A stretch of 51,386 nucleotides of DNA from Deltaproteobacteria bacterium. GTDB lineage: Bacteria > Desulfobacterota > Desulfarculia > Desulfarculales > Desulfarculaceae. Position numbers and translations under genes: made by a program. The stretch spans positions 1 through 51,386 of the forward strand of contig JAJZPI010000007.1 of assembly GCA_021811275.1 (NCBI GenBank), given 5' to 3'. The notes beneath the pieces were generated by a model. The model saw only the letters and a program-made list of their open reading frames with translations. It was not told the origin of the DNA and ran no database searches. Position 1 is the stretch's first letter. Every line of letters starts with the position of its first letter. Positions 1 through 51,386 of the stretch are shown here, in pieces.

Positions 1-336
1 ATCAACCCGATCCAGGCCGGACGCGCCCTCCGCGGGCCAGGAGCGGGGGTTGACCCCACTGACCAGAACCACCTTGAGCTTGGGGTGCAGGTCCTTGGCC
101 GCGCTGGTGAGCTGCAAGCCATTCAAGCCGGGCATAACCAAGTCGGAAACCAGCAGGTCGGCTGGCTGGGCGCGCAGTTCCTCCAAGGCGAGAGTCGAGC
201 TGGTGAAGCCTTCCACCTGATATTTATAACCAAGGAATTGGGAAAAGATATCCACAAGGGAAGGCTCGTCATCCACGACCAGCACCCGGGCCGGGCGCGG
301 GGCGCCGCGGTCATTGGCCGCCGATTTGGTGCTCAT
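1..336 (-). CDS. Response regulator receiver domain protein (5' part only)
   Basis: The first 112 residues of a two-component response regulator; the gene runs off the left edge of the window, so any output domain is unseen. After a 16-residue polar N-terminus the receiver fold begins with RVLVVDDEP, whose acidic pair D22/D23 binds Mg2+. The predicted phospho-acceptor is D65 in LLVSDLVMPG, and the switch Ser lies in VVLVSG. The ATG at 334-336 (reverse) follows a G-rich ribosome binding site (GGTAGGGGGGG). The conserved Lys would fall outside the window. The gene is co-directional with the acyl-CoA genes upstream, but a 125-bp gap separates them, so shared transcription is uncertain. Confidence 0.85.
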   Translation of the reverse strand, partial: MSTKSAANDRGAPRPARVLVVDDEPSLVDIFSQFLGYKYQVEGFTSSTLALEELRAQPADLLVSDLVMPGLNGLQLTSAAKDLHPKLKVVLVSGVNPRSWPAEGASGLDRVD

Positions 337-461
337 GTTCCCCCCCTACCCCAACATGGAGTGGCAATCCGGCAGGCACACGAGCACCTTATGACGAGAC
401 ACCCTCCCGAGTCAATTGTGAAAAAAGTGGATTTCTTCTTGTGATTCTTTTCTCAACCAGC

Positions 462-1613
462 CTAGATGGCGCCGATTAGGCGCGCGATAACGAGCCGTTG
501 AATCTCGCTGGTGCCCTCCCCGATGGTCAGAAGCTTCTGATCGCGGTAGAAGCGCTCGATGTTGTACTCCTTCATCAGGCCGTAGCCGCCATGAATCTGT
601 ACCGCTTCGCTGACCACCCTTCCCATGACCTCGCTGGCGTAGAGCTTGCCCATGGCCGCCGCCTTGCTGAAGGACTTGTGCTGGTCCTTGAGCCAGCAAG
701 CCTGGTAGAGCAGGAGCCTGGCCGCCTCGATCTCCATGGCCATGTCCGCCAGCTTGAAGGCGTTGACCTGGAAGGTTCCGATGGGCCGGCCGAACTGCAC
801 GCGCTCCTTGGCGTACCTGAGCGCCAGTTCGTATGCCCCCTGGGCCCCGCCCACGCCCATGGACCCTATGGAAAGCCGCCCGGCGTCCAGGGTCTCCAGC
901 ATCTGGTGGAAGCCCTTGCCCCGCGCGCCCAGAATGTTGTCCTTGGGCACCCGGCAGTCCTCGAAGTACAGCTCGCTGGTGTTGGAGCCCCGCCACATCA
1001 TCTTGCCGTGCATGGGCTTGGCCGTGAAGCCCGGCGTGCCGTTTTCCACCAGGATGCAGGAGAGCTCCTTGCGCCCGTCCTCGCGGCTGCCGGTCTTGGC
1101 CATCACCGTCACCCCCCGGCTGATGTCGGTGCTGGCGTTGGTGATGAAAATCTTGGAGCCGTTGATCACCCACTCGTTGCCATCCAGAACCGCGTTGGTA
1201 ACGGCCCCGCCGGCATCGGAGCCGGCGTTGGGCTCGGTAAGTCCGAAGCCCCAGAGCGCCTTGCCCGCGCAGAGGTCCGGCAGGTATTTGCGCTTCTGTT
1301 CCTCGCTGCCGAAATAGTAGAGCGGGCCAATGCCCAGGGAGTTGCCGGCGGCCACCGTGGCGGCGTGGCTGCCGTCCACCCGGGCGATCTCCTCCACCGC
1401 GATGATGTAGGAGATGTAGTCCATGCCCTGTCCCCCGTACTCCTCGCTCACCACCATGCCGAACAGACCCAGTTCGCCCATGGCGCGCATGGTGTCCAGG
1501 CTGAACTCTTCGGCCTCGTCCACCTCCCGGGCCACCGGAGCTATCTCCTTTTCGGCAAAGTCCCGCACCGTCTTGCGCAGGATCTCCTGCTCCATGGATA
1601 GCTCAAAGTCCAT
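462..1613 (-). CDS. Acyl-CoA dehydrogenase
   Basis: FAD-dependent acyl-CoA dehydrogenase of 383 residues, the usual length for the short/medium-chain family. It should introduce the alpha,beta double bond in an acyl-CoA and pass electrons to ETF. Visible family marks are the N-terminal helical domain, the flavin/substrate motif GLTEPNAGSD, and a C-terminal YNIERFYRD block followed by IGEGTSEI, whose first Glu (about residue 366) sits at the catalytic-base position. A GTG three bases upstream of the ATG is possible, but GGGAGG is correctly spaced for the ATG at 1613. It is the last gene of a leftward set with the DUF35 and thiolase-fold genes, which points to beta-oxidation of a specific acid. 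Substrate cannot be told from sequence. Confidence 0.93.
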   Translation of the reverse strand: MDFELSMEQEILRKTVRDFAEKEIAPVAREVDEAEEFSLDTMRAMGELGLFGMVVSEEYGGQGMDYISYIIAVEEIARVDGSHAATVAAGNSLGIGPLYYFGSEEQKRKYLPDLCAGKALWGFGLTEPNAGSDAGGAVTNAVLDGNEWVINGSKIFITNASTDISRGVTVMAKTGSREDGRKELSCILVENGTPGFTAKPMHGKMMWRGSNTSELYFEDCRVPKDNILGARGKGFHQMLETLDAGRLSIGSMGVGGAQGAYELALRYAKERVQFGRPIGTFQVNAFKLADMAMEIEAARLLLYQACWLKDQHKSFSKAAAMGKLYASEVMGRVVSEAVQIHGGYGLMKEYNIERFYRDQKLLTIGEGTSEIQRLVIARLIGAI

Positions 1614-1644
1614 CACGGCCTCCCTTGGGGGAATCCTCCCCCTT

Positions 1645-1684
1645 CCTTGTCATTGCCAGGAGCGTCAGCGACAACGCAAGTTCC
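1645..1684. repeat. Degenerate copy of a common intergenic palindromic repeat
   Basis: The gap between the DUF35 gene and the acyl-CoA dehydrogenase holds TTGTCATTGCCAGGAGCG followed by CAGCGACAACGCAAG. This closely resembles the short dispersed repeat family with core GTCATTGCGAGGAGCG...GCGACGAAGCAA that I know from intergenic DNA of several deltaproteobacteria and other bacteria. TTGTC at 1647 and GACAA at 1670 can pair. Only one copy was noticed in the window. The assignment to that family is from memory of the consensus. Confidence 0.45.
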
Positions 1685-1769
1685 AAGCCCCCTCCTCTTC
1701 AAGCCGCGCCCGGCCCCGGGAGTGTCAGGGTAGGCCGGGGAGTCTCCCCCCCGGCCACCTCAACCTTGT

Positions 1770-2273
1770 CTAAGCCGGCACCCAGCAGACATCCAGGATG
1801 GTGTGGGTGGGCTTTTCGGTGCGGAACTTGGCCTTGACCTTCATGCCGATCTCGGGCTTGCCCGATTCGAGGTAGCCCTTGAAGATGGTGTCCACGCCCT
1901 TGATGGCTACGTCGATCTGCCAGTAGGGAGTCTTCATTTCGATGCCGATGCCGGCGTAGTCCACCAAAGTGAAGGAATAGATGGTCCCCACGGAGGGCAC
2001 CTTGACCCATTTCATGCGCTCGTAGCAGTCAGGGCAGTCGGCCCGGGGGGGCAGCCAGGTGCTGCCCTGGGGGCACTTGGGGTTGACGCACTTGGTGGCC
2101 ATGAGCTTGCCCTTGGTCAACCCCTCGAAGAAGGGAGTCAACAGGCCGTAGGTGTGGATATGGGTCATGGCCCGGGGGGACTCAATCACCCAGGCGGGCT
2201 TCTCGTCGTGCAGCTTCAGCGGCGTGCCGATGTACTTGGTCGTGATGGCCTTTTCGTAGGCGGGTTTTGCCAT
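1770..2273 (-). CDS. Zn-ribbon/OB-fold protein, DUF35 family (thiolase partner)
   Basis: A 167-residue DUF35-type protein: an N-terminal helical segment, a rubredoxin-like zinc ribbon with Cys at about 62, 67, 80 and 83 (CVNPKC...CPDC), then a C-terminal OB fold (SVGTIYSFTLVDYAGIG onwards). Members of this family are obligate partners of thiolase-fold enzymes acting on CoA esters, for example BbsA with BbsB or ChsH2-type proteins. Here it lies 17 bp downstream of a thiolase-fold gene on the same strand, which fits that role. The ATG at 2273 is preceded by AAAGGAGG at good spacing; the same frame is open much further upstream, but that part is antisense to the thiolase coding frame and is not used. 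Confidence 0.88.
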   Translation of the reverse strand: MAKPAYEKAITTKYIGTPLKLHDEKPAWVIESPRAMTHIHTYGLLTPFFEGLTKGKLMATKCVNPKCPQGSTWLPPRADCPDCYERMKWVKVPSVGTIYSFTLVDYAGIGIEMKTPYWQIDVAIKGVDTIFKGYLESGKPEIGMKVKAKFRTEKPTHTILDVCWVPA

Positions 2274-2290
2274 TTCTAGTGCCTCCTTTC

Positions 2291-3658
2291 CTACCAGGCC
2301 TTGCGCAGTATGCCGACGGTGACGTGGGAGCCCACCCCGGCGTGGCTGACCCAAAGGCCCTGCTTGGGATCTTTCACCTGCAGGCTCTTCCAGTTCTTGG
2401 GCTTCTTCTTGCCGGCCCGCTTCCACCACTTGGGATCGCCGTGGATGTAGTCGTAGCGGTTCTGGAGCTGCCAGAACACCTCGGCCGCCTGCCAGATGCC
2501 GGTGGCGCCCACGGCGTGCATGGTGCCCAACAGGCCCCCGGAGAGGTTGGAGGGACACTTGCCGCCGTAGTAGGCGTCGCCGCTCTCCACGTAGTCCACT
2601 TCCTGGCCGTAGGGCCGCAGACCGATGTCGCCATAGGTCTGCACGTCGCTGATGGTGAAGGCATCGTGCAGCTCCACCAGATCGAGTTCCTCGATGGGCT
2701 CCTTGATGCCGGCCATGCGGTAGATCAAGTAGGCGGCGAAACGGGCGGCCAAGAAGGACTCGAAGCCGGGCCAACGCGGGTTCTTTTTGAGGAACTCGTC
2801 GTACATCCCGGGCTTCTCGTTGGGCAGCAGCGGGATGTCCATGGGCCGGCGGTCGGCCACGCGCAGGGTGTGGCTGCCGCCGCAGATGAACACCTCCACC
2901 GGGTGATCGGAGAGCTTGTAGGCCATCTCCTCATCACACAGGAGGACTGAGGCCGAACCGGCGGTCATGGCGCAGCACTCCAGGAAGCGAAGCGGGTAGG
3001 CGCTCATGCGCGAGGAAAGCACCTCCTCCTCGGTGTGGTCGCCGGGCTGCTGGGCGTTGGGGTTCATGGTGGCGTAATGGCGGTTTTTGATGGCGATCTT
3101 GGCCCGCACCTGGTCGGAAAGGCCGTAGGCCCAGGCGAAGCGGTTGGCCATGGGGGCGTAATAGGACGAGTAGATGCGGCCCATGCGGGTCTCGAAGTCC
3201 TTGCAGGCCGCAGTGGAGATATAGAAGTTGCCGGTGCGGGTGTCCACCTCGTCCATGCGCTCCCAACCCGCCACCAGGCAGCAGTTGGCGTAACCGCTGG
3301 CGATGGCCTGAGCGCCCATGAGGATGGAGGTGCCGCCGGTGGCCCCGCCAGTCTTGATGCCCACGTTGTAGAGGGGATCAAGCCCCAGGTAGTCGTGAAT
3401 CTTGGCCTCGCAGAGGAGCTGGTCCTGGAAGTGGTCGGCGAACTGGCCGTAGACCGCGAACTGGATGCTGTCCTTGATCTCCAGGGGGGAGAGCTTGAGG
3501 TTGTTGTCCTCCAGCATCATCTTGTAGCCCATCATGACCAGCTCTTCCAGCTTGTACTCCGGGAAGTACTTGCGGAAGGGCGAGCAGCCCGCGGCCACCA
3601 TGAACACGCGCTTGGACCATTTTGGCACGCGCAGGTTCCCTTTGCCGAATGTGATCAT
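2291..3658 (-). CDS. Thiolase-fold protein (SCP-x/BbsB-like), nucleophilic Cys apparently absent
   Basis: A 455-residue thiolase-superfamily protein, some 60 residues longer than common thiolases because of a basic, Trp-rich C-terminal stretch. Family marks are the ELHDAFTISD motif (His331), NLSGG at about 371 and HAVGATG (His381, at the GHP His position). The loop that normally carries the nucleophile (CSTGSTAL in SCP2-type thiolases) reads GATGGTSI here, so Gly105 replaces the expected Cys. The start ATG has AGGAGG nine bases upstream. It is followed directly by a DUF35 gene and then an acyl-CoA dehydrogenase, so a CoA-ester cleaving or condensing complex is likely. Given the missing Cys, a classical acyl-enzyme thiolase reaction is doubtful. 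Confidence 0.85.
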   Translation of the reverse strand: MITFGKGNLRVPKWSKRVFMVAAGCSPFRKYFPEYKLEELVMMGYKMMLEDNNLKLSPLEIKDSIQFAVYGQFADHFQDQLLCEAKIHDYLGLDPLYNVGIKTGGATGGTSILMGAQAIASGYANCCLVAGWERMDEVDTRTGNFYISTAACKDFETRMGRIYSSYYAPMANRFAWAYGLSDQVRAKIAIKNRHYATMNPNAQQPGDHTEEEVLSSRMSAYPLRFLECCAMTAGSASVLLCDEEMAYKLSDHPVEVFICGGSHTLRVADRRPMDIPLLPNEKPGMYDEFLKKNPRWPGFESFLAARFAAYLIYRMAGIKEPIEELDLVELHDAFTISDVQTYGDIGLRPYGQEVDYVESGDAYYGGKCPSNLSGGLLGTMHAVGATGIWQAAEVFWQLQNRYDYIHGDPKWWKRAGKKKPKNWKSLQVKDPKQGLWVSHAGVGSHVTVGILRKAW

Positions 3659-3759
3659 AACCCCTTTCCTCCTCTAGGCTTTGTTTAGGAAACTTGCCTT
3701 GTTTGGTCTATGGTCGAACTCACCCTCGGTTAGCGGTTGGGCGCATGGGAGAGGCCCGA

Positions 3760-4302
3760 TCAAAGCGTTCCCGCCCACAGCGCCACGGCCAGCTCGTCCC
3801 CCAGGTTGGTGATGCTCTGGCGCTGGGGATCGGAGAAAAAATGCACGGCGTCGCCCGGACCCATTTGCACCGCCTGTTCCCCCTGGACCAGCTCCAGGGA
3901 ACCGCGCAGCACGCAGAGGATCTCCTGGCCGTTCTTCAGGTTCTTGCGCACGGGAATCGACTTGCCCGGCTCGATGAAGAGGATGGCGCTGTCGATGATG
4001 GAGCGGTAGGGCGGCGGGCAGAAGCGGCGGGTGGCGAAGCCGGTGTGGGGCAGGTCCACGTCCTCCCACTCGCTCTGGCGGATGAGGAAAAGCTGCTCCT
4101 TGTTCTGGAGCTGGTTCATGAGCAGGCCAACCTCGACACCCAGGGCGGCGCAGATGTTTATGAGGGTTTCCACCGAGGGAGCCTTGACATTGTTCTCCAC
4201 CTGGCTGAGGAATCCTTCGGATATGCCGGCCTTCTCCGCCACTGCCTTGAGGGTAAGCCTCTTTGCCTTGCGATGCCGGCGCACCAGTGAGCCAAGATTC
4301 AT
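3760..4302 (-). CDS. XRE-family transcriptional regulator with cupin domain
   Basis: A 180-residue regulator. Residues 1-60 form a Cro/CI-type helix-turn-helix (TLKAVAEKAGISEGFLSQVE), and residues about 100-175 form a small-molecule-binding cupin barrel (NGQEILCVLRGSLELV, then MGPGDAVHF). This architecture is common in local regulators of catabolic genes, where the cupin senses a pathway metabolite. It lies upstream of the thiolase/DUF35/acyl-CoA dehydrogenase genes on the same strand (101-bp gap). Its own promoter region contains two GGTTAAT/GGTAAT-type palindromes, so autoregulation and control of the adjacent genes are likely. The ligand is unknown. Confidence 0.9.
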   Translation of the reverse strand: MNLGSLVRRHRKAKRLTLKAVAEKAGISEGFLSQVENNVKAPSVETLINICAALGVEVGLLMNQLQNKEQLFLIRQSEWEDVDLPHTGFATRRFCPPPYRSIIDSAILFIEPGKSIPVRKNLKNGQEILCVLRGSLELVQGEQAVQMGPGDAVHFFSDPQRQSITNLGDELAVALWAGTL

Positions 4303-4348
4303 AACGCCCCCGTTGCCCTAAGCCACCCCCAGGACAATATTAATCTCT

Positions 4349-4362
4349 GGTTAATATTTACC
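4349..4362. promoter_or_regulatory. Imperfect palindrome, second operator half of the XRE regulator region
   Basis: GGTTAATATTTACC is a 14-bp inverted repeat with one mismatched pair. Its centre lies 18 bp from that of the perfect palindrome at 4366-4381, so both sites would face almost the same side of the helix. It lies just downstream of the predicted -10 of the leftward regulator gene. Confidence 0.45.
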
Positions 4363-4388
4363 ATCGGTAATTTACATTACCTTGTCAA
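4360..4388 (-). promoter_or_regulatory. Sigma-70 promoter of the XRE/cupin regulator with embedded operator
   Basis: On the reverse strand TTGACA (4383-4388) is followed after 17 bases by GATGGT (4360-4365). The spacer (4366-4382) is almost entirely occupied by the perfect inverted repeat GGTAAT-TTAC-ATTACC (4366-4381). A repressor bound there would block RNA polymerase, which suggests negative autoregulation. The -10 is a weak match; the -35 is perfect. Confidence 0.55.
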
Positions 4389-4537
4389 GCTTTTTTATAG
4401 CTTTGACACCGCACAATCGTCATTTTTTGAGCCCACGCGCCGCACAAGGCCCGTCCTGATTCCCGCCGCTCTTGACCTCGGGCCGATGTTGCTACACCAT
4501 TACCCCAGCCCAAAACCCTGAACGGAGCATTGAAGCG

Positions 4538-4879
4538 ATGGCTCAAGACAAGCGCGCCCTCTTCTGCGTATTCAAGCCCGAGCGACTCAAGACCACCGAG
4601 GAGATGCGCGAGTGGTTTTCCGGCAGCTACCAGCGCTTCCTGGAAATGCCCGCGGTGGAGTTCAAGACCTGGTGGGTGGATAAGGAGGCCGGCGAGTGGG
4701 GGGCCTTCTACGTATTTCGTTCAGACCGGGAGTTGCGGGACTACCTGACCTCCGACACCTGGCTCAAGGTGGTGCCGGAGAAGTACGGCTGCACCCCCAC
4801 CTGGCGGGTGCTGGAGCCGGCCCTGATCATCTCCAAGGCGGCGATCACCGCGATGGCCGGCTCCTGGCAAAGCGCCTGA
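4538..4879 (+). CDS. YdhR-like ferredoxin-fold (Dabb-type) protein
   Basis: A 113-residue soluble protein resembling the YdhR family of small alpha/beta-barrel proteins, sometimes annotated as monooxygenases. Comparable features are an N-terminal strand (ALFCVFKP), a central FKTWWVDKEAGEWGAFYVF segment, a DYLTS turn and a terminal LEPALIISKA stretch. The start ATG at 4538 has GGAG ten bases upstream; an in-frame ATG at 4472 has no ribosome binding site. It is divergent from the XRE regulator and may share its operator region. It lies 23 bp before the GlcF-like gene, so the two may be co-transcribed. No catalytic function can be assigned. Confidence 0.6.
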   Translation: MAQDKRALFCVFKPERLKTTEEMREWFSGSYQRFLEMPAVEFKTWWVDKEAGEWGAFYVFRSDRELRDYLTSDTWLKVVPEKYGCTPTWRVLEPALIISKAAITAMAGSWQSA

Positions 4880-4902
4880 GACCCGGCAGGAGCGTTCCTA
4901 GA

Positions 4903-6141
4903 GTGCCTGAGCCTGACCACGACATGCCCGGCCCCACCCCATCCAGCGGGCTGGACCAATGCGTCCAGTGCGGGGCCTGCATGCAGGTCTGCCCGGTCTA
5001 CCTGGCAGGCCGGCGCGAGGAGTACTCGGCCCGGGGCAAGCTGCGTCTGTTGCGGGGACTGCGCGACGGCCTCCTGGCCCCGGACCGCGAACTGGGCAAG
5101 GCGCTGGGCCGCTGCCTGCTCTGTGGCCGCTGTTCGCACAACTGCCCCAGCGGGGTCCCGGCCCGCGAGGAGGTGCAGGCGGGCAGGGCCCGCCTGGCGG
5201 CCCTGGCCGGCGCTGCCATGGCCAAGCGGCTGCTCTTGGAGGGCGCGCTGTCCCATCCCCGCCGCATGGACGGACTGGCCCGGAGCGGGGCTCTGGTCCA
5301 GGGCGTGGCGCGGGCATTGATTCCCGCCTCCAGCGGGCTCAACCTGCGCCTGCCCGGGTCGGATGAGTTGCGCGGATTGCCCCCCCTGGCCCGCGAGCCC
5401 TTTCTGGCCCAGGCCCCGCGCCGAATAGCCGGGCCCAAGGGATCGCCGCGCCTGGGCCTCTTCGTGGGCTGCGTGACCAACTACCTGAGGCCGGGCCTGG
5501 CCCAAATGGCGACGCGCCTGCTGAGCAGGATCGGCACCGTAATCATTCCCTCCCAGGGCTGCTGCGGCCTGCCGGCTCTGAGCGCCGGCCTGGGTGAGGT
5601 CGCGGCGCGCCTGGCCGGGGATTTCTCCAGGGCCTTCGCCCTGGCCAGGGTGGACAAGGTGGTCACGGTCTGCGGCTCCTGCGCCTGGACCCTGGCGCGC
5701 GAGGTTCCGGCCTTGGCCGGGGCCGGGCGGGACAAGACCTCTTTCCCGGAGGTGCTGGAGATCAGCCAGGTCCTGGCTGAACATCCACGCCTGTTAAAAG
5801 GCCTTGGCGGTGAGCGCCGGCCCGTGGCCTTGCACGACCCCTGCCACCTCAAGGTCGGCCTGGGGGTGCACGAGGAACCCCGGGCCGTGCTCCGAGCCGC
5901 CGATGTGGACATGGCGCCCCTGTCCCGCGCCGACGCCTGCTGCGGCGGGGGCGGACTCTTCAGCCTTGACGAGCCCGGCCTGAGCCAGGCCGTCTTCCAG
6001 GAGCGGGCGGCGGACTTCGCCTCCTCGGGTGCGGCCGTCCTGGCCACCAGCTGTAGCGGCTGCTATCTGCAATGGAAGCTGGGGCTGGGGGAATCGGCGC
6101 GGGTGGCGCATCCCCTGGAGTTGCTGGGCGAGCCGGCCTGA
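4903..6141 (+). CDS. GlcF-like iron-sulfur subunit, 2x[4Fe-4S] plus two CCG domains
   Basis: A 412-residue protein of the glycolate oxidase iron-sulfur subunit / heterodisulfide reductase D family. Two [4Fe-4S] ferredoxin motifs lie at the N-terminus (CVQCGACMQVCP and CLLCGRCSHNCP). Two CCG cysteine-rich domains follow: GCVTNY...GCCGLP and DPCHLK...ACCGGGG. Such proteins carry electrons from an FAD-linked lactate or glycolate dehydrogenase to the membrane pool. No FAD partner (GlcD/LldE type) is adjacent, so the physiological partner is unknown. The GTG at 4903 is chosen because AGGAG lies ten bases upstream; the ATG at 4924 is too far from it. Confidence 0.85.
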   Translation: MPEPDHDMPGPTPSSGLDQCVQCGACMQVCPVYLAGRREEYSARGKLRLLRGLRDGLLAPDRELGKALGRCLLCGRCSHNCPSGVPAREEVQAGRARLAALAGAAMAKRLLLEGALSHPRRMDGLARSGALVQGVARALIPASSGLNLRLPGSDELRGLPPLAREPFLAQAPRRIAGPKGSPRLGLFVGCVTNYLRPGLAQMATRLLSRIGTVIIPSQGCCGLPALSAGLGEVAARLAGDFSRAFALARVDKVVTVCGSCAWTLAREVPALAGAGRDKTSFPEVLEISQVLAEHPRLLKGLGGERRPVALHDPCHLKVGLGVHEEPRAVLRAADVDMAPLSRADACCGGGGLFSLDEPGLSQAVFQERAADFASSGAAVLATSCSGCYLQWKLGLGESARVAHPLELLGEPA

Positions 6142-6191
6142 TTCCTTCGCCGGCCCACATGCATCATCCCCGGCCCGCATGATCAATGCCA

Positions 6192-6210
6192 GTGCATATT
6201 TTTTTTGCAC
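6192..6210. promoter_or_regulatory. Inverted repeat, candidate enhancer site for the ZraR-like activator
   Basis: GTGCA (6192-6196) and TGCAC (6206-6210) flank a nine-base T-rich spacer. The repeat lies about 145 bp upstream of the sigma-54 -24/-12 elements, a typical distance for an activator binding site. The assignment to the adjacent regulator is inference from position. Confidence 0.4.
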
Positions 6211-6338
6211 CGCCTTGGGGCGCAGGATAGTTTTTATGCGCTCCGGTCCCGCCCCGCGCCAGCCGGCCGGCCAAGCCAACAAACTCAACCAACCGCAACG
6301 ACAGGACTCTTTCGTTAACGCCTGCCTCTCGGCCCGGC

Positions 6339-6354
6339 TGGCACGCCTGATGCT
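6339..6354 (+). promoter_or_regulatory. Sigma-54 promoter of the zraP-like gene
   Basis: TGGCACG at 6339-6345 and ATGCT at 6350-6354 match the sigma-54 consensus TGGCACG-N4-TTGCW with one mismatch. The invariant GG (6340) and GC (6352) doublets are 12 bases apart, as required. Transcription would start near 6365, about 55 bases before the ATG. It fits the sigma-54-dependent activator encoded two genes downstream. Confidence 0.75.
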
Positions 6355-6420
6355 TTATTCCCGGGCAAGAAACGAACGCTTTTTACGAAAAAGGCATTCA
6401 AACCCCAAGGAGGCAGTATC

Positions 6421-6903
6421 ATGAAGAAGTTCGCTAGCGTGATAGCGGCCCTGGCCCTGGTGGCCGGTTTCAGCACCTTCGCCCTGGCCGCCCCCGGCAT
6501 GGGCCCCGGCTATGGCCCCGGCTACGGCTGGACCCAACTGACCCCCGAGCAGCAGGCCCAGGCCGAGAAGGCTCGGGCTGATTTCCTGAACGAGACCCAG
6601 GCCCTGCGGCAGAAGCTGGCCACCAAGCGGGTGGAGCTGAACACCTTGCGGGCCCAGGCCAACCCTGACCCGGCCAAGCTCAAGGCCGTGGCGGACGAGC
6701 TGGTGGATCTGGGCGCCCAGCTGGCCAAGAAGCGCAACGAGTTCATGGCCAAGTACCCCTACGCCTTTGGCCCCGGCTTCGGGCGCGGTTACGGCCGCGG
6801 CTTCGGCGGCGGCTTCTGTGGCGGCCCCGGCTACGGCATGGGCTTAGGCGGCGGCATGGGCATCGGCTCAGGCCCGATGATGGGCCCCGGCGGCACCTAC
6901 TAG
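6421..6903 (+). CDS. zraP: Periplasmic ZraP/Spy-like metal-stress protein
   Basis: A 160-residue exported protein. A clear Sec signal peptide (MKKFASVIAALALVAG, cleavage near ALAAP) precedes a Gly/Pro/Tyr-rich linker, a coiled LTPEQQAQAEK helical domain of the ZraP/CpxP/Spy type, and a Gly-, Phe- and Met-rich tail ending GSGPMMGPGGTY. ZraP-type proteins are periplasmic zinc-binding chaperones that damp the partner kinase. The ribosome binding site AAGGAGG is strong. It is followed directly by a histidine kinase and a sigma-54 response regulator, giving the zraP-zraS-zraR order, though here all three genes are co-directional. One Cys in the tail (GFCGGP) is unusual. Confidence 0.85.
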   Translation: MKKFASVIAALALVAGFSTFALAAPGMGPGYGPGYGWTQLTPEQQAQAEKARADFLNETQALRQKLATKRVELNTLRAQANPDPAKLKAVADELVDLGAQLAKKRNEFMAKYPYAFGPGFGRGYGRGFGGGFCGGPGYGMGLGGGMGIGSGPMMGPGGTY

Positions 6904-6929
6904 CCCTCCACGGCCTACTAGGCTAGAAT

Positions 6930-6959
6930 CAGGGCCGGGGCCGTCAAGCCCCGGCCCTG
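6930..6959 (+). other. Perfect 12-bp hairpin between zraP-like and kinase genes
   Basis: CAGGGCCGGGGC (6930-6941) and GCCCCGGCCCTG (6948-6959) form a perfect stem with a six-base loop in the 96-bp gap. No U-run follows, so it is not a standard intrinsic terminator. It may slow read-through or protect the 3' end of the upstream mRNA, giving more periplasmic protein than kinase. Confidence 0.7.
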
Positions 6960-6999
6960 GTTCGCTGGACGACACGTCAAAGAACACTTGGAGCAGGAA

Positions 7000-8556
7000 A
7001 TGACTGCCACCGCCCGCCAGGGAAAGCCCAGGGACATTCTGCCCTGGTTGATGCTGGCGGGGGTGCTCTTCCTGCTCCTGACCGCCTTGGGTCTGACCAC
7101 CCACAACCGGCTGGCGCGCACCCAGGATTTGATGACCCAGCAACTAAGCCAGCACGGCTCCCTGCTGCTGCAATACCTGGAGAGCGCCACCCGGGCCAGC
7201 ATACGCCAAGGGCTTTTGCGCTCCTTCCCCCTGCAGACTCTTGCCGAGGAACTGATCGACCAGCAACAGGTGCGGGCCCTGGCCATCCTGGGTCCGCACG
7301 GCGAAGTGATCGCCGCCGCCGAGGCCGGCGCGGGCGATGCCCAGGCCTCCCCGGAAAAAGCTGTGGACCCCCTGGCGGGCTTGAGCGAAGCCATGCGCCA
7401 AGCTGTGGCCGCCCATCAGCCCATAACCGGCATCGCGGGCAAGGAGCTGGTGGTGGGCCGCCCCTTCGAGCCCCTGCGCCGCTTCATGCGGCCGGGCCGG
7501 CCCCTCCCGCCCTGGGCCCGCTCCCTGATAGAGGAGCACAGGGAGAAGGAGTCCGGCCAAGAGAACCAAGGGCAGCAGTGCCCGCCCCCCCCGCCCCCCA
7601 GCGATGAACGGCGGGGCATGGGCTTCCGCATGCATACCATGATGATGTTTCCTGGCTGGCTGATGGGCCCCGCCGGCCCCGAAGGAGCGGAAGGCTTGAA
7701 GCCTTACGCCCTGGTGCGCCTTTCCACCGCCACCCTGGAAGAGGCCAGGCGCCAGGACCTCAGACAGGCGGTGGTCCTGGCCGCGATAATCTTCGTGGGG
7801 GCGGGTCTGGTTTCGGTGGCGGTGCTGGCCGCGGCGCGCCACCGCGGGCGCGAGCTGGAGCGCTTGCGTGCGGAGGTGGCGGAAAGCGAACACCTGGCCG
7901 CGGTGGGCCGGCTGGCCGGCTCGGTGGCCCACGAGGTGCGCAACCCGCTTTCGGCCCTGCGCGGACTGGTGCAGTTTTTGGCCAAGGGCCAGGAACCGGG
8001 CTCCAAGCAGGCCGAGTACGCTTTAGTGGCGGTGGAGGAGGTGGACCGCCTGGAGCGGGTGGTCTCCGGGCTTTTGGAATACACCCGGCCCCGTCCGCCG
8101 CGGCTGTTTCCCCTGGACGTGGGCGAATCTTTAAAGAGCACCCTGGAGCTGATGCGCGACGACCCCCGCGCCCAGGGCCTAGACCTGCGGGTGAAGGTGC
8201 AGGAGGACCTGCCGGCGGCTACCGCCGACCCCGATCAGATACGCCAGGTGCTGGTGAACCTGGTGGTCAACTCCCTGGAGGCCCTGAACGGGCGCGGAAG
8301 CTTGATTCTTTCCGCCAGGCTGGGCAAGGGCGAGGTGGTGGTGGAGGTGGCCGACGATGGGCCAGGCCTGCCCGAGGGCACGGCCGAGCAGGTCTTCGAC
8401 CCCTTCTTCAGCACTCGCGAGCGCGGTTCCGGCCTGGGCCTGGCCATCGCTCGCCGCATCGTGTTGGCCCACGGCGGCCGGATCAAGGCCGCCAACCGGC
8501 CCGAGGGTGGGGCGGTCTTCACCTTCACCTTGCCCCTGGACGGAGCCAAGTCATGA
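7000..8556 (+). CDS. zraS: ZraS-like membrane sensor histidine kinase
   Basis: A 518-residue kinase. One membrane helix near residues 17-35 is followed by a periplasmic sensor of about 200 residues, a second helix (LAAIIFVGAGLVSVAVLAAA) and a cytoplasmic HisKA/HATPase_c transmitter. The phospho-accepting His311 lies in SVAHEVRNPLSALRG; the N box (NLVVNSLEAL), DDGPGLPEG and GSGLGLAIA complete the ATPase domain. The periplasmic domain ends in a Pro run then a Met/His cluster (MGFRMHTMMMFPGWLMG) that could bind soft metals. ATG 7000 has GGAG six bases upstream; an in-frame TTG at 6988 is less likely. It overlaps the regulator gene by four bases (ATGA). Confidence 0.92.
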   Translation: MTATARQGKPRDILPWLMLAGVLFLLLTALGLTTHNRLARTQDLMTQQLSQHGSLLLQYLESATRASIRQGLLRSFPLQTLAEELIDQQQVRALAILGPHGEVIAAAEAGAGDAQASPEKAVDPLAGLSEAMRQAVAAHQPITGIAGKELVVGRPFEPLRRFMRPGRPLPPWARSLIEEHREKESGQENQGQQCPPPPPPSDERRGMGFRMHTMMMFPGWLMGPAGPEGAEGLKPYALVRLSTATLEEARRQDLRQAVVLAAIIFVGAGLVSVAVLAAARHRGRELERLRAEVAESEHLAAVGRLAGSVAHEVRNPLSALRGLVQFLAKGQEPGSKQAEYALVAVEEVDRLERVVSGLLEYTRPRPPRLFPLDVGESLKSTLELMRDDPRAQGLDLRVKVQEDLPAATADPDQIRQVLVNLVVNSLEALNGRGSLILSARLGKGEVVVEVADDGPGLPEGTAEQVFDPFFSTRERGSGLGLAIARRIVLAHGGRIKAANRPEGGAVFTFTLPLDGAKS

Positions 8557-9914
8557 GTCAAGGCCAGACCATTCTGGTGGTGGACGACGAACGCGCCCAC
8601 CGCGTGATGCTCAGGGCGCACCTGGAGGACGCCGGCTACCAGGTGTTGGAAGCCGCTGACGGTGAGAAGGCCCTGGAGGCCGCGGCCAGCCAGACCGTGG
8701 ACCTGGTGCTGATGGACGTGGTCATGCCCCGACAGGACGGCATGGCCACCCTGCCCCGCCTGCGCGCCCTCCTGCCTGCCACGCCCGTCCTGATGATGAC
8801 CGCCTACGGCAGCATCGAGAGCGCGGTGGAGGCCCTGAAGGGCGGGGCCGAGGATTATCTGCCCAAGCCCCTGGACATGGAGGAGGTGCTGATAAAAATA
8901 CAGCGCCACCTGAAGGCCGCGGGCCTGGCGCGCCGGGTGCAGGACCAGGCCGAGCGGCTGGGCGAGCGCTTCGACTTCTCGGCCTTGATAGGCCAGAGCC
9001 CGCCCATGCTCAAGCTCAAGGAAACCCTGTCCGTGGTGGCCCCCTCCGAAGCCACGGTGCTCATCACCGGCGAAAGCGGCACCGGCAAGGAGGTCGCGGC
9101 GCAGATCATTCACCAGAACAGCCGCCGCCAGGACGGCCCCATGGTCAAGATCAACTGCGCGGCCCTGCCCGAGAGCCTCCTGGAATCGGAGCTATTCGGC
9201 CACGAGAAAGGGGCCTTCACCGGCGCGGTGGCCAGGCGCGAGGGCCGGCTCAAGGCCGCCGACACCGGCACCATGTTTCTGGACGAGATAGGCGAGATGA
9301 GCCCCTCCACCCAGGCCAAGCTCCTGCGCGCCCTCCAAGAGGGCGAGTACACGCCCCTGGGTTCCAACAAGGTCTACAAGGCCGACGTGCGGGTGATCGC
9401 GGCCACCAACCGCGACCTGACCCAGGCGGTCAAGGACGGCCAGTTCCGCGAGGACCTTTACTACCGCCTCAACGTGGTGAACATCGAGATGCCGCCCCTG
9501 CGCGCGCGCGGGGAGGACATCATGGCCCTGGCCGAGCACTTCCTCAAGAGCTTCAATCAGAAGAACCACCGCGACCTGCGCGGCTTCACCCCCGAAACCC
9601 GTCAAAGGCTCCTGGCCCACCCCTGGCCGGGCAATGTGCGCGAACTGATCAACGTGGTCGAACGGGCGGTGATCATGGCCCCGGGCCCGCTTATCGAGGC
9701 CGGCGACTTGCCGGCGCCCCTGCAGGACGGCGGCGCAGGCGGCCGGGCCGAATTGCGCGCGGGCATGACCATAGAGGACATGGAACGGGCCCTGATCGAG
9801 CGCACCCTGGAGGCCACCGGCGGCAACCGCACCCAGGCCGCCGAGATGCTGGGCATCACCCGCAAGACCCTGCAAAACAAGATCAAGGAGTACGGCCTGC
9901 CCCCGGCGGAATAG
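8553..9914 (+). CDS. zraR: ZraR-like sigma-54-dependent response regulator
   Basis: A 453-residue NtrC-family activator. Residues 1-120 are a receiver domain with D11, D12 and phospho-acceptor D55 (LVLMDVVMP). Residues about 140-380 are the AAA+ domain with Walker A GESGTGKE, the sigma-54 contact loop GAFTGA and Walker B MFLDEIGEM. The C-terminus is a Fis-type helix-turn-helix (NRTQAAEMLGITRKTLQNKI). It should activate the sigma-54 promoter found upstream of the zraP-like gene after phosphorylation by the adjacent kinase. Translational coupling through the ATGA overlap is likely. Confidence 0.95.
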   Translation: MSQGQTILVVDDERAHRVMLRAHLEDAGYQVLEAADGEKALEAAASQTVDLVLMDVVMPRQDGMATLPRLRALLPATPVLMMTAYGSIESAVEALKGGAEDYLPKPLDMEEVLIKIQRHLKAAGLARRVQDQAERLGERFDFSALIGQSPPMLKLKETLSVVAPSEATVLITGESGTGKEVAAQIIHQNSRRQDGPMVKINCAALPESLLESELFGHEKGAFTGAVARREGRLKAADTGTMFLDEIGEMSPSTQAKLLRALQEGEYTPLGSNKVYKADVRVIAATNRDLTQAVKDGQFREDLYYRLNVVNIEMPPLRARGEDIMALAEHFLKSFNQKNHRDLRGFTPETRQRLLAHPWPGNVRELINVVERAVIMAPGPLIEAGDLPAPLQDGGAGGRAELRAGMTIEDMERALIERTLEATGGNRTQAAEMLGITRKTLQNKIKEYGLPPAE

Positions 9915-9962
9915 CGCGCGCGGTAGACGGCCCGGTCGCTTGTCGGCCTTGTTCTATCGTCC

Positions 9963-10001
9963 AAAAAGAGCGGACCGAAAGAAGCCTTCTTCCCTCGGTC
10001 C
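9963..10001 (-). terminator. Rho-independent terminator of the leftward 10042-10461 gene
   Basis: Read on the reverse strand, GGACCGA (9995-10001) pairs with TCGGTCC (9972-9978), an inner AAGAAG/CTTCTT stem adds stability, and a five-base U-run (9963-9967) follows two to four bases later. It may also stop read-through from the regulator gene on the other strand. Confidence 0.65.
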
Positions 10002-10041
10002 CTGTCCTCGGCTTTTCCCCTACTGGGGAAGGCGGATGGCT

Positions 10042-10461
10042 TTACCTGATCAGACGGGTGACCTCCTGGTTGACCACGTTGTAGATCTCCTCGTCGGTGC
10101 CGTAGATGTCCACCACCGAGCGATGGTTGATCAGGCGCTCGATCACGAAGGCCGTCACGAAGAGGCTGACGCGGTTGGGACGGGGGACCAGGTTGCGTAG
10201 GGGCGCGATGGCGTACTGGATGTCGAAGTCCTCGGCCTGCAGGAGCTCGCCCAGACAGCCGGCCAACTGCTCCTCCACATCGCGCAGGTTGGTGGTCTCG
10301 ATCAGCTTGCCCTCCACCAGCTTCATGGCCAGTTTTTGGGCCAGCTCGTCGGCGCAGTCGCCCAGTTGCAGCAGCTGGCGCCCCCAGGCCGATTGCCGCG
10401 AACTTTCCAGGCGGGAGATCAGGGTCTCTTCGCGGTAGTTGGTATGGAAATCACCGCCCAT
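10042..10461 (-). CDS. Conserved-looking hypothetical protein
   Basis: A 139-residue soluble helical protein that I do not recognise. It contains two blocks of similar character: ELAQKLAMKLVEGKLIE and VTAFVIERLINHRSVVD, each followed by an acidic helix (DVEEQLAGCLGELL and TDEEIYNVVNQEVTRL). This could be a duplicated small helical unit, loosely reminiscent of DUF507, but the resemblance is weak. The ATG at 10461 has AGAAGG at suitable spacing; the upstream in-frame extension to 10767 is not supported. A terminator follows. It is divergent from the gene at 10730. Confidence 0.6.
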   Translation of the reverse strand: MGGDFHTNYREETLISRLESSRQSAWGRQLLQLGDCADELAQKLAMKLVEGKLIETTNLRDVEEQLAGCLGELLQAEDFDIQYAIAPLRNLVPRPNRVSLFVTAFVIERLINHRSVVDIYGTDEEIYNVVNQEVTRLIR

Positions 10462-10729
10462 GGTGTCGCCTTCTTTCTCTTGTCGCCCCAAGGGGGCGTG
10501 AAGTATGGGCAAGCCCAGCGGCCGCGCCTGCGGTATCATGGTGCCGACCCGGCGGGCGGCCCTGTCCCCGGTCCGGGCCCTGGCGACCAGGCCGCAAGAG
10601 TTGGGCTTACCAGGCTTTTTTAGCACTCGCCGGGCTACTTGGCAACGGCAACTTGCATTTTTGGATGAAAAAATGCCCCCCCATCCGATAGACCGGCCCT
10701 GCCCGTCCCATATGGAGGACGAGGCCTTC

Positions 10730-11398
10730 ATGATAGAGACCAGCGGCGAGATGCCAGAGGTGGCCATGCAGGAGTCGTTGGCCCATTTGGGGGCCTTGAC
10801 CGAGGGTGAGATGGACTGCCTGCGCGGGGCGGTGGCGCGGGCCTACCTGCGGCTCCTGGCTCGCGACCTGGACCCCCGCGCGGTGGGTCTGGCTCACTTT
10901 CGGGGGCTGGAGCGCGCGTTCCAGAACCTGGCCAGGCTGAATCGCTTCCTGGCCCGGCTGGGCGCGGAGCTGCCCGAGGCCACCCGGAACGAGCTGGGCC
11001 TGGCGCTCTATCGTTACCTGCGGACCGAAGAGGAGGCCCTGGACCGGGGCCGGCCCTATGCCAGCGCCAGCGCCGGCCAAGTACGGGAACTGGCCGGGGC
11101 CCTGGGCCTGGACCTGGCCCCCCACGGCCGCCTGCTGGACCTGCTTCAGGGCGCCCCCGTGCCGGACTTCAGGGGCCTGGCCGCGTTGAAGCGCCTGGAG
11201 GCGCGAGGGGCGGCCTACAAGCGCCGCTACGAACGGGAAGGGGCCTGCCTGATAGAGGTCCTGGCCGAGGACAGCGGCCCTGCCCTGGCCCGGGTGAGCC
11301 TGCCGCTTTTGGGCCCGGGCCAGGACGAAGACCCCCAAGCCCGCCAGCGGGCAGAACTGGTATGGTCGCTTCTGCCCCTGCCCCCTTGCCGCAAATGA
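10730..11398 (+). CDS. Hypothetical protein
   Basis: A 222-residue protein without a domain I recognise. It is mostly helical and rich in Leu, Ala, Arg and Glu, with no signal peptide or membrane segment. The middle carries an LLRLLARDLD / LARLNRFLARLGAEL helical region and the C-terminus becomes strand-like (GACLIEVLAEDSG). ATG 10730 has GAGG five bases upstream and GGAGG further up; an ATG at 10712 is an alternative. Strong third-position G/C bias supports coding. It converges on the TPR protein gene; its stop codon abuts that gene's terminator. Confidence 0.6.
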   Translation: MIETSGEMPEVAMQESLAHLGALTEGEMDCLRGAVARAYLRLLARDLDPRAVGLAHFRGLERAFQNLARLNRFLARLGAELPEATRNELGLALYRYLRTEEEALDRGRPYASASAGQVRELAGALGLDLAPHGRLLDLLQGAPVPDFRGLAALKRLEARGAAYKRRYEREGACLIEVLAEDSGPALARVSLPLLGPGQDEDPQARQRAELVWSLLPLPPCRK

Positions 11399-11432
11399 AA
11401 AGACGCCGCGAGCCCCCTGGCCCGCGGCGTCT
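11398..11432 (-). terminator. Rho-independent terminator of the parvulin/TPR gene
   Basis: AGACGCCGCG (11401-11410) and CGCGGCGTCT (11423-11432) form a perfect 10-bp stem. On the reverse strand it is followed by TTTT, at the end of the leftward TPR gene. The U-run is short. Confidence 0.65.
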
Positions 11433-11459
11433 CGGCTTGCGCGCCGGTTCCGGCCGGTT

Positions 11460-12896
11460 CTACTTCTTGTTCTGGTGGGCCGCCAGCTTCTTCAGCACCA
11501 CCTCCGGCACCTTCGACCCCAGCTTGGCCGCCAGGTCGGCGTGTTCGGCGGCCTTGGCCCAGTCCTGTTTCATGATGTAGGCGGCGGCCAGGTTGACGTG
11601 CACGTCTCCCATACGGGGCTCTATCATCAGGGCCTTGTTGAATTCGTCGATGGCCTGGTTGACGCGCCCGGTCTGGGCGTAGAGGGTGCCCAGGTTGACA
11701 TGGGGCGCGGGAAAGGCCGGGTTGAGTTCGAGGGTCTTGTGGTAGGCCTTCTCCGCGTCCTGGATGCGTCCGGTGAGCCCGTAGATCAGGCCGAGGTCGT
11801 TGAACGCCTCCTCCTTGTAGGGGTCGATGGCCACGGCGGCGTTCATCTCGCGCTCGGCGGCGGCCAAGTCGCCCTTGAAGAGGGCTATGCTGCCCAGGCG
11901 GTAGTGGGACTCGGCCAGCTCGGGATTGATCTCAAGGGACTTGAGGAAGTAACCCGCGGCCTCATCGGTTTTCTTCTCCTCCAGGGCCATGACGCCCAGG
12001 GAAAGATAGGCCCGGTCCGCGCGCGGGTTGACGTTCAGGACCTTTTCCAGCAACTGCTTGGATTCGGCCCGACGGCCCATGTCGGCCAAGGTGTTGGCCT
12101 CGAACAGCAGTCCGGGCCAGAAATGGGCATCGATCTGCACCGACTTGCGAAAGCTCTCCAAGGCGTCGCGGGGATTGGGCTCTATCATGAACAGGAAGCC
12201 CTGGGCGAACAAGGTTGCGGCCTGCTGGTTGAACTTGCCCGACAGCGCCGCGCGCACCTGGTCCAGCAGGAAGGTGGCGCTGTCCTCGTGGGGGTTGATG
12301 CCCAGCGCTTTGGAAAAGAGCGCCTCGGCGTTCTTGAGCTTGCCCTGGGCCATGGCCTCCAGGCCGGCGGCCACCTCCTGGCGGGCCAGCAACTGGGGCG
12401 AATTTTCGATGGCCTGGCCCAGGGCCGGCCTAGGCGGAGCGGGTCTGGAGGGCGCCGGCGCGGGGGCGGGGGACGCGGGCAGGCCGGGGGCTCTTTCGGC
12501 CACGGCGGCCGGGGCCTTGTCGAAACGCATTAGCAGGGTGAAGCCCTCCTCGGTGGGAATCACCGGGCTGGGCGTCCCCGGCCGCAGATCCTTGAGGGCA
12601 TGGAGGTACTCACGGCGCAGTCTGGTGTCGGGCACCAGGCCCAGGCGGCCACCCCGGCCGGCGGCCGGTCCCACCGAGTATTCCCGGGCCAAGGCCTCAA
12701 AGCTCTCACCCTTGATCAGGCGGGCTCGCAAGGACTCGGCCTGGGCTTTCTGCTTGACCACTATCACCCCCAGGTCCACCTCGGCGGCCCGGGCCGTACC
12801 GCCCAGCGCCAAGCCGGCCAGGACCACCACGCAGGCCGACAACAACACCAGGGACCATTTGCTTGGAGACCATCTGCTGGCGCGCCGCGACATCAT
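11460..12896 (-). CDS. Exported protein: degenerate parvulin domain plus TPR repeats
   Basis: A 478-residue protein. A basic N-terminus and one hydrophobic segment (LVLLSACVVVLAGLALG) act as signal peptide or anchor, with AAEVD after it. Residues about 40-130 match the PpiC/parvulin fold (AESLRARLIKGESFEALAREYS, GGRLGLVPD, SPVIPTEEG), but the family's first His (ASHIL) and the late GYHI His are absent, so isomerase activity is doubtful. A Pro/Ala linker leads to about eight TPR units from residue 200 on (for example AYLSLGVMALEEKKTDEAAGYF). It probably scaffolds an envelope complex. The MM start at 12896 has GAGGAG upstream. Confidence 0.8.
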   Translation of the reverse strand: MMSRRASRWSPSKWSLVLLSACVVVLAGLALGGTARAAEVDLGVIVVKQKAQAESLRARLIKGESFEALAREYSVGPAAGRGGRLGLVPDTRLRREYLHALKDLRPGTPSPVIPTEEGFTLLMRFDKAPAAVAERAPGLPASPAPAPAPSRPAPPRPALGQAIENSPQLLARQEVAAGLEAMAQGKLKNAEALFSKALGINPHEDSATFLLDQVRAALSGKFNQQAATLFAQGFLFMIEPNPRDALESFRKSVQIDAHFWPGLLFEANTLADMGRRAESKQLLEKVLNVNPRADRAYLSLGVMALEEKKTDEAAGYFLKSLEINPELAESHYRLGSIALFKGDLAAAEREMNAAVAIDPYKEEAFNDLGLIYGLTGRIQDAEKAYHKTLELNPAFPAPHVNLGTLYAQTGRVNQAIDEFNKALMIEPRMGDVHVNLAAAYIMKQDWAKAAEHADLAAKLGSKVPEVVLKKLAAHQNKK

Positions 12897-13041
12897 CTCT
12901 ACTCCTCGTGACCGCATCATAAATGGGCGGTGTGATTCCGGCACAAGTTCGCCCGGTCTTTTACGCAACCGGACCCGGGGCTAGTTAACCGGCCAATCCC
13001 AGGGCTGTCAATGGCTTTTGCGCCGACCGGCGGCTGGGAAC

Positions 13042-13070
13042 TTGAGGATTGGCCAGAGAAAGATCATACT
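13042..13070 (+). promoter_or_regulatory. Sigma-70 promoter of the tusA-like gene
   Basis: TTGAGG (13042-13047) and CATACT (13065-13070) are separated by 17 bases, 24 bp before the tusA-like start codon. Each hexamer matches four of six consensus bases. Confidence 0.5.
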
Positions 13071-13093
13071 TGGAGCAAAAGGGAGGATCAACC

Positions 13094-13330
13094 ATGGCCG
13101 AACACCAAGCGAACCAAGTGCTGGACACCAGGGGCATGAGCTGCCCCATGCCCATCCTCAAGGCGAAAAAGATCCTCAAGGACATGGCGCCCGGCCAAGT
13201 CCTGGAGATCATGGGCACCGACGTGGGCACCCGCAACGACCTGCCCGCCTTCACCGCCCGTTCCGGCGACGAGTACCTTGGCGAGGAGCAACGCGACGGC
13301 TACATCAGCTTCTTCGTCAAGAAGGGTTGA
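13094..13330 (+). CDS. TusA/SirA-family sulfur carrier protein
   Basis: A 78-residue protein of the TusA/SirA/YeeD family. The hallmark CPxP motif is present (GMSCPMPILKAKKIL), with the Cys expected to carry persulfide sulfur. The short beta-alpha fold ends with GYISFFVKKG. In anaerobes such proteins shuttle sulfur in tRNA thiolation, cofactor synthesis or sulfur energy metabolism; no dedicated sulfurtransferase partner is adjacent, so the pathway is undefined. GGGAGG lies eight bases before the ATG. A promoter is predicted just upstream. Confidence 0.9.
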   Translation: MAEHQANQVLDTRGMSCPMPILKAKKILKDMAPGQVLEIMGTDVGTRNDLPAFTARSGDEYLGEEQRDGYISFFVKKG

Positions 13331-13391
13331 GCCGGAGAGAGAGGCCGCCTGCGCGGTCAGCCTGGAACCGGGCGCGGCGCGCGTCCGGCCC

Positions 13392-13790
13392 CTACTCGTA
13401 GAGATTCAGGTGGGTGTGGGCCGGCCCCAGGAAGAAAGTGGTCGGCTTGATCTTGTCCAGGCGCTCGGAAAAGGTCACGAAGACCTTGTCCGGGCAGTCC
13501 ACCCAGTCCATGGCCTTGACCTTGGGCAGGTCCACCAGGGCGTCCACGGCGAAGGCGATGCTTATCTCCGGCGGATGGGTGCCGGGCTTGACGCCCACCA
13601 GGTCCAGACGCTCGCGGGTCGAGCGAGGCGGCTTCCATGACGGCACCGGTATCAACCCCATCTGCTTGAGCGCCTGGCTCAAGAGGCAGATGATCGTCTG
13701 ACGCGCCACCTCGTCCTGCTTGAGCGCCGGAGGTATCTCATCCAACGCGGCCCGGATGGCCTGGGCCAGGGGCTTGAGCTTCTCGTTCAC
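13392..13790 (-). CDS. Hypothetical protein
   Basis: A 132-residue protein that I do not recognise. The N-terminal half is helical (LAQAIRAALDEIPPALKQDEVARQTIICLLSQAL); the C-terminal half looks like alternating strands with a DWVDCPDKVFVTFSERLDKI stretch and ends in THLNLYE. The GTG at 13790 is taken as the start because TTTGGAGG is properly placed; a TTG at 13808 would lie over that site. It converges on the tusA-like gene with a 61-bp gap. Confidence 0.55.
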   Translation of the reverse strand: MNEKLKPLAQAIRAALDEIPPALKQDEVARQTIICLLSQALKQMGLIPVPSWKPPRSTRERLDLVGVKPGTHPPEISIAFAVDALVDLPKVKAMDWVDCPDKVFVTFSERLDKIKPTTFFLGPAHTHLNLYE

Positions 13791-14289
13791 GTCTGCCTCC
13801 AAAGGCAAGGGTCGATGAAGCGTTTGGCCGGCTCGCGGTGCGCGGGGCGGCGTAGCGGACGTTGAAGAAGCGGCCGGTTCGCAGACGCGGGGCAGGTCCT
13901 CCCAAAATGGCCTTAATCAACAGCGTCACGGCCGTTTCGAAAGGGTGGTCAGGCTCTTCCGGTCGGCTCCGCTGCCGGACCCCAACCCACGCTGGCGTTC
14001 ACGGCTGTGCCCGCGTCCAGGGCCTGACGTCTTACCCGGGCCATCCCTGAACCAAGCCCCGGCCCTGAATTTGGGGCAACGATAGAATCCCGGCCCCTCC
14101 AGGTCCGCCGTGGGCACCCGTCATCACCACCTCCGCAAGGTCCAGGGCCGGGCCAGCAGCCGGCCACGCAGGGCATTCTACATTGAAGCCCCTCCCGGAT
14201 GCAGCTCCTATCCATTCCCTAAGGGACCTTTACCCGCGCCGGCCCTGTGGTAACCTTGCCCGAAACAACCTCAACCATCAGGCATCATC
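13791..14289. other. Intergenic region, no gene supported
   Basis: About 500 bp between a leftward hypothetical gene and the MFS gene. Open frames on the reverse strand (for example 13738-13929 and 13949-14215) lack the strong G/C third-position bias of neighbouring genes and a ribosome binding site. GCCCCGGCCCTG at 14056 and CAGGGCCGGGC at 14143 are complementary and nearly identical to the arms of the hairpin at 6930-6959, but 75 bases apart. Nothing further was recognised. Confidence 0.5.
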
Positions 14290-15456
14290 ATGAATCCCAG
14301 CTTGCTGCTGCTCCTGACCGCCGCCCATCTCATCACCGACACCGTACAGGGAGCCGTGCCGGCCCTGCTGCCTCTGCTCAAGGACAAGCTGGGCCTGACC
14401 TACGCCCTGGCAGGGGCCATAATCATGACCATGAACCTGACCTCCTCGGTGATCCAGCCCCTGTTCGGTTATTTGACCGACCGCTGGAGCCTGCGCCTGC
14501 TCCTGCCCCTGGGCGTGGCCGTTTCAGGCGTGGGCCTGGCCCTGGTGGGCCCGGCCCCGGGCTACCTGGCCGTGTTGGCGGCGGTGGTGCTCAGCGGCCT
14601 GGGCGTGGCCAGCTACCACCCCGAGGCATTCAAGGCCGTGCTGGTCTCGGCCGGCAGCCGCAAGGTAACCGCGGTCTCCTGGTTCATGGTGGGCGGCAAC
14701 CTGGGCATGGCCCTGGGGCCGGTGCTGGTCGGGGTATACGTGGCCTGGCTGGGTCTGAACGGCTCGCTGCTATTCGCCGTGCCCGGCCTGGCCGCCGCCT
14801 GCCTATTCCCCCTGGCCTGGCGTGGCGGCGGCAAGCGCCGGGACGAACGGGCCGAACTGGCCGGAGCCAACCTGCCGCCCCGGCCCCTGGGCGCGCGCTG
14901 GCGGCCACTCTCGGTCCTCGTCGCGGCGGTGGTGGTGCGCTCCTGGGCGCACACCGGGGTGGTCGCATATCTGCCCTTCTACTACGTGCACGTGCTGGGC
15001 GGCGACCCTTTGCGGGTGGGGAACCTGCTAAGCACCTTCCTGCTCTGCGGGGTGGCGGGAACCATGCTGGGCGCGCCGGTGGCGGAGAGGGTGGGACCCA
15101 AGCCCTTCTTCGTGGCCACGGTGGCCCTGGTGACCCCCCTGGCGGTCTGGTGCCTGTTCGCCACCGGCCTCTGGCTCTTCGTGGCAGTGGGCGTCACCGG
15201 AGCCTTCCTGCTCTCCACCTGGTCGGTGGTCATGGTCATGGCCCAGCAGATCCTGCCCGACCGTTCGGGCATGGCCTCGGGCCTGATGGCGGGTTTCGCC
15301 ATCGGCATGGGCGGGGTGGGCGCGGCGGTGCTGGGCCTGGTGGCCGACCACTGGGGCGTTTCCATGGTGCTCTGGATCGTGGCCGTCCTGCCCCTTTTGA
15401 GCGCGGCTATCGCCTGGGCGCTGCATCTGCCGCCCGCCGCCAAGCCTGTCGTCTAG
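14290..15456 (+). CDS. MFS transporter, fosmidomycin-resistance (Fsr) type
   Basis: A 388-residue major facilitator with about 12 hydrophobic segments. The N-terminus AHLITDTVQGAVPALLPLL resembles the Fsr-family opening, and the cytoplasmic loop 2-3 motif reads GYLTDRWSLR. A longer polar loop near residue 180-200 (GGGKRRDERAEL) separates the two six-helix halves. Fsr-type proteins export drugs or small acids in inner membranes; the true substrate is unknown. It overlaps the lipB gene tail-to-tail by four bases. No good ribosome binding site is visible, so the start is less certain. Confidence 0.85.
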   Translation: MNPSLLLLLTAAHLITDTVQGAVPALLPLLKDKLGLTYALAGAIIMTMNLTSSVIQPLFGYLTDRWSLRLLLPLGVAVSGVGLALVGPAPGYLAVLAAVVLSGLGVASYHPEAFKAVLVSAGSRKVTAVSWFMVGGNLGMALGPVLVGVYVAWLGLNGSLLFAVPGLAAACLFPLAWRGGGKRRDERAELAGANLPPRPLGARWRPLSVLVAAVVVRSWAHTGVVAYLPFYYVHVLGGDPLRVGNLLSTFLLCGVAGTMLGAPVAERVGPKPFFVATVALVTPLAVWCLFATGLWLFVAVGVTGAFLLSTWSVVMVMAQQILPDRSGMASGLMAGFAIGMGGVGAAVLGLVADHWGVSMVLWIVAVLPLLSAAIAWALHLPPAAKPVV

Positions 15457-16208
15457 CCCGGCGGCTCCTCGGCCGCCCGCCGGGCGGCCTCCAAGCTCCA
15501 GGGCCGCAGGTCGAGGCCGAACTGGCCAGCCAATTCCCGCGCCAGCCGGCGGCGCAGGACCGCCTGGTCCACCGGCCGTCCCAAGACCCGGCTCATGCAG
15601 GTCAGACGGGTCTGGGTGAGGCCGCAGGGCACCACCAGGTCGAAGACCGGGGGGACCAGGGCATGGTTCAGGGCCAGGCCGTGGAAGGTCACGCCGTTTC
15701 TGACCGCCAGGCCCAGGGAGGCGATCTTCTCCGGACCCACCCAGACCCCCGGGTACCCCTGGCGGCGTCCGGCAGCGATTCCGAAGGCGGCCAGGGTCTT
15801 CAGCATGGCCTCCTCCAACCGGCGCACGGCCTCGGCCACGCCCAGGCCCAGGCCGGGCAGGTGAAAGATCACATAGGCCACCAGCTGGCCCGGGCCGTGG
15901 CAGGTGGCCAGGCCGCCACGCTCCACCGTGAAGACCTCCACCCCCCGGGCGGCCAACTCCTCGCGGCTGACACGCAGCTCGCCCTCTCCGGCCCGGCGGC
16001 CCAAGGTGATGACATCCTCGTGTTCCAGGAGCAGGACCGTATCCGGGATGCCCCCGGCGGCCCGCGCCCGGGCCAGGCCCCGCATGAGCACCCAGGCCTG
16101 GGCGTAGGGCAGGCTCTCCAGGTCCAGCAGCCAGGCCGGCCGGAGGACGGCCCGGCGGCGTGCTGGTTTCTGCTGGAGTGGTTCTTCGCACCGCGGTTCA
16201 GGGGTCAT
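15453..16208 (-). CDS. lipB: Octanoyltransferase (lipoate biosynthesis)
   Basis: A 251-residue LipB. It transfers octanoyl groups from acyl carrier protein to lipoyl domains of 2-oxoacid dehydrogenases or the glycine cleavage H protein, in the cytoplasm. Motifs are ATCHGPGQLVAY (usually TYHGPGQ; Tyr is Cys here), the catalytic Lys in EKIASLGLAV and the nucleophilic Cys in VVPCGL. Length fits the family, with about 20 extra residues at each end. lipA is not in the window. The upstream ribosome binding site is weak (AAGG), so the start may lie inside the basic N-terminal extension. Confidence 0.93.
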   Translation of the reverse strand: MTPEPRCEEPLQQKPARRRAVLRPAWLLDLESLPYAQAWVLMRGLARARAAGGIPDTVLLLEHEDVITLGRRAGEGELRVSREELAARGVEVFTVERGGLATCHGPGQLVAYVIFHLPGLGLGVAEAVRRLEEAMLKTLAAFGIAAGRRQGYPGVWVGPEKIASLGLAVRNGVTFHGLALNHALVPPVFDLVVPCGLTQTRLTCMSRVLGRPVDQAVLRRRLARELAGQFGLDLRPWSLEAARRAAEEPPG

Positions 16209-16393
16209 GGGACGGCCTTGTCAATTGCCGCACCGCGCCGCCAGGGCCAACCCGGGCGCGGCTGAGGTTGATTCACCGGTTCCCATGTTAACCGGGCTGG
16301 CGGGGACAGGTCAAACGACCTGCTCCGCCAGTGGGGGTGGATTACGCTTTGCGCGAACATATCCCGACAATTGTATCGTATATATAAACCAAC

Positions 16394-16430
16394 AAAGGGC
16401 TTGAGGTTTGTCACCCAAGCCCTTTGTCTT
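16394..16430 (-). terminator. Hairpin terminator downstream of tRNA-Pro
   Basis: AAAGGGCTTG (16394-16403) and CAAGCCCTTT (16416-16425) form a perfect 10-bp stem with a 12-base loop. The U-run on the tRNA strand (TTGTTGGTTT) is interrupted; the opposite strand has a better one (GTCTTTTTCTG). It may work in both directions. Confidence 0.65.
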
Positions 16431-16444
16431 TTTCTGTTTTTAGC

Positions 16445-16521
16445 TGGTCGGGACGACTGGATTTGAACCAGCGACCCCCTGAACCCCATTCAGGTGCGCT
16501 ACCAGACTGCGCCACGTCCCG
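16445..16521 (-). tRNA. tRNA-Pro (GGG anticodon)
   Basis: The 77-nt reverse-strand sequence folds as a cloverleaf: acceptor CGGGACG/CGTCCCG, D arm around GCGCAGTCTGGTAGCGC, anticodon stem CCTGA/TCAGG with loop ATGGGGT giving anticodon GGG, and T arm with GGTTCAAATCC. CCA is encoded. A promoter lies just upstream and a hairpin downstream. Confidence 0.97.
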
Positions 16522-16533
16522 TCAGCGAGGGTG

Positions 16534-16562
16534 TTTGTACCATCGCGGCGTGGAGTTGTCAA
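16534..16562 (-). promoter_or_regulatory. Sigma-70 promoter of tRNA-Pro
   Basis: On the reverse strand TTGACA (16557-16562) and TACAAA (16534-16539) are separated by 17 bases, 12 bp before the tRNA 5' end. The -35 overlaps the stop codon of the BPL_N-like gene. Confidence 0.75.
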
Positions 16563-17797
16563 TCATGGCGGGGCCCTGTGCGCCGTGAAGGCCCCTGCCG
16601 CCAGACCTCCAACAGGCCCCGCTCCAGGGCGGCCAGGGCCAAAGCCAAGTCACCGCCCACCCGGCGAGGGGCCGGGAACCAAGTCTTCTCCGCCCGCGCC
16701 CCGGCCAAACCTTCCACCGGCTCGCCGCGCAGGCGGCGGGCCAGGACCGCTAGCACCGCCGGGCCCTGATCCCAAAGCGGGGCCAGGCTCTCCGCCGCCC
16801 GGGCCAAAACCTCCCCGCCCTTGAGTGAGCGGCTCGCCCGCCCGGCCAGGGCCCGCGTCAGGCGGGTGAGGCTCCACAACTCCAGGCCGCGCACCCCCCG
16901 CCGCCAAAACGGCATGAGCGGGTGCCGGGGCCGCCACAACCCCAGCCGCCCGCCCAGGTCCCACAGCCCGTCCGCACGCCGAACCAGCTCCTCGCCCAGT
17001 GGCGCTAGACGCTCCTCGGGCATCGGCGGGGCGGGCGCGGCCTCCACCCCCAGCCAGGCCCGCCAGAGGTTGGCCAGGGCCCGCTCCCCGTCCGGGTCGC
17101 CGGGGGTGTCCAGGTGAAGGTAGCTCAACAAGACCAGCCCCCGGCCCACCGCGGCCTCGACCACCGCCGGCCGCCCGGCCAGGGCGCGGGGGTCAAGACG
17201 TAGGCCGTAGGCCTTCTCATGGGCCGGCCAATCGGCCTCCGCCACCTCGTCCACCGCCAAGTCGGCGCTGCACAGGCCCGGCGCGGGGCCGCGATAGGCC
17301 GCCACCACCAGAGCCCGCGCCCCCGGATCATGCTCGAACTGGCCAGGCCACCAGACCTGGAACCGGGCCGGGCTGGTCAAGCCCTCCCAGAGGGGATGGT
17401 CGCCAGCCCCGGGGCCGGGCTCCACCCAGAACGGACCGCTCAGGCTGGGCAGGCGCCCAGAACCCCGGGCCCGGCCCAGGTTCACCAGGCCCAGGCCGTC
17501 GGCCACATCCAGGGCCAGCCCAGCCCCCCCGCAGAAGCCCAGGTAGAGGCCGCCCCGGTTCACAAAGTCCTTTATCGCCGCCGCGCCCTTCCTCCCCAGG
17601 GCCCTGAGCTTCAGCGCCGGCCAGCCTCCGGGAGCCACCAGCAGGCGCGCATCGTCCAGGCCCCCGGCCGCCACCTCAGCGGCGGTCATAGGCGCGATGG
17701 GCAGGCCCAGCGCTTCATGGGCCTCCAAGGCCATGAGCGACCACAGCCCGCCCTGGTCCCAGAGCAGGCGGGCCGGGAGGGGGCTAGCAACGGCCAT
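16559..17797 (-). CDS. BPL_N/glutamine-amidotransferase-like protein
   Basis: About 412 residues. The N-terminal 230 residues resemble the BPL_N (biotin-protein-ligase N-terminal) class-I amidotransferase-like fold: LLVAPGGWPALKLRAL, FVNRGGLYLGFCGGAGLAL with a Cys at the nucleophilic elbow, and a late RGLVLLSYLHLDTPGD strand. The C-terminal 180 residues are Arg/Leu-rich helices I do not recognise. In the family the role is largely unknown. The start is uncertain: ATG 17797 keeps the fold compact, while an in-frame ATG at 17887 would add 30 residues across a palindrome; neither has a good ribosome binding site. Confidence 0.65.
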   Translation of the reverse strand: MAVASPLPARLLWDQGGLWSLMALEAHEALGLPIAPMTAAEVAAGGLDDARLLVAPGGWPALKLRALGRKGAAAIKDFVNRGGLYLGFCGGAGLALDVADGLGLVNLGRARGSGRLPSLSGPFWVEPGPGAGDHPLWEGLTSPARFQVWWPGQFEHDPGARALVVAAYRGPAPGLCSADLAVDEVAEADWPAHEKAYGLRLDPRALAGRPAVVEAAVGRGLVLLSYLHLDTPGDPDGERALANLWRAWLGVEAAPAPPMPEERLAPLGEELVRRADGLWDLGGRLGLWRPRHPLMPFWRRGVRGLELWSLTRLTRALAGRASRSLKGGEVLARAAESLAPLWDQGPAVLAVLARRLRGEPVEGLAGARAEKTWFPAPRRVGGDLALALAALERGLLEVWRQGPSRRTGPRHD

Positions 17798-17863
17798 GGC
17801 CACCGCCCGGGCGCCCGCCTGGCCAATGAAGGACCTGGCGTGATAGCATGAAGATGTTAGCGA

Positions 17864-17885
17864 GGCCTTCACGGTCGTGAAGGCC
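17864..17885. repeat. Perfect 9-bp palindrome with four-base loop
   Basis: GGCCTTCAC (17864-17872), GGTC, GTGAAGGCC (17877-17885). It lies between the BPL_N-like gene and the small frame at 17917, and covers the alternative ATG at 17887. It could be an operator or a hairpin in the leftward mRNA leader. There is no U-run on either side. Confidence 0.6.
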
Positions 17886-17916
17886 ATGGCGAGGCCCCGG
17901 AAGCGCGAGGACGGCC

Positions 17917-18105
17917 TTGCAGACCCTAGTCGGCAATAGCCAAGGCGGCCAGCTCCTGGCCACCTCCGCGGCGTGGGAGGCCTCGGGCGCCGCGGGCCGC
18001 CTGATCCTCAGGCCGGCTTCGAGCATTTACCCGCTCCCGCCCGCGCCCCAGGCGCTCATGCCCGCCTGGGAGCTGCGCGGAGTGGTCATCGACCGGCTGG
18101 CCTGA
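17917..18105 (+). CDS. Possible small protein, 62 residues
   Basis: A short frame starting at TTG with GCGAGG six bases upstream and ending TGA ten bases before the tldD stop. Most of its codons end in G or C, far more than in the other frames here, which argues for real coding. The product has no recognised domain; it contains LLATSAAWEASGAAGRLIL and ends with ELRGVVIDRLA. The lack of an ATG and the short length keep it tentative. The rest of 17798-18115 holds only the palindrome at 17864. Confidence 0.35.
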   Translation: MQTLVGNSQGGQLLATSAAWEASGAAGRLILRPASSIYPLPPAPQALMPAWELRGVVIDRLA

Positions 18106-18115
18106 CCCCCCGGAA

Positions 18116-19498
18116 TTATTCGTGCATCCCGCCCACCACCAGGCGGGTGATGCGCAGGGTGGGCTGGGCGTCGGCCACCGGCGAGCCCTGGCCGTCCTTG
18201 CCGCAGGTGCCCAGGCTGTAGCCCAGGTCCCCGGCCACCCGGTCGATGTCCTTGAGCGCCTGGGGGCCGTTGCCGGTGAGGGTGGCCCCGCGCACCGGCT
18301 CGTCCACTCTGCCGTTTTTGATCAGATAGCCCTCGGCCACCTCGAAGACGAAGTCGCCGTTGGTGGTGTTCACCTGCCCCCCGCCCATCTTCTTGACCAG
18401 GAGCCCCTCGCCGGTGTCGGCGATGATGGCCTCGGGGTCGTCCACGCCGGGGGCGATTATGGTGTTGGTCATGCGCGGAATGGGCCGAAAACGGTAGCTT
18501 TCGCGCCGGCCGTTGCCCGTGGGCTCGGCCCCCAGTTTCAATGCGGAAAGCCTGTCCTGCATATAACCCTTGAGCACACCCTTGTCGATAAGCAGATTCT
18601 TGCGGCTGGGGCTGCCCTCGTCGTCGAAGCACGAGGAGCCGCGCCGGCCGGGTATGGTGGCGTCATCAAGCACGCTCACCAGGGGGCTGGCCACCAGCTC
18701 GCCGATCTTGCCGGCGTAGACGCTCATGCCCTCCAGCACCAGGTCGGCCTCCAGGCCATGGCCCACCGCCTCGTGGACCATGGTGCCGCCCGCCGAGGAG
18801 TGCAGCACCACCGGCATGGAGCCGCCCGGCGCGGGCCGGGCCGAGAGCATCATCACCGCCCGCCGGGCCGCCGCGCACGCCACCTCGCCGGGGTCCTGCT
18901 CCTCGAAAAGCTCGAAGCCCCGGGTGCCGCCCATGGTCTCGTAGCCGGTCTGCACCACCGCGCCCTCGGCGGCCACGCAGTGCACGGCCAGAAGCGACTG
19001 CACCCGCTTTTCCTTGGCCTCCTGGCCCAAGGAATTGACGATGCGCACCTCCTGCACCCGGTCCATGTAAATCACCCGCACCTGGCGCACCCTGGGGTCC
19101 ACCGCCCGCGCGGCGGCGTTGGCCGCCCGCACCAGCTCCACCTTGCGAGCCGTGGCCACGCCCTGGGGCGGCTTGACCACCGCAAAGGCCCAGGCCGGCT
19201 CCAGGCGCTTCAAGGCCGCCGGTTGCCGGGCCGCGCCCTCGGCCAGGACGGCCAGGTTGCGCGCCGGTTCCATAAGCCCGGCCTCGCTGAGGTCGTTGGT
19301 ATGGGCATAGGAGGTGCGCAGGTCGTGGATCAGGCGCAGGCCCGCCCCCAGGTCCACCCCGGCCAGCACCTTCTCGATCTTGTTGTCGTCCATCACCACG
19401 GTCAGGCCGAAGCTCTCCTCCAAGAAAAGCTCGGCCAGCTGGCCGCCGCGGGCAAGCATGGCCTCCAGGATGGGTTCGGCCTTGATATCCAGGCTCAT
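18116..19498 (-). CDS. tldD: TldD-family metalloprotease
   Basis: A 460-residue TldD. The zinc-binding HExxxH motif is HEAVGHGLE, followed by DDEGSPSRKNLLIDKGVLKG and the C-terminal CGKDGQGSPV signature. TldD with TldE/PmbA forms a heterodimer that degrades unfolded peptides, matures microcins and processes CcdA. TldE has no HExxxH and is usually a neighbour; none is seen in this window. The start ATG has GGAGG nine bases upstream. Length and order of motifs match TldD rather than PmbA. Confidence 0.93.
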   Translation of the reverse strand: MSLDIKAEPILEAMLARGGQLAELFLEESFGLTVVMDDNKIEKVLAGVDLGAGLRLIHDLRTSYAHTNDLSEAGLMEPARNLAVLAEGAARQPAALKRLEPAWAFAVVKPPQGVATARKVELVRAANAAARAVDPRVRQVRVIYMDRVQEVRIVNSLGQEAKEKRVQSLLAVHCVAAEGAVVQTGYETMGGTRGFELFEEQDPGEVACAAARRAVMMLSARPAPGGSMPVVLHSSAGGTMVHEAVGHGLEADLVLEGMSVYAGKIGELVASPLVSVLDDATIPGRRGSSCFDDEGSPSRKNLLIDKGVLKGYMQDRLSALKLGAEPTGNGRRESYRFRPIPRMTNTIIAPGVDDPEAIIADTGEGLLVKKMGGGQVNTTNGDFVFEVAEGYLIKNGRVDEPVRGATLTGNGPQALKDIDRVAGDLGYSLGTCGKDGQGSPVADAQPTLRITRLVVGGMHE

Positions 19499-19659
19499 GG
19501 GTAAACGCCTCCGTGGTTTCGGGCTCAAGCCTTGTCGATGATTTGTAAAGATATCACGCGGCCTCGACAGGGGTCAACGCGGCCCGGCCGCGCATTGACT
19601 TGGCCAGGCCCCGAACGTATGATCGGCTCAGGATGAAAGCCTCTAGCAGGGGGAACGTC

Positions 19660-20292
19660 ATGGCCTCCCGCATCGTCGCGGCGCTCATCGCCGCCTGCCT
19701 GCTCCTGCCCCTGGCGGCCCTGGCCAAGGAGGCCAAGCGGGCCAACAACATCAACGAGCTGGAAGCGGCGGAGATGCTCTCCCAGGAACCGCGCTCCACC
19801 TTCATGATCGACGTGCGCACCCGCGAGGAGTTCATGCTCCAAGGCCATCCGCCCCAGGCATACAATGTGCCCTGGCGCTTCTTCACCGCCGACTTCCAGA
19901 TGCAAGGCGGCGCTTACGCCGGGGGCAAGGCCGCCTACACCGGCTATCAGCTGAGCAGCGAGCCCAACCCCGACTTCATCGGGGTGACCCAGTCGCTTTT
20001 CAAGCCCGAGGACCGCCTGCTGGTGCTCTCCAGCGACGGCGAGGACGGGGCCGACGCGGCCGACGCCCTGGTCAAGGCCGGGTTTAAGCGCGTCTACCAG
20101 ATCAAGAACGGCTTCCTGGGCGAGCGCCTGCTCTCCAAGGAAAACGACAAGCTGGCCGAGAAGCTCTCGCCGCGCTGGCAGGAGCGGGGCCGGGTGAACG
20201 GCTGGGTCTACTGGGGCCTGCCGGTCAGTCATGTCATCGACCCCAAGTACGTCTATCCGCCGGACCTGAAGCGGATGCAGACGTTGAAGTAA
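19660..20292 (+). CDS. Exported rhodanese-fold protein lacking the active-site Cys
   Basis: A 210-residue periplasmic protein. A signal peptide (ASRIVAALIAACLLLPLAALA) is followed by a rhodanese-like domain: ELEAAEMLS, FMIDVRTREEFMLQGHPPQAYNVPW and an LLVLSSDGEDGADAADAL loop. In active rhodaneses that loop begins with the persulfide Cys (CRSGxRS); here it is SSDGEDG, so sulfur transfer is not expected. The C-terminus (GWVYWGLPVSHVIDPKYVYPPDL) may bind a partner. ATG 19660 has AGGGGG six bases upstream; ATG 19633 is an alternative. Neighbours give no clear role. Confidence 0.8.
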   Translation: MASRIVAALIAACLLLPLAALAKEAKRANNINELEAAEMLSQEPRSTFMIDVRTREEFMLQGHPPQAYNVPWRFFTADFQMQGGAYAGGKAAYTGYQLSSEPNPDFIGVTQSLFKPEDRLLVLSSDGEDGADAADALVKAGFKRVYQIKNGFLGERLLSKENDKLAEKLSPRWQERGRVNGWVYWGLPVSHVIDPKYVYPPDLKRMQTLK

Positions 20293-20356
20293 CGGCGTTT
20301 ACGAGCCGAATCAGGATCGATATGCCACCCAGGGCCGCGACGTAGTGAGCACCACC

Positions 20357-21271
20357 ATGACCCAGACCCGGCTCGGCTGGAAGACCATCGCCCTGCTCAT
20401 GCTGCTGGCCCTGATCTGGGGCGGCAACATGGCGGCCATCAAACTGGCCAGCCGCGACCTGGCCCCTCTGTTCATGGCCGGGCTGCGCTCCCTGGTGGCC
20501 ACCCTCTGCCTGCTCATCTGGATGAAGTCCCAGCGCATGACCCTGTTCCCCTCGTGCGGCCTGGCCCTCCACGGCCTGGTGGTGGGCTTGCTCTTCGGCG
20601 GGGAGTTCGCCATGATCTACGTGGGGCTGGGCTACACCCTGGCCTCGCACACCGTGGTGATGGTCTACACCGCGCCCTTCTTCGTGTCCCTGGGCGCGCA
20701 CTGGTGGCTGCCTGGCGACCGCCTGACCGGTGCCAAGCTGGCCGGGCTGGCCGTGGCCTTCACCGGCGTGGCCTTCCTCTTCCTGGGCAATCCCGCCAGC
20801 CTGACCGGCGGCGGCCTGGCCGGCGACGCCATGTCGCTCCTGGCCGGTGTGCTCTGGGCGGCCACCACCCTCTACATAAAGCGCTTCCTGGTGGGCCGGG
20901 TCACGGCGGTGCACACCCTTTTTTATCAGCTGGCCTTCTCCTGCCCCCTGCTCTTCGGCCTCAGCCTGGTCTGGGAGGACAAGCTCATCCTGGGCGGGGA
21001 CTGGACCACGCTGGTCAACCTCTTCTACCAATGCATCATCGTGGCCTTCTTAAGCTTCCTGGCCTGGTTCCGCATGGTGGACCGCTTTCCGGTCAGCGTC
21101 CTGCACGGCTTTACCTTCTTCACCCCCATCCTGGGGGTGGTCTTGAGCGGAGTCATCCTCCTAGGCGAGCCCCTGACCTTCGAACTTATAACGGCCATGG
21201 TCCTGGTGAGCCTGGGCATGGCCCTGGTCAACCGCCAGGCCCACCCCGCCCCAGCCCGGAACTGCTCCTGA
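20357..21271 (+). CDS. EamA/DMT-family membrane transporter
   Basis: A 304-residue drug/metabolite transporter-superfamily protein with two EamA repeats of five helices each. The first opens with TIALLMLLALIWGGNMAAIKLA; the second includes GDAMSLLAGVLWAATTLYIKRF and ends with FFTPILGVVLSGVILLGEP, typical of the family. Such proteins export amino acids, nucleosides or other metabolites from the cytoplasm; substrate unknown. Neither the ATG at 20357 nor the GTG at 20345 has a clear ribosome binding site. Confidence 0.88.
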   Translation: MTQTRLGWKTIALLMLLALIWGGNMAAIKLASRDLAPLFMAGLRSLVATLCLLIWMKSQRMTLFPSCGLALHGLVVGLLFGGEFAMIYVGLGYTLASHTVVMVYTAPFFVSLGAHWWLPGDRLTGAKLAGLAVAFTGVAFLFLGNPASLTGGGLAGDAMSLLAGVLWAATTLYIKRFLVGRVTAVHTLFYQLAFSCPLLFGLSLVWEDKLILGGDWTTLVNLFYQCIIVAFLSFLAWFRMVDRFPVSVLHGFTFFTPILGVVLSGVILLGEPLTFELITAMVLVSLGMALVNRQAHPAPARNCS

Positions 21272-21440
21272 ATCCGCCCCTCCTGCCGATTCATGCCTCG
21301 GGGTGTATAGTATGGGTTTACCGTCGCGGGAGGCGGAGGGACCACCCTTCTCCCCAAGACCCTGAAACCATAAGCCCCACGGGGATCAGCCGGCGCCGCG
21401 GCCCCTGCCGCCCGGCCCACGCGCGAGAGATGTTTCCGCC

Positions 21441-23264
21441 ATGACTCCGCAATCCATGAAACGCGAAGACCTGCGCAACCTGGCCATCATCGCCCACGTT
21501 GACCACGGCAAGACCACCCTCATCGATGCCATGCTCTGGCAAAGCGGGGCCTTCCGCGACAACGAGCAGGTGGCGGAGCGGGTGATGGACTCCCTGGACC
21601 TGGAACGGGAAAAGGGAATAACCATCATGGCCAAGAACACCTCCATCGTCTATCGCGGGGTCAAGCTCAACATCGTCGACACCCCCGGCCACGCCGACTT
21701 CGGCGGCGAGGTGGAGCGCACCCTGAACATGGTCGACGGGGTTATGCTCCTGGTGGACGCCTCGGAGGGCCCCCTGCCCCAGACCCGTTTCGTGCTCTCC
21801 AAGTCCCTGGCCCGCAATCTGCCCATCATCGCGGTCATCAACAAGATCGACCGGCCCGACCGGCGCATCGCCGAGGTGGAGAACGAGCTTTTCGACCTGT
21901 TGATCGACCTGGACGCCAGCGAGGAGCAGCTGGAGTTCCCCATCCTCTACACCAATGCCAAGGCCGGCCTGGCCCTGACCTCTCCCGACGGCCAGGGCCG
22001 GGACCTGGGGCCCTTGTTCGACGCCATTCTGGAGCACATCCCCGCCCCCACCTACGACCCCGAGTCGCCCTTGCAGTTCCTGGTGACCAACCTGGACTAC
22101 TCCGACTACGTGGGCCGCATCGCCGTGGGCAAGATCGTGGGCGGCCGGCTCAGGGCCGGCGACCAGACGCTGCTGATGAAAAAGGGCGTGGACGCCGGGC
22201 GCTTCAAGCTCACCCAGGTCTACACCTTCCAGGGCCTGGACCGGGTGGAGGTCCCGGAGCTGAGCGCCGGCGACATCGCCGCGGTCTCGGGCGTCGAGGA
22301 GGCCTTCATCGGCGACACCCTGACCGATCCCGAGGACCCCAGGCCCCTGCCGGCCATCAGCGTGGAAGAGCCTACCATGTCGATGGAGTTCTCCATCAAC
22401 ACCTCGCCCCTGGCCGGCCGCGAGGGGAGCCAGGTCACCTCCCGCCAGATCAAGGCCCGCCTGGAAAAGGAAACCCTCTACAACGTCTCCATCCGGGTGG
22501 AGCCCGGGGAGTCCACGGACACTTTCAAGGTCAGCGCCCGGGGCGAGCTGCAGCTGGCGGTGCTGGTGGAGACCATGCGCCGGGAGGGCTTCGAGCTTTC
22601 GCTCTCCAACCCGCGCATAATCACCCAGACCATCGACGGCGTGCTCTCCGAGCCCCTGGAGCTGGCGGTGGTGGACGTGCCCGAGGAATACGTCGGCGTG
22701 GTCACCGAGAAACTCGCCTCCCGGCGAGGCAAGATGACCAAGATGCTCAACAACGGGCTGGGCCGGGTCCGCCTGGAATTCGAGATACCCACCAGGGGGC
22801 TGATCGGCTACCGCTCGCAGTTCTTGACCGACACCCGGGGCACCGGCATCTTAACCACCCTGGTCATCGGCCACGCGCCCTTCGCAGGCGAGATCGCCAG
22901 CCGGGCCAACGGATCATTGGTAAGCGACCGCTCGGGCAAGGTGGTGGCCTACGCCATCTTCCACCTGCAACCCCGGGGGACCATCTTCGTGGAGCCCGGC
23001 GACCCGGCCTATGCCGGCCTCATCGTGGGCCAGAACTCCCGCGCCGAGGACATCGCGGTCAACATCACCAAGGAAAAGAAGCTCACCAACATGCGGGCCT
23101 CGGGCGCCGACGAGGCCCTGCGGCTGATCCCGCCCCGCCGCTTCACCCTGGAGCAGGCCATCGAGTACATCAACGACGACGAGTTGGTGGAAGTCACGCC
23201 TCTGTCCATACGCTTGCGCAAGAAGGAGACCCTTAAGCTGGGCGGCGCTCGCAAAAGCGTCTAG
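21441..23264 (+). CDS. typA: Translational GTPase TypA/BipA
   Basis: A 607-residue ribosome-associated GTPase, the usual family length. G motifs are AHVDHGKTT (G1), GITI (G2), [10 protein letters not shown] (G3), NKIDRPD (G4) and the TNAKAG region (G5). Elongation-factor domains II, III and V and the TypA-specific C-terminal domain follow ([27 protein letters not shown]). TypA acts in ribosome assembly and stress adaptation. A second in-frame ATG lies at 21456. A possible -10 TATAGT is at 21306, but its -35 is poor. Confidence 0.97.
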
Positions 23265-23626
23265 GCCAGAGCGTCTAATCCGGAGGCGCCGGTTAAGCTT
23301 GCCAAGCCCGCCGCGTCCAACCCGGGCATTTTCAAACCGCCGTGCCGGGTATGGCGGCTCGGGGATTTCTCCCGCCGAATCACCACAACGCTGTCGGCGA
23401 TAATCGCGACTTGAATCCTGGCGACGGCCGTCATGCGGCTCAGGGCCGCGCGGGCATCCACGCGTCCGCCGCCAACGCCGGACCTCCCAGACGATCAAAT
23501 TACTCGGCGGCTCATGTCGCGATACGTTTAGAATAAATCGAGATGGCGCCGTAATTTCGCCACGTCCGGGGTCTGCCGCCAAGCCTTGCGAGAGCTGCGG
23601 ATTGCCGGGTGAGGAGCCGGCCAGCC
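23265..23626. other. Intergenic region, no gene supported
   Basis: About 360 bp between typA and the P-type ATPase gene. A reverse frame at 23261-23461 begins with GTG and contains a plausible VARIQVAIIADSVVVIRR stretch, but it overlaps the typA 3' end, has no convincing ribosome binding site and has weak codon bias. CCGCC/GGCGG at 23338-23360 can form a small hairpin. The last 100 bp are less G+C-rich and probably hold the ATPase promoter, which I could not place. Confidence 0.45.
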
Positions 23627-26338
23627 ATGAAAATCCATCAGCTTTCCATTGACGATGCCCTGCAAAGCGTCCGTTCCCGTTCCCATGGCCTGGCCTCCGA
23701 GGAGGCCGAGCGCCGTCTGGGCGAGTTCGGTCCCAACATCGTGGAAAAAGCCCCCCGCGCCCGCTTGGCCTCCATCATAATCCGCGATTTCGGCCACTTC
23801 TTCGCCGTGGTGCTTTGGTTCTCGGCGGGCCTGGCCTTTGTGGCCGAGTGGAACGATCCGGGCCATGGCATGGCCAAGGTTGGCTACGCGGTGGTCATCG
23901 TCATCCTGGTCAGCGGGGCGTTCTCATTCTGGCAGGAGCGCCGGGTTGAGAGAACCCTGGCCGCCCTCCAGCAACTGCTCCCGCGCACAATCACCGTGCT
24001 CAGGAACCAAGTCCCCGTGGAGGTTGCCGTCGAACGGCTCGTCCCCGGCGACGTGATTCTGGTGGAGGAGGGAGATCGGATCCCCGCCGACTGCCGCTTG
24101 ATAGAGAGCTACGCCCTGCGCGTAAACAACTCGACCATCACCGGCGAATCAATGCCCAAGGCGCGCAACGCCGATCTCTGCCTGGAGGAGGAACTGTTGC
24201 GCAGCTCCAACGTCCTTATGGCGGGGACCTCCTTGGTTTCCGGCAAGGGACGAGCCGTGGTCTTCGCCACGGGCATGGACACCGAATTCGGCAAGATCGC
24301 CCACCTTTCGCAGAGCGGAGCCGAGGCGGTCTCACCGCTAAGGAAAGAGCTGGCTCACCTTAGCCGCCTGATCGTGTTGCTGGCCATCTGCATAGGAGCC
24401 TCCATTTTCGCCGCCGGCACCCTGGCGGGCATGCCGCTTTGGCAGGATGTGATCTTCTCCATCGGCATCTTCGTGGCCATGGTGCCGGAGGGCCTGCTTC
24501 CCACCCTGACCCTGGCCCTGGTGCTCGCCGCCCAACGCATGGTCAAACGCAACGTCCTCATCCGGCATTTACCCTCGGTGGAGACCCTGGGCTCCACCAC
24601 GGTCATCTGCACCGACAAAACCGGCACCCTCACCGAGAACCGTATGCGCGTCCTGGAACTGATGCTGGGGCTGGAGCCGGTGGCGGTGGGAAAGCTCGGG
24701 CAGACATCCCAACTGGTGGCCTCCAACCGTGAGTTCTTCCAGGCGGTGCGCCGCTGCCACTCCCTGACCGAGCCATCCCCGCATGAGGGCGGCGATACCC
24801 TGCTCGGCGACCCCATGGAGGTGGCCTTGGTGGAGATGGCCCGGCGCCTCCTGCCCGCCTCCGCCGAACCGCGCCGCTGCGGCGAGGCGCCGTTCGACTC
24901 CAGGCGTATGCGCCAAAGCGTAGTCTTTGAGACCCTCGAAGGGCTGGTCTTGTACAGCAAGGGGGCGCTGGAGACCATCCTGCCGTTGTGCGCGGAGCTT
25001 TGGACCAGCGCCGGACGCGAAACCCTGGCCGCCGAGACACGCGAACGCATTTTTTCCGCACAGGAGGACATGGCGGAAAGAGGATTGCGGGTGCTGGCCC
25101 TGGCGGCCAGGCGGCTGCCCGGCGGCTGCCGCCTTCCCGAGGACCTGCAGGCATTGGAGGCGGACCTGACCTTTCTGGGGCTGGCGGGGCTCGAAGACCC
25201 GCCCAGACCGGAAGTGCCCGACGCCGTGACGCGCTGCCAGGAGGCCGGGATCAAGGTCATCATGGTGACCGGCGACCACCCGCGCACCGCGGCGGCCATC
25301 GCCCGCAAAATCGGCCTGATCCGCTCCGCGAATCCCAGGATCATTACAGGCGAGGAGCTGCGTAGGCTCTCCGACACCCAGCTCCGGTTGGCCCTGGAAG
25401 AGCCGGAAATTCATTTCGCTCGCCTGGCCGCCGTGCAGAAGATGCGCATCGTCAACGCGCTCAAGAAAAAGGATCACGTGGTGGCCGTCACCGGCGATGG
25501 AGTCAACGACGCTCCCGCCTTCAGGGCCGCGCACATCGGCATCGCCATGGGACGTTCAGGGGCGGACGTGGCCAAGGAATCGGCGGACATGGTGCTTCTG
25601 GACGATAACTTCGCCAGCATCGTCAACGCGGTGGAGGAGGGCCGGGCCATTTTCCAGAACATCCGCAAGTTCCTCACCTACGTTCTGGTTCACAACGTGG
25701 CCGAGCTGGCGCCCTACCTGGCCTTCGCCCTCTTCAAGATCCCCCTGCCGCTGACGCCGATCCAAATCCTGGCCGTGGACATGGGAACCGACACCTTGAC
25801 CGCCTTGGGCCTGGGAGTGGAGTCACCCGACCCTGGAGTGATGCGCCAGCCGCCCCGGCCCAGGGAGGAGCGGCTTCTCAACCGGGCCCTGGCCCTGCGC
25901 GCTTACCTCTTTCTGGGCGTTATCGAGGCCACGGCGGTCATGAGCGCCTATTTCTTCGTGCTGGGCAAGGGGGAGTGGAGCTATGGGCAGGCGCTGGCGC
26001 CGGACGACCTCCTGTACTCGCAGGCCACCACGGCCAGCCTGGGGGCCATCATCATGATGCAGATCGTCAACGTCTTTCTCTGCCGGAGCGAGGTCCGGCC
26101 TGTTTGGGCCATGCCTCTGCTTGGCAACCGCCTGATAGCCTGGGGCGTGGTGCTGGAATTGGCGTTTCTGGTGTTCTTCGTGCACACCCCCTGGGGCAAC
26201 GCGCTGCTGGAGACGTCGCCTCTGCCGAGCGAGGTCTGGTTGTTCCTACTGCCGTTCGCGGCCGGAATGTTTGTCCTGGAAGAAGGCCGCAAGTGGCTTG
26301 TCGGCAAATTGAGGAGGAAAGGCCCACTTGGGGGCTGA
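23627..26338 (+). CDS. P2-type cation ATPase, Na,K-ATPase-like (P2C) subgroup
   Basis: A 903-residue P-type ATPase. Order of parts: N-terminal cation-ATPase domain, TGES actuator motif (NSTITGESMP), M4 with VPEGLLPTLTL, phosphorylated D330 in CTDKTGTLTENRM, nucleotide domain, TGDHP, and hinge GDGVNDAPAF. M5-M6 reads AELAPYLAF...IPLPLTPIQILAVDMGTD, then ESPDPGVMRQPPRP. VPEGLL, the M5 Glu, both Asp of M6 and IPLPL match Na,K/H,K-ATPase alpha subunits more closely than SERCA (VPEGLPAV). Na+ or K+ transport is therefore inferred. No beta subunit is adjacent. GAGGAG lies ten bases before the ATG. Confidence 0.9.
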   Translation: MKIHQLSIDDALQSVRSRSHGLASEEAERRLGEFGPNIVEKAPRARLASIIIRDFGHFFAVVLWFSAGLAFVAEWNDPGHGMAKVGYAVVIVILVSGAFSFWQERRVERTLAALQQLLPRTITVLRNQVPVEVAVERLVPGDVILVEEGDRIPADCRLIESYALRVNNSTITGESMPKARNADLCLEEELLRSSNVLMAGTSLVSGKGRAVVFATGMDTEFGKIAHLSQSGAEAVSPLRKELAHLSRLIVLLAICIGASIFAAGTLAGMPLWQDVIFSIGIFVAMVPEGLLPTLTLALVLAAQRMVKRNVLIRHLPSVETLGSTTVICTDKTGTLTENRMRVLELMLGLEPVAVGKLGQTSQLVASNREFFQAVRRCHSLTEPSPHEGGDTLLGDPMEVALVEMARRLLPASAEPRRCGEAPFDSRRMRQSVVFETLEGLVLYSKGALETILPLCAELWTSAGRETLAAETRERIFSAQEDMAERGLRVLALAARRLPGGCRLPEDLQALEADLTFLGLAGLEDPPRPEVPDAVTRCQEAGIKVIMVTGDHPRTAAAIARKIGLIRSANPRIITGEELRRLSDTQLRLALEEPEIHFARLAAVQKMRIVNALKKKDHVVAVTGDGVNDAPAFRAAHIGIAMGRSGADVAKESADMVLLDDNFASIVNAVEEGRAIFQNIRKFLTYVLVHNVAELAPYLAFALFKIPLPLTPIQILAVDMGTDTLTALGLGVESPDPGVMRQPPRPREERLLNRALALRAYLFLGVIEATAVMSAYFFVLGKGEWSYGQALAPDDLLYSQATTASLGAIIMMQIVNVFLCRSEVRPVWAMPLLGNRLIAWGVVLELAFLVFFVHTPWGNALLETSPLPSEVWLFLLPFAAGMFVLEEGRKWLVGKLRRKGPLGG

Positions 26339-26468
26339 TGCCCTCCCGTGCCCGGACTCACTGGTCGGGCCCAGGCCGACGCCAAGAGACCTGTCAGACA
26401 AATGTGGACAGGCGAAGCCCCCAGAGAGTTGGGCACCGGGGCTAACCCCGATGCCAGCTTGATTTTCT

Positions 26469-26545
26469 TGGAGCGGGAGACGGGAATCGAACCCGCGACC
26501 CTCAGCTTGGAAGGCTGACGCTCTGGCCAACTGAGCTACTCCCGC
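26469..26545 (-). tRNA. tRNA-Gly (TCC anticodon)
   Basis: A 77-nt reverse-strand cloverleaf: acceptor GCGGGAG/CTCCCGC, D arm AGCTCAGTTGGCCAGAGCG, anticodon stem TCAGC/GCTGA with loop CTTCCAA (anticodon TCC), T loop GGTTCGATTCC, encoded CCA. Confidence 0.97.
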
Positions 26546-26555
26546 ATGCGTCGCG

Positions 26556-26584
26556 AGTATAGCACGGCCCTGCCTGGCCGGCAA
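26556..26584 (-). promoter_or_regulatory. Sigma-70 promoter of tRNA-Gly
   Basis: On the reverse strand TTGCCG (26579-26584), 17 bases, then TATACT (26556-26561), ten bases before the tRNA 5' end. Confidence 0.65.
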
Positions 26585-26632
26585 ATCCGCAGGTGGTGGT
26601 GCATATCGGCCAACCCGCCGTTATGGCTTGCG

Positions 26633-28002
<1,370 letters not shown>

Positions 28003-28016
28003 TCCGGGGAGGAGCC

Positions 28017-29021
28017 TTGGCCCAAGCCCCGCCGCTGCTGGCCATCGATGACTTGGTGGCAGTCTTCGACGGCCCCCGTGGCCAGCTGCGGGCCGTGGAC
28101 GGCCTGGACCTGGCCATGGCCGGGGGCGAGATCCTGGGCCTGGTGGGCGAGAGCGGCTGCGGCAAATCCATGACCGCGCTGTCCGTCCTGGGGCTGCTGC
28201 CCCCGCCGGGGCGGGTGGCCGCCGGGCGCATCCTATTCGAGGGACAGGATCTGCTCGAGCTGCCCTCCCGCCGCCTGCGCGAACTGCGGGGCAAGGCCAT
28301 CTCCATGGTCTTCCAGGAGCCCATGACCTCCCTCAACCCGGTCTTCACCGTGGGCCGCCAGGTGGCCGAGCAGGTGCTGGCCCACGAGGAGCTCGGGCGG
28401 AAGGAGGCCTGGTCGCGGGCGGTGGATATGCTGGCCCGGGTGGGCATCCCCGACCCCGCCCGCCGCGCGGGCGACTTCCCCCATCAGCTCAGCGGAGGCC
28501 TGCGCCAGCGGGTGATGATCGCCATGGCGCTGATCATGAAGCCCCGCCTGCTCATGGCCGACGAGCCCACCACCGCCCTGGACGTGACCATCCAGGCCCA
28601 AATCCTGGGCCTGATGCAGGACCTGCAACGCCAAAGCGGGGCCTCCATCCTGCTGATCACCCACAACCTGGCGGTGGTGGCCCAGATGGCCGACCGGGTG
28701 GCGGTGATGTACACCGGCCGCATCCTGGAGACCGCGCCGGTAAAGGAACTTTTCGCTGAACCCCTGCATCCCTACACCCGGGGCTTGCTCTCCTGCCTGC
28801 CCGCCCGGGCCCCCAGGCCTGGCATGCGCCTGCCCACCATCCCCGGCATCGTGCCCGCCCTGGACGAGCTGCCGCCGGGCTGCGCCTTCTCCGACCGCTG
28901 CCCCGAGCGCTTCGGCCCCTGCCAGAAGGCCGAGCCCGCCCTGCGCGAGGTGGCCCCGGGCCGCCTGGTGCGCTGCTACCTGCACCACCACGAGCAGCGT
29001 CGGACCAGGAGGGCGGCATGA
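28017..29021 (+). CDS. Oligopeptide/dipeptide ABC transporter ATPase, OppD/DppD type
   Basis: A 334-residue ATP-binding subunit. Walker A is GESGCGKS, the Q-loop lies in [10 protein letters not shown], the signature is LSGGLRQRV and Walker [13 protein letters not shown], with H-loop THNLAVV. The C-terminal oligopeptide/dipeptide extension ([18 protein letters not shown]) has the Cys pattern known to carry an Fe-S cluster in DppD-like proteins. It starts with TTG behind GGGGAGGAG and overlaps the OppF-like gene by four bases. No permease or binding-protein gene is in the window. Confidence 0.93.
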
Positions 29022-29998
29022 GCCAAGCGGCCGCCCAGCCCCTGGTCGCCCTGCAGGCGGTGAGCAAGCACTACCGGGTGCAGCGGGGCTTTTTGGGCAG
29101 CTCCAGGCAAAGCCTGCACGCCCTGGACCAGGTGGACCTGGCGGTGCTGCCCGGAGAGGTCCTGGGCCTGGTGGGCGAAAGCGGCTGCGGCAAATCCACC
29201 CTGGGCCGCATGGTCATGCGTCTGGAGGAGCCCAGCGCGGGCCGGGTCTTCTTCGACGGACGGGACTTGGCTTCCCTGGACCGCGAGGGCCTTCGGGGCC
29301 TGCGCCGTCAGATGCAGATCGTCTTCCAGGACCCGGTGACCTCCCTGAACCCTCGTCTCACCGTGGGCTCCATGCTGGCCGAGCCCTTCCAGATACACCG
29401 CCAGGGCGGCCGGCGCGAGATTAAGGAACGGGTGGAGGCGCTCCTGACCGAGGTGGGGCTCCGACCCGAACACGCCCGGCGCTACCCCCACCAGTTCAGC
29501 GGAGGCCAGCGCCAGCGGATCGGCATCGCCCGGGCCCTGGCGCTCAGGCCCCGGCTGGTGGTGGCCGACGAGCCGGTCAGCGCCCTCGACGTCTCCATCC
29601 AGGCCCAGGTCCTGAACCTGCTCATGGATCTCAAGGAAAAGATGGGCCTGACCTATCTCTTCGTGGCCCATGACCTCTCGGTGGTCCGCCACCTCTGCGA
29701 CCGGGTGGCGGTGATGTACCTGGGCAAGGTGGTCGAGATAACCCCGGTCGCCGGCCTGAACCAGGCGCGGGCCCATCCCTACACCGAGGCCCTGCTCAAG
29801 TCCGCGCCGGTGGCCGACCCCCAACGCCGTTTCAGCGCCCCGCCGCTTGCCGGCGACGTACCCAGCCCCCTCAACCCGCCGCCGGGCTGCCGCTTTCATA
29901 CCCGCTGCCCGGAGGCCCAGGAGGTCTGCCACCGCCAGGAGCCGCCGCTAACGCCCCTGGGGCCCGACCGTCTTTGCGCCTGCCACTTCCGGCCGTGA
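29018..29998 (+). CDS. Oligopeptide/dipeptide ABC transporter ATPase, OppF/DppF type
   Basis: A 326-residue partner ATPase. Walker [11 protein letters not shown]-loop [10 protein letters not shown], signature [12 protein letters not shown], Walker [13 protein letters not shown] and H-loop VAHDLSVV are intact. The C-terminal extension has [17 protein letters not shown]. Together with the preceding ATPase it should power a peptide or nickel-type importer in the inner membrane. The membrane subunits must be encoded elsewhere. The ATG overlaps the upstream stop (ATGA), so the two are translationally coupled. Confidence 0.93.
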
Positions 29999-30032
29999 GC
30001 CCAGAGCCTTCCCCCCTACGTTCCAGATGCTC

Positions 30033-30061
30033 TTGACTGACCCCTTGGCTCGTGGCATAGT
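30033..30061 (+). promoter_or_regulatory. Sigma-70 promoter of the IF-1 paralogue
   Basis: TTGACT (30033-30038), 17 bases, CATAGT (30056-30061). The start codon follows 65 bp later. Confidence 0.55.
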
Positions 30062-30126
30062 TAGCTGGTCCTGCATGGGCAGGGCAAGGGGATTCTTTAT
30101 TCAGCGGAACCCGATTAGGAGGCAGC

Positions 30127-30345
30127 TTGAGTCGCGACGACCTGATTCACCTGGAGGGCGAGGTGACCCGCACCCTGGGTGGGGGGCAGATGGAAGTGGT
30201 CACCGATCAGAAGCACACCTTGCGCGCCGTTCTTTCGGGGCGAATGAAGCGATTCAAGATCAAGGTTCTGGTTGGCGACCGGGTGCGCGTTAGCGTGTCG
30301 CCCTACGACCTCTCCCACGGCCTCATCACCTACCGCCTGAAGTAA
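30127..30345 (+). CDS. infA: Translation initiation factor IF-1 (paralogue)
   Basis: A 72-residue OB-fold protein matching IF-1 over its whole length, including LEGEVTRTLGGGQMEV, ISGKM-like VLSGRMKRFKIKVLVGDRV and the C-terminal SPYDLSHGLITYRLK. IF-1 binds the 30S A site during initiation. It starts with TTG behind AGGAGG, which may keep expression low. The standard site of infA is in the ribosomal protein operon; this copy stands alone with its own promoter, so it is likely one of two genes, but that cannot be seen here. Confidence 0.88.
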   Translation: MSRDDLIHLEGEVTRTLGGGQMEVVTDQKHTLRAVLSGRMKRFKIKVLVGDRVRVSVSPYDLSHGLITYRLK

Positions 30346-30418
30346 CGGCCCAGCCAATACTCGCGCGGCTGCCCGGCGGTCCACGGACCGCGCCGGGAGA
30401 GGTGTCTCCGCGTCCGCT

Positions 30419-31528
30419 CTAGTCCGGCCGGGACGAAGGCCGCCGAAACCTGGTCAGGGGCTCGATCACCTCTCGCCGGGCCAGTTCGGCCACCCGGCCC
30501 TCGGGTGCGTCCTCGACGACTTCCCAAAGCCGGGCCGCGGCTTGGCCGGCCCGCTCCCAGGCCAAGGCCCTGGCCTCCTCGATGGCCTCCCATCCCGCGC
30601 CAGCCATGAACTCCATGACCGCGGCGTCGATCTCCGGAAAGATCAAGCGCGGAAACCCTGCCAGCCAGGCCGGGAAAAAGCCCAGTTGGCCTTGGGCTCG
30701 CGCCTCGATGATGCGGGCCAGGCGCCCCCGGGGTCCGGTGTCGGCCAATAGGTCCTTCACCCCGCGCGTGAAGTGCTCAAGCTCCCCGCCGGCGTGGGCC
30801 TCCAGCACCCGGTGCAGGAGGCTCAGCGCGGCCTCGCCGCTCTCGGCCTCGCCCAGCTCGTGCCAAAGCACGCTTTGCGTCTCTCCGTCGATGACCGGTT
30901 CGAGGGCCTCCCAGGTGGGCTCCTTGAGAATGGAGTTCAGGTCCAGGCCATAGCCGGCCAAGCCCAGACGGAGGAAACGCTGCAGGCTGGGGCGGGGATC
31001 GGCCAGCTTGTCCCAGAGCAGATAGGCCAGGGGGCCTCGGCGCAGGTAGATGTTGGGGCCCTGGCGCATTCCGGGCAGGAAAAAGATGTCGCGGGAGAAC
31101 TCCTCGCCCACGGTACGCACGCTCAGGCCGTCCACGCCCCAAGCCCGGTTCAGGCTGCCCAGGAAAAAGACCGGCAGCAGCCCCCCGGCCAGGCCCGCGC
31201 CGTAGACCAGGCCCGCCGGGGCCAACAGGGTGTTGATCCCCTCCAGGTCGAAGGGGTCGAAGACCCGGCCGGCCAGATTCAGCTCGCGGGGGCCCTCGCC
31301 CAGCAAGCCGCCCCAAAGCTCCTCGCGCTCGGCCACCCATTCCAGCATGCGCTCCGGCCGCTCCTCGCGCCAGGGCGGCAGGCCCTGCTCCCACTTGTAG
31401 AGATTGCGCATGCGCAGCAGAAGACCGCATAGAGAGAAACGCCCCGACACTTCGGCGTCGGAGCGGCGGCAGTTGGCCAGCACCTGGGGTCCCAGCTCGG
31501 CGATCAGCTCACCGGCCTGGTCCATCAT
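30419..31528 (-). CDS. Conserved-looking hypothetical protein
   Basis: A 369-residue protein that I do not recognise. It is helical with several conserved-looking aromatic stretches: FSLCGLLLRMRNLYKWEQGLP, FDPFDLEGINTLLAPAGLVYG, FLGSLNRAW and FFPAWLAGFPRLIFPEID. No signal peptide or clear membrane helix. The ATG overlaps the stop of the gamma-carbonic anhydrase gene (TGATG), so the two are probably co-translated. A second ATG follows at once. The upstream gene gives no firm clue to its job. Confidence 0.65.
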   Translation of the reverse strand: MMDQAGELIAELGPQVLANCRRSDAEVSGRFSLCGLLLRMRNLYKWEQGLPPWREERPERMLEWVAEREELWGGLLGEGPRELNLAGRVFDPFDLEGINTLLAPAGLVYGAGLAGGLLPVFFLGSLNRAWGVDGLSVRTVGEEFSRDIFFLPGMRQGPNIYLRRGPLAYLLWDKLADPRPSLQRFLRLGLAGYGLDLNSILKEPTWEALEPVIDGETQSVLWHELGEAESGEAALSLLHRVLEAHAGGELEHFTRGVKDLLADTGPRGRLARIIEARAQGQLGFFPAWLAGFPRLIFPEIDAAVMEFMAGAGWEAIEEARALAWERAGQAAARLWEVVEDAPEGRVAELARREVIEPLTRFRRPSSRPD

Positions 31529-32067
31529 CAGGTCTCGCGCGTGAAATCCACGACCAGACCGGGGTCGCGGTGGCAGTCACTTACCTTGAGGTAACGCCGC
31601 ACCACGGCCTCGGTGCGAGCCAGCTCGTCGGGACGGAGGTCGCGCCGGACCTTGGCCGGCACCCCGGAGACCATCACCCCCGGCGGGATCTCCATGCCCG
31701 GCGGCACCACGCCGCCGGCGGCCACCACCGAGCCCTGGCCCACCCGCGCGCCGTCGAGCACCACCGCGCCCATGCCGATGAGCGCGCGGTCGTCGATCAC
31801 GCAGGAGTGGAGCACCACCCTGTGGCCCACCACCACGTCGGCTCCCACGGTGGTGCCCTGGCCCCGGTGGGCCACGTGGATCACCGAGCCGTCCTGGATG
31901 TTGGTCCTGGCTCCAACCCTGATCCAATTGATGTCGCCCCGCAGCACGCAGCCGTACCACACGCTGACCTGGGGTCCCAGCTCCACGTCGCCGACCACCA
32001 CCGCACCGGGGGCCACGAAGGCCGAGGGATGGATTAGAGGGGTCTTGCCGTTTACAGGTCCGATCAT
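31528..32067 (-). CDS. Gamma-carbonic anhydrase-like hexapeptide-repeat protein
   Basis: A 179-residue left-handed beta-helix protein. Hexapeptide repeats run from IHPSAFVAPGAVVVG to VVPPGMEIPPG, followed by a C-terminal helix. Three His at the positions of the Cam metal ligands are present: one in SVIHVAH and two in VGHRVVLHSC. Members are annotated as gamma-carbonic anhydrase, YrdA or PaaY; the active state in this clade is not proven. The ATG at 32067 gives the standard family N-terminus; no clear ribosome binding site is seen. It is coupled to the downstream hypothetical gene. Confidence 0.88.
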   Translation of the reverse strand: MIGPVNGKTPLIHPSAFVAPGAVVVGDVELGPQVSVWYGCVLRGDINWIRVGARTNIQDGSVIHVAHRGQGTTVGADVVVGHRVVLHSCVIDDRALIGMGAVVLDGARVGQGSVVAAGGVVPPGMEIPPGVMVSGVPAKVRRDLRPDELARTEAVVRRYLKVSDCHRDPGLVVDFTRET

Positions 32068-32153
32068 GGATGGAAATTTAGCACCGCGCCCGCGCCCCGG
32101 CAAGCAGCCCCGCCCGCGCCTGCGGCCCAGCCCAGCCCAGGTGCCGGAAGCTC

Positions 32154-32182
32154 TTGACAGAACCACCCCAACCCCATACATT
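32154..32182 (+). promoter_or_regulatory. Sigma-70 promoter of the CAT-anticodon tRNA
   Basis: TTGACA (32154-32159), 17 bases, TACATT (32177-32182), 13 bp before the tRNA 5' end. A strong match with correct geometry. Confidence 0.8.
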
Positions 32183-32195
32183 TAGCCCTCGTCGT

Positions 32196-32272
32196 GGCGG
32201 TGTAGCTCAGATGGTTAGAGCATGCGGCTCATATCCGCAGTGTCCGGGGTTCAATTCCCTGCACCGCCACCA
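32196..32272 (+). tRNA. tRNA with CAT anticodon (elongator Met, or Ile2)
   Basis: A 77-nt cloverleaf: acceptor GGCGGTG/CACCGCC, D arm AGCTCAGATGGTTAGAGC, anticodon stem TGCGG/CCGCA with loop CTCATAT (anticodon CAT), T loop GGTTCAATTCC, encoded CCA. It is not initiator tRNA: it has a G1-C72 pair and lacks the three G-C pairs of the anticodon stem. Elongator Met is favoured, but lysidine-modified Ile2 cannot be excluded. Confidence 0.95.
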
Positions 32273-32371
32273 GCAAAAACACCCCCCGAACGCCTGAAAA
32301 CTTCGTCAGGCACCCTCCCCGGTTCCAAAACAGGGGAGCGGAAAACTTGGGCAGTCATAGATTGGCGCGCG

Positions 32372-32402
32372 CGGCTCACCCCCAGGGGTGAGCCGTTTTT
32401 TT
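32372..32402 (+). terminator. Strong Rho-independent terminator
   Basis: CGGCTCACCCC (32372-32382) and GGGGTGAGCCG (32385-32395) form an 11-bp stem with a tiny loop, followed by seven T. It lies 100 bp after the tRNA and should end its transcript. Confidence 0.9.
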
Positions 32403-32527
32403 GCTTATCCGGGGCGGGGGGCGCCTGCTCAAGGCCCCTCACGGCGACCTGGCCGGACGGCCCATCGCCGGCAAAGCCTCCGCTCCGGGCGGTCCTTCTT
32501 TTTCTAGAATTTCTACTGTCGTGATAG

Positions 32528-32533
32528 TATAAT
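32528..32533 (+). promoter_or_regulatory. -10 element upstream of the heme-c sensor gene
   Basis: A perfect TATAAT in a locally A+T-rich stretch, 47 bp before the start codon. No good -35 is visible at 16-18 bases, so an activator may be needed. Confidence 0.45.
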
Positions 32534-32579
32534 TTTTTAAAGTCAATCCCGGACGTTCGCCCGCAAAGAGGAAACCACC

Positions 32580-33755
32580 GTGAGCAGCCGCAAATGGCAC
32601 GCGAGAAGTCTCTTGATTCTTGCGGTGGTTTTCAGCTTCGTCTTCACCGGCGCGTCCTTGGCCGTGGTGGGGTATGATTTGCTGCGGCAAGAGGCCCTGC
32701 GGGAGGCTGAGAAGGACGCCCGCTTCATCCTTGAACGCAACTTGGCCATTCACTCCTACTTTGCCCACCAACTCAAGCCCCGGGTGTTCGAACTGGCCGC
32801 CAAGGTCGCCGGCCCTGATTATTTCGAGCCGGCCTGGATGTCATCCACCTACGCCATCCGAGGCATCGACCAACATTTTCACGCGCTGACCAAGAGCGGC
32901 TACTACTACAAGGAATGTGCCGTCAACGCACGCAGTCCACACAACGAGGCTGATCCATACGAGCGGTCCTTCATCGAGGAGTTGAAGACCGACCCAACGC
33001 TAATGGAACGCTCAGCCATACGCGTCCTGGACGGCCAGACGTTTTTTGTCTATTTGCGCCGAGGCGAGACCATGGAACCGTCCTGCCTGCGCTGCCACAG
33101 CGAACCCACGCTGGCGCCCGGAAAGATGGTGGCCCAATATGGCCCCGAACGCGGTTTCCACCGCCAGGAGGGGGAACTCGTCTCGGCCATATCCATCAGG
33201 ATCCCCATGGTCCAGGCCTTGGCCACACAAAAGCGGTTCGCCATCAAGCTCTCGGTCCTGCTGCTGGCAGGGCTCCTAATCACCGTCGCCATCATGTTTG
33301 CGGCGTTAAGTGTCTTGTATCAGCGCCCGCTGGACCAGATGCGCCGACAGGCTCGCAGGCTCGCCGACGACCCGAGCAGGCTGGGTCTGCAAATCCCGCC
33401 GCAGAGTATGCAGGAATGGGAAGAACTGGCCCGCGACTTCAACCTGATGTCGGCCAACCTCAAGACCTCCCATGACGATCTGGAGGAAAGGGTAAGGATT
33501 CGTACGGCCCAACTCTCGGCCAAAACTCAAGAGTTGCAGGAATCCCTGGATCAGGTCAGGCAGCTCAGCGGACTATTGCCGATATGCTCCAATTGCAAAA
33601 AAATCCGGGATGATAGCGGATACTGGCGGCGAATCGAGGAATACTTGAGCCACCACACCCAAGCTCAATTCAGCCATGGCATCTGCCCCGACTGCGCCAG
33701 GAAACTATACCCGGATTTGATGGCATCCTTGGATGAAACGAAACCCAAGGGATAG
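32580..33755 (+). CDS. Membrane heme-c sensor (DUF3365/Tll0287-like) with HAMP and Cys-rich terminal module
   Basis: A 391-residue receptor. Helix 1 (LLILAVVFSFVFTGASLAVVG) leads to a periplasmic domain of about 180 residues with one heme-c motif, CLRCH (C169, C172, H173), of the DUF3365 type. A second helix (KLSVLLLAGLLITVAIMFAAL) precedes a HAMP domain and a coiled coil (LEERVRIRTAQLSAKTQEL). The C-terminus carries two Cys pairs: LPICSNCKKIRDDSGYW and SHGICPDCARKLYP, a module I know from the ends of other signalling proteins. No kinase, cyclase or HD domain is present. GTG start behind AGAGG. Confidence 0.85.
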   Translation: MSSRKWHARSLLILAVVFSFVFTGASLAVVGYDLLRQEALREAEKDARFILERNLAIHSYFAHQLKPRVFELAAKVAGPDYFEPAWMSSTYAIRGIDQHFHALTKSGYYYKECAVNARSPHNEADPYERSFIEELKTDPTLMERSAIRVLDGQTFFVYLRRGETMEPSCLRCHSEPTLAPGKMVAQYGPERGFHRQEGELVSAISIRIPMVQALATQKRFAIKLSVLLLAGLLITVAIMFAALSVLYQRPLDQMRRQARRLADDPSRLGLQIPPQSMQEWEELARDFNLMSANLKTSHDDLEERVRIRTAQLSAKTQELQESLDQVRQLSGLLPICSNCKKIRDDSGYWRRIEEYLSHHTQAQFSHGICPDCARKLYPDLMASLDETKPKG

Positions 33756-33937
33756 TCTGTCCGCCTCGACGCCCCTCGGACGCGCCCTTTGCCCGCCGGT
33801 ACTTTTTGCCTCAAAAACCTTAGAGGCCAATCAGCACCGAGGAAAAGCTCGCATAGGCCGATGATGGACGGCCAACGCCAACTTTTCACTAGCGCACATG
33901 GTTTAAGGGCGAAATGGGGAGCGTTTTTTCAGCGGTG

Positions 33938-33946
33938 TGGTATAAA
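33938..33946 (+). promoter_or_regulatory. Extended -10 promoter of the candidate structured RNA
   Basis: TG-G-TATAAA is an extended -10 element. It sits inside the palindrome GGTATAAATACC. No -35 match is visible. Transcription would start near 33953. Confidence 0.5.
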
Positions 33947-33952
33947 TACCGT

Positions 33953-34075
33953 CCAAGTGTCTCTTAGGCCGCCGACGTGAACCCGGCTTGCAGCCGACGC
34001 GGCGGGAGTCACCGCGGGGCCGAAGAGGATTTCCGACACATCACGGCTCAGCCAACAGGGCTGGGCTGTTTTTTT
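33953..34075 (+). ncRNA. Candidate structured RNA / riboswitch-like leader with intrinsic terminator
   Basis: About 123 nt between the extended -10 and a U-run. Nested pairing can be traced: GTGTC (33957) with GACAC (34035), TCTT (33962) with AAGA (34023), GGCC (33967) with GGCC (34018). These enclose hairpin CGGCT-TGC-AGCCG (33984-33996) and stem CGCGG/CCGCG (33998, 34012). An alternative pairs GTGA-CCC (33977-33984) with GGG-TCAC (34004-34012). A terminator hairpin follows. I could not match it to 6S, SRP, tmRNA or a riboswitch class I know. It precedes the 61-residue protein gene by 32 bp, so it may be a regulated leader or an independent sRNA. Confidence 0.45.
34044..34075 (+). terminator. 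Rho-independent terminator ahead of the 61-aa gene
   Basis: CGGCTCAGCC (34044-34053) pairs with GGCTGGGCTG (34059-34068), with two G-U pairs and a five-base loop, followed by seven T (34069-34075). It sits directly before the small gene and could be conditional. Confidence 0.8.
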
Positions 34076-34107
34076 GCGGCAACCATATGCTTGAAAAGGT
34101 GAGAAGC

Positions 34108-34293
34108 ATGGCGAAGGTTACGATCATCATCGAGGACGCTGGCGAAGGCGTGGAGGTTTCCGCGCAGTTCGAGCCGGAGCTTCCCGAGGACCTGACCGAG
34201 GAGATCCTGGACCAGCTCAGCGAGGCCCAGCTATTCGGTCTGGAGATCCTGGACTACATCGAGCAGGGCCTGGACGAGGAAGAGGAGAGCTAG
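34108..34293 (+). CDS. Small acidic hypothetical protein
   Basis: A 61-residue acidic protein with no family I recognise. A first strand, KVTIIIEDAGEGVEVSAQFEP, is followed by an acidic helix (LTEEILDQLSEAQLFGLEILDYI) and an EEEES tail. ATG 34108 has AGGTGAG at good spacing; an ATG at 34087 would add MLEKVRS. It lies just after a terminator hairpin, so its expression probably depends on read-through of the upstream RNA or on an unseen promoter in the 32-bp gap. Confidence 0.65.
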   Translation: MAKVTIIIEDAGEGVEVSAQFEPELPEDLTEEILDQLSEAQLFGLEILDYIEQGLDEEEES

Positions 34294-34413
34294 CCCGCGC
34301 TGGTCGCCGCAGCTGGCCCGCCGGGCCCACCCGCTTGGAGCGGAGGCGGACCTCCCCCCGCCGCAGCGCCTGTTCCCCGGCGGTCTCGATGCCTGCCCGC
34401 TGCGGTGCGGCTA

Positions 34414-34734
34414 TCAGACGTGCACGCCCATCTCCGGCAGGCAGTCGGGCCTGAACAGGCAGTCCATCTGTCCGCAGTCGGGTATGCGCGAATAGCAGGC
34501 CGCATGCCCCTCGGCCACTTGGATAGCGTGGATCAATTCAGGCTTGGTCATCTTGACCGCGCCCTTCACATCCAGATTCCTGGCCATGGCGCGTAGCGTG
34601 GTAAGAGTCACGGTCTGCTTGGCCTTGGGCTTGGCCGTGGTTTTCTTCTGGGCCTTGGCCGGAGCCTTGGGCTTGGCCGCCTTGGGCTTGGGCGCAGCCT
34701 TCTTCTCCGCGGTCACTTTGCTCTTGGTCGGCAT
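34414..34734 (-). CDS. Rho_N/SAP-like domain protein with basic Lys/Ala/Pro tail and Cys-rich end
   Basis: A 106-residue protein. Residues 1-40 are a Lys/Ala/Pro-rich basic segment likely to bind nucleic acid without folding. Residues about 42-75 resemble the Rho-terminator N-terminal/SAP helix-extended-helix (LTTLRAMARNLDVKGAVKMTKPELI). The end has a Cys cluster, ACYSRIPDCGQMDCLFRPDC, a pattern I associate with small deltaproteobacterial Rho_N proteins. It may act in nucleoid or RNA binding with bound metal. Strong ribosome binding site GGAGGGGG. Confidence 0.75.
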   Translation of the reverse strand: MPTKSKVTAEKKAAPKPKAAKPKAPAKAQKKTTAKPKAKQTVTLTTLRAMARNLDVKGAVKMTKPELIHAIQVAEGHAACYSRIPDCGQMDCLFRPDCLPEMGVHV

Positions 34735-34838
34735 TTGCCCCCTCCGTGTGATGATGACCGGCACGATCCAGGCCGGTTGCCAATTCAATTAATTCTAGCG
34801 CGTTCAACTCTCCACAGCAATTACTGGAATTCGAGCAA

Positions 34839-36677
34839 TCACTCGCATCCCGAGGCGCCGCACCAGGAGCAGGTGCGGCAGCCGCCGTCGGTGGCCAGGA
34901 GCCCACCGCAGCGCGGACAGTGGTCGTTGACCCTGCCTGGAGAGTGGGCGGCCTGGCCGGGCAAGGGGGCCAACTCCAGCACCTGGCGTCCGCGTGAGCC
35001 GTGGCGGAAGACCGTCACGCCCTTGAGCCCCAGCGCATGGGCCCGGGTGAAGACCTCGCGAACCTCCTCCAACCCGGCCGAGGCCGGCAGGTTGACGGTC
35101 TTTGACACGCCGTTGTCGGTGTGGGCCTGAAAGGCCGCCTGAACCTCCAGGTGCCGCCGGGGCGATACCTCGTGAGCGGTGGGGAAAAGCCGGACCTCTG
35201 TTTCGGCCAGGCCCTCCAGGGCCCCGGCCCGGCCCGCGCGGGCTAGCCGCGCCAGGTTCTCCGCGCTGTCCAGACCCAGGGCCTTGAGCCGGGCCAGGAA
35301 GCGCGGATTCAGCTCGGCCAGCTCCTGCCCCTCAAGTACCCGCCGGGTGTAGGCCAGAGCGAAGTAGGGCTCGATGCCCGACGAGCAGCCCATGAGGATC
35401 GACAGGCTCCCGGTGGGGGCGATGGTGGTCACCGTGGCGTTGCGCAGGTGGGCGATCCCCCGCGCCCGCCAGGTGCTCTGGGGAAAAGCCGGGAAGCTGC
35501 CCCGGCGACGGCCAAGCTCCTGGCTGGCCGCCCGGCCGGCGGCTTGGATGCGGCCCATGAGTTCGCGGCCCAGGGCCACCGCCTCGCCGGAATCGTAGGA
35601 CAGACCCAGGTCGACCAGCAGGTCGGCGAAGCCCATCACCCCCAAGCCCACCTTGCGGGTCAGCCGGGTGGCCTGTTTCACCTTGGCGACGGGCAAACGG
35701 TTGACCTCGATTACGTCATCCAGGAAACGCACGGCCAAGGCCGCCGCCTCCTCCAGGGCCGCATAGTCCAAGACCCCGGCGCGCACGAAGGCCGGCAGCA
35801 CTAGCGAGCCCAGGGTGCATGCCTCATAGGGCAGGAGCGGCTGTTCCCCGCAGGGATTGGTGGCCTCGATGGGCCCCAGGGCCGGGGTGGGGTTGGCGCG
35901 GTTGATGGCGTCGTAGAAGGCCAGGCCCGGCTCGCCCGAGGCATGGGCCGCTTCCACCAGCAGCTCGAAAAGCCTTGCCGCCCGCACCTCGCGGACGATT
36001 TTGCGGCTGCGAGGATTGACCAGCTGCCAGGGGCCGTCCCGGGCCACCGCCTCCATGAAGGCGTCGGTGGCCATGACCGAAAGGTTGAAGTTGAGCAGGA
36101 AACCCGGCCTGCGCTTGGCCGTGGCGAAGGTCTCGATGTCCGGGTGGCTGACCGAGAGCATGCCCATGTTGGCCCCCCGGCGGGTGCCGCCCTGCTTTAT
36201 AGCCTCGGTGGCCACGTCAAAGACGTTCATGAAGCTCACCGGTCCGGAACTTACTCCGTTGGTGGTGGCGACCAGGTCTCCGGCCGGACGCAGGCGGGAG
36301 AAGGAAAAGCCGGTGCCGCCGCCGGATTTGTGGATGAGAGCCGTTTCCTTGACCGCGTCGAAGATGGAATCCAGGCTGTCTTCCACCGGCAGCACGAAGC
36401 AGGCCGCCAACTGGCCCAGGGGACGCCCGGCGTTCATCAGGGTGGGGGAGTTGGGCAGGAAGCGGCCACCGGCCATGAGGTCAAAAAAGGCCTGGCCCTG
36501 GCTGCGGGCCTCGGCCGCGCCGCCCCAGGACTCTTCGGCCTTGGCCACCGCCCCGGCCACCCGTTCAAGCATCTGCTCGGCGGTTTCGATCACCTGTCCC
36601 TGGCCGTCGCGTACCAGGTAGCGGCGCGCCAGCACCACCTCGGCATGGGGGCCAAAATTCAAACCGCTCGTGGCCAT
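34839..36677 (-). CDS. nrdJ: Adenosylcobalamin-dependent (class II) ribonucleoside-diphosphate reductase
   Basis: A 612-residue class II RNR. It reduces ribonucleotides to deoxyribonucleotides using a radical from adenosylcobalamin, without oxygen. Motifs: FLPNSPTLMNAG, the N-terminal redox Cys in LAACFVLPVEDS, KSGGGTGFSFSRLRP, the thiyl-radical Cys in ATNPCGEQPLLP, and VTTIAPTGSLSILMGCSSGIEP. The C-terminus ends in a zinc-ribbon/redox tail (CPRCGG, then CRTCSWCGASGC). No cobalamin riboswitch or NrdR box was recognised upstream. The ATG has GAGAG at a short distance. Confidence 0.95.
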   Translation of the reverse strand: MATSGLNFGPHAEVVLARRYLVRDGQGQVIETAEQMLERVAGAVAKAEESWGGAAEARSQGQAFFDLMAGGRFLPNSPTLMNAGRPLGQLAACFVLPVEDSLDSIFDAVKETALIHKSGGGTGFSFSRLRPAGDLVATTNGVSSGPVSFMNVFDVATEAIKQGGTRRGANMGMLSVSHPDIETFATAKRRPGFLLNFNLSVMATDAFMEAVARDGPWQLVNPRSRKIVREVRAARLFELLVEAAHASGEPGLAFYDAINRANPTPALGPIEATNPCGEQPLLPYEACTLGSLVLPAFVRAGVLDYAALEEAAALAVRFLDDVIEVNRLPVAKVKQATRLTRKVGLGVMGFADLLVDLGLSYDSGEAVALGRELMGRIQAAGRAASQELGRRRGSFPAFPQSTWRARGIAHLRNATVTTIAPTGSLSILMGCSSGIEPYFALAYTRRVLEGQELAELNPRFLARLKALGLDSAENLARLARAGRAGALEGLAETEVRLFPTAHEVSPRRHLEVQAAFQAHTDNGVSKTVNLPASAGLEEVREVFTRAHALGLKGVTVFRHGSRGRQVLELAPLPGQAAHSPGRVNDHCPRCGGLLATDGGCRTCSWCGASGCE

Positions 36678-37047
36678 GTTCTCTCATCCGCGCGCCGAGC
36701 GGCCGCGAGCGCCCGCTGGCTCGAAGGTATCGCCTTTAATTTATTTAAATAGCACACGGTCTCCCTTCGCACAACATCTAGGTCCGGCTGGCAGGTTTTT
36801 GCCTAGGGATTGTGGCTGATCCGTCAAATTGGCGGGTGGCTCAGACTCCGCCGGGGCATTTTTTTGTTCCCCCTGGCCGCCCCTGCCGGGCTGGGGCGGG
36901 CATTAATTGCCGCGGCCCGGCCGCGCCCGCGGGTCCCTCGTTTTTAGACTCGTCAAATCAATATGTTGGTCAAGGGGCTCAAATGGCATCCTCCTTGCTT
37001 TCCTGAGCAAGCGAAAAGATCGCGGCTGATCAGACCAGGAGCGCAGC
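36678..37047. other. Divergent intergenic region between nrdJ and the sigma-54 micro-operon
   Basis: About 370 bp. It holds a sigma-54 promoter (36984-36999) facing right. GGCGG (36831) and CCGCC (36848) form a small hairpin followed after five bases by seven T, a poor terminator. An A+T-rich stretch at 36730-36760 probably holds the nrdJ promoter. Several GC palindromes lie at 36905-36945, which could be activator sites but may be compositional. No cobalamin-box-like sequence was seen. Confidence 0.5.
36984..36999 (+). promoter_or_regulatory. Sigma-54 promoter of the small Cys-rich/membrane protein operon
   Basis: TGGCAT (36984-36989), five bases, TTGCT (36995-36999). GG and GC doublets are 12 bases apart as required; only the last base of the -24 box departs from TGGCAC. 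Transcription should start near 37010, 38 bp before the first ATG. An inverted repeat CTTGCT/AGCAAG (36994-37011) overlaps the -12 and start site. Confidence 0.7.
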
Positions 37048-37224
37048 ATGGAAAAAGTCCCCCTCCCCGCTGAAAAGTTCGAGCCGGAAATCTATTGCCT
37101 GCGGTGTCTGAGCATGGAGTGGGACGAGGAGGCCCGCTGTTGCGCCAACTTCAACGGCCCCCGTTGCCCCCTGGACATCCGCAAGGTCCTGGCGGGGCTG
37201 GAAGTGACCTGCGTGGTGCTTTGA
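37048..37224 (+). CDS. Small Cys-rich protein, 58 residues
   Basis: A short gene with AGGAG seven bases before its ATG. The 58-residue product has seven Cys: YCLRCLSM (C-x2-C), ARCCANF, PRCPL and a late TCVVL. The spacing suggests a small metal (Zn or Fe-S) site. No signal peptide. I do not recognise a family. Most third positions in the second half are G or C, as in neighbouring genes. It is the first gene after a sigma-54 promoter and lies 25 bp before a tiny membrane protein gene, so the two probably act together. Confidence 0.65.
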   Translation: MEKVPLPAEKFEPEIYCLRCLSMEWDEEARCCANFNGPRCPLDIRKVLAGLEVTCVVL

Positions 37225-37249
37225 GCAACCACGGCAAGGAAGTATGGCC

Positions 37250-37369
37250 ATGAGTGACAACCATCTTTTTCTAATCCTGCTGGCCTGCGGCGGCCTGGCC
37301 CTGGCCGTGATCCTGGAACTGCTCCGGGCCCGTCGCGAACGTAAAAACCTCCCTCCTAACCTGGTCTGA
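37250..37369 (+). CDS. Tiny single-pass membrane protein, 39 residues
   Basis: A 39-residue frame with AAGGA nine bases before the ATG at 37250 (an ATG at 37244 is too close to it). One membrane helix, LFLILLACGGLALAVILELL, is followed by a basic cytoplasmic tail (RARRERKN), giving an N-out topology. It resembles small subunits or regulators of membrane complexes (CcoQ-like size), but no family is recognised. It is second in the sigma-54 operon with the Cys-rich protein. Confidence 0.6.
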   Translation: MSDNHLFLILLACGGLALAVILELLRARRERKNLPPNLV

Positions 37370-37420
37370 TGCCAAGCACCCCGATCCTTCCTAAAGCCCG
37401 GCGCCGGGACCATCCAAGGC

Positions 37421-37457
37421 ATAAAAAAGCCTGAGGCGGACGTTTGCGGTCCGCCTC
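37421..37457 (-). terminator. Rho-independent terminator of the merR-like gene
   Basis: GAGGCGGAC (37433-37441) and GTCCGCCTC (37449-37457) form a perfect 9-bp stem with a seven-base loop. On the reverse strand AGGC and six T follow. It is placed after the merR-like stop and may also stop the small operon from the other side. Confidence 0.8.
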
Positions 37458-37501
37458 CTTCAGAATATAGACTTGGCGCTCCGGCCCGCTCGCGCCTGTT
37501 C

Positions 37502-37921
37502 CTACCCCCTGGTCAGGCCGTCCACCAGGGCCAGGGTGCGCTGCTGTATCTCCTTGAGCTCGCGCATGCGGCGGTCCAGCGCCTCCACCTCCGCGCGCAG
37601 CCGGGCCACCTCCGCGGCCAAGCCGCCACCGGGTTGCTCCGCCCCGGCCCAGCCGGTCGCCCCCTCCGGGCCCTGGCCGATCAGCGCCTGCCTGGCCTGG
37701 CGCAGGCTGAGGCCCTTTTCCTTCAACAGCTGGTGCACCCGGCGCAGCCGCTCCACGGCTTCGGGCTCGAACATCCTGCGGCGGCCGGCGCCGCGCTGAA
37801 TGCCCAGAAAATCCTCGAACTGTTGATCGTAGTAGCGGATGGTCGAGGCGGGCAGGCCCGTCCGCTCGGCCACTTCCTTGATGGTTAGCAAATTGATGGG
37901 CGTCCGCTCGGTGCTGTCCAT
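37502..37921 (-). CDS. MerR-family transcriptional regulator
   Basis: A 139-residue MerR-type regulator. The winged helix-turn-helix lies at residues 12-80 (LTIKEVAERTGLPASTIRYYDQQF, then RRRMFEPEAVERL and LKEKGLSLRQARQAL). The C-terminal 40 residues form a coiled coil (VARLRAEVEALDRRMRELKEI) without the Cys of metal-sensing members. It could be a local repressor or a chromosome-organisation type like RacA. It is divergent from the anchored protein gene at 38023, with overlapping promoter elements between. Confidence 0.9.
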   Translation of the reverse strand: MDSTERTPINLLTIKEVAERTGLPASTIRYYDQQFEDFLGIQRGAGRRRMFEPEAVERLRRVHQLLKEKGLSLRQARQALIGQGPEGATGWAGAEQPGGGLAAEVARLRAEVEALDRRMRELKEIQQRTLALVDGLTRG

Positions 37922-37970
37922 GGCTGCTCCCGCTGGTCGTTTAGAATATTATGCGCCCACATCGGCCCGG

Positions 37971-37999
37971 GGGACAAGCCGCAGATGCTGTGTTATAGT
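37971..37999 (+). promoter_or_regulatory. Candidate sigma-70 promoter of the gene at 38023
   Basis: GGGACA (37971-37976), 17 bases, TATAGT (37994-37999). It overlaps a possible leftward promoter for the merR-like gene (TTGTCC, 18 bases, CATAAT on the other strand), so the MerR protein could control both. Confidence 0.45.
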
Positions 38000-38022
38000 G
38001 CGGGGCCATGACGGAGCAAGCC

Positions 38023-38481
38023 ATGCCCAGACCCCTGGATTTGAGCCGCTGGGAGCGGTGGGCCCTGGTGATCGTGGTGGCGGCGCTGGTCTTCCTGGCC
38101 GTGGAGGGCCGGGACCGCAAGGAGCGCGAGGCCTACGAGCGCTTCCAGCAACAAGCCCCCCTGGTGGCCCAGGCCCTGGAGCGCTACGCCAGCGACCACG
38201 AGGGGCGCTTTCCTCCCGACGCCATGTTCTGCCAGCGTCCCCTGGGCCTCAACGACGAATACATCATCTGGAACCCCGCCTGGAAGATCGACTACGAGGT
38301 TCACGATAACGGCCATGACGGCCAGTACGTCTGTCTTGAGTTCGGAGGGCCCTTCAAGCAACGTCTCTACTTCGGCCTCTGCAATGTGCCCGAGTATAGG
38401 CGCAAATATGGCCGAGGCCAGGACATACCCGGCCAGCTTAACCGCATCTGGCTCATCCGCGAGCAGGCCGAGATCCAATAA
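38023..38481 (+). CDS. Membrane-anchored hypothetical protein
   Basis: A 152-residue protein with one N-terminal membrane helix (WALVIVVAALVFLAVEG) and a periplasmic domain of about 120 residues. The start of that domain (FQQQAPLVAQALERYASDHEGRFPPDAMFC) resembles the helix-then-loop of type II pseudopilins, but no prepilin peptidase site is present. Two Cys (MFC and FGLCN) plus one in YVCLEF may form a disulfide. ATG 38023 has GGAG six bases upstream; ATG 38008 would place the start almost on the transcript 5' end. Role unknown. Confidence 0.65.
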   Translation: MPRPLDLSRWERWALVIVVAALVFLAVEGRDRKEREAYERFQQQAPLVAQALERYASDHEGRFPPDAMFCQRPLGLNDEYIIWNPAWKIDYEVHDNGHDGQYVCLEFGGPFKQRLYFGLCNVPEYRRKYGRGQDIPGQLNRIWLIREQAEIQ

Positions 38482-38563
38482 CCGGAACGCATGGCGCGCC
38501 TGCCTGGGCGGGTCGCCGGGCTCCGCGCCCTGACCGGCCGCGCCCCTGCCGGAGGACCTCGCC

Positions 38564-39499
38564 TTGGACGCCGGACGCCTCCAAAACCGCCTCAACCTCT
38601 TGGGACCGCTGCTGCGGGAGCGCTTCGGCGCGCCGGTGGTCAAGATCGGCCTGGAGGCCGGGCTCTCCTGCCCCAACCGCGACGGCTCCCTGGGCCTGAC
38701 CGGCTGCGCCTGGTGCGCGCCGGCGGGCTCGGGCCGAGGGCGCGCCCACCTGGGCATCGCGGCCCAGCTGGACCAGGGCCTGGCGCGCTTGCGTGAGCGG
38801 GCGGCGCGGGCCGGCCGGCGGCCTCCCCTGACCCTGGCCTATTTCCAGGCCCACACCTCCACCCACGCCCCGACCCCGGCGCTGCGCGCCATCTTCGAGG
38901 AGGCCCTAGCCGTGCCGGGGGTAGCCGGACTAATCGTCTCCACCCGGCCAGACTGCCTTGACGAGCCGCGCTGGGATCTGCTCTCCGAGCTTGCCGCGCG
39001 CTTGCCCTTCTGGCTGGAACTGGGCCTGCAAAGCGCCAACGACGCCACCCTGGCGGCCCTGGGACGCGGCCATGATGTGAAATGCTTCGCCCGCGCGGCG
39101 GAGGAGGCCGGCCGGCGCGGAATCCAGGTGGTCGCCCACGTGATCCTGGGCCTGCCGGGTGAAGCCCCGGAACACACCTGGGCCACCGCCGATTTACTTG
39201 GCGAGTTGGCGGTGGGGGGGGTGAAGATGCACAACCTCATGGTCCTGGAGGGCGCGCCCCTGGCCGAGGACTGGCGGCGGGAACGCTTCCAGCCCTGGGA
39301 CCTGGAGACCTGGGCGCGGGCGGCGGCCGGCTTCCTGGCCCGTCTGCCCCCTGACATGGTGATCCACAGGCTATGCGCCGATCCCGGTGCGGAGATCCTC
39401 CTGGCCCCGGCCTGGGCCGGGAGCAAGGATCTTGCCTTGCGGGCCCTGGCGGGTTATCTAGAAGAAAACGACCTCCGGCAAGGAGCGCTCAGGCCATGA
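38564..39499 (+). CDS. Radical SAM protein, YhcC family
   Basis: A 311-residue radical SAM protein similar to E. coli YhcC. The cluster Cys lie in SCPNRDGSLGLTGCAWC, a CNRDG-type arrangement with an extended first spacing. Matching segments follow: LAYFQAHTSTHAP, STRPDCLDEPRWDLL, WLELGLQSANDATL, GRGHDVKCF and HVILGLPGE. Function in the family is unknown; a tRNA or cofactor modification role has been suggested. It starts with TTG behind GGAGG and is coupled by ATGA to the ogt-like gene. Confidence 0.9.
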   Translation: MDAGRLQNRLNLLGPLLRERFGAPVVKIGLEAGLSCPNRDGSLGLTGCAWCAPAGSGRGRAHLGIAAQLDQGLARLRERAARAGRRPPLTLAYFQAHTSTHAPTPALRAIFEEALAVPGVAGLIVSTRPDCLDEPRWDLLSELAARLPFWLELGLQSANDATLAALGRGHDVKCFARAAEEAGRRGIQVVAHVILGLPGEAPEHTWATADLLGELAVGGVKMHNLMVLEGAPLAEDWRRERFQPWDLETWARAAAGFLARLPPDMVIHRLCADPGAEILLAPAWAGSKDLALRALAGYLEENDLRQGALRP

Positions 39500-40065
39500 G
39501 CAAGGTGCTGGTCTTTACGGTGGAGACTTGGTTGGGCCCGGTCTACGGAGCGGTCACCGCCGCCGGTATCTGCGCCCTTTCCATTCCCTACCACGACGTC
39601 CGCCATTTCGCGGAGCTTCTGGACCGGCGCTGCCCCGGAGCCGAGGCCGAGAACGTGGAGGCGCGCCGGTTGCGGGCCGGGCGGCAGGTGGCCGAGTACT
39701 TCGCGCGGCGGGGACGCGACTTGGACGCGCCGGTGGACTTCAGCGGCTTCACACCCTTCGCCCGGGCGGTGATGGAGCGCCTGCGCCAGGTGCCCTACGG
39801 CCAGACCGTCACCTACGGCCAGCTGGCCGACGAGGCGGGACGGCCGGGGGCGGCGCGGGCCGTGGGCCAGATCATGCACCACAACCCCGTGCCACTCTTC
39901 CTGCCCTGCCACCGGGTGCTTGGCTCCTCGGGCGCGCTAACCGGCTTCGGCGCGGGCTTGGAGACCAAGAAGGCGCTCCTGGAGATGGAGTCGGACACCC
40001 TGCCCTTCCCCCCGCCCAACCGGCGGCGTCAGGGCAAGGGACATTCCCGGGGCGGAGACAGGTAG
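39496..40065 (+). CDS. ogt: Methylated-DNA--protein-cysteine methyltransferase
   Basis: A 189-residue O6-alkylguanine-DNA alkyltransferase that repairs alkylated guanine by suicide transfer to Cys. The active-site motif is LPCHRVLGSSG; the helix-turn-helix and Arg finger lie in VPYGQTVTYGQLADEAG and ARAVGQIMHHNP. The C-terminus GFGAGLETKKALLEME is standard; a short basic tail follows and overlaps the 3' end of comEC on the other strand by 37 bp. ATG overlaps the preceding stop. Confidence 0.95.
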   Translation: MSKVLVFTVETWLGPVYGAVTAAGICALSIPYHDVRHFAELLDRRCPGAEAENVEARRLRAGRQVAEYFARRGRDLDAPVDFSGFTPFARAVMERLRQVPYGQTVTYGQLADEAGRPGAARAVGQIMHHNPVPLFLPCHRVLGSSGALTGFGAGLETKKALLEMESDTLPFPPPNRRRQGKGHSRGGDR

Positions 40066-42497
40066 GGCTCCACCCGCCATTTGCTGCCGTCACTCACCAG
40101 CTTCAAGCAACCCTGACGGGCGGTCTGGTATATTTCCGCCCCCGCCTCCTCCGCCCGCGCCAGGGTGTCGGCACGGGGCATGCCGAAAGAATTGACGCAG
40201 CCGCAGGAAATGGCCAGGGCGCGCGGCTTGAGCACGGCAAGCAGCTCGTTGCCAGCCGAGTTCTTGCCGGCGTGATGGGGAGCCAGCAGGAACTGCTCCC
40301 CCTGCCGGGGGAGGTCCTTGAGCACGGCCTTCTCCACCCTGGGCCCGCCGTCGCCGGGCAGCCAGACCCAGGTCCGGCCTAGGCCCAGACCGAGCCAGAG
40401 CGAGCGGTCGTTCTCGCTCAGCCGGGCCGCCTCCTCGCCCGCCGGCGGCCAGAGCACCCGCACCCGCGCCCCGCCCAGCTCGCTCTCGGGCTTGAGTTGC
40501 GCCGGACCGAGAACCGGCACGCCCCTTAGCCTAGCAACCTCCAACAGCCGGGCGAAGGGTCCCTCCTCCATCGGAGCGCCGTTGATCCAAATCTCCCTGG
40601 GATCGAACCAACGGGCGATGAAGGGCAGGCCGCCCGCGTGGTCCGGGTGGCGGTGGGAGGCTACCACGTACCCCACCCTCTGCAGGCCCTGGGACCAGAG
40701 GAAGGGCGCCACCACCCGCTGGCCGGTGTCCAGGCCGCCCAGCCCCCCGCCGCCGTCGATGAGCATGACCTGGCCTTGGGGCAGGCGGGCCACCGCAGCC
40801 GAGCCTTGGCCAACATCCAGCACCCAGACCGTGAGCCTGCCGTCAGGCGCGGGAGGCAGAGCTTGCGCCGCCCCCAGGGCCAGGGACGCCGCCCCTAGGG
40901 CCCCGGCCAGGGACCAGCGCCAGGGCGAAGGCAGGGCTAGCCCCGCGGCCAGGGCGGCGTAGAGCAAAGCCACCACCAGGGGCCCTGGCCCGGCCACCTG
41001 GCTCGACGCCCAGGGCAGCTCGGCCAGGGCCGTGACCGTCCAGATGCCGGCCTCGGCCGGCCACACCGCCAGGCCCAGCAGCCAGGCCCCGCCCCGCTCC
41101 CAGACCAGCCCCGTCAGCGAACCCAGGAGCGCCATGGCCTGCGCGAGGGTGCCCACCAGGGGCGCCATGACCAGATTGGCCGGCAGGCCCAACCAGGGTA
41201 TCTGGTGAAAGTGCAGGGCCGTCAGCGGCCAAAGCGCCACCTCCACCACCAGGGTGAGGACGAACAAGCCCGCCGCCCCGGCCAGGAGCCGCGAGCGGCC
41301 CCAAAGCGCGCCCAGACGGCGGGCCAAGGGCAGGGCGGCCCAGATAATGACGGCCACGGCCAGGAAGGAGAGCTGAAAGGAGAGGGTCAGAGGGGCCTCG
41401 GGCCAAAGCAGGCCGATCACCAGCACCGCCAGGGCCAGCCCCCCGGCGGCCTGGGCCGGGCGGTTGAGCAGCATCGCCAGCACCAGGCAGACCGCCATGA
41501 CCAGGGCCCGCAGGGTGGGGGTGGAGGCCCCGCCGATGAATGCGTAAGCCGCGGTGGGGATGAGAGCCAGCGCCGAGGCCAGCTTGGGCAGGGGAACTGC
41601 CAGGGCCAGGCCCGGCCAGAGGGCCAGGCCCCAGCGCATGACCAGGTAGGCCCATCCCCAGACCACGGCCAGGTTCATGCCGCTGATGGCCAGCAGGTGG
41701 GCCGTCCCCGTGGCGGAGAAGGCCTCGCGCACCGGAGCGCTGAGTTCGCCCAACTGGCCCAGGACCAAGGCCCGGATGAGCCCCCGGGCCGCCCCCGGGT
41801 CGAGCCGGTCAAACAAGCCGCCCAGGCGTTGGCGAAGGCGCTCCACGGCCAGGTGGAAGGCGTCCAAGTCCCCTCTGCCGACGACCTTCAGCTCCGATTG
41901 TTGGCCGGCGTAGGCTTGCACCCATATGCCCTGGCGGCCCAGGTGCTCGGCGTAGTCGAAGCCGCCAGGATTGGCGAAGCTGACGATGGGCCGGAGCTTG
42001 AGCCTGGCGCTCAAGCGGCTGCCCACGGGCGGGGCCTCGGTCATTTCCGGCAGGCCCAGCTGCACCAGGCCCGAGGCGGGCCGGCCGTCCACGCTGCGCG
42101 CCTCAAGGAAGAGGCGGCGGCCGTTGGCCGTGGGCTGGGGCGCGCAGACCAGATCTGCCACCACCAGGCGGGGCAGGTTGTCGGCCAGAAAGCGCACGTG
42201 GTCCACGGCCGGAGGCTGCTGCCTCCCCAAAGAGAGCAAGCCCGCCCCCAAAAGGCATAGCCCCAGCCCCAGCCAGAGCGGGGGCAGGCATCCCCGCCAA
42301 AGACCTTGCCGTATGGTCCAGGCCAGGGGAAGGGCCGCGACCGCCAGCAGGGGCCAGGCCGGGGGACTCAGGAAATGCGCGGCGGTTATGCCGAAGAGCA
42401 GGCCGACGGCCGGGGCGGCCAGGGGATGCGGGGCCAGGCGGACCCGGCCCCGCCGTTCCTCGCGCCGGGACCGGTCATCTCCCCCCCGACCCGCCAC
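40029..42497 (-). CDS. comEC: DNA internalization protein ComEC/Rec2
   Basis: An 822-residue inner-membrane DNA-uptake channel. Order: N-terminal helices, an OB-like DUF4131 domain (residues about 90-200, with PIVSFANPGGFDYAEHL), the Competence domain of many helices (GTAHLLAISGMNLAVVWGWAYL), and a C-terminal metallo-beta-lactamase-like domain (LDVGQGSAAVA, SHRHPDHAGG, PHHAGKNSAG). The full set points to a working transformation channel, as in Bacillus and Neisseria; other com genes are not in the window. It starts three bases after the TVP38 stop. Confidence 0.95.
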   Translation of the reverse strand: MAGRGGDDRSRREERRGRVRLAPHPLAAPAVGLLFGITAAHFLSPPAWPLLAVAALPLAWTIRQGLWRGCLPPLWLGLGLCLLGAGLLSLGRQQPPAVDHVRFLADNLPRLVVADLVCAPQPTANGRRLFLEARSVDGRPASGLVQLGLPEMTEAPPVGSRLSARLKLRPIVSFANPGGFDYAEHLGRQGIWVQAYAGQQSELKVVGRGDLDAFHLAVERLRQRLGGLFDRLDPGAARGLIRALVLGQLGELSAPVREAFSATGTAHLLAISGMNLAVVWGWAYLVMRWGLALWPGLALAVPLPKLASALALIPTAAYAFIGGASTPTLRALVMAVCLVLAMLLNRPAQAAGGLALAVLVIGLLWPEAPLTLSFQLSFLAVAVIIWAALPLARRLGALWGRSRLLAGAAGLFVLTLVVEVALWPLTALHFHQIPWLGLPANLVMAPLVGTLAQAMALLGSLTGLVWERGGAWLLGLAVWPAEAGIWTVTALAELPWASSQVAGPGPLVVALLYAALAAGLALPSPWRWSLAGALGAASLALGAAQALPPAPDGRLTVWVLDVGQGSAAVARLPQGQVMLIDGGGGLGGLDTGQRVVAPFLWSQGLQRVGYVVASHRHPDHAGGLPFIARWFDPREIWINGAPMEEGPFARLLEVARLRGVPVLGPAQLKPESELGGARVRVLWPPAGEEAARLSENDRSLWLGLGLGRTWVWLPGDGGPRVEKAVLKDLPRQGEQFLLAPHHAGKNSAGNELLAVLKPRALAISCGCVNSFGMPRADTLARAEEAGAEIYQTARQGCLKLVSDGSKWRVEPYLSPPRECPLP

Positions 42498-42500
42498 GGC

Positions 42501-43274
42501 TCATTTCTCGGGCGGCGGCTGGCCGTTATCCAGCGGACCCCGGCCCTTCTCAAGCTTGTAGAGCAGATGGTAGATGCGCTCACGCCAGAAATAGACCGGC
42601 AGGATGAAGGCCACGCTGAATACCCCCAACCAGAGGAAGCTCCAGTAGTCCTCCTGGTAAACCGCCGCGCCTTGCAAGCTGAGCATCAGGGTGCCCGGAA
42701 TGCGCCCCACCGAGCTGATGACCATGAATATGCGCCAGCTCATGGGGGCCAGGCCCAGGGCATAACAAAGGTAGTCCTTGGGAAAGCCGGGGATGACGAA
42801 GAAGATGAAGCTGGCCACCACCCCCTGCCGCTCCATCAGGAAGGCTATGCGCGAAAGGTATTGTGGCGGAATGACCTTCTCCACGAAGGCCTTGCCGATG
42901 AGGCGGGCCGCGAAGAAGTTGATCCAGGATCCGAGGGAAAGGCCCAGGGTGGAGTAGAGTAGCGAGGGCAGCCAGCCGAAGACGTAGCCGCCGGCCGCGC
43001 CCACCAGTTCGCCGGGTATGGGCGAAACGAGCACCTGGAAGATCTGGAAGATGATGAAGGCCGCTGGCGCCCAGACGCCGTAGGACTCGATGCGCTGGCG
43101 GAAGTTTTCCTTGTCCTTGAGGACCTCCCACATGTCCAGGGTGAGATTCCAGACGGGCCGCCAGAAGAACCAGGCCAGCACCGCGCAGACCGCCAGGACG
43201 GTCAGGCCAAGCCAAACGGCCTTGGGGCTCACGCCTTGGCGCCGGGGAAGGTGCTTTTGCTCAGGGGCGGGCAT
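42501..43274 (-). CDS. TVP38/TMEM64-family (VTT-domain) membrane protein
   Basis: A 257-residue protein with a membrane helix near residues 22-40 and a VTT (SNARE-associated) domain of several helices: VLVSPIPGELVGAAGGYVFG, LGLSLGSWINFFAARLIG and FFVIPGFPKDYLCYALGL. The paired Pro/Gly-rich re-entrant loops are typical of DedA/TVP38 proteins, which may act as lipid scramblases or polyprenyl-phosphate transporters. It is immediately upstream of comEC on the same strand; the link is probably only transcriptional. Confidence 0.9.
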   Translation of the reverse strand: MPAPEQKHLPRRQGVSPKAVWLGLTVLAVCAVLAWFFWRPVWNLTLDMWEVLKDKENFRQRIESYGVWAPAAFIIFQIFQVLVSPIPGELVGAAGGYVFGWLPSLLYSTLGLSLGSWINFFAARLIGKAFVEKVIPPQYLSRIAFLMERQGVVASFIFFVIPGFPKDYLCYALGLAPMSWRIFMVISSVGRIPGTLMLSLQGAAVYQEDYWSFLWLGVFSVAFILPVYFWRERIYHLLYKLEKGRGPLDNGQPPPEK

Positions 43275-43306
43275 CTAGCTTGGCTCCGGGCGATCCCAGT
43301 CGCTTA

Positions 43307-44515
43307 TCACTTGCCGTCTTCTTCAACGGCGCTCAACAGACGCGGCAAAAGATCAGGGAATGCCCAGGCCGCCTGGCTCCAGGAACAACCGGGTTCTTGT
43401 CCCACGGGATCGCCCGCGAACTGCTCGATGGATCTGTTCAAGGCGCGGGCGAAGGTCTCCACGGCCAGCCGCTCCTCGCCCAGGTCGAAGACCAGGCCGT
43501 TGATGGCCGCTTCGGCGGCGTAGAAGCCTACCTGATCCTCGGCCCGGACGCCGTAGGCCAGCTCCAGGGCGCGCAACCCTCCCCCGGAGAGGTCCACTCC
43601 CTGGCCGGCCAGAGTGGCCAGCAGCGTCCTGCCTATCTCCTGGCTCATGCGGGCCAGGCCCTTGTGGGGATCCTCGGGGGAAAGCGCCTGGTGTTTGTGT
43701 TCGTAGGAGTCGGCCAGGTCCACCTGGCAAATCCGGCGGGGGTTGGCCCGCCGCCACAGCTCGGCCAGAAGCCCGATCTCCAGGCCCCAGTCCCCGGCCA
43801 GACGCAGCTGCCGGGCTAGGTCCAGGTTTAGCGCGAATTCCCCGGCCAGGGGATAGCGGAAGGCGGCCAGGAAGCGCAGGAAGGGCAGCGGCCCCAGGAC
43901 ATCGGTCAGGGCCTGGAGGAGGGGCCCCACGAACAGGCGGGTCACCCGGCCGAAGAGCCGCTGGTTGACCCGGGCGTAGTAGCCCTTGCTGAACTGGCAG
44001 CGTAGGTTGGGGTGCAACAGGGGATAGAGCAGGCGGGCCAGCATCTGGCGGTCGTAATCGACCACGTCGCAGTCCTGCACCGCCGCCACCCGCGCCCGCC
44101 CATCGGCCAAGACCAGGCCCAGGGCCAGCCAGACCGCCCGGCCCTTGCCCTCCTGGCCGACGGCAAGCCCGGCCTCGCTCATCTCCTGCAGAAGCTTTTT
44201 CAGGCGGCGACCGTCATTGTCCAGGATCAGGGTTGGCTGGGGCAGTACTCCCAGGAGCTTCCCGGCCTTGGCCAAGTCCTTGCGTCCGGATCGCCCCAGG
44301 CTCAAGACCACCAGCCCCAGGTAGTGCGCTCCGCTCAGCTCGTCGAGCATGGCCTTGAAGACCGGCGAGTTGAGGTCCGAGCCCAGGCAGGGCAGAATCA
44401 AGGCTGGCGGCAAGTCCTGGGCGTAGGAGTTAAGCCCCTGCTCCAAGAGCGGCAGATCCGGCTCGCCCAGGCGGTGCAGGTTCAAAATCACCCCGTCTTG
44501 CTGGAAATCAGCCAT
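43307..44515 (-). CDS. GT81/GpgS-like glycosyltransferase
   Basis: A 402-residue GT-A fold enzyme of the glucosyl-3-phosphoglycerate synthase / mannosylglycerate-type group. Seen are ILPCLGSDL, nucleotide-binding LILDNDGRRLKKLL, GKGRAVWLALG, the DxD region VAAVQDCDVVDYD, FSKGYYARVN, GDWGLEIGLLAELWRR and QVDLADSYEHKHQ. Such enzymes start synthesis of compatible solutes such as glucosylglycerate. No phosphatase partner is adjacent, so solute versus another acceptor cannot be decided. ATG 44515; the upstream TTG at 44524 is not preferred. Confidence 0.75.
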   Translation of the reverse strand: MADFQQDGVILNLHRLGEPDLPLLEQGLNSYAQDLPPALILPCLGSDLNSPVFKAMLDELSGAHYLGLVVLSLGRSGRKDLAKAGKLLGVLPQPTLILDNDGRRLKKLLQEMSEAGLAVGQEGKGRAVWLALGLVLADGRARVAAVQDCDVVDYDRQMLARLLYPLLHPNLRCQFSKGYYARVNQRLFGRVTRLFVGPLLQALTDVLGPLPFLRFLAAFRYPLAGEFALNLDLARQLRLAGDWGLEIGLLAELWRRANPRRICQVDLADSYEHKHQALSPEDPHKGLARMSQEIGRTLLATLAGQGVDLSGGGLRALELAYGVRAEDQVGFYAAEAAINGLVFDLGEERLAVETFARALNRSIEQFAGDPVGQEPGCSWSQAAWAFPDLLPRLLSAVEEDGK

Positions 44516-44542
44516 GGCAAGCAATTCCCCAGGCCGCTACGG

Positions 44543-44878
44543 TTAGAACCTCTCCCAGGCTTTGTCGCAATCCGATTCCATGGTGAGAAAGGAGGTGAAG
44601 CCCACCACCTGGAGAACCTCCAGGACGTATTGACCGGCCCCGCAAAGGGCCAGGCGCCCGCCTTCCGCCTCCGTGCTCCGGGCCGCCAGCAAGATCACCT
44701 GCAAGCCGGCGCTGGAGATGTAGTCCAGGCCCCGCAGGTCGATCAACAGCCGCATGGTCCCGGCCTCGAGCAGGCCTCGCAAGGCCTTCTCGGCCTCGGG
44801 CGCGGCCCCGGCGTCGAGCCGGCCGGCCAAGCCCAGGATGTCCACCTCGCCCCGCCGGCTTACCGTCACCCTCGCCAA
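44543..44878 (-). CDS. STAS-domain anti-sigma-factor antagonist-like protein
   Basis: A 111-residue single STAS domain resembling SpoIIAA/RsbV. The phosphorylatable Ser lies in LDYISSAGLQVIL; strands EVDILGLAGRLDAG and RLLIDLRGL precede it. Partner kinases (SpoIIAB/RsbW) and phosphatases are not seen nearby, so it may belong to a partner-switch encoded elsewhere. It starts with TTG behind AGAGGAAGAGGG and lies 27 bp before the glycosyltransferase gene on the same strand. Confidence 0.88.
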   Translation of the reverse strand: MARVTVSRRGEVDILGLAGRLDAGAAPEAEKALRGLLEAGTMRLLIDLRGLDYISSAGLQVILLAARSTEAEGGRLALCGAGQYVLEVLQVVGFTSFLTMESDCDKAWERF

Positions 44879-44897
44879 AACGCCCTCTTCCTCTGCT

Positions 44898-44956
44898 GGG
44901 TTTTATAAAAAAACCCGATCAGGCTGTCAGGCTAACAGGAATCAAGGCGCCTGACA
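44898..44956 (-). terminator. Inverted repeats with U-run, possible terminator of the pfk unit
   Basis: TGTCAGGC (44925-44932) and GCCTGACA (44949-44956) are perfect 8-bp arms around a 16-base spacer. Downstream on the reverse strand lies GGG and seven T, overlapping a second small hairpin (GGGTTTT/AAAACCC, 44898-44916). The large loop and delayed U-run make termination uncertain; a regulatory role before the STAS gene is possible. Confidence 0.4.
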
Positions 44957-44977
44957 AGGAGGGAGGTCGAGCGTCAC

Positions 44978-45355
44978 TCAACCTTCATCCACCAAATCCG
45001 CCCACCAGCCCTGCCGCCTGGCCCAGCCGACGATCTGCCCGGCCGTGAACAAGGCCTGGGCGCGGCGGGCTAGGATGAAGGCCTGACGCTCCGGCGGCCC
45101 TTGGGCGCACGAGGGCGGGGTCTGGTAGGTCCGGCAGGGCAGATAGCGCCAGCCCGGACGCCCCCCCAGGGAGACCAGGTCGCCGTCCCGGCCTCCGGCG
45201 CCTGCCGCGCTCAGGACCCGGGCCCGCTCCAGGTCCACCGGAACCAGCAAATGGTAGTCGTCGCCGGAGGGCGAAAAGCCTATGAAGCCCATGTGGCCGG
45301 CTCCCTGGGGCAGGGTGACCCGCACCAGGTCCTCGATCGCCAGACGCAGGGCCAT
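44978..45355 (-). CDS. Hypothetical protein
   Basis: A 125-residue protein I do not recognise. It contains LAIEDLVRVTLPQGAGHMGF, a central DYHLLVPVDLERARVL strand region and a C-terminal FILARRAQALFTAGQIVGWARRQGWW helix. One Cys pair spaced by eight (PCRTYQTPPSC) is seen. No signal peptide. It lies 21 bp after the phosphofructokinase stop on the same strand and is probably co-transcribed with it. An inverted repeat that may end the unit follows. Confidence 0.55.
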   Translation of the reverse strand: MALRLAIEDLVRVTLPQGAGHMGFIGFSPSGDDYHLLVPVDLERARVLSAAGAGGRDGDLVSLGGRPGWRYLPCRTYQTPPSCAQGPPERQAFILARRAQALFTAGQIVGWARRQGWWADLVDEG

Positions 45356-45376
45356 GGCCTGAGCCGGGTCCCCTGC

Positions 45377-46714
45377 TCAGGCCTGGTTGAGCAGCGAGGG
45401 CTGACCGGTGGCCTCGCGCACGGCCCGCCACAGGCCGCCCTCGGGGTCTACGTGGCTCTTGTGGGCTATGCACAGCGCGATGGGCACGTGAACGTAATGG
45501 TTGTTCCAGAGGGAGACCATCATGCCGGTCTTGCCGGCCAGGCCGGCGTGCACGGCATGGTGCCCCAAAAAGCCGGTATAAATGCGGTCGTTGGGCGTGG
45601 CCGGCACCGAACGGATCAGGTAGGAGGGGTCGATGTATTTCAGGTTGATCTCGGTGCCCCGCTCTTTGAAGTGGCTGTTGACGCGGTCGCGCAGGTAGGT
45701 GCCGATGTCGCCCAGCTTGGCGTTGCCGCTGGCATCCTTGCCCAGTTGGGCGCCCTCGAACAGCTTCTGTCCCGCCCCTTCGGCCACCACGATCACGGCG
45801 TGGCCGCGCGCGGCCAGACGCTCCTCCATGCGCTTGAGCAAGCCCGAGGGACCATCCATGTCCCAATCAACCTCGGGAATGAGGCAGAAATTGACCTCGG
45901 TCAGGGCCAGGGTGGCGTGGGCGGCCACGAAGCCGCTATAGCGGCCCATGAGCTTGACCAGACCCACGCCGTTGGGCGCGCCGGTGGCCTCGTTGTGCGC
46001 CCCCAGGATGGCGCGGGTGGCCGCCTCCACCGCGGTCTGGAAACCAAAGGTCATCTCCACGAAGCTGATGTCGTTGTCGATGGTCTTGGGCACCGCCACC
46101 ACCGAGGCCTTTAGCCCGCGGCTGGTGATCTCGTCGGTGATGGCCTTGGCCGCGCGCAGGGTGCCGTCGCCTCCGATCATGAACAAGAGGCCGATGTTCA
46201 GGCGTTCCAGGGAATCGACGATCTCCTCGATGGGTTGGGCCCCCCGGCTCATGCCCAGGAAGGAGCCGCCCCGGCCATGTACGTTCTGCACCGATTCCGG
46301 GGTCAGCACCATTAGGTCGTGGCCAAAGGCCGGGATGAAGCCCTGCAGTCCGTAGCGCACGCCCACCACGTTGCGCACCTGGTACATGTAGTGCAATTGC
46401 AGGACGATGGCCCGCACAAGGGAGTTGATGCCCGGGCACATGCCGCCGCAGGTAACGATGGCCGCCTTGAGCTTGGTGGGGTCGAAATAGACCTTTTCGC
46501 GGGGGCCGGCGCGCTCGAAGGTAGCCACCGACGCCTCGTCGTTGTTGCTGGGGTCCAGGAAGGGGTCCACGCGCATGCGTATGCCCTCGTTGACGAAGCG
46601 ACCGTAGCCCTCGCCGGCGCCCTTCTTCTTGAGCATGGGGTTTTCTATCTTGGCCGGGCCCAAGGTCTGGATGACGGTCTGATCCGGCTCGACGCTATGC
46701 CTTTCCTCGCGCAC
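45377..46714 (-). CDS. 6-phosphofructokinase, ATP-type by signature
   Basis: A 445-residue phosphofructokinase of the longer plant/trypanosome-like class. Motifs: IVTCGGMCPGINSLVR, MIGGDGTLRAAKAI and VPKTIDNDI. In this superfamily GGDG together with PKTIDND is found in ATP-dependent members of that class, while PPi-dependent ones have GGDD. This suggests ATP use; biochemical type is not certain. The GTG start has GGGAGGAG five bases upstream. It is divergent from the putative Kdo8N operon. Confidence 0.9.
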   Translation of the reverse strand: MREERHSVEPDQTVIQTLGPAKIENPMLKKKGAGEGYGRFVNEGIRMRVDPFLDPSNNDEASVATFERAGPREKVYFDPTKLKAAIVTCGGMCPGINSLVRAIVLQLHYMYQVRNVVGVRYGLQGFIPAFGHDLMVLTPESVQNVHGRGGSFLGMSRGAQPIEEIVDSLERLNIGLLFMIGGDGTLRAAKAITDEITSRGLKASVVAVPKTIDNDISFVEMTFGFQTAVEAATRAILGAHNEATGAPNGVGLVKLMGRYSGFVAAHATLALTEVNFCLIPEVDWDMDGPSGLLKRMEERLAARGHAVIVVAEGAGQKLFEGAQLGKDASGNAKLGDIGTYLRDRVNSHFKERGTEINLKYIDPSYLIRSVPATPNDRIYTGFLGHHAVHAGLAGKTGMMVSLWNNHYVHVPIALCIAHKSHVDPEGGLWRAVREATGQPSLLNQA

Positions 46715-46849
46715 GGCACTCCTCCCTGCCTGACAAAAAGGGCTTCAAGGCGCAACCTGTCCTTTTCGCAGGCTAACATCGGCATGTTAACCGGTCAAGG
46801 CAAGGCTTGGCCCAAGTCCTGGGCGGGCCGGTCCCTGTCTCGGCGGGCC

Positions 46850-46877
46850 TTTACAAACCTAGGTGTTGTGCTAGGAT
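46850..46877 (+). promoter_or_regulatory. Sigma-70 promoter of the putative Kdo8N operon
   Basis: TTTACA (46850-46855), 16 bases, TAGGAT (46872-46877), 69 bp before the first ATG. Five of six and four of six consensus matches. Confidence 0.55.
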
Positions 46878-46946
46878 CAGGGGCGCGGTCCGCGCGGGCC
46901 CGGCGCGCCATCCAACACCACCAGCCCGGCGACGGGGGAATCAAGA

Positions 46947-48113
46947 ATGAACCAGCTATTTACTCATGAAGGCATCCGCCGCACCGTCTTCGGCCCCGGC
47001 TGTTCGGCCAAGCTGGCCGAAGAGGTCAAGCTACTGGCCGGCTCCCGGGCCCTGGTGGTGATCGATCCCCATGTCCTGGCCGCCGGCGTGGCCGGCCCGG
47101 CCCTGGAGGCCCTTGGCCAGGCCAAGATCAAATACGAGACCTACAGCGCCATCACCCGCGAGCCGGAGCCAGCCGAGGCCGACGAGGCCGCCCGCCTTGG
47201 CCGCGAGATAAAGGCCCAGGTGGTGGTGGGCATCGGCGGCGGCAGCGCCCTGGACTTGGCCAAGGCCGCCTCGGCCCTGATCGCCAACGAGGGCTCGGCC
47301 GTGGACTACGTGGGCCTGGATCTGCTCAAGAAGGCCGGCCCCCCGGTGATCTGCCTCCCAACCACCGCCGGCACCGGCAGCGAGGTCACCTTCACCGCCG
47401 TGTTCACCCGCCGCGCCGACAAATTCAAGGGCGGAATCAACGGCCGCCTGCTCTATCCCCACACCGCCATGCTCGACCCCAAGCTCACCGTGACCTGCCC
47501 GCCCTACATCACGGCCATCGTGGGCATGGACGCTTTGACCCACGCCATGGAGGCCTACACCAGCCGGGCGGCCACCCCCGTCAGCGACCTGAACGCCCTG
47601 GCGGCCATCGAGCTGATCGGCGACAACCTGCGCCAGGCCGTGGCCCACGGCGAGAACCTTCAGGCCCGCGAGGGCATGCTCCTGGGCTCCTACCTTGCCG
47701 GGCTGGCCCTGGCCCAGGCCGGAGTGGGCGCGGTCCACGCCATGGCCTACCCCCTGGGGGCCTTCTTCGACATCCCCCACGGCGAGGCCAACGCCACCTT
47801 GCTGCCCTTCGTGCTGCGCCACAACCTCATCGCCTGCCCGGACCGTTTCGCCAGCATGGCCTACGCCCTTGCCGAGCTGCCCGAGGATCTCACCACCCGC
47901 GAAGCCGCCGAGGCCTGCGTGGCCGAGGTCATGGAGCTGTCCCTGGACATCGGCATCCCCCAGAGCCTGAACGAACTCAAGGTGCCCCAGAACCAGGTGC
48001 CGGCCATGGCGGCCAAGGCCATGACCGTGGCCCGGCCCATCGCCAACAACCCACGCAAGGTCGACGCCGGCGACCTGGAGAACATCTACCGCGAGGCCTT
48101 CGAGGCCGAGTAG
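46947..48113 (+). CDS. Iron-containing alcohol dehydrogenase, KdnB-like
   Basis: A 388-residue group III Fe-dependent alcohol dehydrogenase. NAD-binding GIGGGSALDLAKAAS, TTAGTGSEVT, and metal ligands D and H in MDALTHAMEAY plus His in GVGAVHAMAYPLGAFFDIPHGEAN are intact. In Shewanella oneidensis KdnB, with aminotransferase KdnA, turns Kdo into 8-amino-3,8-dideoxy-Kdo by oxidising the C8 hydroxyl. Here an aminotransferase gene and kdsB follow at 23 and 18 bp, the same gene trio. The KdnB role is inferred from that context; other alcohols cannot be excluded by sequence alone. Confidence 0.82.
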   Translation: MNQLFTHEGIRRTVFGPGCSAKLAEEVKLLAGSRALVVIDPHVLAAGVAGPALEALGQAKIKYETYSAITREPEPAEADEAARLGREIKAQVVVGIGGGSALDLAKAASALIANEGSAVDYVGLDLLKKAGPPVICLPTTAGTGSEVTFTAVFTRRADKFKGGINGRLLYPHTAMLDPKLTVTCPPYITAIVGMDALTHAMEAYTSRAATPVSDLNALAAIELIGDNLRQAVAHGENLQAREGMLLGSYLAGLALAQAGVGAVHAMAYPLGAFFDIPHGEANATLLPFVLRHNLIACPDRFASMAYALAELPEDLTTREAAEACVAEVMELSLDIGIPQSLNELKVPQNQVPAMAAKAMTVARPIANNPRKVDAGDLENIYREAFEAE

Positions 48114-48136
48114 CCCAAACCAGGGAGCAAGCGACC

Positions 48137-49324
48137 ATGCCCGGATTCGAGTGGCTAGACGACAAGGAGACCCAGGCCCTGGTGGAAGTCATGAACCGGG
48201 GCATCCTCTTCCGCTACGACATGCCCCCGGGCCGGGGCAAGTACGTCGAGGAGTTCGAGAAGACCTTCGCCTCCTATACCGGCTCGCGCTTCGCCCTGGC
48301 CGTGACCAGCGGCTCGGCCGCGCTCAAGGTCGCGCTCGCCGCTCTGGGCGTGGGGCCGGGCGACGAGGTCATCACCCAGGGCTTCACCTTCGTGGCCACC
48401 TGGGAGGCCATCTTCGACTGCGGGGCCAAGCCGGTCTTCTGCGAGGTGGACCAGACCCTGTGCATGGACCCCGAGAGCATGCGCTCCAAGATCACCCCCC
48501 GCACCCGCTGCATCATCCCCGTGCACATGATGGGGGCCCAGGCCAGCATCGCCCAGATCAAGGCCATCGCCGACGAGCGCGGCATCCCCGTCCTGGAAGA
48601 CACCGCCCAGGCCGTGGGCTGCACCTTGAACGGCAGGCACGTGGGCACCAGCGGGGCCTTCGGCACCTACAGCTTTGACGCCGTCAAGACTCTCACCACC
48701 GGCGAGGGCGGCATGCTCGTCACCGACGACGAGGGCCTCTTCCAGAACGCCAGCGAGTATCACGACCACGGCCACGACCACAAGCCCGTGGGCCGGGGCA
48801 ACGAGGGCCGGCGCTTCATCGGCTTCAACTTCCGCATGATGGAGCTGCAGGGGGCCCTGGGCCTGGTGCAGCTGGCCAAGATGCCCAAGATGGTGGAGAC
48901 CTACCGCCACCACAAGAACGCCCTCAAGGAGGCCCTGGCCCGAGTGCCGGGGCTGACTTTCCGCGAGGTTCCCGACGCCGCCGGCGACTCGGCCACCTTC
49001 CTGACCTGGTTCATGCCCGACGTCGAGGCCGCCGGCCGCATGGCCGCCATCCTGGCCGAGCACAACGCCGGGGCCATCCCCTGGGGCAAGAACACCTGGC
49101 ACAATTTCGCCCGCTGGGAGCACCTGCACGCCGGGGCCACCCTGCACAAGGGCGGCTGGCCCTTCGAGCGTCTGGAGGGCTATTCCTCATACTCACCCGA
49201 GGACCTGCCGGCCACCCGGGACCTGCTGGCCCGCTGCCTCTCCTGGCAGATCATGCTGAACTGGGACGAGGCCAGGCTCCAGCAGATGACCGAGGCGGTC
49301 AACCACGTGGTAGCGGCCTTTTAA
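48137..49324 (+). CDS. DegT/DnrJ/EryC1 aminotransferase, KdnA-like
   Basis: A 395-residue PLP sugar aminotransferase. The Schiff-base Lys lies in SFDAVKTLTTGEGGM; other marks are TSGSAALKVALAALG, EDTAQAVGCTLNG and FNFRMMELQGALG. The N-terminus MPGFEWLDDKE resembles, from memory, the Kdo8N enzyme KdnA. It would aminate the C8 aldehyde or ketone made by the adjacent dehydrogenase using glutamate. Many DegT homologues act on UDP-sugars; only the flanking dehydrogenase and kdsB single out Kdo. GGGAG lies ahead of the ATG. Confidence 0.85.
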   Translation: MPGFEWLDDKETQALVEVMNRGILFRYDMPPGRGKYVEEFEKTFASYTGSRFALAVTSGSAALKVALAALGVGPGDEVITQGFTFVATWEAIFDCGAKPVFCEVDQTLCMDPESMRSKITPRTRCIIPVHMMGAQASIAQIKAIADERGIPVLEDTAQAVGCTLNGRHVGTSGAFGTYSFDAVKTLTTGEGGMLVTDDEGLFQNASEYHDHGHDHKPVGRGNEGRRFIGFNFRMMELQGALGLVQLAKMPKMVETYRHHKNALKEALARVPGLTFREVPDAAGDSATFLTWFMPDVEAAGRMAAILAEHNAGAIPWGKNTWHNFARWEHLHAGATLHKGGWPFERLEGYSSYSPEDLPATRDLLARCLSWQIMLNWDEARLQQMTEAVNHVVAAF

Positions 49325-49342
49325 CGGGGGGCGGATGCGAGC

Positions 49343-50089
49343 ATGGGCCTCTACGTCATCATCCCCGCGCGCTACGGCTCCAGCCGCTTTCCGGGCAAGC
49401 CCCTGGTCATGATCAACGGCCGGCCCATGATCCAGCACGTCATGGAGAGGGCCGGCCAGGCCGCCGGGGTGGCGATGGTGGCCGTGGCCACCGACGACGA
49501 GCGCATCGCCAGCGCCGTGGAGGCATTCGGCGGCCGGGCGGTGATGACGCCCGCCGCGCTCCGCACGGGTTCCGACCGGGTGGCCGCCGCGGCCCAGGCC
49601 CTGGGCGTGGACGACGACGACTTGGTGGTCAACGTGCAGGGCGACCAGCCGCTGCTGCCGCCGGAGGTGATAAACGAAACGGCCCTGCCGCTCAGACACG
49701 AGCCTAAAATCAACATGTCCACCCCGGTGGTGGCCATAACCCGCCCCGAGGAGATCGGCGACCCCAATCACGTCAAGGTGGTCATGGACGAATGGGGCAA
49801 CGCCTTGTACTTCTCCCGACAGGCCATCCCTTTCCCCCGCGACGGCGGCGAGGTCACCTACTTCAAGCACCTGGGGGTCTACGTCTACCGCAAGGCATTC
49901 CTGGACGTCTTCGCGAGCCTGCCCACCGGACGCCTGGAGAACCTGGAAAAGCTTGAGCAGATCCGGGTGCTGGAGGCGGGCCACCGGGTGCGCTGCGTGG
50001 TCACCCAGTTCGACTCGCCGGAGGTGGACCGGCCCGAGGACGCCCGCCGGGTAGCCGACCTGATGAACCGAGCCCGCCAGGACTGGTAG
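49343..50089 (+). CDS. kdsB: 3-deoxy-manno-octulosonate cytidylyltransferase (CMP-Kdo or CMP-Kdo8N synthetase)
   Basis: A 248-residue KdsB. It couples Kdo to CMP for LPS inner-core synthesis in the cytoplasm. Motifs: IPARYGSSRFPGKPL, VATDDERI, TGSDRVAAA, VNVQGDQPLLPP and HLGVYVYRKAFL. Length is normal. In Shewanella the KdsB in this gene trio prefers Kdo8N over Kdo; whether this one does cannot be told here. It is third in the operon. A+T-rich DNA with the next promoter follows. Confidence 0.95.
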   Translation: MGLYVIIPARYGSSRFPGKPLVMINGRPMIQHVMERAGQAAGVAMVAVATDDERIASAVEAFGGRAVMTPAALRTGSDRVAAAAQALGVDDDDLVVNVQGDQPLLPPEVINETALPLRHEPKINMSTPVVAITRPEEIGDPNHVKVVMDEWGNALYFSRQAIPFPRDGGEVTYFKHLGVYVYRKAFLDVFASLPTGRLENLEKLEQIRVLEAGHRVRCVVTQFDSPEVDRPEDARRVADLMNRARQDW

Positions 50090-50227
50090 CCGGGATCTGC
50101 CCACAGCCTCACTACCATAGCAAATATCTATCCTAACCTAAATTCACCATCAACACTTTGTATTTGACAACTACTTGAAATAAGATAGCTTATACTCCGC
50201 GATTCGCAACGGACACAAGCCGTTTTC

Positions 50228-50773
50228 ATGGCTTATCCAAATGTGACCGGAGATCTGCTATTGTTTCTATCTATCAAACCACACTCCAAGGACTTGGGAG
50301 TCTGGCTTTACGCCCTAGCCCGCCTGGGCCTGGGCGCGGTCTTCCTCTATGCCGGCCTGGCCAAGCTCCTTGATGTCGGCGCCTTCGCGCGGGTGATCTC
50401 CCAACACGACCTGGCCCCGGCCTGGGCCCTGTCCCCCCTTGCCCTGGGCCTGCCGCTGCTGGAACTGGCCGCCGGCCTGGGCCTGGCCCTGGAGCTCCGG
50501 GGCGGCCTGGGTCTGACCACGGCCCTGCTCGTCCTGTTCGTGGCGGTGTTGTGGTTCGGCATCCTCAGGGGCCTGGAGGCGGACTGCGGCTGCTTCAGCC
50601 CCGAGGAAATGGGAGAACACGACAGCCTGCGCCAGGCCATGATACGCGACCTGGTAATGCTGGCCGCCGCCGGCTACATGCACCTCTGGCGGAGAGGGCG
50701 GCGGCCCTCGCCAACAGAACGCGGTTGGTTCCGGCCATGGGGCCGGCCGCAGATGAAGGAGAAGGTTCGCTGA
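50228..50773 (+). CDS. MauE/DoxX-like membrane protein
   Basis: A 181-residue membrane protein with about four helices: LARLGLGAVFLYAGLAKLLD, ALSPLALGLPLLELAAGLGLAL, LTTALLVLFVAVLWFGILRGL and LVMLAAAGYMHLW. The ADCGCFSPEE motif after helix 3 is typical of MauE, a protein linked to disulfide formation and maturation of methylamine dehydrogenase, and of its DoxX-like relatives. No mau genes are near. Its stop overlaps the ATG of the periplasmic rhodanese gene (TGATG), so they likely act in a common sulfur or thiol process. Start uncertain: no clear ribosome binding site. Confidence 0.75.
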   Translation: MAYPNVTGDLLLFLSIKPHSKDLGVWLYALARLGLGAVFLYAGLAKLLDVGAFARVISQHDLAPAWALSPLALGLPLLELAAGLGLALELRGGLGLTTALLVLFVAVLWFGILRGLEADCGCFSPEEMGEHDSLRQAMIRDLVMLAAAGYMHLWRRGRRPSPTERGWFRPWGRPQMKEKVR

Positions 50774-51282
50774 TGAAATTGCGTAAGGTTGTCGGCGTAG
50801 CCCTGGCGGCCATGGCCGCGTGCGTCCTACTGGCCGGACAGGCTCTCGCCTTTGGTACTAAGGAATTGGACAACGAGAAGCTGGTTGTCAACTTCCACAG
50901 TGAAGCGACCCGAGGCGCCTACAAGGTGGTGGACACCGCCACGCTCAAGAAGTGGATCGACGAAAAGAAGCCCATGCTCATCGTCGACACCATGCCTTAT
51001 GAGGACAGCTACAAAAAGCAGCACATCCCCGGCGCGGTGCAGATGGAGTTCCCCATCCCCGAGCTGACCCAGCTCGACGCCGCCAAAAAGGCCGAACTGG
51101 AGAAGCTCCTTGGCCCGGACAAGGGACGCCTGATCGTGTTTTACTGCGGCTTCCCCAAGTGCACCCGCAGCCACAACGCCGCCATGTGGGCAGTCAAGCT
51201 GGGCTACACCGACGTGTACCGGCATCCTGGCGGCATCAAGGCCTGGGACGAGTCCGACTATCCGGTGGAACGAGGCAAATAA
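50773..51282 (+). CDS. Periplasmic rhodanese-domain protein
   Basis: A 169-residue exported protein. Signal peptide KVVGVALAAMAACVLLAG with cleavage near ALAF, then one rhodanese domain: LKKWIDEKKPMLIVDTMPYEDSYKKQHIPGA, and the active-site loop IVFYCGFPKCTRSHNAA with Cys at the persulfide position and a second Cys four residues later. The domain ends HPGGIKAWDESDYPVE. It may transfer sulfur or reduce/oxidise thiols in the periplasm with the coupled MauE-like protein. The signal peptide and the ATG overlap decide the start. Confidence 0.88.
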   Translation: MKLRKVVGVALAAMAACVLLAGQALAFGTKELDNEKLVVNFHSEATRGAYKVVDTATLKKWIDEKKPMLIVDTMPYEDSYKKQHIPGAVQMEFPIPELTQLDAAKKAELEKLLGPDKGRLIVFYCGFPKCTRSHNAAMWAVKLGYTDVYRHPGGIKAWDESDYPVERGK

Positions 51283-51316
51283 CCCTATCTAGAGGCGACT
51301 TCAGCCCGGAAGCAGG

Positions 51317-51360
51317 GCAAGGGGGAGGCCGGCCGCGGCCCTCCCCTTTGCTTTTTTTTT
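51317..51360 (+). terminator. Strong Rho-independent terminator of the MauE/rhodanese operon
   Basis: GCAAGGGGGAGG (51317-51328) pairs with CCTCCCCTTTGC (51340-51351) with one G-U pair, followed by nine T. Confidence 0.92.
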
Positions 51361-51386
51361 AGCCAGCCAGTCCCTCTCCCCCGCCG

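Follow-up and report, generated by a model that had tools for sequence, protein, structure and literature searches.

Does an operon from an anaerobic bacterium encode the synthesis and activation of 8-amino-3,8-dideoxy-Kdo (Kdo8N), and which enzyme would take the first step? Kdo8N has been called a hallmark of Shewanella (PMC6357163), and its dehydrogenase KdnB is listed as the FeADH3/cd08184 enzyme of that genus (PMC5125639). The DNA analysed here, called the window, is an entire contig (C11) of 51,386 nucleotides, taken from a genome of 3.95 Mb that is 98% complete and whose nearest named relatives are Desulfarculaceae, in the phylum Thermodesulfobacteriota. It contains the following features:

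46850..46877, + strand: putative operon promoter, sigma-70-like, TTTACA-16-TAGGAT with an extended -10 TG, a consensus match only
46947..48113, + strand: iron-type alcohol dehydrogenase (FeADH), reading frame of 388 amino acids, Pfam Fe-ADH/ADH_Fe_C
48137..49324, + strand: KdnA, 8-amino-3,8-dideoxy-Kdo transaminase, reading frame of 395 amino acids, N-terminus MPGFE, Pfam DegT_DnrJ_EryC1
49343..50089, + strand: KdsB, CMP-Kdo/CMP-Kdo8N synthetase, reading frame of 248 amino acids, Pfam CTP_transf_3

The Pfam matches of all three proteins are far over cut-off, and the intergenic gaps are 23 bp between FeADH and KdnA and 18 bp between KdnA and KdsB. An earlier note on this DNA had described just such an operon, with the same MPGFE start and gaps, in a likely anaerobe, and both descriptions hold, the lineage being anaerobic. 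Its claim of one promoter is weakly supported: there is a single sigma-70-like site upstream, but it matches the consensus at 9 of 12 positions, and 0.4 such sites are expected in the scanned stretch. The order FeADH-KdnA-KdsB recurs in the family, at about 65-79% identity, and in other Desulfobacterota, at about 50-60%, and is thus not due to chance. A phosphofructokinase gene is divergent from the operon. Downstream of it (50228-51282) are encoded a membrane protein of the MauE/DoxX type and a protein that has a rhodanese domain and an apparent signal peptide; the two are likely to form a periplasmic sulfur or redox pair.

The best PDB match of the DegT protein is KdnA of S. oneidensis (5k8b), over the full length and with 309 bits, against 162 bits for the second-best family, ArnB. 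In a quick tree with ArnB and seven further DegT proteins encoded by this genome, the KdnA group is separated with a support of 98; scores and tree thus place the protein with KdnA rather than with the UDP-sugar clades, the grouping that the earlier note had proposed to check. The PLP lysine is K184, and R26, Y27, R33, E90, M131, D181, T185, D210, H213, H215, W321 and W327 are among the KdnA-specific residues, that is, residues that are fixed in the KdnA of both Desulfobacterota and Gammaproteobacteria but seldom occur in other DegT proteins. By all these marks the operon aminotransferase is KdnA, as had been claimed, and it is predicted to carry out the glutamate-dependent amination of 8-oxo-Kdo.

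The first gene had been taken for KdnB, and this is the one identification that fails. FeADH scores 270 bits against 1,3-propanediol dehydrogenase (3bfj) and 74 bits against KdnB (5k8c). In an IQ-TREE phylogeny of 85 rows, KdnB is a single clade (100/100), and the FeADHs linked to kdnA form a separate one (96/85); FucO, the dehydrogenases of 1,3-propanediol and methanol, and a paralog encoded by the window's genome fall on the side of the latter. These scores and clades rule out KdnB (cd08184) as a name for the protein. The equivalogs that give its best NCBIfam matches, ErcA, sulfoacetaldehyde reductase and lactaldehyde reductase, are rejected too, all being far below cut-off. The protein retains the metal ligands D195, H199, H264 and H278 as well as the GGGS motif. 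In this phylogeny, FeADH forms an iron-ADH clade of its own, bound to kdnA and distinct from KdnB.

One could still suppose that FeADH is a KdnB that evolved fast, in which case we would be looking at a plain Shewanella operon. The long internal branches of the tree would allow it, as would the pocket residues common to both enzymes that are described below, but the two clades are well separated, with FucO and its like on the FeADH side, and the same phylum has true KdnBs, with 61-63% identity to those of Gammaproteobacteria: we regard this supposition as very improbable.

The solved structures nearest to FeADH are those of the FucO / PduQ / DhaT-type dehydrogenases (1RRM, 3BFJ), with which it has the metal ligands and the NAD motif in common. 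In FucO, the substrate pocket is lined by Asn151, Val153, Val164, Val166, Phe254, Leu259 and Cys362, the backbone of Thr144 contacts a substrate analogue, and His267 is bound to the catalytic water (PMC10324492; residue numbers there are those of the RefSeq protein plus 1). FeADH differs at the positions of Asn151, Val164, Val166, Phe254, Leu259 and His267, and it belongs to the context of a Kdo operon, whereas these enzymes belong to that of diol metabolism. Three of the codons concerned are:

47394..47396, + strand: codon of Thr150, at the position of FucO Asn151
47439..47441, + strand: codon of Asn165, at the position of FucO Val166
47748..47750, + strand: codon of Tyr268, in place of FucO His267, near the catalytic water

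At 150, 163, 165 and 268, the window FeADH has the Thr, Gly, Asn and Tyr of the KdnB-type pocket: Thr150, Gly163, Asn165 and Tyr268 are the same fixed residue in the FeADH clade (n=37) and in KdnB (n=18). Such shared fixed residues occupy 4 of the 9 FucO pocket positions, versus 4 of 323 other columns (p = 1.7e-5, columns taken as independent). Thr150 is found in 37/37 members of the FeADH clade, in 18/18 KdnBs and in 4% of other iron-ADHs; Asn165 in every group of dehydrogenases partnered with KdnA and in 0/26 other iron-ADHs; Glu72 in all such groups with data and in 1/26 others. The likeness of the two pockets may stem either from convergence or from an old shared state. KdnA relatives in Gottesmanbacteria (L055:4824-7167) and in a gammaproteobacterial MAG (L058:1239-3638) have as partner yet another, third kind of iron-ADH, which falls in neither the KdnB nor the Desulfobacterota clade and still has Glu72, Gly95, Gly163, Asn165 and Tyr268.

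The same residues bear on the substrate. Relatives of KdnA and of KdnB also occur in clusters with NeuB-type synthases, and the KdnA relatives of these clusters are sister to the Desulfobacterota group, branching between Desulfobacterota and Shewanella KdnA (89, SH-aLRT only, quick tree); clade membership alone would consequently not settle the substrate. FeADH and the aminotransferase could then act on another ulosonic acid, for example a nonulosonate, with KdsB a mere neighbour that activates ordinary Kdo. However, the partner in the family is always KdsB, not NeuB. The window KdnA has the Shewanella-type residue at eight positions (Y27, V183, H215, G221, D280, D284, F288 and N319), at which its relatives in NeuB-type surroundings or in surroundings without KdsB have, for the most part, other residues. 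Position 268 of the dehydrogenase is Tyr in KdnB and Ala in the KdnB relatives of NeuB clusters, so that FeADH, by its Tyr268, and KdnA, by Y27, H215, G221 and F288, match the forms linked to Kdo. Another ulosonic acid is thus, in our judgement, an improbable substrate, and Kdo the preferred one.

The KdnB-like proteins with Ala at the position of Tyr268 are those of L053, L054, L063 (about 4800-9300), L057, L118, G002:C40 and G003:C156 (L172, L167). In L053, L054 and L063 the neighbours are a KdnA relative, a glycosyltransferase, a NeuB-type synthase and a CTP transferase, and the G002 copy is partnered by a more distantly related DegT protein; these clusters suggest that the chemistry of oxidising and then aminating is reused on a nonulosonic acid. 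KdnA relatives are also found in single-cell Prochlorococcus genomes (L060, L062). A KdsB match is lacking in the genome of L060, which makes another substrate likely for its KdnA relative.

How widespread is the operon? That the pathway occurs outside Shewanella had been put forward before, and this even understates the case: KdnA is present in 17 of 19 relatives within the family, both exceptions being assemblies that are 70-71% complete, in many Desulfobulbales and in some other Gammaproteobacteria. FeADH lies directly upstream of kdnA in 23 of 51 KdnA loci, all 23 from Desulfobacterota and often with kdsB downstream, and it adjoins kdnA in nearly all family relatives that have KdnA. By this census, the FeADH clade is tied to kdnA across the Desulfarculaceae and many Desulfobulbales relatives. 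A search for plasmid-borne kdnA found none at 1e-60. An open frame of 5798 residues around one gammaproteobacterial kdnA was discarded as a masked run of N. In nine loci of Desulfobulbaceae and Desulfocapsaceae without FeADH (L027, L030, L033, L037, L038, L040, L042, L047, L051), kdnA follows panC, sometimes panC-panD, pantothenate genes with no obvious link to LPS.

Among KdnA-bearing Desulfobacterota, a true KdnB, 61-63% identical to the gammaproteobacterial one, is found in 11 of the 18 genomes in which kdnA has no FeADH next to it, and in none (0 of 36) of those in which it does. The corresponding Fisher value, 3e-7, overstates the evidence, because the sequences are not independent, and the count runs over assemblies of varied completeness. 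The window's own genome was searched and has no KdnB; reciprocally, the genomes of three isolates that use KdnB (Desulfopila aestuarii, Desulfobulbus elongatus and Desulfogranum marinum) have no close relative of FeADH, the best match being at about 41%. On a quick KdnA tree, there are three changes of oxidase type, and the genomes that use KdnB fall into two distinct groups lying within those that use FeADH: FeADH and KdnB appear to have been exchanged at least two times among Desulfobacterota. Seven KdnA genomes, some of them incomplete assemblies, have neither FeADH beside kdnA nor a visible KdnB, which tells against the proposed substitution. G002 and G003, of the same genus, have a KdnB-like dehydrogenase (45%), which we count apart because the G002 copy adjoins a DegT gene and a probable NeuB gene. 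A distant member of the Desulfarculaceae, G011, has a divergent KdnB relative (L173, G011:C67:36500-46500), transcribed divergently from waaA and near kdsD; its kdnA-kdsB pair is on a different contig.

This distribution also bears on whether FeADH belongs to the pathway at all. Among solved structures, its closest relatives are dehydrogenases of 1,3-propanediol and methanol, which counts against the proposed role, and its nearest characterised relatives act on small aldehydes and alcohols; it might thus be an alcohol dehydrogenase of general function whose place in the operon is incidental, Kdo being oxidised by another enzyme. But a single FeADH clade accompanies kdnA across several families, in a pattern complementary to that of KdnB, which the window's genome lacks. 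In G007, where kdnA and kdsB are linked, FeADH is retained about 50 kb away (75% identity), apparently still beside phosphofructokinase. The clade also has the KdnB-type pocket. A general dehydrogenase is quite improbable on these grounds, and we retain FeADH as the candidate Kdo 8-dehydrogenase.

There remains the third gene. The window KdsB scores 223.6 bits on TIGR00466, for a curated cut-off of 155.2, and, like E. coli KdsB and KpsU, it is a full-length member of the KdsB family. The link between KdnA and KdsB that had been claimed is borne out, and the second, ordinary kdsB that was to be looked for elsewhere is absent from the window's genome, searched as a whole: a protein on contig C94 is a more distantly related cytidylyltransferase that stays under every KdsB cut-off, and a match on C207 reaches 36 bits only. 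The operon KdsB, being the only copy, should be the source of the CMP-sugar used for lipid A. The genome also has one KdsA over cut-off and two proteins with a WaaA domain, so that the genes of a Kdo8N pathway that were looked for, namely the trio, KdsA and the WaaA-domain proteins, are found in one genome, with FeADH as the presumed 8-oxidase.

In a quick tree whose deep branches are loose, the window KdsB groups near other KdsBs linked to kdn genes, including two gammaproteobacterial ones that come from KdnA-KdnB-KdsB operons, and not with E. coli KdsB, from which it also differs at one residue:

50012..50014, + strand: codon of KdsB Asp224, Asp being fixed in KdsBs linked to kdn genes

Asp224 is found in 37/37 such KdsBs of Desulfobacterota and in 2/3 gammaproteobacterial ones. 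The KdsB of G053 has it too, though it groups with relatives that lack KdnA and bear Ile or Val. As a candidate contact to the 8-amino group, and a candidate determinant of a preference for Kdo8N over Kdo, Asp224 is a lead only, since five unlinked or other KdsBs likewise carry Asp at this position.

Assuming that the three enzymes act in sequence, FeADH would take the role of KdnB and turn the C8 hydroxyl of Kdo into an aldehyde, NAD+ being the probable acceptor; KdnA, by orthology, would convert the 8-aldehyde to the 8-amine by transamination; and KdsB, by homology, would activate the sugar with CTP, for a WaaA-type transferase encoded elsewhere to add it to lipid A. In the related Desulfobulbales, a true KdnB would take the oxidation step instead. 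On the genomic evidence, we hold it quite likely that the operon makes CMP-Kdo8N in this way, with FeADH as a Kdo 8-dehydrogenase that substitutes for KdnB, followed by KdnA and the sole KdsB. Since all the Kdo of lipid A must pass through this only KdsB, an inner core made wholly or for the most part of Kdo8N is expected, and Kdo8N is predicted in the LPS of these bacteria. The altered surface charge and antibiotic response put forward in the earlier note would be further predictions. The earlier note was thus right on the pathway and wrong on one enzyme, and the new point is an exchanged first enzyme in a known pathway.

To our knowledge, Kdo8N has so far been reported only from Shewanella; none of the seven papers found to mention it has a title on Desulfobacterota. 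Compared with the kdnA-kdnB-kdsB cluster of Shewanella oneidensis (5K8B, 5K8C), the window operon is alike in its full-length KdnA, its KdsB, its iron-type dehydrogenase and the pocket residues of the latter; it differs in the order FeADH-KdnA-KdsB, in a dehydrogenase that comes from another clade, and in its host, from a lineage of anaerobic sulfate reducers. The exchange of the first enzyme bears on the electron acceptor of KdnB, oxygen or NAD: the 2013 study of Gattis reportedly proposed that KdnB uses molecular oxygen rather than NAD(P), and a structure study of 2016 is said to have found NAD(H) tightly bound in it. That sulfate reducers have both the true KdnB and its FeADH stand-in speaks for an oxygen-independent reaction in vivo, with NAD or some other acceptor.

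It is reasonably probable that there exists a second Kdo 8-dehydrogenase, not a KdnB by descent and evolutionarily interchangeable with it, and that Kdo8N, made with no need of oxygen, is standard in the inner core throughout an entire lineage of anaerobic sulfate reducers. If true, amino-Kdo would be the usual sugar of the inner core in major anaerobic groups, comprising most Desulfarculaceae and many Desulfobulbales.
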